Below, piece by piece: positions 1 to 64,000 of a stretch of DNA of 64,000 nucleotides; the stretch's first letter is position 1, and the number at the start of each line of letters is the position of its first letter. Both the position numbers and the translations under genes were made by a program. Under the pieces are notes generated by a model, which saw nothing but the letters and a program-made list of their open reading frames with translations, was not told the DNA's origin and searched no databases. This DNA comes from Tubiluchus corallicola (lineage: Eukaryota; Priapulida; Priapulimorpha; Priapulimorphida; Tubiluchidae): contig JAQGDQ010000021.1 in assembly GCA_030141605.1 (NCBI GenBank), positions 994,001 to 1,058,000 of the forward strand. The letters run 5' to 3'.

Positions 1-2789
1 GTGTTTGATACCATATTTTTGCATTATCCCCTTATTTATTGTGAGTATGCAGGTTTATGTATTGTACAGGTTTACTGACTGTTAAACAGTATTCTTTACT
101 TTATAAAAATTAGTTATTGGTTTGTTTATTGTTGTTTTTTGTTATTTTACATACACGTATATTAATAACTATTGCTTACACTTACCACAGAATGTTATGT
201 AGGTTTATTTATTGTTCATTTTTAGTGTGAATTTGGTGAACTTAGTGTAATTAAGCATGATTGTTTAGCAATCAATAGCTGTTTGTAACTGCAACACTAG
301 AAGAAGTGACCTTTCATTGTCCATATTTCTCTCAGGTAAAGGGGTAGACGATGAGTAGCTTTGTCAAACAAACAAATACAAAAAAATGTAACTGGATTTA
401 ACCTTTGACTTTTGCCTATATAAATCATGTTAGATTAGCAGGACTCAAGGCTTAAAGTAAAACAGCGTAAGCTTTTTTGGTAAATGAACCCACCAGGTTT
501 CTTCATATTGCCTTCCCACCCTTCTTCATATAGGACTGAGTGACATTAGCTTTACCCTTTGTTTAGAATTTTAGCTTGGTAGCTGGACATGCAGAACGTT
601 AAAGCTGTCCATGCTCTTCTGTGTTTGCTGACCACATTTTCTAAAACTAATATGGCATTTAAAATCAAACTTAAACCATTAGAGTAAAACTTAGACTGGT
701 TATATTTATTAAAATTATTAATTTTAATACATAAAAGTTACGTGCCACCGTGAATTTCGTTTGGTCGAAACAAACAATAGAAACATTTTTATATCAGCAA
801 CTGAAATCAACAATAATTGTGTACAGTGTCACATAAGATATGGTGTAATAATTATGCCAGTAAACTACTCAGTGAACTTACAATTGCAGTGTGCTGATTG
901 CAAAAACAATGTTGTAATGGCATCAATAATGCTGTCTTAATAAAAGCATATTTTTTGTCCTAAAAATATAGTAATTTAAAGCGGCAATCTCTAACTTGAA
1001 AAAATGTTTTCTATGCCAATTTGGTAAATGATATGAATGAAAGTTATCAACCTTTTCCTGAATGAATCAGTTTCGGATGGGTTGTGTAATTCTTTATTTT
1101 ATAGTCAATAATTAATGAATATAAGATTTTGAAAACTGGTTATAGCTGTGTTACGTTATGTTATAAAATATGTTATGTTAATATTTTATAAGAGTGTTGT
1201 GTTGAATTTTGTAAATATGCAAAGTAAAATTTTGCCTATGTTCTAAAGCAGGGTCCACATATTTACCTTTAAAATTTATTGATGTGTATTTGCCTTTTTT
1301 TTCTATATTATTTTTTGCTCAATTAATAATATTAATTAATACTATACTGTTGTGCTATTAATTGTTTGTTTTTTATTCGTTTTGTAAGAACATGTGTGTC
1401 TTTGTGACACATATTAATTTCTCTGCATATTCAACTCTAGGTATTAGTATAATTCTCGATATAACAGTCATATTCTTTAATAATAAATAAATATCTGTTT
1501 TCTTCCATCATTCTTGTCCGCGAAGCCATTACTAATTGTCTCAACGTTGCATCTTTGTCACCATGGCTTCACGATGCGGTGGTGCTGATGCTGCAACAGA
1601 TGCGATCAATATTAATTCACTGACGTCACTATAAGTCAATATCACTGCCATTTTGGCATAACAGAGCAGGATATTATAGTTACAATAATGTACAGGTGAG
1701 ACGGATTTACACGTTTTTCTCTTTTCTTTTAGCTTTTTCATAATCATCACTGAACATCGTTTGTCGAAACTCGATAAACATTAATTTCTTTTCTGCTTTG
1801 AAATTTTCATTTATAAGCCCATACCTGTGTGCTTACATAGCTCTTAAACATCAGTAAAGTCACCATTGGAAATCAACATTAATTTTACGAAGTTGTCAGC
1901 TTCTGTGTAACCGTAGTAGGTTATGAAATTCATTCTCAAGTATGGGCCTAGAAAATGGTTATTTTCCTGAGAATTTTTTATAATTCTATTTAAAAAGTTT
2001 TTGTAGCTATAACATTGCGTCTGTCCTAATAATGCATATCAATTTTTCAGTATGATTGCATGTACAGCTTAGAATGTTCAATGCGTATTATATAAAAACA
2101 AACCAATATTAAAGTTCAAGAAGAGGTAGACAAATACAGTATGGATGTCAACATGATTATAACTTGTATCAAACATCAAACAACTCGAAAAGTGATAAAA
2201 CATTTTGACCTGCTTAAGATTGATTTATCATTTTTTTGCGATGATAATAGACCTTATTAGGCAGCAGAGAATGCCTTTTTATGTGTTGTTATAGCAAAAC
2301 AATGTGGCTGTTATCACAAAATAGGCCTAATATTTTTTCAGATAACTGATTATTAATTTCATTAATACGCAGAGTGTAACGCTAGTAGGAATAGTAATCA
2401 TTACCAGTAGGTCTGTAAGTTGTAGTTTAATCGGCTTTTATGAAATGTTTATACACGAAATGTGTATATTTGCATTAATTCTCATGTTTAAAAAAAGCTC
2501 ACGAATTATTGCATAATGTATAAGAATATAATTCACAATATGTAACAATGTACGTCACATAAGAAAACCGTTCACTTTATTAACGGATGGAATATGGATG
2601 ATGGAGTTCTTACGGATTAAAATTACCATTATACGGTTATTACAATAATATATTGTACATGATTATAATGCAAGTAAGTGTATGTAAATTATGATCAAAA
2701 TATAACGTCTCCTAAAATGACTTCAATTAATAGTTTTAATAACATTTTTCAAAGAGGCTTTATAATTATTGATTGTAAATTGTTGTTTT
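1..2789. other. AT-rich intergenic region, no gene seen
   Basis: No open frame here looks like a protein and no exon with convincing splice sites could be tied to a neighbour. The missing first exon of the 7B2 gene (start codon and 5' UTR) should lie here or before the window, because the first recognised 7B2 exon starts at a splice acceptor. I could not single out a candidate. Confidence 0.4.
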
Positions 2790-3004
2790 TCCATTAATGG
2801 TTAGCTGACATTGTTTAGGCATTTAAATTTTTAACGTCCAAAAGTTCTTCGGGCTCAACTTAAAACCACTAAAACTATAAACTTGTAACTTTCACAGCCG
2901 AAAGTCAATGCATTGCAATACCGTGCTGTAAAATTCCAACCTTGTAGGACGCTTGCATCTAATTTTAATCGAAATTTCGGTGAATTTTTTTGCGCCACCC
3001 GATA
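2790..3004 (+). mobile_element. Right-end fragment of an inverted-repeat element (family 1)
   Basis: The stretch matches the right half of the element at 11250-12035 and, inverted, the one at 34209-34976. Shared blocks include CTTAAAACCACTAAAACTAT and TTTCACAGCC. It ends in TTTTTTTGCGCCACCCGATA, the family terminus read inward as TATCGGGTGGCGCAAAA. I found no matching left terminus, so this copy is probably truncated. It ends 84 bases before the first recognised 7B2 exon. Confidence 0.5.
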
Positions 3005-3088
3005 AAAATAAATACATACAAGAGAATATGTAATTTAAATATGTATTACCGACCAACTTAATTATAATAGGTTGCCTGTTCATTTTAG

Positions 3089-5703
<2,615 letters not shown>

Positions 5704-7770
5704 TAAACACATTCCCAGTCGACACGTGATGACCAGGACAATGACAATACAAAACGCCACTTCCCACGCTTTAAACCAACGTCGTTATTTCTTTATAACA
5801 AAACGCTTTTTTACTTGCGAACTTCAGAATCCGGATAGAAAAGATATCACGATGTGCTGTCATGGGCAACCGTAAATATTACTATTATAATGTCTTTCTA
5901 CTTGAAATAAGTTTCAGATAATGGTACAACACACACTTATTAAATACTTTGTAAGCTTAGCTGATATATTGGATTAAGGGAATGGCTTGTCATAACATTA
6001 GAAGTAAATACAGTCATTTTGGCCTACAATACAATTTTTATTATATTTTTACATTAAAAAAGCATTTGAGATAGAACGTTTTGTAGTGAAGCAAAAAAAA
6101 TTATTTATAAGTAGCACTTAAAACTATGGCTTCGAACCTCGTCTACAAAATTTTGAAATTGCACATAGGTTTTTGATGCTGCTTTGACACTACAAGAGTT
6201 AACACAAGCAAGTCCAGAAGTTTGTCCAGAAGTTAGGTTAATTTAATAACGTCTACTTAAGAAAAATTTAATATTCAATGATAATATGAGTTGCTTTTAA
6301 ATTTATATTCAAATATTGTTGTAACAGTTTTCATGCTGTAACAATTTAACTGAGTATGTGAAAAAGTAGCTTTAAACCCGCCGTGAGACAAATGTTGTAT
6401 AGTGCAGTGTATGCAAATATTCATGTACTTGCAAAAGCGTAGAAAAATTTAAGCTTATTAGTCCCTTATTTGTTACTACTAAAAGTATTTGACGTTATAA
6501 TAGTTAATGCTACTAATTCTACTTACGGCTACTTATTTTGTGTGTTTTATTATCTCTTCCTGTCAAAACATGATTTAATATATCTGTACTTAATTGTGTC
6601 CGTTTAATTATTAACGAAGTTATTTTATGTGATTTAATTACTTGTTTGTAAAATGACAGTTGAGTTGTCTTGGACAGCAATCTGTGTTTCCTGACACCGC
6701 AAAATTATTTGAGCTTAATAATGTATATTATTGTGTACCCACATATACTCTTTCTTTCACCTATAATGTTTTTTCCTATGCCTGCAAGATATTGATTTTA
6801 TGTCTGAAAGTGCATGGCAAAAGAAACAAGTGAGTTACTCGACACACAGGAAAATAAAATTAGAACTAGTAAGATTTATTACAGTTGTAAAATTTTAAAT
6901 ATTCTGTAGTCATTGAACTGTACACTGAGCAATATCACATTTCATGCACTGAACCACGCATGCACGCTTTAAGTATGGTAGTTGCATTGCCCATTTACGC
7001 TAATAACATAAATTCCACCGAACTTCATTGACCAGATTCTTTTATGACTATTGTTTATTATAGCACTACTTAGCACTTCTCGCAATTTACCAAACTGAGA
7101 TTAACTATGTAAGTCAAGACTAAAGTTTTTTTATTTAATACTAAATTTAAAATGCACGTGTGTGTGTTGTGTGCGACTCTTTCCTTTTGTTTTAGCCAAC
7201 ATTTATAGAGTAGGCTACTTCAGCAAGAAGTCAAAGCAGGGTTGCCCTATATAACCATGCATTCACAGTGAAAGAATTTGTACATTAATATTTTTGGATT
7301 ATTAAAATTTTTCATGAAAACATTTCTTTACAGATATTATGAATTGTCGCGAAATTATATGTAGGATCTGTAAATTTTCACAATTTGGCAATTAAGCTAA
7401 AATGTTTATATAGCAGTCATGACGAAATGGTTATAATGCACGCAAATTGTTTATTATTACTAAGTTAACCGATTTGTAAGCTTAAATTTCAAAAGAGAAG
7501 TTCTTGCATTTAGTGCAAAAGAAGTTCAGTGTAGACTTCACTTAAGTAGTTTATCTGAAATTACAAATTCCTGTACTTTTGTACGTATAATGATATTCTC
7601 CGACACATCCGTTGAATGTGTAAAATGTTTTAAAATCAATATAAAATTATATTGTTAGTTGTTTGAATTGATACCATTTAAATAAAAAATAATAAATTTT
7701 TAGCAATGTCGTTGTTAACTTTGATTTGTAATTAAATGTTTGTAGAATAATTTTTGTAACTCGCCATTAT
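5704..7770. other. Intergenic region, no gene seen
   Basis: AT-rich DNA after the 7B2 stop. I looked for first exons of gene A, expecting a short hydrophobic exon as in genes B and C, and found none with matching phases. Confidence 0.4.
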
Positions 7771-7849
7771 TGCTACTACTAGTACTGTTATTACTACTGC
7801 TGCTGCTGCTGCTACTACTGCTACTGCTACTACTACTACTACTACTACT
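7771..7849. repeat. (ACT/GCT)n trinucleotide tract
   Basis: An imperfect run of CTA/CTG triplets ending in seven or more ACT units. Confidence 0.9.
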
Positions 7850-7867
7850 CTGACAGTGAAATCGTAA

Positions 7868-8094
7868 GTGTATCTTTCACGCTTACTGTCAGAAAGTAAC
7901 TCGCAACAAATTTTGGTCTCTTGTCTGAACACGCTTGCGAGTTACTCTACACTTTTTGTAGAGAACACAGAATTGCGTCAGCTCAGCTGTCGCATTTGTT
8001 GTCAAATAGAAACTCGCAGCAAATTAGTTATGGTGTCTAGTCTGAACACGCTTCCAAGTTACTTGGCGAGAAAACTCGCTAGTTTGAATGCGCC
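7868..8094. mobile_element. Inverted-repeat element (family 2), partial copy
   Basis: Contains CTAGTCTGAACACGCTT and ends AAAACTCGCTAGTTTGAATG-CGCC. The inverse of this end, GGCGCATTCAAACTAGCGAG, is the family terminus seen at both ends of the 48911-49223 copy. The blocks TCTGAACACGCTTGCGAGTT and AACTCGCAACAAATT recur inside. The left end was not located. An open frame across it is non-coding repeat. Confidence 0.5.
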
Positions 8095-8488
8095 ACGCCA
8101 TCACGTCTGTATTTTATTTCGATTTAATGCTTTTCTTTTGTTTTAGTGCTATAGGAATGATTATAGAACTCCAACTTGCCCAACAATTAACAAAATAAAA
8201 CAATTGTTAATTAAGCCAGGAATTTTAAATACCATTGTAAATATATTTACAATTGTGATGCGTTTTGACGATGGTAAACTTTAAACAATGTTGTAGGTTC
8301 ACAAGAACGTGCGTCGATAATATAGAAACAAACTACACCAATGTATTATTTAAGCTGAAGGTTGAGTGAGCTATTAAGAAAGCTTTGAGAAAGTACTGTC
8401 TGAAAAACATACAAGCCTAACCTTGCCAAACAATTACTTTAAAATAGTGAAAACAGATTTGAATAAACTTATTTTTAAATGATGTAAG

Positions 8489-9403
8489 ATGTGGATGGAA
8501 GTACAAAATGTTTCGGCTGATGACAGTACATTAGAAAATCCAGCACGCAAAACATCCTCATTGCAACAAATACTCGAATCGCGTGGAATAATATCGTCAA
8601 CTAGATCGTTATCAGCGCCAACAATTTTTTATGAGGATTCGCCAATTGTACCAGGAACATCAACTCCCTCTGTACACGAACTTCTTGAATCGTGCGGAAT
8701 CATAGCACCAACAAGATCCCCCGGACACAGACATTCTGCTTCGAGTGACTCCGAGTCCATGACGAAAATGCAACCTCGGCAGACCAGAAGTGAATTTATC
8801 ACCCCACTAGACCAGATACCGGTCCGTAAGAGAAGCAGTCTTACACTTGTAGGAAATGTTAGTAATTCGGAGACGTTGAAAAACTTGTATAAAATTCAAC
8901 CATCACTGACCATCGATCAAAACAAAAAAGACCGCGGGGATGTGCCAGTACTGCCTTCAAAACTAGGAAAGGAAACGTTGATAAAAGTTGCTTCACCTAA
9001 AAACAAATACTCTATAGCTCTTTCTGGGCAGTCAATGAACGCTTGTGCGACAGAGAAAGACGCGCAACAAAATTTTACTCAAACAAACACCGGTCTAGAA
9101 TTCAAAAATCCACAAACAAAGCAAACACCTATCTATTCTGATTCTATAAAATCAAAGAGTACAAAATCGCCAGAACACGAAAGGGAAATAGCAGGTCTAA
9201 ATGTCACACACGAATGCGAAAATTGTCGGCAAGAAATTTCGAACGATAGCGACATCGTAGCGACCATAAACCGAAACCTGGCGTTGAAAGAGCTAGACAG
9301 AGATGATATTCAAGTAAAAGAAGACCCAGGACAAATCACAGCACATTTAGCAGAAGTCGTATCACCACTGGAAAAGCTCCCGTCTAGAAGGCGAAAATTG
9401 TAG
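8489..9403 (+). CDS. Gene A: uncharacterised INE/PLxxVPSHxR family protein, 304 aa
   Basis: I do not recognise this protein. It is a single open frame of 304 polar, probably disordered residues; an in-frame stop lies just upstream and ATG 8489 is the first start. Residues about 22-39 and 62-79 form an internal duplication (SLQQILESRGIISSTRS, SVHELLESCGIIAPTRS). Near residue 110 comes TPLDQIPVRKRSS, aligned with SPIQNIPLRKRSS of gene C; both are followed by a G-rich, Ser-rich linker. The C terminus carries the family module: DIVATINRNLALKEL (9251-9295), then VSPLEKLPSRRRK three residues or fewer from the end. Genes B and C end the same way. Unlike them, no transmembrane exon is visible, so it may be soluble, or upstream exons may have been missed. 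An AAG precedes the ATG and could in principle be a weak acceptor. Coding status rests on this paralogy. Confidence 0.75.
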   Translation: MWMEVQNVSADDSTLENPARKTSSLQQILESRGIISSTRSLSAPTIFYEDSPIVPGTSTPSVHELLESCGIIAPTRSPGHRHSASSDSESMTKMQPRQTRSEFITPLDQIPVRKRSSLTLVGNVSNSETLKNLYKIQPSLTIDQNKKDRGDVPVLPSKLGKETLIKVASPKNKYSIALSGQSMNACATEKDAQQNFTQTNTGLEFKNPQTKQTPIYSDSIKSKSTKSPEHEREIAGLNVTHECENCRQEISNDSDIVATINRNLALKELDRDDIQVKEDPGQITAHLAEVVSPLEKLPSRRRKL

Positions 9404-11049
9404 ATGCTACTATTGAATCTAGGGGAGGGGGGTTAGCAAGTGGCGAAAATTTTCGAAATTTAGTTCATACAATATTAAAGTACTTCTAGAAATACTGCTA
9501 AAGTGACTAACAACAACGTTAGTTTTGTTTGTACAAGTTTTGCATCTTCTGGCAAATTCTTTGTCTTTAGTAATATTAATAGCTGTTATGTGCTAAATAC
9601 AATTTTATTAGACGATAATTTCACTGACGCGTGAGACGCTCCCAATTCATTTTAATTTCAAGGGAAAACCGATTTGATCGCAGCAAAAAAAGAGAGGAAA
9701 GGAGACTAAATTTGGCATAAGGTCGCGAATTTTTAATCACTTTTGTGGATAATAAAAATAATTTTCTCCGTTAAAGCCAAACTCACTCTACCTAATTTAT
9801 ATTACCTCTATTCATATATTTATAAAGCACATTGATACTCATAAAAATGAATTAAGATGATATTAAGCTGAGCCATTGGCTATTGGGAAAATGGTTCCAG
9901 ATTAATATGCATTGCAGCCTTCGGCAGGGTGGATGGATTCGCGCCTTTTACGAGCCCATGCCATCTGCTGGTGCATGCATGCTCAGATCAGAAATAAAAG
10001 TAGAAATTTAGCGAACAGTTGCCATAATCTGATAAATTTTACACTATAAACCAGTGTTCTCTTAAATGGTATCGTGAAGCTTAAGATTTGCAGGAGAGTC
10101 GACAACAGGTCACATAGATTGGTAAAAAAAGGTATGGACGGACGAAGTAAAATTGTTCAAAACACTGTTTTTGATGTGCAGTCTGTATTTTAATCATAGG
10201 TAAACATCATTTACATCATTCAAATAGTAAAAGTAAAGTCTATTCAGATGGCATCTTAGTAAAATGTTGTCTTTAACACAATTGCCTGTTCATTCAATCA
10301 GTATGATAAAACCACTATATTATCTGAAGAAGCCAAAAGCCCTAGTTCCCTACAAAATATATAGCGTCGACAAACTATAATAAACTGATAAATACAAAAC
10401 TTATTAGTAGGTGGCAGCACAAACTTAGCGGAAGAGTTTAACAGTCATTGTTTAATATGAGGGCAGTGTCTAGTAGCGCCGAATGAGAATTTAAGTTTAA
10501 AGTACAAATAATTACTAACAGCAAAGTTGACGAATTGGAAATTAAATACTAAATTGAGCTCTTAGCGACATATGGCTTCACGATCACCCAGGTTCTTAAA
10601 TTTTGTCAATATTCTTTGTGGTTGCAATTGGATTTTTCGTTAGCACTCTGATCCTTAGCGCTTTTGGTTGTCAATAAAATAACAAAAAATATGTTGTCCC
10701 TCCCTTTGTCACTAATCGAGATACAAATGAGCTGCAAGATCAGTATGAGCGGAGTGGCAAGTAAACGCAGTGAACACTGCCCGTTCGTACTTGTGGTTGT
10801 GGTAAGGTGATGACTTTTAACATCATAGTTTTTGTTACAACATCAAAAAACTTTTGTGACATATATGCAAAGAAAATATGAGAAAACGAGTTAGTGCTTA
10901 CTCATTTATGGCATTGTTCAGCTTGTTCTAGAACACAGATTGTCTATCAGCATTTATGTTCTATCTTTTATTACTGGTAACTAGAAAATTTGGAATTTGC
11001 TGCATATGAATACTTGATCTGCTAGGAACGTCCAAGAAAGAACGGCATC
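9404..11049. other. Intergenic region between genes A and B
   Basis: No gene or repeat of note was recognised. It includes the 3' flank of gene A and the presumed promoter of gene B; no clear TATA or polyadenylation signal could be assigned. Confidence 0.4.
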
Positions 11050-14030
11050 ATGGCTAAATATAAAAGTTTTTCAGTTTTAATTTCATTTTCGTGTTTCATG
11101 ATAACAGTTCACTTGGTCTTAAAGTAAGTGATATTGATTGTTTATATGAGTTTCATGAAAGAGCTAAATCGTCTACAGTATTAACCGGCATGTAAGAATT
11201 CTCAAAAAAATGTTTTTAAGTTACGTAGCACCTACAGACATCAGTATTATATCGGGTGCTGCAGAAAAAGTGCCGAAGTTTTGATCACGATAGTATAAGA
11301 AGAAAATAATGGAATCAATTCAGTATTACCAGGCTGATGTTACAGACACTTGTGTACAAACAGAAATTTTAAGTCATTTCCTTAGATTGTTTTAAATATA
11401 GAAAAGTTTTAGGTCAACAAGTTAAAAAAATAAATAACGGAAAAATGTTGTGTGTTAATATTGTTAAAATTAACTGCAAGTGCTCTATGTGCCCATCGTT
11501 TCCACTGCAAGCCAGGCGAAAGCATTTCTTCTAACACTTGACACTGTTTCTTTTTCTAAAGGGGCACTTAGTTCCAGCACTCAACTATTTTTGTCTTCAG
11601 TTCCGCTGGCTCTGTGCTGGCATTGTACACTTTCTCTTTAAGGGATTTCCAGATACCGTACCCCAGAGTATCAAGCCTCGTTTTTTGTCAAGAAATATTT
11701 ACTGGTTCTTTTATTTTTTCTGTTGATGGCCATGATGTTAATTGGTTGATTTCTGTATTTGATGTGTTCCGTGTATCAAGTATTTATACATCACTGAACA
11801 TGGCTTTCGTTTTTGTTGATGATTATAATTGACATTGTTCCGGTATTTAATTTTACAAACATGCAAAAGTTTTTCGGCCATAACTTAAAAACCACTAAAA
11901 CTATCAACTTGCGACTTTCACAGCCAAAAGTTAATGTATACAACATCATGCTGTGAAATTTCAACTTTGTAGAGTACTCGCCTCTAATTTTATTGTAGTC
12001 TAAATTTTAGCACATTTTTTTCTGCGCCATCCTATAAGACCTATGCAGGCCCACCGCTTGATTTTCATTAAAATGGCATTCATTGGATTTTTGTGAGTGA
12101 GCTTGTTTCTGAGCCGTGGGCGTCGTGGCACATCAACATCCCGAGAATGATGACTGCGACGACGACGACGACAATGATGAAGATGATCATCATCATAACG
12201 GTAACAACAGTTACAAAGATGACGAGATAACAATGATTATGTTGTTGATGACAATAACAGTAAAGACTAATTGGCTAAAGCTTTCAATTCTCCTCGCACA
12301 AGCAAGTAGTTTTTGAAGCTAATTAGGGTTAAGGTTAGTGTTAGGGCTAGGGTTAGGTATTTAAATAGTGTGAGGAATTTTAAACTCCATTATCCGTTTA
12401 CGTTATTAACAACATGTTGGTCTAATTTTTGGATGATAATGGTGATGATGGCGGTGGTGACGGTGGTGACAGTGGTGACGGCGGTAACGGCCGTAACGAA
12501 TGACTGTCCGTAATGTTAAATTAAAATGAGTTCAATGAATGTAAATCCTTGGTTGCATGATTATAAGGGTTATGAGTTACTATAGCTTGGCGTTAGTGAC
12601 ACCAACTACGCTAATAAACTAAGCTAATTCATTCAAAAGTTAAAATCGATTTAACGATAATGCAATTGAGAATCGTTTCATTGTTTTATAGGCTTTCTCG
12701 AATGGCAGGATTGTTTACCAGCTCCAATGACGAACACTCATGTGAAGTACAAACGGGTAAAATAATTTAATCTCCACATTACTTACAGTTATGACCTCAA
12801 CTTGAACTTTCCAAATAATTGAGAATATATTGATTTTATTTTATAGGTTTTCAAGTGCTATTGTCAAACGTTATGTTTCTTCTTTTCTTGGCTGTACTAT
12901 TTCGTGAAAACTTGTTTGGACGTACACGTTCTAATCGTAAAGTAACATCAACTACTCGTGCCGAATACGCAAGAATTAAAGAAGAAGAAGAATTTAATGA
13001 TTTTTATGAACACCACGAGGATTTAGATAAGCATTACATTACATTACCTACTAGAAAGTCGGAAAAAGAAATATATCAGCGTTCAGTGAAAACACAAACA
13101 GAAGACGGAGATCAAGAGAACCTCGAGAAAGACCAAGCAATTCAAGTCAACATGTCTGACACAGAAGTACAAGAAGAATCTGATTTAGAAAACAGCTTTC
13201 CAATATATTATCAAGCAGCTGATAAAATCCTTGCCAGTATGAGTCCAGTTACAGAAAATACGGAAAACCTTGGAACACGGAAGAAAGGCGAACAAGAAAA
13301 ACGGATTGAGTCATATGAAGTGGCAAAAGACCAAGACAGACCTTTTGGAAATGGGAAGTTTCTTGACCCATGGCATACAGACGCTAAACTGAAAGGCATA
13401 AACAAACTAGACACGAATTTTGAACCTTGCAAACGAACAACTTTATGGAAAACAGTTGACGTTGAAGAAACTGATAGAATGAAAACTTCCATTCCCTCAA
13501 TAAACCAGATACCAAATGAAAGAACTGGTGCCGTAAAAGTGACGATAATGATAAACAACAATTCGGTAAGCAATCCAGAGAATTTCGTCAACAAAGCAAC
13601 CAAATACATTGCGGTTCAGCCAACTACCAAAGCTCCTTCAAAGCTTTCATTCGTCAAAAAACCTGTAGACGAATGCTTTGTAACTACATCGCTTTCTCGC
13701 AAAGCAAAATCGTGCTTCAGTCGCCCTGAACATGCACCATGTGACGCACAGAAGCCTCTGTTCATGGAACCAATTAAAGAAGAACCAGATGAAGTTTGTC
13801 CATCTGATGGAGACGAACCAAATAACTTATCAAGGAATGACGACAAGACAATTTCCAACGACCTTGTAGTATTACTGAATGAGGAATTAGCAAATGCCGA
13901 CTCATATTCTTATGATAGTGAAGAATCGCACGATACAAGCGAGGAAATAGTTGTACAACAAAATGTAGACATTACAACAGATAAAGTCTTGCCTCTTCTA
14001 GATGTTCCGTCGCATAAAAGAAACTTTTAA
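11050..14030 (+). CDS. Gene B: uncharacterised two-hydrophobic-segment INE/PLxxVPSHxR protein, 440 aa
   Basis: Family unknown. Exons: 11050-11123 (74 nt), 12692-12756 (65 nt), 12847-14030; phases 2 then 1, exactly as in gene C. Exon 1 encodes a hydrophobic N terminus (FSVLISFSCFMITVHLVL), a signal peptide or anchor. Exon 3 opens with GFQVLLSN and a second hydrophobic stretch VMFLLFLAVLF followed by RENLFGRTRSNRK; gene C has LLLFLVTIFRRRLFG here. The basic flank suggests the long polar tail is cytoplasmic. The tail is acidic and Lys-rich with a degenerate IPSINQIPNERTG (near 13490-13530), then NDLVVLLNEELANADSYSYD (13858-13917) and the C-terminal VLPLLDVPSHKRNF. The acidic helix and PLxxVPSHxR pair is about 22 residues apart, as in gene A. 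AATAAA lies at 14197. Intron 1 contains a mobile element and a telomere-like tract. The function could be membrane scaffolding, but this is a guess. Confidence 0.8.
11250..12035 (+). mobile_element. Inverted-repeat non-autonomous DNA element (family 1), about 786 bp
   Basis: The left terminus TATCGGGTGCTGCAGAAAAA and right terminus TTTTTTTCTGCGCCATCCTATA are imperfect inverted repeats. The subterminal block CCGAAGTTTTGATCACGATA matches the 34209-34976 copy, and the right half matches 2790-3004. No transposase was seen. A TA target duplication is possible but not certain. It lies in intron 1 of gene B. Confidence 0.65.
12153..12200. repeat. GAC/GAT trinucleotide tract
   Basis: An imperfect GACGACGACGAC to GATGATCATCATCAT run in intron 1 of gene B. 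Confidence 0.8.
12323..12360 (+). repeat. Degenerate TTAGGG-like (interstitial telomere-like) tract
   Basis: A short run of AGGGTTAAGG, GTTAGGGCTAGGGTTAGG units resembling the animal telomere repeat TTAGGG with point changes. It lies in intron 1 of gene B. Confidence 0.65.
12430..12502. repeat. GGTGAT/GGTGAC trinucleotide tract
   Basis: Imperfect GAT, GGT, GAC and GGC triplets, ending GCGGTAACGGCCGTAACG. Confidence 0.8.
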
Positions 14031-14649
14031 CTTCTGGACCTAGAGGATAGGTTAATATTTTACTGGCTCTATTTAAGTAGGAAACGCATAACTTCTTCAC
14101 ATTACAATGACATAACTTGTTAGTAACATTGATGTACTTTTCACATTTTCTGTTCCATACTGTTCATGGAGCATTTGATTTGCTGCGGAAGAAAGCAATA
14201 AAATATTTTTTAAAGATTTCTGACCTCCAGGAAAGAAACGGTTTTTGTAAATTTTTCGAGATATTGTAAAAATGTTGTATATTTACACTTGGGACACAAA
14301 GAGACGATAGCGTTATGCTGAGCAAAAAACAATAAATAAATCTTATGTTATTGCTTCTATTATTTTTCATGCCTCGATTTTCATGACAATTATAACACGT
14401 ATTTACCGGGGCAGGACTTCGGAACTTCAGACAATTACTTCCCAATTTTAAGAGTTTAGCACAATGTAAGAAGGTCATGTATCACTTAATTGCTTATAAT
14501 AACAAAACTTATGGATTACATTTTGTGTTGCAGCAGTTAAGCATTTGCAAATCCTTTTTATTTTCCTGTTACTGTATTATGAGCGCGCATCGCAATTCTA
14601 CGTGAAACATGTAGTTCTGTGGGAGAGTTTCTGGACAACAGCCCAAATG

Positions 14650-15100
14650 TGAAAATCTCATATAGGCGTCTTAGTCTGAACGCGAACAGATCTTACTGAG
14701 TAGACTCAAACGTTATCCTATCCATCTAATCTAAATTAAACTCTAACAATCTCTCTAACAGTAGTAAAGATACGTTGGCGGATTTAGGGCTATAATCGTC
14801 CTAAGCTAGTCAGGGCTTTTCGAGTTACTGTCGGCAAGTTATTGCAACTTTCCGACATTGTTAAGAATTGATGCTGTCTAGGGTGCGCGGTAAGTTTGGT
14901 GCTAGTAAGTTCGGTACTAGTAATTTTGGAACGGCAAGGAATTTTTGGTACTGGTAAATATGGTACCAAACTCACTTGTACCAAATTTTACTACATTCAC
15001 TCTCTAGTCTGAATACGCTTGCGACTTGCGAGTTACTTGGCGAACTACTGTTAGTTTATTTCATGAGAAAAGATAGAAAACTTGCTAATCTGAACGCACC
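14650..15100. mobile_element. Family 2 inverted-repeat element remnants
   Basis: Contains TTAGTCTGAACGCGAACAG at about 14671, TCTAGTCTGAATACGCTTGC at about 15005, GAGTTACTTGGCGAACTA, and the right terminus AAACTTGCTAATCTGAACGC-ACC ending at 15100. These match the 7868-8094 and 48911-49223 copies. The left terminus is unclear, and there may be two overlapping copies. Confidence 0.45.
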
Positions 15101-15804
15101 CTAACGTTTCTGATATGCAAGCACTAGCTGGCTACATATAAATAGTCTACAGTGATATAAAGAAGCCACACGTGGGCGTGAAATAATCACAGTTTTTTCA
15201 ATCATATTTCTAACGTTCAAGAAAACATGTTGTTTATGATGAAAATAGAGTGCGGTAAAAATGGCACAAGAAAAAATGGCAGGATAAAAATGACATACAA
15301 CATACAAAAATGTTCCTTTATTTCTGCCAAATAGGCTAGCAAAAGGCTCACAAAATATTTGCTCATTAAATGGATTTATAATCAATAATACACGAATGTT
15401 CCACATGGTGTTTATCTACTTTTTAACCATTAATTTTGGCGATGGAAATAGACAGACAAATATATTTATTTACATAGCAAGTCACCTTATAAGGTTATAC
15501 ACAACAATAAGCAAAGGTTATAGACAACGTTACACAGTTTTAATTTACAAGCGGGAACTTCTCGAAATGGAACTGGAACCAATTCGTAGTTGTTTGTCCA
15601 GGTATGGGTAACAAAAAAGAAGTACTAAATACTCCCTCGGAGACTTCCGCAAATTGCTTCACGAATATTTTTTGTACATGGTGTTCGGTCAAGTTTTCCG
15701 AAAAGATAACCGGCGAAAAGATTTCCCTATTTTGGCACCCTATATTTGCCTTTCTTCACGAAGTTTCTTGGAAATCTGTTAGGCTTACTGCCATAACAGA
15801 CAAA

Positions 15805-15848
15805 AACAAGCAAACAAACAGACAGACAAACAAACAAATAAACAAACT
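15805..15848. repeat. (CAAA)n-type tetranucleotide run
   Basis: An imperfect run of CAAACAAACAGACAGACAAA-type units. Confidence 0.85.
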
Positions 15849-16191
15849 GTGTTAAAGCATGATTTCCTTGGCAGAAGTAAAATTAACTAAAATAATAATC
15901 TTCCACTGTAACCTAACCATAAACACACATTTTACTAAGTGTGCCATTTTTTCCAGTGCCAGTTTACCTACATTCGATGAAAATCAGTTCTATCTAATGG
16001 CATTGTTTTTTAGTATTTCACAGTTGTTCTAAAGAATTTGAACAGATCGAGTTAAACGAAATTTCAAACTGAACTGAAGTTGAACACGTATATTATGTTG
16101 AGACGATGATTTTTTAATAACCGCAATGTCTGTAATGTCATACACCAGTTAGTGATACGGGATTCGTTTGAAAAAAACAGCTAAAAGAATT

Positions 16192-19100
16192 ATGGATAAT
16201 CATAAAGACATTTTGATTGGAACATTATGCTTATGTTTGTTGGCGCTGCCTCGTCTTTTTAGACGGTGAGGTTAATTGCATTTTTAAATAAACTAAAATT
16301 AATTCGTAAAGTACCAATATTTTTTATTAGGATTATAGGAAAAAGTTTAAACAGTACATGTTACAGAAACGAGCACTGTAATTTTTAATTTTGTAATCAA
16401 CGGCCATTGTCTATCTCGCCATTTTGTCTGTTTCTTTTAGGTATACTGAGCAGTTCCCAAGAAATGAAACTTCTGATTCACAAGGAATGAGAGATGGTAC
16501 GTAGTGTTGTTAGTATAGTACTAATTTACTAGGACACTAAAGTACTAAATACTGACTGGTGACTAAGTACTAAGGTACTAAGTACTAAAGACACATAAAA
16601 TTACGAAGGACTAATTATCGGCTATTTCCTCAATTGACTAACTGTTATACTAATTCACTCACCCCAAATGTAGCTGTGGTGATTTTATAGAAAGTTCTTA
16701 ACATTACTTTTTTGAATGCATAAAATATGGTAGAGCCAGAGCAGCATTATTAGACGAACTAATCAACCACCAGATTGTAACACGTAAATCTTTACAAAAT
16801 GATAATCCTGCATTCTATACACAAAAGTATTTAAAAAATTCAAAACTGGTCATCAATCTTGCTATATTCCACACAATTTACAATAGCAGTTTATTAAATA
16901 AATCTCTCGCTTTACAATACAATAGAAATTTACTATAAGACGATTACTCAGCAACTTTGCAATGCATCTTATTATTGCTGTTGTTATTTAAATGTTGTTT
17001 TTGCGAATTAACATGCAAAACTGTTCACGTATACACCAAACTGTATTTGAGCCACGTATTTGATCTAATGAAGTGTTAGTTTGGTTGTAACGCCCATTAT
17101 TCTTTTAGTAGTACCTTGCGCTTAGCATTTGCACCGTGAAGATACTTGTATCAGACACAGTCTGTATTGTAAATTCACTTTAAACAAATAAAGTTTAAAC
17201 TAATTCACTGATTAATAAAACCCACTGGCTGGCCTGCCTTTGTCATTCTCTGACTTACAAAGTCACGAACTGATTAGGGCCCGGATTCAAGTATCGTGCT
17301 GGAAACCAGCTTTGTGCGTGAGAACGATTTACGCATGCTTAAGGATGTAGTTGCAAATCACATGTAGCAATTTAGCGATTAAGGTGTAACTCACGTGTCC
17401 ACGAAGGAAGGTGCGCAAGTTAAGTGCATTTTAAGTGCTATCCTCGATGCCTAAAACTGCCGTAGAAACGCGCGTAAAGTTACGAGTGGTCGGGAGTACT
17501 CCTAAGTCTGTTTTAGCGACGCAACCCGTGTTGACTTCCACATTATTTACAACTGCATTAAAAGGGATTATACACTTTTCTAATTCATAAAAAGAGTAGC
17601 AGCACCAGCAGTACTGCAGTAGTAGAGGTAGTAGTAGCGGAGGTAGTGCTGGTGGTAGTCCAGGCGGTGGCGGTGATGACGGTCTGACAACATCCTGTAC
17701 GTAGTCGTCACAAATTCTGCTGTTACGATAGTCACTTGGTCATGCATCATGGCAGCTCTGCTAAATCCCCCGTCATAGCCCAAACATACGAAAGTGGCTG
17801 GCAGAAGTAAAGTTTGTCATTTGCTTTTCATTCAAATTGATCACTATAATTCAAGCATTAAGGATAGGCAATTAGAGTTAGTTCGTCGTAAGCATAACAG
17901 TACTGTTCTTTAGCATCCATACAATGCAAGCGGGACTATTAAGCAACAAAATTTCAAGGTAAACAAAATAAATAAACCAGAGACAATTACAGAATAACTG
18001 CACCACAGTCGCTCTCTCTTCCTCTTTTTCACCCTCACTCTCTTCTCTCTTTCACCCTCTTTCTCGCACTCACTTACCCATCTCTACTCTCTGTCCACTT
18101 TTCGTGCTTTCTTTTCTGCGATTTTTTTTGTTTATATCAGCAGTGAATGCTCCGCAATAATTTGCACTAGACAGAATGTAAATGAAGTTATATTTCCAAT
18201 CGTGTTGGAATAATATATCGTGTTAGTATAATATATTGTTACATAGTATGTTATATTGCCACTACAGCGCTACAAAGTTACACAAGATACCTCAGAAAGC
18301 CCGTAAAAATTTCCCTCGCATATTATGAATGAAAACGCATTTAATGCAGAAGCAAAATTAATTTGACCAAAAACAACTGATAGTGTTATTATTGGTGCTA
18401 TAGCAACAGAATTATTTCCTGCGTTCAAATCGTAGGATTCTCTGTGTAAGCGACCCTTACGAATGTTATGTCGAGGCTCGCGAAAACCGCGACCACAGAG
18501 AACATTTTTGCAAGCGGTGATTCGTTAGTTTGCAATTTCAATTGCGCAAGGTTTAGGAGCCATACACTAAAACGTGCGTACGTGTAGCTAAAGATCGCAA
18601 ATCTCAAGACAGATACGTGAATTCGCTGGGCAAACGTGCATAAGCTTCTCACACGCAAACACACTTACGACAGAAAGCAAAACGTGCTTACGCAAACCTT
18701 AAGACAGATACGTGAATTCGCTGGGCAAACGTGCATAAGCTTCTCACACGCAAACACACTTACGACAGAAAGCAAAACGTGCTTACGCAAACCTTAAGAC
18801 AGATACGTGAATTCGCTGGGCAAACGTGCATAAGCGTCTCACACGCAAACATCCGTTTCGTAGGCAAGATTGGTGAACCACCATAAGTGACTAACTGACA
18901 TAACCGGCTGATTCATTCATTGTCTAGCTAACTCTCAAAATGACTGACTGCCTGACTGAGGTTAGTTTAGCTACTGACTGGCCGATCGACCAACCGACCG
19001 ACAGATTGATTGCCACTGTAACTGATTGACTGACCAAGAAAACCGTCTAACCAAACTGACTGACTAGCTGATTAGCCTAGTTACTTTCTAACTGACTGTT

Positions 19101-22100
19101 CTTCCGACTGAACTGCCTAAGTCACTGGCTAATTTGTATACCGAGTAACTCAAGTACTGACTGGTGATTGTTTGACTGAATCACTACCTAACTGAACAAT
19201 TGATTGACCAATTTAATCTTAACCTTTCTCTTCAAGAGTATTTTGAAAATGTCTGTATTATTATCAACTGTGCATTCTTTCTACAATGTCATTATTTGTG
19301 TGTTTCAGGGAATCAAGTATTTGATTACTCGCACATACCGCTTCTATTATTTCTGGTTACAATTTTTCGAAGACGTCTTTTTGGTCAACTGAATACCGAC
19401 CAGAAAGGCACACAAACGCCTATAGACCCTTGCTCGAATCAAAGAGACAATCAAAGTGTCAGACGTGGGGAAATGTCTGCTCGACCAACTGGCCGCTTTG
19501 ATCAGTCTAATAACGTCACGCATGCGCAAACCTCAGTAAGAAGAACACGTGATTACTGCAGAACAAAGTATGCTGGGATTGAAACAGTAGACAATGAAAC
19601 CCCTTCCCAGACATTTGCTGATTGCAAAGCAACAAGCAATCACAGAACATGTAGCAATGACGTCTGTGAATTAAATAATGTAGACAAGCATAACGTTGTT
19701 GATGCACATGATTCACAATATTCTGAATTTAGAAAAATTGCGCGTCCACCAATGTTGAGAAAAACGTGTGTTGATCAATACAATGAATGTAATAAAATTG
19801 TTGAAAAAATGACAGTATGCAACCAGAATAACAGCAAAGATGAAGCAAATGAATTTTTGCCCTGTACTCACACTCAGTCATGTGACGAAAGAATTTTTTT
19901 TGAAACTTCTGATTGCCCTTCCTACAGCAAACTGCAGAGCCGATCTCTTGCAACAACTATTCCGGATGACTCAGTTTTTACAGACTCAACCGTCATATCT
20001 GATGAAGACAGATTTTCAGATGTTAGTTTCAGACAAACTAACACTGACACTGATGCATCAAGCAAACAGTTTTGTCTGTCACCTATTCAAAATATTCCTC
20101 TACGAAAGCGTAGCTCAGTACCAAGTGGTGGGAATGCTGATTTCATTTCAACAACGAGCTTGTCAAACTACAAAGATTCATCAACACAAGACGATTCGTA
20201 TGAAGTTGTAAATGATCTCGTAGATTTGCTAACTAGCGGTGACGAATTTCAAATGTCTGCAGGTTATGGAAGCCATGTTGAGAAAACTACATCTTGTGAG
20301 GATGGATTAGTAGAATGCCCAGAACTTACTGAAAATAGTGAAAATTCCACGGCTATAATCCCAAACAAAGAACTTGTGCGTTTCTTTGATAGCATAACCC
20401 CATTACAGGAATCACCAGTGGTGGTCCCACGCGACAACGTAATTTATGAAAATGCAAATGAAATTAAACGTGAAAATTCAGGCGTCACGGTAACAAAAAG
20501 CACAGAAATCAGAACTAGGCCGACACCACACAGTAGTCACAAGAACACTGATGATCTGCTGACAGTTTCTTTAGAAAACAACAAACAGATGTCAGAATAC
20601 TGTTATCCTGTAAGTTCAAATAATCCGTTGAAAGGTAAACATTTAACAGAAACATGTGTATATACTGTACAAATACCGCAGGTAAACTGTATGTCAGATC
20701 TAAGACCAAGAAACCCCCAAAATCGAACTTTTCTCATTGCTACATCTGGCCTTGCTGGTGATTGTCCAAACACAAATTCATCGGCCATGCCACATATTAA
20801 AAGTGATGGTGCTCAAAACACAAACAATGTAAGCAAAGCTGATATGCTTGAAACAAAACTCCAGGATGATTCTGCTTTCTTCAAAGAACGCATAACACAA
20901 GCGAATGCAACGTCGACGCCTGTAAAATCACACGCACAAGCCACTCGGACACTGCTAGACATTAGTCCAACTTCTAGTCAAATAATGCAATTTGACAAGA
21001 GTTTAGTAGTGAACTTGCCAATTTCTCCTTGCTTCAGTGACACCAGCACCAATATTTTACCTTCCACTGAAAACAAGAAGATACTGTTGCAAACAGCGGC
21101 ACAACTTGAACGGGAAACCTTACAAAATTCGTCCCTTTTAAAAGATAGACAGGTTATTGGCGATACAGTGACGTCAATAAATGAAAAACTCGCCGAAGAG
21201 GAAGTCAAATCTTACAGCAACGAATTAAAAGTGAAAACTGTCTTTGTTGTAACAAAAGAGTGTAGCAATGCTGATACGTTAAACTTGCAAGACATATTCA
21301 CTGTATCTCCTCTTAACACAGTTCCACTGCACAAACGAATTACCGACGTTAAAGAGAACGTAACAGAAAACAACAATTACAGTACAGAGATACATGAAGG
21401 AATGGCAAACCAAAACAATGCCACGGGCTCCAATATGCAGGCAGAACAAATGTCCAAAACTTTAAAAAATGTTAAAACTGTTGTGATGAAGAGTAGTGAC
21501 GAATCATCTCACACGTCATTCAGTCAGAAAAGGAGAAGCTTTCAAGATGACTTTAAACAGAATACGGTCACAAGTGCTGGGCAGACGCATACACAAATTC
21601 AAGAAGACGATGGAACAACTTCCCTAGGTAAAGCAGAAGGAAGAGAAATGATGAGTAAAGCGTCTCCCAAAACTCAAAGGGCATTGAGCAGTAACATCTC
21701 AACAGCAGCAACGCAAAAACCACTGCTGCACAAGCTCAGTAACAGTAATGCTGCCAGTTCTAAAAGTGAAAGTACAAAAACTGATTCTAAACCAGCAGCA
21801 TCAGTAAGTACTTTTGCAGATGAGATCCTTGTACGTGAGCAACGAATTAAGAGCAATCAGAACCAAACATTGCAGAATGCTGTGGCATCCAGTTTAAAAG
21901 AGATTCATGAGCTGCACAGAATTGTGTCGCTAACAGAAAAGGTGCCAATTAAAAATTCAAAAAATTTAGTAAACATTAGCAACATTCGTACAACAAATGT
22001 TCTCTTGAAGTCACCCTTGCAACAGAAAGACCGTCCTTGTGGTACGTCTAGTATTCCAATATCATTATCAAAAACATCAATAACTATGCGTGCAAATGAA

Positions 22101-25100
22101 CAACCTGAACAAAACACAGGCAATAAAAAAGACGTAGTTGTAATAATAAATGAACGATTAGCTGAGGAAGAATTGTGCATTTATTCGTTCACACAAGATA
22201 AGTTCATTTCAGAGAACTTGTTAAAAACTTGTAAATATAGAAATATAGTGATGCCTCTTCCAAGAGTACCTTCGCACCACCGAATGACAAGTCCTGATTT
22301 GTGCAAAACAAAAAATAGTCTTGCCACTTTAAAAACAATAAGTTCGACTTTTATTGAAGAGCATAGTACAAATCCAGGAAAATGGGAACAGGACTCTCCT
22401 TACTACAATGATGGGCTATTGTATGATTTAAGTGAAAGTGATGCAGATCAGAATATCGCTGACCATCCAGAAGCGAAAAGTGCAGATGCTGTTTCACTTA
22501 TAAATGAAGAACTGGCAGAAAAAGAGCTATGTTTTTACAATGTACCAATTCTCGCAGCAAATTTTTGTCAAACTATTACGGTGTTGTATGACGAAACTAA
22601 CATTGTAGCACCACTTGAAGAACTTCCTTCACATAACAGAAATAAACACGTATTAGAAAGGAAAGCAACTGCTGATTTGGAGGTTGACGATAATGAAGCA
22701 TCTAGTGCAAAAGCAAGTGCTCAAGTTTACAGTGATTATGAGCACAAATACGTTACAATTTTAAAACATGTTCCGGCTCATGATAGGCATAACGCCCATC
22801 AACCAAAAAAGACAGTAAGTTTTAGTGGTCACGAAGAAATTTACGAAGCTGAAATAGCGCAAAATTTTTTACCTAAAAATGATCATAACCGACTTGAAGA
22901 GAAAGTTACGTCCGAAACAGAACAGGAAAACATCACAGAATTTCTGAGTTCTCCTGTGGGTAGTGATGATGAAACTGATCTACCTGTGACAAATTGTCAA
23001 AAAATGCATGTGCGTCGCCAGCAAAGAAAAATGCCGCGAAATAACATTGACAGTTCGGTTTCAAAAAGAGATTCTGATAACAAAGTGGATTCAAATCTGT
23101 GCAGTTTTCTTCATAAGAAAATTGTGTCTAGTTGTTTAAGGTCTTCAAACGTTCACTCAAATGTTGAAAAATCAGATAAGAAAGAAATGCTTAGTGAGCA
23201 AAAGCCTATTAGACCTAAAAGCAACTTGCGCATTAGGCAATATGTTGATTCTAAAGAAAAGAAGAATGATGTCAGTAGCACCAGTAGCAGCAATAACAAT
23301 AAAATATTCAACCAGGAAGAAAGTTCTTACCAAATTGAGTATAGCCCAAAGTCTGATGCAGAAGAAATATATGTACATGTAACACCATATAAGCGCCAAC
23401 AAGAAACATGGGAAAATGCTTGTCACTGCTGCAATATTTCAGTAGCACCAGATGTAACTAAACAACGAGAGTTTCATCAACAATATTATAAAGATGACAT
23501 GTTATTAGCAGCTAAAAATATTCAGCCACTCAAAAGGAGTACAAGTATGCCAGTAATTAAAGACGAGATTGCTTTATCTGGATACGCTCATCTATTCAAA
23601 AGGGAGAAGGCAACAGCAGAAAAAGGTTCTGGTGATGGAGAAACTGATACAGATGTAGATGTGGAGCCACTTGCAGATGTACCATTGCACAAACGTAGTG
23701 AAGTGTCTCCTAGCGAAAAAGATACCGGTTTAGATTCAAGTACGATAAGCAGGAAAGACAGTGGAGATAGCTGTGCAAATTTTAAAGAGTTGCACCTTGT
23801 GAAATCGCCCACTCCATTAAGAATGGATATTCCAAATAGTTGTTCTCTGGAAAACAGCAATTTTTTATCTTCAGTGAAGCAGTTACATGAAGGTAATGCG
23901 CCAAAGGACAAAGATAGTGACAGACTATTGCAAGTTGATGTTGCTGTGAACAAATTGAGCGATAAAAAACTGCAAGATACACATCGCAACAGATTATCAT
24001 CTGCAACATTGGCAAAATCTTTTGATCAGGAAACTGACAGGAAAAAAGTTGATTCAGACGAGAAAATTAGAGTAACAAAAAACCTAGAATCGCAAACCGT
24101 AAAAGATAGTCTTGGTAATTCAGCACCTTTACTAAATGATACGACGATAAAGGATCAACAGTTACTGCGAGATGCTAAATGTAATATGTTAGAAACAGAA
24201 AACAATCTATTAGATGCAAACAGCACTCACAAAAATCAGACTGAGCCACGGTGCTTCGTAGATTCTTCAAATTTTACAACATTCATAGAAAATGAAATTC
24301 AAGTTGGCGTGAAAGATGGCGTGTCTGTGTTGAATAAAGTTTTAGAAATGGAGGAGTTGCACCTAGAGAATGACAGTATTGAGAGCCAAAGTAGCTCAAG
24401 TGACTCAGAAAACGTTAAATCAAACGTGGAAGCGAACGAATTAAATAAAGTGGTGGTGACGCCACTCATAATTCCTCGACTGAAAAAACAACATAATGAC
24501 AACAATGCCGCCACTAAAACAGAATCACGTGAAAGACTTCAGGGAAAATTTTGTGGAGGCGATGTATGTTCGTTTGGCAAAGCTACACAAAGTTTATACA
24601 AAAGTGGCTCATCAAAAGGCTTGCATCAAACTTCAAAGCTGTTACAACAAATAAAAAAAGACATATATTTTACTGAAAACCCAGCTTTTGGAGGCGACAA
24701 TAATTTAACAAGCTCTTCTGGTACAGTACCGCCTTGGAATAATGTTACATGTCAAACCAGCGTCGTCAACAATGAAACTGAATTAGTGGATGAAAGTGCA
24801 TCAGTTCTGAGAAACAAAACTCATCCATTAACAAACAAATATATTGATTACATGGAAATTTCCACACATAAACCAGATGTAAACTCAGAAAATGTTAACT
24901 CCGCAGAAACGAAGGTCGACAAAATAACTTCTGCTAGTTGCAAGAGCATGGAGCAAAAAAGAGGTGATTCTAATTGTGAACAACAATTAACAACAAATTT
25001 TACAGTATCAGACGAATATCCTCAAACAACTGGCTCCAAGGCAGATAAAGAAAGTGTTCAATCTACAAAAGAAAGGAGAAGTAAAAAGGATTTTGACTTT

Positions 25101-28100
25101 CAAGGTGATCATCCGTTTATTTCTAATTCAGGTATTTTAGCAGACCAAACACAGTCATTTGACTCTACTGAAAGAAATTGCAAAGAAATCAGTAGGGATC
25201 TAATGTCCACCGACTCTGCTACAAGAATAGATGCAACGCAAGTCCATGATGTCAAATCTAAAGGAATACAGTGCACTGATGACATAGTAGCTACAATAAA
25301 TGAAATACTATCAGAAGAGAACCTACAGCTCTTGGATAAGAAATATTCTGTCAGACTAAATGAAGAAAATATTTTCGAAATAAATGGAAGTGATAATGAT
25401 TCGGCAGGCAACAAATCCGATATCAACTTTGCAGAGAACTTTCGAATTAATAATGGAAGTTCTTTTAGTGGATCAAGTTCAGAGCTAACACAAATAGAAA
25501 AGGAAAAAGTTGTCAAAATGCATAAAACTATTGACAGTGATTCAACAGGCCACCATAACGAAAATTTGTGCTGCACAGAAAACGAATTCGCCAATGAACA
25601 AAACGCTATTGGGGCAGAAGAAGTCTTGTATCATTCACAGTTAGAGTCAGCCGCCATTGTGAAACCTTTAACGAAAGTTCCTTCCCACATGAAAGGTCTT
25701 ACGTTACCATTAGCATATGCAGAAAACAGAAGTAAAGCAATTGATACAGCAATAGTAACAGTGGATAGTAAGAAACTTTCAAAAAGCAGTAACGAAGAAA
25801 TGCTCAAAGGAAATTTTGATTTAAATGATGACGCACAACCATTAAAACGAATTCCATCTCACACTCGCAGTTCGGCATTATCAATAGAAATGGAAAACCC
25901 AGATAAAACATTTATTCAAAAAGGCATGAAAGTGGACAATGAAACCAATTTTTTAACCAACAGGCGGCAAGTAGCACATCAACAAGTTTTACATCTAAAT
26001 GAAGTAGCAAATCCTTTAAAACAATCACCAACTGTCAATCACAGCAACAATGCAGTGCAGCAAATAAAAAACAAGATAATTGCTGATTCAAGGCAGAGTG
26101 TGCACATTATGGAAGAAGTCTCAGAAAACAGTAAAAGCGTGGTCCAGGGAGACTTTAGCAGAAATAACGTGGTAAAGCCGCTAATGCAACTTCCTTGCCG
26201 CACACACAGTCTTCCATCTCTAACTCACCAGGCAACGGTTGTACAAGAGAAAGACGAGACAAATGCCGAAAAAACCAAAATTGCAGATAATAACTGTGGT
26301 TTGGCAACTAATAGCAAAGAAGAAGCAAACCAAGAAATAGCTGGCTCGAATGAAGTGGCAGAACCTTTAAAAACTATTCCTTCTCACACACGTAGTATGA
26401 CATCATCAATAGACTTACATTACAAAATGCCAACTGCTGACAAAAACCAGAAGGTGAGCACCACAAAAGAAATCTCAAACAACAACGAAAAATTGTGCAA
26501 AGAAGAGTGTGACCGAAATTACTCGGTAAGACCTCTAAAGCAAATTCCTTCGCGTACACGTAGCTTGACATCGCTAACAGGGATACATTATAAAGACAAG
26601 GACATTCTTAAAGCAAGCAATACAATAGATGCCAAAAATGTGAGTCAGCTGCAAGAAATTGGTGGCAAAAATACCCAAACAAAACCTCTAAGAAACGTCC
26701 CTTTGCGTTCACGCAGTTTAACATCAAAAATAGATGAGATGGCCAGAAAAACGAAAGCTGAAATCGCAGACAGAAAGTTAGTCTCACAAGCTGGAAACTT
26801 GTTTAATAATGTACGAAAATGTCAGTCACAAATTTTAGCAACATTTTTAAACGAAACGAAAAGCTGGTCGAATGTTGGCTTAACTGCATCTTCAACTGTA
26901 CCGCTAATAGACGATAAATCAATGAGAAAGAAAACGAAATGTGAAGATATGAAAACAAAAATATCAACGTCGGGTAACACAGATACAGCTGATATTGATA
27001 AATCACCAAAGACCTTGGCTATTCAACCTCAGACTTTGTCAGTGCTAGCAAATGAAAGACGGTATGTCCAGTCAGATGCTAAAGTTAATCGGAAACAAAG
27101 TATGAAAGATGATCTTCACGAATGTTGTAATAAAGAAACCAAATTACAGACCGAGACACATTTAACTGCACAGGTGAAAATAACACAAGATGTTCCTTCA
27201 TTAGTAGCTAACGAAACAATGCATTCAACACAGAAAGAAATAGGTGTGACAGACAAAAGTTCTTTTTTTGGATTCGAGCCAACAAAGCCAGTTCAGCTGA
27301 CAATGAACACTGAGAGTTCAGATTATGATATAACAAGCGAAAGTGTCACATCAGAAGACGAATTAGCATCAAAAAGTTATTTAGGTATTAATTTAGTTAA
27401 ACCCTTAGAAAAAGTCCCAGCTCACACCAGGCATATGACTCGGCCAGCATCAGAAAAAGCACACAAAATTGAAGCAGTAACTGACAGTAACGCAGCCGAG
27501 TTGGAAGTTGAAAAACCAATTTTAAGAAAGTGCCACGCTTATACAAGCTCAGATCCTGAAAATCAGAATACCATAAATGCAATTTCTAGACAAGTAACAA
27601 AGTCTTCATCTGAGCTTCAAGTACCAACTTTAGAGAGCCCTGATCATTATTCTAATAGAAACAAAGATGAAACAACCCAAAATGGGAACCATTTTAATAC
27701 CTTCGCTTATGCTCGGATTCAGACTGTTCAGTTAAGTACTAAAATAAATGAATGCACAAATAAAACAGCTTGTGGTACAAATAGTGACCTTTTAGAAGAT
27801 ACCACGAACCCAGAAGATAATTTCCAACACGAGCGAAAGGTACAGAATGCCGTAAATGAAACAGACTTGCTAAATGAACCATTAAACAGTGAAGACCTTG
27901 CTTATTCGTCTAATGAAGGTCTTGTTTCTGACACAGACGAATGTCCACCTGATCAAGAAAAAGCTGAATTCGAGGAAGCTGTGACGCCACTAAAGAAATT
28001 TCCCTCCCACACTCGGCAAGTAGAAGCACATCATGTAAAAGAGGACAATGTTGATGTTGCCAATACCGCTGAACTAAGCGAAGACCATTCTACTAAAATT

Positions 28101-28868
28101 GACTTAACTATTTTTGCAATTACCTCCTCTGATGATGAACACATTTCGTATTATGACAACGGTTCCACACAGTCGTCATCACCCCGTGAAGACTATGACG
28201 TTGCAAGTAGCGACAGCAATAAAAGAGCAACAAGAAAAAGAAACATCCACAACGCTACCGAAAGAGCTTCTGACGAAATGCAGCTGTCATGTCATAGCAT
28301 AAGGCAACTGGACTATGTGGATTTATACACAAAAAACAATATTGATCTTGCCAGAAGACAGAATGATACGCCTATTAACGTTAGTCATGGAAATTATGAT
28401 GATATTGTGTTTAACAGTATGTTGCACTTTCCAACAAATTTGGCTACAACGTCGTGTTCATTGACAGAAAAATATGCAACTAACGTTATAGGCAACAATA
28501 ACAAACTAAAAAACCAACAATACATCGCAGATGAAAAGTCCAGTTTAGCAAGTGGCCCAAGAAAGGACTCGGTAATAAATGACACTTGCGAGAGGTGTGC
28601 TATTAAAGACAACGAGAGAAAATTGAAAACAGAAGCACGTACAGACATAAACATTTCGTCGTTCATTAATCAAAGGTTGACAGAAGACGAGTCACATTCC
28701 GTGTCCAACAGTGATACCCGGGACAAACATCAGACAAAAGAACGCGACACAGAAACACAATTTAACACGGCACCAGCAGCTCAAGAGCGAGTGCAATCAA
28801 GCGAGGTCGTCCCACTAATAAGAAAATTACCATCACGTAAACGAAAAGCTGCTTTTTTACAATCTTGA
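16192..28868 (+). CDS. Gene C: giant uncharacterised INE/PLxxVPSHxR repeat protein, 3229 aa
   Basis: Family unknown; clear paralog of gene B. Exons: 16192-16265 (74 nt), 16441-16496 (56 nt), 19309-28868 (9,560 nt); phases 2 and 1 as in B. Exon 1 encodes MDNHKDILIGTLCLCLLALP then RLFR; exon 3 begins GNQVFDYSHI and the second hydrophobic segment LLLFLVTIFRRRLFG. About 3,150 polar residues rich in Asn, Ser, Lys, Glu and Thr follow, with few aromatics, so probably disordered and, by the positive-inside rule, cytoplasmic. Acidic INE helices lie near 21163, 22131, 22486, 24316, 25282 and 28650. PLxxVPSHxR motifs lie near 20076, 21303, 22248, 22605, 22752, 23661, 25660, 25834, 26170, 26359, 26527, 26680, 27397, 27982 and 28807, with several decayed ones. 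The protein ends with a full module. Frame continues upstream to 19200 but that is intron. Role unknown; a scaffold with many binding or phosphorylation sites is one possibility. Confidence 0.85.
16500..16620. repeat. Degenerate AGTACTAA repeat
   Basis: Repeated AGTACTAA, GGTACTAAGTACTAAAG-type units in intron 2 of gene C. Confidence 0.6.
17279..17535. other. GC-richer island, possible decayed element
   Basis: Starts GGGCCCGGATTCAAGTATCG and carries CGCATG, CACGTG and GCGCGT motifs, standing out from the AT-rich surroundings. Words such as GTGCGTGAGAACG weakly resemble the inverse of the 18600-18850 repeat. No coding frame was seen. Confidence 0.3.
17591..17678. repeat. AGC/AGT/GGT trinucleotide tract
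   Basis: Imperfect AGTAGTAGCGGAGGTAGTGC triplets in intron 2 of gene C. Confidence 0.75.
18005..18118. repeat. Pyrimidine-rich (CTCT) tract
   Basis: Over 100 bases of mostly C and T on the plus strand (CTCTCTCTTCCTCTTTTTC and similar). Confidence 0.8.
18606..18860 (+). repeat. 95-bp tandem repeat, about 2.6 copies
   Basis: AAGACAGATACGTGAATTCG recurs at 18606, 18701 and 18796, an exact 95-base period with almost no divergence. Each unit contains CAAACGTGCATAAGC and TCTCACACGCAAACA. It lies in intron 2 of gene C. Confidence 0.95.
18937..19190. repeat. Degenerate (GACT)n tetranucleotide region
   Basis: Repeated CTGACTGACT, GACCGACC and ACTGATTGACTGACC words with many substitutions, just before the third exon of gene C. 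Confidence 0.75.
25659..26724 (+). repeat. Dense PLxxVPSHTRS coding sub-array inside gene C
   Basis: Six clear motifs within about 1.07 kb: VKPLTKVPSHMKG, AQPLKRIPSHTRS, VKPLMQLPCRTHS, AEPLKTIPSHTRS, VRPLKQIPSRTRS and TKPLRNVPLRSRS, plus a decayed ANPLKQSP copy near 26008. Spacing is about 50-65 residues, and the flanking DNA between motifs is not conserved. After the motif, Ser or Thr follows the Arg in most copies. This is the densest part of the repeat array and lacks the INE helix partner. Confidence 0.85.
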
Positions 28869-29290
28869 ACTGAATATTTTATGATTAAGCAATGTTGTCA
28901 CCCACCACACCGACATCCATTAATATTCATGCTGGTTTTGCTAGCGTGCAGCTTTAGCTTTACTAAGATTTCGTAAAGACATAATAACATTGATAATAAT
29001 TTTGATAATTATCCTTTTTGTTAATATTTATTTAATTTATTTAATGTATTTATTGATTTTGTAATAATACGGTTCAGTAATGAGATCCCTGTCATGATAT
29101 GTAAACAAGCAATATCGGTACAACTTTCAGTTATGCAATATTTTTTGCCTAACAAAAATTACTCACATTCAGTGTTTACCTACACGACTACACTTTATAC
29201 CTAATTTTAGAAATAACGACTTCTCCCTTCTTTAACAGGAAACCATTTTCACTAGAGTAGCATATTTTTTAGCATAGTATGTACTATCAT

Positions 29291-29292
<2 letters not shown>

Positions 29293-29337
<45 letters not shown>

Positions 29338-29365
29338 TGATCATATATATCTATATGATCAATAC
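29293..29365. repeat. (AT)n tract with a palindromic end
   Basis: (TA)n followed by TATTGATCATATATATCTAT and ATGATCAATA, giving an inverted repeat around the TATCTATA centre. Confidence 0.85.
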
Positions 29366-30253
29366 TCAAAATTCTATGGCGTTCTAATTACGGTTGCAAA
29401 TTTTTTTTAAGCGAAACAAATGTATAAATTACACTTTATTATCCTATTTAAGGCATATTATGATCCAATTAAGTGTTTAAACGTATGACACAATTTCACT
29501 CCCCCCCCCACACGTGTTGACTGAAACACATGGAGCTCAATACTTGTGGTGACTGAATGTTTTTTATATAAAAATTACTAATACCGTTGTCGACAATTTT
29601 TCAGCAAAAGTGCTGCCGGCAATTTGCACCTATTGGTCCATGGTTAGGAAAATGTCTTTTGAAGAAGTTAAGATACATAGGGCCTATTTGGCGCAGTTGG
29701 TCGGATGTTGAAGATTTCTATATTATATGATGTTATATTATATATTACAAGCAGCCTATATTATATGATGACGTCACACGTTTTGTACGACATTCTACTG
29801 CAGTTGCTACAGTAACACACCACAAACAGTTTCACTTTGGAACAGTAAAGAATGATCCTAAAAACGACGCGTGTAGTAATCACTCATAAGCATTAGCATC
29901 ATGACTGCATATAAACTGTCACCATATCATTCACTTCGTAGTATGTTTTGTCCGCTGTGACAGTCAAATGACCTTAGACATCCGTTCCGTTTGTCTCCTT
30001 ATTTCACGATTCCCAAGACCTAACAATCATTTTAGTGAATTTTTTTCTAGGGACAGGCAAACAAAAACTTTTAATAACACAATACAGGTCAAAAGTAAAC
30101 AAGACTTTTTTGTGTGCCTATGTACCAAATTTTGTTTGCATAAAAGATTTTTACACATCAAGCTGTTGAAAAGAAACAATGTGTAGAATCTTTGCAATGT
30201 CATGTTAGCGCGATAAAAAAAACCAATGAATGTTGAATTTTGGGACTGCTCAA

Positions 30254-30585
30254 AGTTCTATGCACAAGATTATGTATGTTAAGCAAGAGCAACAGGTCAG
30301 CCAGTCCTTTAAAAGATTCCTTTGTTACTCACTAATTAAAAACAATTCCATTTGTTTGTTTCATTCTCGAAAAGGAATCTACTTTATTCTGCATTTGTGG
30401 TTTAATGTTGTTTTGTGGGTACAAGTTGTATCTGTAGCTCCTTTTAGGTGTAACTCTTCTGAGGAATCAAAATCTATAAGTGACGAGCCCAATCGTAATC
30501 TCTTAAAAAGGCACTGCTACAGGTAACTGCTTGAAGGTTCTACACGCACATAGGTTATGTACGCTAAGCTAGAGCAACAGGTCAA
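30254..30585 (+). repeat. Local direct duplication, diverged
   Basis: GTTCTATGCACAAGATTATG at 30254 and GTTCTACACGCACATAGGTT at 30537 head similar stretches ending AGAGCAACAGGTCA. The two arms are about 283 bases apart. Confidence 0.55.
30447..30521 (+). other. Candidate orphan exon (75 nt)
   Basis: A good acceptor (GTAGCTCCTTTTAG) and donor (CTACAG|GTAACT) bound a 75-nt stretch. Only the frame needing two bases from the previous exon is open, encoding CNSSEESKSISDEPNRNLLK. That entry phase and the short polar content resemble exon 2 of genes B and C, but its exit phase is 2 rather than 1. No matching exon 1 or exon 3 was found. It could be a decayed fourth family member or chance. Confidence 0.25.
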
Positions 30586-32345
30586 CTTGTAGTTCTTTCG
30601 TTTATACCTTTTACAAATATTAATTTATTGGATGTTGCCTTGACAGTTTTTCTACTCTTACATTGACTTAGTGATATTAGTCCTTGGTGGAAGATCCAAT
30701 GAAATTGCAAATCAGCAATTGTGTCCAAGCTGCTATGGCCACCACACCAAATCTATTTACTTTTCTTAATTGAATAAGTAAGTTTTTTGTGCAGGCACAC
30801 TCGAATCTTTTGAACATTACCAACACCCAATGATCTTCCAGTCTCGTTACTTTGTTATAACCACTTTCAACAATTCGTTATTATCGCAAGAAACGAGGCG
30901 TGTTCAGCGTGAGCAGAGTATTACATTTTTTTTTCGTGGCGTGATTTGGAATCAAGCAATTTCATTATTTACCAGCAGTTCTGCCGCCTGGCGTACACGC
31001 GGCCCACATTCTAGACTGGGTCAACAGAACAAACAATAATTATTACATCCCAACAGAGAACGTCTTTATCAGAAAGCTGGATGCGGATGTGCACGCATAC
31101 GCACTTGCGTGTCAGTGTCGCTTACGTAGCATACTTGCGTGTTTTGTGAGCTTAGTCTAAAAATGTCAGTTGGTGAAAGTCATCTAGACTGACATTGACT
31201 GCATAACAATAATTACCACCACCAGCATGATTTGTGGAAAGAGATTCAGATGTGTTTACTAGACGAAAGACGTTTTTATTACAAAACAATTTGTTTATAC
31301 GCGCAATACATGGGTACATAAGGTACATCAAACTTTCACATGAAAACAATCTCACAGCGTCCAAGTAAACTAATTTAATAAATACCTATAATAATAATAA
31401 TAATTATAGACTTCGCTGATTTCTATAATATAATTACGTTGTTAACACAAGCCCCCATAGAGCTAAGTGGATAATCTACGGATTTTGGCATTTCACAGTA
31501 CTGTATAATTTTATCACGCACCACTTACAGTTTTCATGTCTGCGTGTCCAGTATTACAACTCACGTTTTGTAGTACCAAGAGATTTGGTTGTAAATGAAA
31601 TTAATTTTGTAATTCTGAATAATTATCACCAGGACTTAATTCAAATAAAACTAATTTACTTACAGTAGGAGCAGCAGTAAACAATTTTAGATAGCACTAA
31701 TCATTAATATTCAGCAGTATTTACTACAAAAAGAAAAGAACATTTAGCGACTTAATTCCGATCTACATTGTAAACAAGACAAAGTTTACGGTTTCACATG
31801 ACCAATTAATTTTCGTTAAAATAGGTCGATATTATAAAGTATAATTATAGGCCAAATTTTCACGGCTTGAAAGTGACACTGTACTGCAAAATCTACACTT
31901 AATTACGAAAAGCACAAAGCAATTAATGTTAATTAAGGGGCTGCATTAAATCTAAAGTCTAATAAATAGCTTTGGATTCCCTGTAGCTAATTTATAGCTC
32001 GACACTGTAATTCCATTATCTCACTTTCTACATGTAATATTACATAGAACGCAGTTGTGAAATAGACATAAAATAAACTTAAAATAGGCCTAACCTTAAT
32101 TGAAGAAGTATTTTTGTGGAGAGAAACAAAGTCTGATAATTTGGATTATTTAAACTATCTACAGTAGGCAGTATTGTTTATTTCTATGCGGACAGATTCG
32201 GATATCGCTGAAAGCAGAGAGTACAAAACACAAAGCATTTACTAAAAAAATGGTTTCTCAGCCTCTTGTCAAGTGCATTTACACAGAAAAACCTCAAAGA
32301 ATAGGGCAGCCACATCTAACAAACAATTAGGAACGACAATGACGT

Positions 32346-40173
<7,828 letters not shown>

Positions 40174-41507
40174 TCTAGAAATAGATTCACAACAGTTTAA
40201 ATTAGTATCAACTATCAAATCGAACACAGGATTAGGTCGAATCCGTCCTCTCTGCTGAGCGCTTTGTTTTTTTCCACAAGTCTATAATCCAATTATCCGC
40301 GAAAAGTAGGTTACAAATCCAGTTTTTTGTAATTTTGCTTTGCGGCACAATTAACTTATATATTCTGTTTCGCGAATAACTATATATATATATATGTACT
40401 GTAATAAATATGAAAAAACACTTTTAGATGCAAGTGGGCCTTACCTCATAATTAGCGCTGCACGCTGCGATAACTACCTTCCTACTGTTTGTAATAGATC
40501 AGAAATTGACAAATCTAACATTTATAGGTCCTCTACACTTCAGTGCCTCCTTATTGAATTATATACATTGACTATCGGGGGCGGATATCTCACGGAACGG
40601 GGACTTAAAGACGTATCGAAAAATTCTATAGACATTTGTTGGCTATAAGTCGAGTAATTACTTTCACATCTTCTAGTACAGGAAATAATTTGCATATAAA
40701 GTAAATAATTTAATAAATGATCGAGTGAAGTAGGGCACATGTGACGTTTTAGCTTGAGTTACGCGTGTGAAGTTCTAACGCCCAGTCCTAGTTTTTAGAT
40801 TCGCTCTTTAAACAGGTGAGCATAACAGGACCATTGACGAAGTGGGCTTGCATAGTTCAGGTGATAATAATACCTGTGCGCGATTGTGAAACAATGCTAG
40901 TCATTGACAGGTAAATTTTTGCTCACCTTGACATAAACAGATAAAAATTTATCCGATAACTATGGACAGTAATGAAAGAGATTATGTAAGTCATATATCC
41001 GTCACTGTTAACCTTTACGAAGCGACACTAATGGGGGAAAACTAGCACTAAAATCGGGACAAACTGATAATTTTATTACTGTAATTATTATCATGGTAAT
41101 TGCCATTACTATTAAGAATTCAAAACTGTAATAAAACCGAAAGTTTTAATTAAAAAATACGAGTTTTGTGTTAGTATATAAAGTTTGAAACCTGCTTTGA
41201 ATGATAAACGAAAGTTAATGTTATTTATAGGTGATAGTTATCAGCAAACTGATAATTATTATGCATAAGAATGCATTATTATGAATCTTAATAGCAAGAA
41301 ACGTAAAATGGATAAAGAAATGCAAACTTTTTAATACTTTATTTGTTATAAAAGAATATGTTTCTTTTTAACTTTTAGTACGTTCAGTATTTATTGTTCG
41401 GCTCGTTGATCATTAAGATGCTTCATAAATATTTGGAATTCACTGTCAGTTGAAATTTTTTAACGCTGGTAATCTCAGACACTTCGTTGCTAAAGGGGAA
41501 CAAAAGA

Positions 41508-41700
41508 GAATTTTAAAGTGCACCCGAGAAAAGTTTCAAAACAACAAAGTTATATAACTAAGCATTACAAGTACTTGTTTGAAACACTTATGTAATTAGA
41601 AGGGAATTTTAAAGTACACCCGAGAAGAGTCTCCCTACAAATTATATTACTAAGCATTACATGTACTTGTTTGAAAGACTAATGTAATTAGAAAGGAAAA
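41508..41700 (+). repeat. 96-bp tandem duplication
   Basis: GAATTTTAAAGTGCACCCGA at 41508 recurs as GAATTTTAAAGTACACCCGA at 41604. Both copies contain AAGCATTACA and GTACTTGTTTGAAA. Confidence 0.9.
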
Positions 41701-42323
41701 TTCTTATTAATTTCAAATGTACGCATCAACTGGTAAAACGTCTCTTTTTTCAATTTTAATTTTATTTCAGACATGAAAATGTCCATAATGTTAGTTGGGC
41801 ACAAGAAATGATAAAAGATAAATGACAGTTAGTAAATATATTCGTAACTAATTAATAAATTAAAAAAATTCTGCACGTAGATGAAGCATGACGTCTCTGT
41901 ATTATCATCCAAGTATGCATCATTGGCTCTCTAAAAAAACACATTATTAAACTTATTGACAAAATGAAGTAATTTATACTTTTGCTTAGTTAGTGAAGAG
42001 TGAGATCCAGATGCTCTGATTATTTTTTCAAACTTTACGCAATATTATTTAAACTTGTTTGATTCCACTTAACGTTAAAATGACTGCGCCTAACGGTCAT
42101 CGCGGGAGTTGTACGGTGTTATTGCCTTGTGCGCAATAAGATAGCAAGTAAGTAACACAAAATTTCAAGACATTTTATGAAGCTTCATTTATGAAAAATA
42201 TTGTTTTGTTCTTTAACTAGTTTTAATTTACATAGCGTTTGTCATTTCGTTGGAAAATTTCAGCAAAGTAACAGTAAACACATCCCCGTGAGCACCATTT
42301 GCCCAGATATCGCAAAGGTAAAT

Positions 42324-42352
42324 AATAAATAAATAAATAAAATAAATAAACA
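42324..42352. repeat. (AAAT)n run
   Basis: A short AATAAATAAATAAATAAAAT run. Confidence 0.85.
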
Positions 42353-43713
42353 CATTACGCACAATTATTGCTTGACTTTTAAAAATGTGTATATTTTAAT
42401 TGTTGCGAAACTGACGAGATCTTATTTTCTGTAGGAGCAAAGAAGATTTAAGACTAATACTTCTGTCACTTATCTAACATACAGCGTAAAGACGGTAGCT
42501 CTTTCAAACTTTTTGCAGTTTCCAAAGTTTAAATCAACACGTTGAAGCTTACATATTGCTAATCCTATTTTAATTTATAACAGTAAGGTACTGATCCAAT
42601 TTGAACTTTTTCAGGAAATTATAAAACACGTTTGTGGCACGATTATTTTAAGGTTTTTGCTCTGAATGCCTTCATTATAAAATGTTTTTATCTGTCAAGT
42701 CGCCATTTTTTGCCGACATGCCTTTGCAACTCGTATGTACCTTTATCCAAAAACAAACAACTGCACAAATAAAAAATGTAGTTTGACCGTGGGAGTACTC
42801 GCCATCCTCACGCGATGACCGTTTAAATAAAAAAAAGCGCAAAAAATTGCCAAGCATAAAAGTTTAAATTACTAAATAAACAACGCTGCGTTTATAGTAA
42901 TGAATATGGCGATTTGCATGAACGTTTTAATTAGCCGTTTGTCCTTGTTTTGCGGTAGAGAAGCTACGTGAAATTATGTAATTAAGGTGCTCAGGTGCAA
43001 CCAGCTTTGCGCATGTCTTACCTGTGTAATGGTGGCTGGAAAGTGGGTAACTTTCAGCTTTCTTATCTATGCACTGAGCCGCTAATTAAGCTTAGGCCAA
43101 AATAATGAGGCAGACGAAAGTGAGAGTAATGAGTGAGAGAAATTCGTGGATTAAGGTCACTCAATGGCTAAGCGAACTTGCTTAACAAAATAGTGTTCTT
43201 CAAAAGCGTCAAAAGCGCGCGCATCTCATATGTTTAAATTCCGTGAAATAACATAATTTATAGGCCATTCGATACATTCATGTTGTCAAAACTGCATGCT
43301 AAGCATCCGACAAAGAGATCAATTGGGTCTTGTACAGTTTTCCTTGGGTTGCTAAATCTAATTAAAAACATGTTCCTCTAAAAACAATATTCTAATGTGA
43401 GACAGTGTGTGAAACGGCTTAGTTTTGTCACGAAATTGTCATTTGCTTATAGAATGGCATCTTTGAAAATATTGAACAACGACTCAAATCCATCAACCAT
43501 TTCAAATAGGCTAGTTGAATTCCAGCGCATGTAAGATTATTAATTTTGTCATGAATAGATGCAGTATTATTAGCTGCATAACGTAGCACTTTGCAAATTT
43601 TATTTTTAGATTGAGAAACTTTTAAGTGGCACTTGTTCCTTCATTAAAAATAGGTTATGGACGAATAGTTTCATTCTATGCAGAAGAAAACATCTTGGAC
43701 TACATAACAATGA

Positions 43714-43815
43714 CGTTGTTGTTGTTGATGTCGTTGATGTTTTTATTATTGTTGTTGCTGTTGTTGTTGTTGTTGACGTTGTGGCTGTGGTTGTCATCGC
43801 TGTCGTCACTGTTGT
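43714..43815. repeat. (GTT)n trinucleotide tract
   Basis: Imperfect GTT/GAT/GCT triplets, GTTGTTGTTGATGTCGTTG and similar. Confidence 0.9.
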
Positions 43816-44699
43816 TATCATTCATTTCCTTCTGCTATACACGCAAAAGCTCTAATTAACTAAGCTCCACAGGAGTTTAAGCTCAAAAATCTGCAATTCG
43901 GGGCACTGGAGCCATTCTTTCCATCTAAGCGATCACGTTCTGGGTTATTAAGTGAGAAACATTTGCGCGAAGTTAACATGAATCATTAATTCGACGAAAA
44001 GTACAAATTTAAATGCCACTTAATATAATATTGATTCGGTTGGACAGGACTAATCGATGTGTAAACTGTATTGCATTATTACAAACTACAGCAAAACTAA
44101 CTTGACTGCCGTAATAAAATAAATAATTTGAACAGTAAGTTCAAGAGCCATAAAAGTAGTGAAAGCGGCTGGTAACACTTTCACTAAATGTCCATTACAC
44201 CAACGTGAAAAACAGTGGTTTATTAGAGTGACCTATATCTTACAGCCAGTCACAGATATAAATTTATTATTATTCAATGAGAAAAAAGTTGACATGTATG
44301 TTGTCTGGGCTTCAAATGGATCAGTAGCACAATGTCGAGCAATTTGAAAAATGTGAATTACAAATTAGTTGTATTAAATTTGAATTATTTTTTTATAATT
44401 ATAATATGAAAATATTTTTTATAATGTTCATCTTTCATTTTATATAAGCAACGTGTGTAAGAATAATAACTTACTGTAGACCGATTGGTGATAATTTTGG
44501 CAAGGGTCTAACTCTGCGTATTTTACTCTTTAAAATACCGGAAAAACAAAAAATACTATGCCCACTGGGGAACTGAAAAACCCTGATTGTTACGCACAAA
44601 AAAACCGAAAAACTAACCCTGTTAAACTCAAGTTTCTCCCCGAATGCCATGTGGCTTGAATGGAGCCAATATAGTAGAAAAAAATAGTAGGAATAATTA

Positions 44700-44935
44700 A
44701 TTTTTCGGTTCGTTTGTTTGCTTATTTCTTCAATCGTTCATTTAATCCGTCTTTCTTTCACTTTCCATTTGTCATTCATCAATTTGTTCATTCTTTTTTC
44801 ATATCTGCAATTAATTAATTAATTTGTTTATTCATTCATTCATTTATTCATTAATTTGTTATTTTTTCATTCACTTATACATTCGTTCATTCATGCTTTC
44901 ATGCATTTGTTCATCATTTATACAATCAGTCGTTT
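44700..44935. repeat. Degenerate (ATTC)n / (TTCATT)n region
   Basis: Repeated ATTCATTCATTTATTCATT words with decay, mostly at 44826-44915. Confidence 0.75.
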
Positions 44936-45329
44936 CTTTATTTAAATTTTTATCTCGAAAAAACAAGTTCGTAGACTCTGGCTCAAAAATAACAGTAAAA
45001 ATTAAATTAAAAACAAGGTAATTAAAGTAAGGCTTTGGGCGCTCAGTTGTGCCTAGTTGCAAGATATCTTATTGTATTAGTGCTAACCCACGGCGAAGTG
45101 ACGTCCAAGTCCGGACCGTCCCTTGGCTGGCAGTCTAATAAATACTAAACATAACAATCATTTAAGTTATGAATTAATAAAGTTGTACAATATGTTAGCC
45201 CAGTGATCGGGTGTTAGTATTTTATACTTTGATCATCGACCGTTTGGCGATATTTCTTTATGGCTATTGCAAGAACCTCATTCAGTCAATCAATTTTCAA
45301 CTCAACCTTGCGGGAAGTTTTACAACCAG

Positions 45330-45466
45330 CAAGAATTTCTCTAATTAGTTTATCATTGTCTACATTGTTTGTTTATAACAATTTATTACTGGTATTCTTA
45401 ATTTCTCTAATTATTTTATAATTGTCTACATTGCCTGTTTATGACAATTTATTACTGGTGTTCTTA
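45330..45466 (+). repeat. 66-bp tandem duplication
   Basis: ATTTCTCTAATTAGTTTATC at 45335 recurs as ATTTCTCTAATTATTTTATA at 45401. Both copies end ACAATTTATTACTGGT.TTCTTA. Confidence 0.9.
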
Positions 45467-46404
45467 GATATAGATACTATAAACAAATTAAGTTCGTAAC
45501 GTGAAGACATCAAACAATAATGTCCAATCAATCAGTACCTTTGCAATTATGTTAATTACTTTTTACTGGCCCTGTAGCTGATTAGTCCAATAATTATTAT
45601 TATTAATATTAACAATAGAATGCATATTTCATGAAGCATCCAAGTGCGTCTGTTTTGTCTACACAAGGTTTGTGCATCAGTGTGAATTTCCTTAAAGATT
45701 TTGGAACTTTCCATAAAACCTTTTTCTCATTTGGACTTAGGATTACCGTGCTTCAGGGTTTAAATGAGTCGCATTAATTTGGAAAACAGCTGCACGATTA
45801 CTCCACCACCACTAAATAAAGCAGCGTCTTATTTGTCAGTTCACCTTACACATAATTTCTTTTTTGATGAGCCATTTCGTACGTGACCTCAATATTGTTT
45901 GCACCCACCCACTGTTCGTGTCGTTGATGCCCACAAGTGTAATTCTACTTTTCCCAAACCACTCGGAAATATGTGCAGTACGCTGAGCCATTATCACGGC
46001 GAATTATATTTAGGCTAAACAGTAAAGGTGGTTTGTCGTTTGAATCAAGGCCCCTGCAAAAGGCATCTTTTGAAGGAACCTTGGTATGAATTATACCCAA
46101 ACACTATGTCAAAAGAATATAATAATTTAAATTAAGACTTTGAGTCACATCACCTAAGACAAGATGAGATCGATTGTGCTGCCATCGCACAACACTTTAT
46201 AGGAACATCATGCATCTGATACAATAATGTGTAGGAACTGAATGGCAAAGTTTTTGGTACAACGAACAATTTCAGGCTCGGAATTAATAGAAATATAAAA
46301 AAATAATCTAATTAATTGAAATCACTCTATTGTAAGTGATCTAACATTAGAAATGCTGAATTTGGTTGGTCAACCATAATGGTTGAACTTGATCATTAAA
46401 GGTA

Positions 46405-46450
46405 ACGGTGGCCTAGTGGTCTAACACACGGTCCCTAGTTCAAATCCGTA
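46405..46450 (+). repeat. tRNA-derived SINE head
   Basis: An A-box-like TGGCCTAGTGG (46409-46419) and a B-box-like AGTTCAAATCC (46437-46447) have the same spacing as the 39515-39560 copy. No cloverleaf-forming flanks were seen. Confidence 0.45.
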
Positions 46451-47361
46451 CTGTAATCTACTTTCTCACATTCCCCGTCTTTAAGTATGGCATCAAAATT
46501 TTATTATGGGCTTGTATCTTCATTAATAACAGTCTTAACATTAAGATTATAATAATTAATTAAGACAGCGAATTTTAAGCACAACAAGAATTTGACAAAG
46601 ATTATTATAAAACGATTTTGAATTCACGAAAAGCAACAAAACAATTTAGACGCTCCTAACCGTTTCATGGTCGGCGAGAATTATCTGATAGGGCTGCCTG
46701 CAGTAAAGCGAATATCAGGGTTCTGTGAACTCGATTTTACCTGTCAGTCCTATCATCAGTCATATCAGGAAAATTACCAATAATGTGGCCAAGGACAAGG
46801 CTATAAACTGTCAGACACTTTCGGGTTCACGTTTCCTCTGAACTTTCTTCACGTTTGTAACCAATGCTCACTGCACATGTAAGCAGAGGCCTGCGTCTAG
46901 ATCAAATGAAGTTCACCTTGCAAGAAAGAGACCACCTCTGATGAGGCAAATTCGTGACCGAGTCGGCTATTTATAGATTAGATTAAACTTAAATTCATTT
47001 AAGTCCATGCCTTTAGTTGGCCGGTAAAGTAAGCTTACACAATTTAAAATTGGCCATTGTAAATAGACTTTCGAGAGGTTGCCATTTCCACAATCAAAAT
47101 AACATGTCTAAAGCAACTAGTTAACACATTATAAACTCACTTTAAATACGCTTCCCTTAGTGTAGAAGTGGAACGAAAATTGTGTTGTTCGCGTACAGCG
47201 CTTCAGCGTTATTAAGGGAGAAAACTAAAGCAGCCAGTTTTCCACCAAAACCTACGTATTTAGAGATAAAAATTATATTATTCGTATGACATTTTTTACA
47301 CCGAGTCGTGATCGCTGTAGTTGGCAGAAATCGCTTGAATAGTACATAATGAATGTTGTGA

Positions 47362-47453
47362 GTGAGAGAGAAAGAAAGAGGGAGAGAAAAAGCAAGAGAG
47401 AAAGCGGGAAAGCAAGAGGGAGAGAGACAGAGAGAGAGAGGAGATATGGAGAA

Positions 47454-47530
<77 letters not shown>
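47362..47530. repeat. (AG)n microsatellite with imperfect left flank
   Basis: Imperfect GAGAGAAAGAAAGAGGGAG to about 47455, then pure AG to 47528. Confidence 0.97.
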
Positions 47531-47532
<2 letters not shown>

Positions 47533-48910
47533 AAAGAGAGTAAATGTGCATGTATTCTAGAAAAAAAGCATGATAATATTCTATATAATATGCAATAATA
47601 TTATATATTATAATTCGCAGAAGCAATCCATTTAATCACAGCTAATACACAAATTTAATGAAGTAATTAGCAATTAATATGCAAATTAAAAACCCAACAT
47701 GAGGAGTAATTTATCAGTTTTCTTTATTAACCTACAATAATAAATTACATGTAGATTTCTGCACTTTTTGACAACAATAAACTTTACAACATATAAGTGC
47801 CATGTTCATAATTTTTAAATAATAATCTGCATTAGGCATTCAATTTTCTCCCATCACTCAAATAAAATAATTATACAGCTAAAATGACATTGATAGACTC
47901 TGTAGAGAAATATGTTAAACAGCAGACAAAATATAATTATGCCAGAAAAAATTTCCGTTTGAAAATTCATTTACATTTTGTCAAGTAAAACGGACTGACA
48001 GGTATAATTAACATTTTTCCATGTAACTAGAAGTGATGAAAGCTCCAAAATTATTATCAATCAGTCGATATACCTTAATAAAAAAATCCCTACTTGCACT
48101 ACTACCATAATTCACAATAAGCAGTTGTTTTGGCCTATACTATGACAATACCAGCATGTTCATTTTCTCTTGCTCTAAACATCCATTGTAGGTATTGAGC
48201 CTCCATCCTTTATTAGAGTACTCCACTGCCTGGAGGTTGTTTCGCAGGCAATCCCGTTAAATGTCCTACCGCTCTTAACCTTCTGATTCTGATTTTAGTG
48301 CTCCAAAGTTCCTCTTTAGTTTTCTTATACAGCTACTCATTTGAAATGATATAAGGCCATTTTATTTTTAAATTTTGACAAAAAACAAAACTTTCAACAG
48401 TGCTCTTTAGACTTTTTATAAAGATCAAAATTTGAACAAATACTTTCGGCTTCCAGGTACTGCAGCTTTTGCTAGACATCTAATTATTTATTAATCATTT
48501 CTGTTTAACAAGCAAAAAATCAGCCAAAATTATAAAACAATGGCAACTGTTTTCAATTGCCCACTGGCTAAAATACATTTAAATGAACAAATTACTACAG
48601 TTTTAACAGGGAAATTAGTCAAGGAGGCAGAGAATGAAATTGTTAAATTAAGAGAGGTAGCTGTTTACAATTTATTAATTAGATCATGAATTTATTAGAT
48701 AAATTCTTTACAATTTAAATGTGTTCTAATGTTTTTAATAAATATTAATATAACATCATCACATTAAAAACTAGATTATGAATTGTCACTACAAATTAGA
48801 GTCAGATGAGTGCAAGCCATCCATTACAAATGAAGTTTCACAGTTTATCCAATCTATGCCAATTCATTACTTTTTGCAAGAAAATTTTATTTTTAAAATA
48901 AAATACTCAA

Positions 48911-49223
48911 GGTGCATTCAGACTAATGAGTTTTCTTGCCAAGCTAACTCACAATCATGTTCAGACTAGAAAGTAAGACTTGCTGCGAGTTACTCTCCGA
49001 CAATAAGCGTGAGCTGATATTCCTTTCTCTAATCACTGCGAGAAGTGTTGAGAGTAACTCGCCAAGGCGTTTACACCTAAACAGTAACTAGCAGGAAATC
49101 AACTTGCAACTGTCGCAGAGTTTGCAGTAACTTTTCATTAGTAAGTTGCCAAGCAGTTCACATTTGCGAGTTTACTGTCCCAGAAAAAATTCGCGACAGA
49201 AAACTCGCTAGTCTAAATGTGCC
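48911..49223. mobile_element. Complete 313-bp inverted-repeat MITE (family 2)
   Basis: The left terminus is GGTGCATTCAGACTAATGAG then TTTTC. The right terminus, read inverted, is GGCACATTTAGACTAGCGAG then TTTTC: 25-base inverted repeats with four mismatches. Inside are repeated GCGAGTTACTC and AACTCGC words shared with 7868-8094 and 14650-15100. A clear target duplication was not seen. It lies about 460 bases beyond the TOLLIP stop. Confidence 0.75.
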
Positions 49224-49678
49224 GTTACAGTAAACCTACACTAGACAGAAAAGTTTTACAATGTTTTTATTGTGATGGCTAAAGACAAAAAGTAACAAAC
49301 CATTCAGGAATTAGGTAATACTAGTTTGGTCACTAGTAGCATTTTACCTTGTTAACGCTCAACCCTACCTTTACATGAATATGTCTTTCACAAACGTCAA
49401 AGAGAGCAGTTTCATTTGGAATGTTAATAAACTACATTGCTACTACAACATCGGTGGGATTTGCTGGTAACAATGAAATAATGAAGTAACTTAGTAACTT
49501 TTAGAAACAGTTTTGATACTGAACAACATCTCATGACCAGCAGATATGTTTTAAATTACTTCAATACACGTTGCAATCGACACAGTCAGCAGCAGTGATA
49601 ACACATTCGACACATTTCTCAAGTTTGACTTAAATTTTCTGGATAATAATTACAATATCAAACGTGAACAAGTAACAG

Positions 49679-52600
49679 TTAATTTTCCTGCATTTGAAGC
49701 AATGCACCAATAGTGGCTTCTTTATTTCCACCAGCTGACTCCAATACGGATTTAACCACTTCGATATCCATATCTGGAAACATCTCCAATACCTAAGAAA
49801 CAAATTACCTTCTTCAATGAAGTTGAAGACATCCTTGCGTACAGTAGGTATGGTTAATTCAAAATAACAATAAAAGACACCTTTCAACTTTATTTTAGAG
49901 TAAAACGAAAGCTTGCTTTCAATGACTATACTTATATGTCTTTTTGTCTTGTTACCTGATTCACATCTTCCTCTGTTGCAGTATACTCTTGACACGTCTG
50001 TCTTGCCGGCTGCTGCTGCTGCTGCGGCTGAGCTCCAGATGCGGCGTAAGCAGGACCAACCGGCACCATTTCTAAATCAAGAAAAATGTATTACAACGAT
50101 TGAGAAATAAAGTTGGGAGCCTTCGCAGAAATGCTTTTCTAAGTGGTACCTGTTACACGTACATGTTACTGGTGATGTCAGATACTGTGTTTTTCTCAAT
50201 TCGTCCCGAATCTGATATGTAGTTATTCACCTATTTTATCTCTATCTGATTATTGCAGGATAATGATAATGATTCACACTATTTCTGTTCAGTCTGTTAA
50301 CTTAGTGGTTACAGCGTGTGGTTTGTGATGGAAGTCAGTCCTCACTGATGAAAGTTGGTCAGTGAGTTCACAACAACCCAGGTTCAAAAGTCGCTCTGGG
50401 CTGCTTTCTTCTCCGTACTAAATTATACTAAATAACCAAAAGTGGATATGATATTTCTGCAAGTTTTGTGAATCATCTTAGGGGGTAAGCTCAATGAACC
50501 ACTAGCAATCATAGTGATAGTTACAAAACTATGAAAATAGTTTACTTTATTACATTTGAATATAATTCATTGTGTTAATTAATTTCAGATTTTAGTTGAC
50601 GAAAGATTGTGGAAACGCAGGAAATATTTGAGTTTTCAATAACTGCTTGAGTGGCAAAGATGCCAGAGTTTTAGTAGAGTTGACATACGAATAGCAATAA
50701 AAAAGCTTTCTACATAAACGTTGGGCATTTTATTTTCTTGGATATAACAAAATTGGACAATATATTTTAATATTTAATATTAATGACTTGGAGAATCGGA
50801 TAATTATATTATGTACAAACAACACTACACATCACTTGTTAGAAATATTGTCAATTTGAAGCACAATACTCACGAGGACCAAGAGCGTATCCGGGGCCAT
50901 AAAATGCTGGTGCTGGATTCATGATCATTACTGGCTGTGGAAACACAACAGGCGCTGCATTGACAACCTTGAATAAAACAAAGGAGCACAGATCACCATT
51001 ATTTCTAACATGTTTTGTAGAAAGCTGGCACAGCTTAGTCACCAGAGCATCCCAGATAAAATCTTTATTACACATCAAACGCAAAATCGTTTTTAGAATG
51101 TCTTAACCTTTAAAGTTTTAACAAAGATTCTATTTACAACTCTATGATAATATTTTGCAGGGGTGAGGTTCACCTTGTTTTCTGTTCAAACTTTCACTTA
51201 CTCAAGGATACAGATTATGAGGCCTGTATGTTATTTCAAAGTCACTGTAAACACTCCATAAATCAAAATGTAATAGTCTTACCTGCATGAAATTCACAAA
51301 TTCCACTTTCTGATTGACTTATATTGAAATACTTACCTATTTCACATGTGCAAAATCAATAAATAAAAGTGCTGCATTCTGAATGCTTGAGTTCAGTTGT
51401 TGCTGAGATGGTTTAAACATCAAACAGGACAAACTTGCTCCCGTCCTCCCAGGACTTGTTATCCAACTTTTTAGGAGTCAATGTCAGAGACTGGCATCCT
51501 TCAAGGGTACGTTGCTCTTTATGTTTTGTGTTTAGCCACATACTTGTTCAATTCGATAATAAAGCTGCATTCACATTTACAAAACGTTGGCAGTTTGAAG
51601 ATTTGTTGAAAGTTTACTCTTTTATTTAATGATCAGTAGGTTACTCAAGCACTTTAGTTAGGTCTCATGCTGCTCTTAAAAGCTTGGTTTGGTTGTCTAT
51701 TTTCAAGATGTGTCATTCTAACCAAGGCCTCTCACTCACTGACAGTACAGGTTCAATAACCCATGGGTTATTGCAACTACCCCGGTGGTTAGAATCCGTA
51801 GACAGAGCAGCATCATAGTATTTTGCAGATTTATGATGAAAACACTTCTGGGAAACTGTGATATCAGAATTCAGTTTCGACTGACTTTTTTACATACGTG
51901 TTTTGAGGGACTGCAACGATATATAGTTATCTTGCTTCAATCAAGATTTATGCAGTTATCTTATTTTTGACATTGCAAAGTTGACAGACAATTTGCCAAA
52001 CAGGTTGCCTCTATTAATCATTTGGTGGTAAATTGGTGACCTCAAGGCAAATAAATTACAATATTACTTGGATCTATGCCAAAAGTAATGTTTTTAATGA
52101 AAATAACACAAATATGCATGAAAAACAGAAGTCAACGAGTGGTTCTATTAGTAACCACCTATAACACATGCTCTGACACATACATGTGTTATCTGTTCCT
52201 TTTCACCGCATTACAATACAACAGAGTTTCATTTATTATACATATTTTACTAGTACTTAGCATGCTTACAGTATGTGTGAAAACTAAATTGATCATTCCT
52301 TCCTTGTCGTCCCCTTGCTTTCCGTTCAATGTGTGCCAGTCATCTGACGTCTCACCCTGACATACTGTTTCTGGAATGGTGACATGTGCCCACGCTATCC
52401 TGTCATCCATTGTGAAGGTTTTCTGGAAAAAAATAACATCATCAACTAGTCTGGTACTTCTTGTTACTTTTACAATGCAGTATTACTAGATGCAAGAATG
52501 ACTATTAAAATTTTCAAGAATATATTTATAAGAATATTAATTTTAAATATCAGACTCTCAAAAATCACATGTTCAGAAATTATAAAATAACTGCAGACAG

Positions 52601-55600
52601 TGAAAACTATATCTGATATTGCATTTCATTTGGCTGATTTGCAATGCAGTTTTAAATTTAAATTGCATTCTGCATATTTGCACTTAAAAAGGTCTAATTA
52701 ACACAGTTTTTTTAAAAGCATTCAAATTGCCGCAAAACAGTCTTTGATAATCTACTGATAAAGCTACTTAAAGCTATAATGCCATTTTTACTTGCAATAC
52801 TGTTTTTTTGCTTTCTGTGCATTAATGTAGGTAGCAATAACCAATCACTATTATAGTACTCAATATTATATGTGAATTTACATACAAATGCAGCAACAGT
52901 TACATGCTTTATAAACCAAAGAACTACAAAAATGTTTCCATTTCTGCCACCTACTGGTTTGCACTTATTTAACAAGAATGGCTTACCTCATCAAAGATTT
53001 CAATGTAGACTGATGTTATACCAGGATTAACATAACTGTAATGAAACGAGAAGAATTATTGTTGCAAAGACAGCATAGAAGTACATGTTGAAGAATGTAA
53101 GTTAAAAAAACACAAGACAAAAATAAATGTTGCTTAAAGTTCGATTATCTGATTACCCCATTAAGCTGATCAGCTTTTTTTACTGAAAAGGTATGCTGTC
53201 AATGTTCCATAGTAGGAAAGAAAAGCCCATTACAATTTTGCTTCTATATAGAAAAAATCTATATAGGAAAATCAATAATGATTTTATTACTATGTTACCA
53301 TCACCTGTTGTTATACATTACTATCATCGTGTAAGACAAGCTAGCCCAGACAAATGTATATGATGGGTACAAACACATAAAATAAAGATGTCAGCATTAT
53401 GTACACAAAATTATCAACATACTGCTTCACAAATTAAATGACCTTCAAGGGTTCAGCATACCATTGAACAGTTTTATGCCAGCGAGGATTTTTGCCACCA
53501 TTGTGATCAGTCGGGGTTTCAAAAACAGAATGTCCAATCCTGATTCTACAGTATGGATCCATTTTCAAGTAACTGTAATTCTTTGCCAATTTTGCCTAAA
53601 ATAAATGACAAATACAATGCACAAGCAAGTTTTAATGACAAGTGTTTTACATACTACAAGCAGTCATGTGTTATAATTTTGCCATAAAGCAGCACTTAAC
53701 GTTAATGCTAGGCTCAAATCATATGTTTGTCCATAGTGTCCATACCTTCTTTAATGCAGTGTATGCAATTTAAGAAATAAATATTAGCAACAAGGTACAC
53801 TGCGTGAACGTTTTAATGTGACGTCACTGGTATTTGGGGGTTTGTTGCCAATTTGACTTAAAGCTAGGCTTACTCGCTTAATTCTTTTATAATAACGACC
53901 TCATTTGGCACTCACAAATATGCAATTTGTAGTACTTTGAAACTTTGTCACTGCTTAAACATCCTGCTTAAATTATGAAGTTACTGTTTTGCTACTTGAA
54001 GTTTTAATTTCGTACAAATGTAATTGCTGTTCTGTAAACTTTTGTGTCTGAAAAAGCACAATCAGTTTATCTGCTGATTAGACATTAAGTGTCATGTTGT
54101 TTACAAAAGAGAGTTGTTGTTCTACGTAAGCTGCTGTTGCTGGAGTGATGGGCTAAAATGCTTGATGTAATTTTCGCCATTTTTCCAATGATAAACAGTA
54201 AAATCTGTATAATTTGGGTGACAAGAGCAAAACAAACTGTGCAAGTTGTGCGATAAATCAAGTTCGGCAAAAACGCATTTTTGTGCAGTCCTTTCTCAGT
54301 GGATGCACTGTGTGCTTGTGCATGGCTATTTCTTGAAATTAGAGCCTGCTTAATGCATAAATGTTATTTAGTTCGCTTTAAAATGATTAATTGTTGATGT
54401 CAGTGACATCACACCAAAACTAATGCTGTGCAGCCTATTTTTGTCTGTACAAATCTTTTAATTAGTTTTTAAATATATGGTTGTCATCAATGCCTAAACT
54501 ACATTGTGACACCCAATAATATTTCGCCTTCAGTGCTGCTTTAAAGCTTGAACAGTTTATTAATTCAAGCTCCCTAGAACCATTTTCCTCACAGATAATG
54601 TAGTAGATTCAAACTATGGAGCGCATACCAATGTCAAACTATGAAACAACTCTTCTTAGAATATTAGGATGAAAAAAACACTTAGTCCTACTGGTGGACA
54701 TTTTACCAAAAAGAAAGTTATCTTACAATTACGGTTGCTTGAGGCTGTACAAAAATACCTGCACGATAGTAATACTCAATCTACCAGTCGTCCCCTGTGG
54801 CACTGCACCCTGCGCCATGCCACCCGTTGCAGCAAATTGTTGCTGATACAAGGCTTGTGCAACTTGTTCATCAATCTCACTTTGGCTTGGACCAATGCGA
54901 AGGAATTCATCTGGCAACGTTCCGTTATTCGGCAAATAGCACTTATAAATTAAATGATAAATTTTAGTACACTGTTACAAGGAACACTGAGTGCTGAAAC
55001 TCAGTTACTAGTAAAATAATTTGCATAAATTTGAGAATGGCAAGGTGTGTGGGTGTGAATATCTCTAGTACGAGTTTCTGGAAAAAATCCGACACTAAAT
55101 TAAAAGTAATTGCAAAATAAATGTACTACAGGTAGTCACCAGACAGAACCCATAATGGTCATTAGTTGATGACTGCCTGTAGTGATGACATCCATTCACG
55201 GTAATTAAAACATGAAAAGTGAGAAAAGTGCATAATTCCTTACACACTTATGGACAAGAAAACTTTCTTCATAAATAAAGCTTAAAAAATTCATCATGAA
55301 ATCCTCTCACTTACAGTCTTACACGATGTCTTATTACATACAGGGCTTACATTAGCAGCAACGTTGTAGAACACTTGTAAATTTCAATTCTCGTGATAAC
55401 CATTAGGAACAGCCACAGTCTAGATTGACTTAGCTTGAAACAATGTTTAGTTTAGATTGAAACAAGTTTAGTTTGAAACAATATTATGTAAAGTTTGAAA
55501 AAAATCAGAGCATTCCTATTACACACTTCTCTAACCAAACAAAAGTATAAACTACTTTATCTTGTCATTAAGATTAATAATATGAATAATGTGTTTTTGA

Positions 55601-56133
55601 TGAGCCAGTGGTACACACTGGGATGGTGATATAATGACGTTTTATCAGTTGGCATGAACAGTTTAAGAATTTTTTTTTGAGTTGCCTAAAACAGGTAAGC
55701 ATAGTGCTAAGTAATATAACTTTGTACGGAATGTAAATATATATCTAATTTTCATTGTGCTTGTGCCACCATTTTATATGCTTGTTACTAAAGCATCTCG
55801 TTATCTGTGATGCATGTTTTAACACAGCTTGTTTGAAAATGGAAGAATTATATATATCACAAATGGTATATGTTATTTTAAGAACGAGCCTGTCATACAC
55901 GAAATGGACGCTGTCAGATTATGCACAAATTCCACCAATCATGAAAAAGTCTGGAACTTTATGCAAATATCAACATATGACAACTTAAATTTATTATCGT
56001 TATCATTCTGGGAAACGCACATGAAGCAAAAGCATAAATAAGAGGCAAATCTTTAACAGAACGCTGAGGTTAACTTTAGAAATGTAAACTGAATTATTTT
56101 TACCCGCTGTCGTCGTTCAGCAGCAGAAGACAT
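49679..56133 (-). CDS. TOLLIP: Toll-interacting protein (TOLLIP), 290 aa, complete
   Basis: TOLLIP is an endosomal adaptor that binds Tom1, phosphoinositides and ubiquitin and damps Toll/IL-1 receptor signalling. Minus-strand exons: 56133-56104, 54941-54759, 53595-53462, 53035-52987, 52422-52270, 50967-50874, 50071-49956, 49792-49679; all phases agree and total 873 nt with stop (vertebrate protein 274 aa). Residues 1-63 form the Tom1-binding region ([12 protein letters not shown]). The C2 domain runs from about 64 to 182, with [49 protein letters not shown] and [13 protein letters not shown] proline-rich hinge includes a five-Gln run (PQQQQQP). The C-terminal CUE domain has the ubiquitin-binding EMFPDMD and terminal LLQM motifs. 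The start is the ATG in [10 protein letters not shown]; an acceptor at 56178-56179 suggests a 5' UTR intron. A minus-strand AATAAA lies at 49266-49271. Confidence 0.97.
50300..50405 (+). repeat. Possible tRNA-like SINE fragment in TOLLIP intron
   Basis: TTAGTGGTTACAGCGTGTGG resembles a tRNA A-box region, and CCAGGTTCAAAAGTCGC about 75 bases on resembles a B-box. The spacing would be long, as in Leu/Ser tRNAs. Weak evidence. Confidence 0.25.
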
Positions 56134-56807
56134 GATTTGGAAGAAGGTTTCTAGGTCTATACTCTACATGCAAAAACCTATAAAAAGAGAATAAATTAAT
56201 GTTAAGAGGCACTAGTGCTTGGTTACGAATCCACTTTGCTTCCTATGGAATGTAGAGTAGTAATAAGTAAAAATTAGAAATCGCAATAGTTATTGTAAAA
56301 AAGATAACGACTGATATTCCTACTATGTATGGCAATTGGAAATGTTTTAAGGCAATTTCAAGCAGATAAAATTATTCTAGAAACAAAACAATACTTTTAC
56401 CACCTCCTACAGTAAGTTGTTCAAAGTTCTCATCAAAGAAAAAGAAATGCCATTGGCAGTCACACACAAAATCAGCATAAGTATGTCAACAGCTAGTTTC
56501 TCAAAAAATTACTTAATTTTTAGAACTAGTCTGAAAAACTAGCAACATACTTGTGTGACCAGTTTTGTTAACAGCCTTTCCAGGACCATCTGATGCATAA
56601 AATTTATCATTCAACTGACGTTTTGTCACCAGAGACTTATGAAACAAACACTATCTGGAAAGGTGATTCGAAACTTGACTGTGGTTTCAAAAAATACAAA
56701 AGACGGATACAATGGGGATGGTAGAACCAGTATGGAAATTTGTATGTAAATGCAATTAAATAAGTCAAACCTAAAAGTTGTACTATATACATGTGTCGGA
56801 GGTAAAG

Positions 56808-57980
56808 TAATGCACTAACCCATGTAACGCAATCGCACTCTCCAAAGCAAGTGCGGTACATGAGATACCCAAGCACATGAATTTCATTATACGTGAAATT
56901 ATAATAATAAAAACATTAGAAGAGCTTTACTTGTAAAATGTTGTGGCGCTTGAATAAGTTGCTACTGATCACATTTAATGCTGTTTTATCTGAGTGCTCA
57001 CTGTACAAATCAGTGATCTAAAAACTTGAATTATTTATCTTGTCTGACTCATTATAATGACAATAATGTAATGTTTCTGTTAATACCAAAAAAATAATTT
57101 AACTTGAAAAGTAGCTAGGCAAATTTCGTTATATAGTAGATTATTAGACTCACGGTTAATAGACTCAGTTGCTTAAATGGCTCAAAAACACCTGGAACGG
57201 GCGCTCCTATTCAAATGTATACAAAAACTGTCGGTAATTGACTCAAATAATTCCACATAATTGACTCAATATTTTTCTTAACATACTTAAAATAAGACAC
57301 TTGTGTGTGACCAAAGAGCTCTTACTGCTTTTATGCTATCTTTACATCGATTCTGTGCACTGTGTACAGAAGCTGTACCTACTGTAATAATATTCTTGCT
57401 GACAAGATAAACTGTCTATGAGTAAAAATTACTCTGCAGTCTAGCCTTGTTCAGCAGCAGAATATAATAGTAGTGAAGTGAAACAATATTACAGTAAGTC
57501 AGTTACTGAAGTCATGTTGTGCATCCTGATGTCATCAGTGGTAAAGACGATACAAAATTAATATCCAAACCAAATTTTAATATTGCTCACCCAACTAGCT
57601 CAGAACTAATGATTATGTTGTGTATCCTGATGTCATCAGTGGTAAAGATGATACAAAATTAATATCCAAAACAAATTTTAATATTACTCACCCAACTAGC
57701 TCAGAATTAATGATTATTTTACTGAATGTAAAATTTATATTTAATTAATGAAAGTATAATTACTTATATTTACATTTTAAATTATTATTATTATTAAATA
57801 AGCAGGGATAACAGACTCAGCCACAAAGGTAAACTCGGCTCAATTCCTGACCAGATTCTTGTGTGTTACTTGGGCATCCCATGTACTGCATCTGCTACTT
57901 GGGCCAGCCTATCTACCATATGCATTACATGGGTTAGCCTATGTATCACACAGTGCGCTACTTGGTCTAGTGCGTTACTT
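56808..57980. repeat. Diverged long inverted repeat (possible foldback element)
   Basis: AAAGTAATGCACTAACCCAT near 56808 and GTGCGGTACATGAGATACCC near 56855 recur inverted near 57862-57980, as CATGGGTTAG and GGGCATCCCATGTACTGC. The ends are diverged and exact borders are unclear. Confidence 0.4.
57513..57716 (+). repeat. 101-bp tandem duplication
   Basis: GTTGTGCATCCTGATGTCAT at 57516 recurs at 57617 with a few substitutions over the whole unit, including CACCCAACTAGCTCAGAA. Confidence 0.93.
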
Positions 57981-58904
57981 TGCACAAACAAAATGAAAAT
58001 TATAATTCTTTTTAAGGAGTAACTGAACATTACCTTAATCAGGCTAATGTGAAGAAAGCAAAAATGCTTGATAAAGTGTAAACAAAAATAAATATTGAAC
58101 TTGAAGTTATAAAAAATCAGTAATGTAAATATTATCGTTGATAACTTAACAGTATCATACCATAGAAAATAAATATATTTCACTCTGAAACCACGAACTT
58201 TCTTGGGATACCAATAAATTGAAACAATGCAACTACAATTTGGTAAATGCTTATTCATTAAGGACTAGTACAAAATATCATATTTCTGATTATAAATTGA
58301 AACCAAATACTTCACAGTGACAAAAACATTAAGTCAAAAACCTAGTACAAGGTTGATTATACACGAAATGCTTAAACAGGTGTTGTAGATGAATTTCCTA
58401 AAAAGTGGTGGTTGCCACAGATAAATTACAACTCAGTGTATGAACAACCAGAATAGGAGATTAAATATTTACTATTTAACTCTGCTCTTTTATGTTTGAA
58501 GATGACAAGAGAGTTAATTCCCAGTCTCGCTCATTTACGCAGAACCAAAATTGGCAATACGGGAGCTATTCGAAAAAAGGCGTTTTGTGCAGGTGGGATG
58601 CCGTGACTTGCTCTGCAAGTCATAAATACTGTTTTGCATTCATTTAAGATTTTTCACAAATTTGTCGAATACACTCAAACGGTTGCTATTTAATTATACT
58701 GAAAAATTTAACTAATTAACTGTAGTGCGCTTACTTGAAGTTGAACTAGGGCTTCTAAACAATGTCTAACTAGGTGAACAAACTGACAATGTTTTCTTTT
58801 CTTAACTCCTTTACTGGTAAAATAAATAAAAAGAGTGCTCCTTTTGTTTAAAATCGGCCATGCCAAATGTCAGTTTTTCTAGAAGAAGTTCTTTTCCTAT
58901 TATT

Positions 58905-58950
58905 GCATATTATTATTATTATTATTGCTATTATTATTATTATTATTAAT
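58905..58950. repeat. (ATT)n run
   Basis: ATTATTATTATT with interruptions, just before the Helitron-like pair. Confidence 0.85.
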
Positions 58951-58972
58951 ACTATCACTATTATTGTTGTTA

Positions 58973-59058
58973 TCGTATATATTAATTTCGCTGGTAATAT
59001 ATTGCATTGTTGATTATAAGTGTATTTATGCCAAAATTTGTTGCGGGTCCTTTGCTAG
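58973..59058 (+). mobile_element. Helitron-like short element (86 bp)
   Basis: Starts TCGTATATATTAATTTCGCT and ends TTGCGGGTCCTTTGCTAG, the TC...CTRR form of Helitron ends, with host A before it. Both ends match the adjoining longer element, so this looks like an internal-deletion copy. Confidence 0.45.
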
Positions 59059-59835
59059 TCTGTATATTAATTTTCCTGGTATATATATATATATATATAT
59101 AAGATTCGAGGCTACAGCTTCGACGGCGGCACAATTTGCGGCGATCTATATATCAAACGGAAGGTCTCGATCTAGTGTCGTGCCATTGGGGATTTATTAT
59201 TAATAATTTGCCATTATTATTATTTTTATTTTTGAAATCGGGTCCACCGGGACGAACAGGGGGCAAATAACCTCCAAAAATGGCCATTTTCGGCCGTTTT
59301 TTGCAAAACTTATACCTTTTATTTCTGGAGAACGGAAATGGGCCGATGGTGGTGCTGGCTATGGATAGATAGCCAGTTCAGCGGTGGGTGCAGTAGGCGT
59401 ACATAGAATTCGCGAGAGGGCCACAGCGTCCCGTAACGGACATTTTCCCGGACCCAACTCGCGATTTTTTCTAAATTTTGACCAAACAGCCTAAGGAAAA
59501 AACGTTCTAGCGGCGCCTAGTAGGACTCTCGAAAGGAGATATATGGCTCTTTGGAAAGAGAAAGAACAGGGCTACACGATGATGCGTCCACCAAGAGGAG
59601 TGATGATGAGTTAATAAGATGTTCTGTTTTTGGCAATTTTCGCTTGGAAAACTGCTGACGCAAAGCCATTATTCTGACGTCATGTATTATACTCTGCTTA
59701 TAAATTTATAGCTTTAATTCAGTAAAAGCTGCTGTTCGCTTTGCGTTGTAAATGAGGATGTATGTATGTAGGCTGTTCGCGTATTATTGATTATAAATGT
59801 ATTTATACGCAAATTTTTTGCGGGGTCTTTGCTAG
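59059..59835 (+). mobile_element. Helitron-like non-autonomous element (777 bp)
   Basis: Starts TCTGTATATTAATTTTCCTG followed by an (AT)n run and ends CGCAAATTTTTTGCG then GGGTCTTTGCTAG, with host T after it. The CGCAA/TTGCG hairpin nine bases before CTAG is the usual Helitron 3' signal. It abuts the short copy head to tail, together sitting between A and T. No Rep/helicase coding was seen. Confidence 0.5.
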
Positions 59836-60280
59836 TCATCATCATCATCATCATTATTATTATTATTATTACTGCACATTACATTTCGGTTTTTCAGTGT
59901 AGCGTGAAAGGTTACAGCAAGAAATCTTGTCCTACTGTGTGAATCGCACCTGTCCCAGTTATCATAATCACCGCAGCTACTGCCGTCGCATGAGGACATC
60001 TGCACACTACGAAAAAGCCCTATTATTTATGAAATTTTTGACCTGTAGCTAGTGTTGGATGAGTTGGATTAGAGGAAGCGAGAAAATGAATCTTTTAAAA
60101 TATATAATATATTATTTGTTTAATCAACCGTTTTTCATACATCAGAAACCCGTTGAAAACATTTTGCAAACAAGCGGCCTCAACAGAGTCAAATTAACTA
60201 AGTTATGTTGCAAAATGGTGTCATACCCCAACGGAATCCAAATGATACCTTATACAAACAGTCTATGTATCGAAATTATT
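59836..60280. other. No gene; (CAT/ATT)n run
   Basis: TCATCATCATCATCATTATT at 59836-59871 followed by unremarkable sequence. Confidence 0.5.
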
Positions 60281-60289
60281 CACGTTGTA

Positions 60290-60625
60290 TCCATATGTCC
60301 AAACGACCTAATTTAGTCAAAATTATTTTGTGTCCAAATGCCTTATGTATCCATATGTCCTATGTGTCCAAATTACCTGGTGTCCAAATGCATGTGTCCA
60401 AATTACCTTGCGTTCAAGTGCAAGTGTTTTATCTGCCAAATTTTACCTGGTGTTCGAATGTCCTGTGTCTAAATTACATCGTGTGTCCAAATGACCTTGT
60501 GTCCAAATTAGCTCGTTTCCAAATTACCTTATGTCCAAAGGCTGCATCGAAATAACCTACGTGTCCAAAACTTTCAATGTCCAATTAACTTATGCATACA
60601 AAATGTGTGTGTCAAAGTAGTCTGT
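60290..60625 (+). repeat. Degenerate TGTGTCCAAATTACCT minisatellite
   Basis: TGTGTCCAAAT(T/G) followed by ACCT, GCCT, GACCT or AGCT recurs more than ten times with a 15-20 base irregular period. Confidence 0.8.
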
Positions 60626-60984
60626 GTCCAAACTCCTGTAATCAATTTTTTTTTCGGGTAAACACCATCAATGCACCTCAGTGAGAAAGAAGGCAAGGGT
60701 ATTCCCGTATAACAGTAATCTTGATGATCACACTGTTACTGAGTAGAAGATGGTCATACTCATCCTATTATAATCCTTTTATAAAAGATACCAATCCTTT
60801 TATAATCACTAACTTAATGATGACTACCCAGCTATCTATGAAGAACTACCAAATAAGCAGCACATTTTATATATAATTACGAAGGCACAAATCCAATTGC
60901 AGCTCAATGGACAAGAACACGGCAAATTCATTGCTGCAAGATTGGAAACCACACTGTCTTGGGGGAAAACACTAGAGCCAGAAA

Positions 60985-61345
60985 ACCAAGGTAAAAAACA
61001 ATAGGGCTTATGCAAGACTGCGATCCTATGTTTACAGATAACGACATTTTATATGATGTTGAGAAATATTACAGAGGGGCGGAAACAGAAAGATTCAAAA
61101 CTAAACCAGGAAAGTGATATCCCTGTTGAAAATAAAATTTAAAACCAGTGAAGATTTAATGTCGGCTATTGAAAATGGAATAGCTGTGGGCCAAATGATA
61201 TGCAGTGTAGAGAAGTTCAGGTATAAGCGCAGACCATTAAGATGTTTTCACTGCCAAAAATACAAACATGCTGTTTCCTGGTGTAGAAACAATGTTAAAT
61301 GTGGAAAATAATCTGGTAACCACTACACAACGCTTATTTACTTGC
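60985..61345 (+). pseudogene. Decayed non-LTR retrotransposon ORF1 fragment with CCHC knuckle
   Basis: The frame around 61114-61320 ends RPLRCFHCQKYKHAVSWCRN, a CX2CX4HX4C zinc knuckle with the CxxCQKY wording typical of LINE ORF1 nucleocapsid-like proteins. The next residues KCGK are followed by a stop where a second knuckle's Cys would be expected (SGNHYTT continues after it). Upstream, CDPMFTDNDILYDVEKYY near 61018 lies in another frame, so there is at least one frameshift. No reverse transcriptase is nearby. Confidence 0.6.
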
Positions 61346-64000
61346 TTATTTATTAATATTGATAATATAGGTCCTGCGTGTGCTTTGATAATGTATAATC
61401 AAATCCTGTTTTATTTAGCATTTTATATATAAATGCAAGCGTAACATACGTATCGAGCATCTAGCCTTACTATAATATTGTAAAGTTTGGGCGGTAGAAA
61501 CCTTTTATTGCATTTTCCTTATTTGATTTCTTTATGAAATACTGTTTGGCATCAGTAGATCTTTATCTAATTAAAATTTCTTTTAAAAGCAATAATCAGT
61601 TTTTGACATTTATTTAGCAAATTTTGGTTGTCTTGATTAAATCATGCTTAATAAAAAAAAATCTACTACATGGTGAAAGGTATTTTTTCTGTTAGTGTTT
61701 GGGCTGTGCTTACAAGTTTACAACTGCTGTATCACATTGCAAATTTTATATTTTAATATTTGATTGCGTTAGCGCATGCTAACCTCAGATGACATGAGTA
61801 GTGCATTCGTCCTGAAGAAGATACTGTATACTGCTATAACTACTACACCTACTGCCCTGAAAAAAACTACAGTTACTGTTATTAGGTATACTGTTCAGAA
61901 CAAAACTACGGCTACTACATCTCAAGAAAAAGATTGTGTCTACTACCACTGCGGAAATTGGCATTTAGAATATAATGATTAGCGTCTACAGAAGACGCAT
62001 CAGCAGACATACCACCCTAATATGAAATGCTTCAAACTCCCCAAACTTCATCTGTTTAGAATTGTTAATCCTATGAAAGTACCTCGCCCTCTAAAACATG
62101 TATCTATATGCTACTAATAAAGACCATTTACTTAGAAATTGACAAAAGAAATTTTTGTTCATTAATACTGATATATTTGATATACTTAATGAAACTTTCA
62201 CCGTATGGATAGAAGAGGAGGCAGAGAACAAGGAAGAGGCCGCAATGGGGAGAGAGTGTACCAGGAGTTTCCCCCGTCCAATAATCACAGCTTCTTCAGA
62301 ATTTTCACTCTGCGTCGTCACCTCTGTTTGGAGCTACTGCACAGGTCCACGCTACTGGCCATGATGGAGTCGTGCCGGAAACAGTTTGGGAACTCTGGCA
62401 GTGGATGTGGAGGCAGAGGACGAGATAGATGTCGTAAAAGCTAATAAGGCGAAATTTGTATATATGTATATATTTGTATATACAAATATATTTTGTATTC
62501 TGTAAGATTCTCGAAACAAGATCCAAAGTAGTCTTTTAAGAAATGCAAAAGTAGTTTTTTACAGAAAATTATAGCATCTAGTCAACTTTTACATCACGTT
62601 CGTAATACATGTACTGAAATATCACAATATTAAAGACAATCATAATTTATTATCTCAAGCTTATCATAATTTGCCTGTGTAACGTGTAATAACATTTAAC
62701 TGATAATGTGTAGCATGCTTTCATAAAGTGCAATAATTGATTAGGGCTTCATCAAACTTGCACATTATATTTGACAAAATTTAAGGTACAATTTTTAAAA
62801 ATGTTCTTATCATGAACATGGAATGGATCTTTCGAGTAGTTCTTTATGCTGTTTTGCTTCTTGTTAAATTAAAAACCAATTTTATAATAGGCATGTAAAG
62901 CTTTTGCGTAGTAGAAGTTGCTACATTTCTTTTGTTTAATGTATTTATCTACAGTTTACATTGTATTTACATAGTATATAGATGACTATTTATTTTTAAT
63001 AGACAAATAATATGTAAATATTTCTTCTTCAGTGCGTCACATACAGCGATTACATCATCAGCGTCCACGCAGAATCAGAGAAAAATTTGAAAAATAAAAA
63101 TAATTTAATTGTGTAGATGCAAATTATTTTCACTTTCCACTTTTTTTTGGTTCTGCGTGGACACTGATGTTGTGATCTCAGTATAGACGTTTGAAAAACC
63201 ATTGTGGAAATTTTAGAGAATAATTCAACATGCATTTGTTAAATAAATTGCACATGTGTACTCAGGGGCATATTAACCAATAGGGTAACTAGGCCATAGC
63301 CTAGGGCGCCAAGGTTTGAGGGGCGTCACGTTTTAGAAAAAAATCGTATTCTCTTTAGGAAATATTCACGTTAAGGGCACATAAAATAAAACACCCTATA
63401 GGCAGTTACTTAATGCAGCTTTCATACAAGTGCCACATAACGAACAGGCGCAAGGTATTACAGAACAAGCAGTTGCGCGGCCTGCTTAAATATAAGCATT
63501 ACGCAAATGCATGTAATTAATAATGATCACGTAAAAACTAGGTTAATAGTGTTTCTAATACACCACAAGTAATTGTTTAAGCTGCTCATTACATAAACAA
63601 CCATAAATTGACAATAGAGATGGGCGGGACAGAACTATCAGCCTAGGGCGTCATAAAGTCTTAACACAATTAAAAAGCAATTAACACAAATGAATCAGAA
63701 AAATACACCCAAAAAACAATAAAAGTGTCCAGTACGCATCACTAAATGCATTTATGTGTACGTTCGTGATTTAAGTATCATTATAAGGCTGTATAACAAG
63801 TTTCTGTGCTCTGTGACCACAGACTGCAGACACACGTGTTGATCCATCGGATACCAACCAGATGACGATGTAACGTGGATCATGTCGCAAAACACCTGGA
63901 AAAATTTCCATAGAAAATCTGTCTCACTCAAACTTGTGAATAATTTTCTCTTGATGTGTTCCTGTACCTAATGCTCAACTGGTATCCTTGATGCAGCATT
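61346..64000. other. Intergenic region, no gene recognised
   Basis: AT-rich DNA. AGGCCATAGCCTAGGGCGCC at about 63290 and CAGCCTAGGGCGTCAT at about 63640 suggest decayed repeat fragments. A palindromic stretch TATATTTGTATATACAAATATA lies near 62470. Confidence 0.4.

Follow-up and report, generated by a model that had tools for sequence, protein, structure and literature searches.

Three neighbouring genes with a shared C-terminal motif pair as a candidate undescribed animal gene family

Three neighbouring genes on the plus strand of the analyzed window (the whole 64,000-nucleotide stretch of Tubiluchus corallicola DNA), designated A, B, and C, encode predicted proteins of 304, 440, and 3229 aa, exactly the lengths given in the initial annotation. 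Each protein ends with motif H, (D)(I/V)VxxINExLA, followed by motif P, PLxxVPSHxR. We estimate the probability at about 0.5 that these genes form an animal family not described before, in which B and C are disordered cytosolic scaffolds tethered to a membrane and A is an untethered member. The novelty of the family is provisional, as animal proteomes were barely covered by the searches.

The gene models are listed in Table 1. All four introns of B and C have GT-AG borders, all frames of the three genes are open, and the starts of B and C lie upstream of their single long ORFs. Codon models, each trained on the other two genes, gave positive values for A, B, and C (0.165, 0.186, and 0.116 bit per codon, respectively); the 99th percentile of the control was −0.010 with the C+B model (300 pieces of the window between 37001 and 62000, taken as intergenic, best of six frames). 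A poly-A-signal-like AATAAA was found at position 14197, after gene B, and neither AATAAA nor ATTAAA was present at 28868–30200, 3′ of gene C.

Table 1. Features of genes A, B, and C, with positions in the window
Feature	Position	Strand	Basis and content
Gene A	8489-9403	+	Predicted; one uninterrupted frame of 304 aa lacking hydrophobic segments; H once, P twice
C-terminal H-P module of A	9245-9400	+	C-trained matrices: H 21.4, P 27.4
Gene B exon 1	11050-11123	+	74 nt; hydrophobic segment 1; phase-2 donor GTAAGT; 84% identical to P0002 over 25 aa in tblastn
Gene B exon 2	12692-12756	+	65 nt; short loop; phase-1 donor; contiguous in P0002
Gene B exon 3	12847-14030	+	Hydrophobic segment 2 with LFG, TQT/IQV block, QIPNER block, C-terminal H-P module, stop; 72% identical to P0002
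C-terminal H-P module of B	13854-14027	+	C-trained matrices: H 19.2, P 20.0
Gene C exon 1	16192-16265	+	74 nt; hydrophobic segment 1; phase-2 donor GTGAGG; predicted from likeness to B exon 1
Gene C exon 2	16441-16496	+	56 nt; loop with N-E-T sequon; phase-1 donor GTACGT; predicted
Gene C exon 3	19309-28868	+	9560 nt; weaker hydrophobic segment 2 with LFG, then polar tail of ~3160 residues; regex sites: 14 for P, 5 for H
H-P module in C, residues 660-727	21156-21359	+	Motif patterns and matrices
H-P module in C, residues 983-1042	22125-22304	+	Motif patterns and matrices
H-P module in C, residues 1101-1161	22479-22661	+	Motif patterns and matrices
Degenerate H-P module in C	24309-24494	+	H at residue 1718, P-like at 1762
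Six-P cluster in C, residues 2163-2503	25650-26740	+	Spacing 51-113 residues; H absent from the 55 residues upstream
P at residue 2937 of C plus H-like site at 2898	27852-28037	+	Matrix score 32.0 for P and a non-significant 2.2 for the H-like site
C-terminal H-P module of C, residues 3156-3229	28644-28865	+	H missed by A+B-trained matrix (6.1)

Both motifs were recovered across genes. The strict P pattern was counted once in A, once in B, and 10 times in C (shuffle mean 0.0), and regular expressions found 17 P copies over the three genes. A P matrix trained on the 14 C copies scored the C termini of A and B (Table 1) well above the 99th percentiles of shuffle maxima (11.1 and 10.3), and the C-trained H matrix likewise exceeded its shuffle 99th percentiles of 10.5 for A and 11.8 for B. 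In the reverse test with a P matrix from three A and B copies, 12 C sites lay above the 99th percentile (14.9), a 13th equalled it, and the 14th scored 14.0. The H matrix from two A and B copies passed its threshold of 14.6 at four of the five regex sites of C, the exception being the site at residue 3163. The last P begins 11, 11, and 16 residues from the ends of A, B, and C, respectively. The pair closes all three C termini, as first proposed, and the reading of the three same-strand genes as a tandem family is supported. The segment PSINQIPNERTG of B was considered as a second P copy and rejected since the P matrix does not select it.

At five of the six H sites of C, P followed after 36–50 residues, one pair being weak. 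A P site at +28 to +55 after five of six H sites was matched by 30 of 100,000 random placements and by 13 of 3228 circular shifts; this count takes in the hand-added weak pair (H at residue 1718, P-like at 1762) and a P-like site at residue 1194 and omits the H-like site at residue 2898. In the weak pair, H scored 14.0, just below the shuffle 99th percentile of 14.4 (the site is outside the training set), and the P-like site scored 3.3, which is not significant. The pair is not obligatory: of the 14 P sites matched by regex in C, 10 had no H in the preceding 55 residues (nine if the H-like site at 2898 is counted). Gene A contains only one pair, at its C terminus. Tandem Repeats Finder reported no tandem array inside the C exon; the copies are therefore old, and their likeness is at the protein level.

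Searches in 5.8 billion proteins yielded one relative for B, designated P0002, and none for A or C. It was the one relative among 2516 scored with B as query; no relative was found among 7999 scored with the whole of C, nor among 5601 scored with a profile of two rows (467 aa of C, and A), a null result which is weak evidence since the profile mixes poorly alignable rows. P0002 is a full-length relative of 428 aa, 72% identical to B. It lies on a contig of only 1724 bases and is contiguous across both B introns (1568 and 90 nt), and it is therefore probably a spliced transcript. Lack of transcription had been named in the initial annotation as counter-evidence; for B, the evidence points the opposite way.

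The claim that selection acts on the motifs is not supported in the form given. Between B and P0002, H and P positions were identical at 27 of 33 sites and the rest at 293 of 407, an excess that is not significant (hypergeometric P 0.15). Hydrophobic segment 2 (TM2, 96% identical), the TQT/IQV block, and the QIPNER block were conserved as much as the motifs or more. This lack of excess, along with the single relative among 5.8 billion proteins, would suit an explanation that we consider unlikely, namely that the genes are a rapidly evolving orphan family and the motif pair an ordinary leftover, conserved as a short segment although no common partner binds it. Against it stand 17 regex P copies in three genes amid strongly diverged surroundings, the kept H-P spacing, and the pair closing all three C termini.

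Genes B and C are both built of three exons, the first of 74 nt, with introns in phases 2 and 1, and both have two hydrophobic segments. Residues 9–82 of B align with residues 7–80 of C (E 2.5e-4; one pairwise comparison, not corrected for composition). By this shared design and the hydrophobic segments, B and C are paralogues, which the initial annotation overlooked. Its statement that the surrounding sequence is not alignable does not hold for the first ~80 residues of B and C, where intron phases also match, and A may align weakly with C beyond the motifs. Residues 169–304 of A matched residues 2825–2948 of C with 27% identity (E 3.7e-5), and residues 239–303 matched residues 3133–3223 with 29% (E 0.009); neither match was corrected for composition, and in both the aligned part takes in the motifs. 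Pairwise alignment of A and B gave chance-level matches only, and no hydrophobic exon was found for A.

The two hydrophobic segments of B and C were missing from the initial annotation. The mean Kyte-Doolittle value of segment 2 was 2.22 in B and 1.30 over 19 residues in C, where an internal stretch at residue 1118 reached 1.28, scarcely lower; segment 1 of C had a value of 1.61. Given the weakness of its segment 2, the case for anchoring of C comes from its likeness to B and from segment 1. Residues S, N, D, E, K, T, Q, and P made up 59% of C. On the charge-hydropathy plot, B and C fell on the disordered side of the line and A marginally on the ordered side. AlphaFold, run on B with a two-row alignment, modelled TM2 as a helix with a block pLDDT of 77–85 and was confident nowhere else; low pLDDT from a two-sequence alignment is no proof of disorder. 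By composition and by low confidence outside TM2, the tail looks disordered, in keeping with the disordered scaffold first suggested.

The same N-terminal region could also belong to secreted or luminal precursors, in which exon 1 would encode a signal peptide that is cleaved off, and peptides would be released by processing at the basic residues that end the P motifs (HKR, RKR, and HTR). By eye, exon 1 is signal-sequence-like; N-glycosylation sequons occur in the loops of P0002 (N-S-S) and C (N-E-T), with none seen by eye in B, several P motifs finish in basic pairs, and segment 2 of C is weak. We regard this reading as quite improbable: segment 2 is present in B and, in weaker form, in C, with a basic flank behind it, many P copies end in HTR or HNR and are not dibasic, and A has no hydrophobic segment.

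The conserved TQT/IQV block could point to another function. B, and perhaps C, could be chiefly a membrane adaptor for dynein light chain LC8, with H-P being secondary; close to the membrane, the TQT and IQV sites would be bridged by LC8 dimers. The block of B contains SVKTQTE and, 16 residues on, DQAIQVN, and is 94% identical in P0002; C has KGTQTP just after segment 2. An LC8 pattern of [D/S]-K-X-[T/V/I]-Q-[T/V]-[D/E] is given in PMC3078936. Its core, slightly widened by choice to [T/V/I]Q[T/V/C] and picked only after inspecting the sequence, occurred three times in B (0.49 expected from shuffles; reached in 5 of 500) and twice in P0002 (0.44; 39 of 500). One of the three B matches, however, falls in the short loop that separates the hydrophobic segments, and P0002 lacks it. 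Of the other two proteins, C had six matches vs. 5.10 expected (199 of 500) and A two vs. 0.48 (41 of 500), those of A without flanking support. With two of three flanking residues (D/S at −4, K at −3, and D/E at +2) added to the core, one match was left in B (0.02 expected; 11 of 500), none in A, and one in C (0.30; 130 of 500). LC8 was rejected as the explanation of C, the core matches being not above chance, and we consider the adaptor function of B, and perhaps C, rather unlikely.

At E ≤ 1, no Pfam family was assigned to A, the long ORFs of B and C, or a neighbour gene. Eight module copies compared with Pfam gave single matches of E 0.07–0.21 (DUF3736, DUF7067, and Cmr1_C), each in one of the eight copies and taken as chance; full-length P0002 gave only DHHC (0.072) and DUF4458 (0.19), both below the cut-off. 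In PDB, nothing was found for the C ORF or the module profile, and P0002 had one match at E 1.6. Rfam gave no match in the window, and five short family peptides did not occur in the literature searched. That the motif pair lies outside named families agrees with these searches, which gave no Pfam family at E ≤ 1 for A or for the long ORFs of B and C and nothing credible for the module in Pfam or PDB.

In the genome, B and A matched only themselves. C (2999 of 3229 aa used) matched itself, a 461-bp fragment on contig C660, and contig C469 at E 0.51 inside a repeat array. The C module at residues 983–1042 matched itself and the next module in C, and the start of B exon 3 matched B, C (E 0.33), and contig C463 (E 0.71; taken as chance). 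These queries miss known members (B misses A and C, A misses B and C, and the C module misses the modules of A and B), so the genome may hold further distant members. In flanks of 100 kb on each side (5000 N), the matrices at a cut-off of 14 found two isolated P and no H outside the family genes vs. one match in shuffled flanks; at a cut-off of 11, there were seven matches vs. two.

Under the favoured reading, A, B, and C would belong to a small family of animal genes that arose by local duplication. B and C are probably inserted in the membrane via the two N-terminal hydrophobic segments, with a predicted loop of ~25 residues between them and a basic LFG-containing border after segment 2. The remaining chain is most likely a disordered cytosolic tail. 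The H-P module is presumed to be an acidic amphipathic helix followed by a proline/basic motif, and its most likely role is the docking of one partner protein; B would have one such putative site and C several, with extra P sites. C would then concentrate the partner at the membrane as a multivalent scaffold, and A, an untethered chain with one putative site, could compete or bridge.

We tentatively propose, at somewhat less than even odds, that H-P is a new two-part docking module defining an undescribed lineage-restricted family of graded valency, which would set the amount of one common partner at the membrane. The valency may be graded, with similar caution, from A (untethered, one pair) through B (membrane-bound, one pair) to C (membrane-bound, ~15 P sites, and four clear pairs, or as many as six if degenerate pairs are counted). 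If H-P docks, the three genes would be a natural valency series for a single partner (one site untethered, one tethered, and many tethered), and the short conserved peptides could be used as baits; C would be a giant disordered protein on one long exon, made by repeating a short two-part motif. If H-P is not a docking module, the three genes are another fast-evolving orphan family.

SPATA31/FAM205 are mammalian testis proteins with short leading exons, an N-terminal hydrophobic segment, and one very long exon, encoded by tandem, fast-evolving genes. B and C resemble them in exon layout, N-terminal hydrophobic segment, and tandem arrangement, and differ in that no SPATA31/FAM205 model of Pfam matched at E ≤ 1 when A, P0002, and, for B and C, the long ORFs alone were scanned. 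LC8-hub clients carry several TQT/IQV sites on a disordered chain; the likeness lies in spaced short motifs, here putative docking sites, on a presumably disordered chain, with two LC8-like sites of B kept in P0002, whereas H and P are off the LC8 pattern and LC8-like sites are not enriched in C. Multivalent short-linear-motif scaffolds have repeated short docking motifs in disordered linkers, and their partner is usually known. H and P had no credible match in Pfam or PDB, and the likeness lies in the repeated motifs of C, which are above chance.

The lengths proposed for B and C in the initial annotation matched the GT-AG models of these genes exactly. Codon usage trained on other genes favoured the correct frame in A, B, and C, and 300 pieces of window 37001–62000 stayed below the scores of these frames. 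Intron 2 of C carried a tandem repeat (window 18596–18851; 95-bp unit, 2.7 copies, 98% alike).

Gene models of the family and its neighbors
Feature	Position in window	Strand	Remark
7B2/secretogranin V gene exons (neuroendocrine), upstream of family	3039–5700	+	PF05281; further exons by eye
Gene A	8489–9403	+	family member
Gene B	11050–14030	+	440 aa with GT-AG introns
Gene C	16192–28868	+	3229 aa with GT-AG introns
Secreted-looking gene with EGF domains, then 452-aa repeat exon	32346–36660	-	PF00008

The helix motif INExLA (H) and the motif PLxxVPSHxR (P) were enriched in A, B, and C far above shuffled proteins. A stronger test employed matrices trained on one gene and applied to another. C-trained matrices gave scores of 27.4 in A and 20.0 in B for the C-terminal P, and of 21.4 and 19.2 for H; the 99th percentiles of shuffle maxima were between 10.3 and 11.8. 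With matrices trained on A and B, 12 P sites of C scored above the 99th percentile of 14.9, one was at it, and another reached 14.0. Four of five regex H sites of C were recovered; the H at residue 3163, in the terminal H-P pair, was missed (6.1). Enrichment and cross-gene recovery thus bear out the earlier proposal that the motifs are common to all three genes.

P lay within 28–55 residues downstream of H at five of six H sites of C (distances 36, 37, 44, 44, and 50; exception 123), which was equalled in 30 of 100,000 random-placement trials, one of these five pairs resting on a weak P-like site (1762) added by hand. The distance was 33 in A and 39 in B. Pairing was not reciprocal: of the 14 P sites that the regex gives in C, 10 had no H in the 55 residues upstream. 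Several P motifs in window 26100–27500 (C residues 2308–2774) were followed by RSxTS or THSLP, presumably resembling basophilic kinase or 14-3-3 sites.

Judged from sequence, B and C are paralogues on more than motifs, because they share exon design, intron phases, and an N-terminal alignment. Both have a 74-nt exon 1 encoding a hydrophobic segment (TM1), a short exon, and a long exon starting with a second hydrophobic segment (TM2) and LFG, and their introns share the phases 2 and 1. Their first 80 residues align with E 2.5e-4 (single comparison without composition correction). The initial annotation had overlooked the shared exons and hydrophobic segments. TM2 is strong in B (Kyte-Doolittle 2.22) and weak in C (1.30). 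No such hydrophobic exons were found in A by exon scan. The C-terminal part of A aligned weakly with C 2825–2948 (E 3.7e-5) and with the C terminus of C (E 0.009, common CExC), motifs included in both cases.

A 428-aa relative of B, P0002 (source label 'lgn'), was 72% identical to B over the full length, exons 1 and 2 included. Its contig probably represents a spliced transcript (or retrocopy), since the frame is uninterrupted on 1724 bases and the introns of B total 1658 nt. No relatives of A or C were found in protein searches, which says little because the databases presumably include few animals; the whole-C search was blind to fragments below 0.55 of C length. Identity between B and P0002 was 0.96 in TM2, 0.94 in the TQT/IQV block, 0.87 in the QIPNER block and in P, 0.83 in TM1, 0.78 in H, and 0.51–0.74 in linkers and loop. 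Selection on the motifs only, as read initially from the paralogues, found no support in this pair: 27 of 33 H and P positions were identical vs. 293 of 407 elsewhere (P value 0.15). B has further conserved parts, none named by the searches made. The 75-residue stretch around QIPNERTGAVKV (B residues 256–330; window 13473–13697) was 87% identical in P0002, was put to no name by any search made, and was modeled by AlphaFold as a beta hairpin at low confidence.

When the genome (343.5 Mb, 2344 contigs) was searched with each of the three genes and with one module, no other family members came up besides a 461-bp fragment of C. The same searches left A, B, and C unlinked, save for the hydrophobic exon of C (E 0.33), so distant members may exist elsewhere in the genome. 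Motif matrices detected no further H-P pair in 100 kb on either side. The fragment lies on another contig (G000:C660:20654–21114), duplicates a portion of C exon 3 (window 23698–24149; L024, L028) at 90% identity, and is apparently unconstrained, since its mismatches are distributed 10/15/10 over codon positions. Dispersed repeats at window 11404–12036, 34271–34832, and shorter stretches also occurred on C660 (69–80% identity), one of them in intron 1 of B.

Among the neighbors, the 7B2/secretogranin V exon at 4510–4659 matched PF05281 with E 7e-13 and that at 3129–3278 with E 0.064, under the cut-off. The match at 4510–4659 supports an animal origin of the DNA. The 452-aa exon of the EGF gene consists of Tyr/Pro/Lys repeats (e.g., YEPKPTPNYEHPP), matched no Pfam family, and resembles adhesive or byssal proteins. 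In the upstream flank, 64–66 kb from the window, a 566-aa uninterrupted frame with MGNWLRNEGPTWLLF (L005, ~3958–5655, minus strand) looks like an intronless NADPH oxidase copy.

The AlphaFold model of B exon 3, aligned with P0002 (two sequences), had a mean pLDDT of 35.3 and was confident for TM2 only; residues 22–393 stayed under 50, and the QIPNER block was modeled as a hairpin of low confidence. This fits disorder and is no proof of it. In the simplest reading, the family would be a membrane-tethered scaffold with a disordered tail, probably cytosolic because of the basic flank behind TM2. A partner shared by the family would dock on this tail, at one putative site in B and at several in C, and A would be an untethered relative. 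The dynein light chain LC8 is a possible second partner of B, but site counts did not support it as a partner of C.

Pfam and PDB gave no credited match for the family sequences or the module, in agreement with the initial view that the motif pair comes from no recognised family, and none of five family peptides was printed in the literature searched. The architecture is of a known kind. Judged by these searches, in which animals were barely covered, the H-P motif pair appears not to have been described before.
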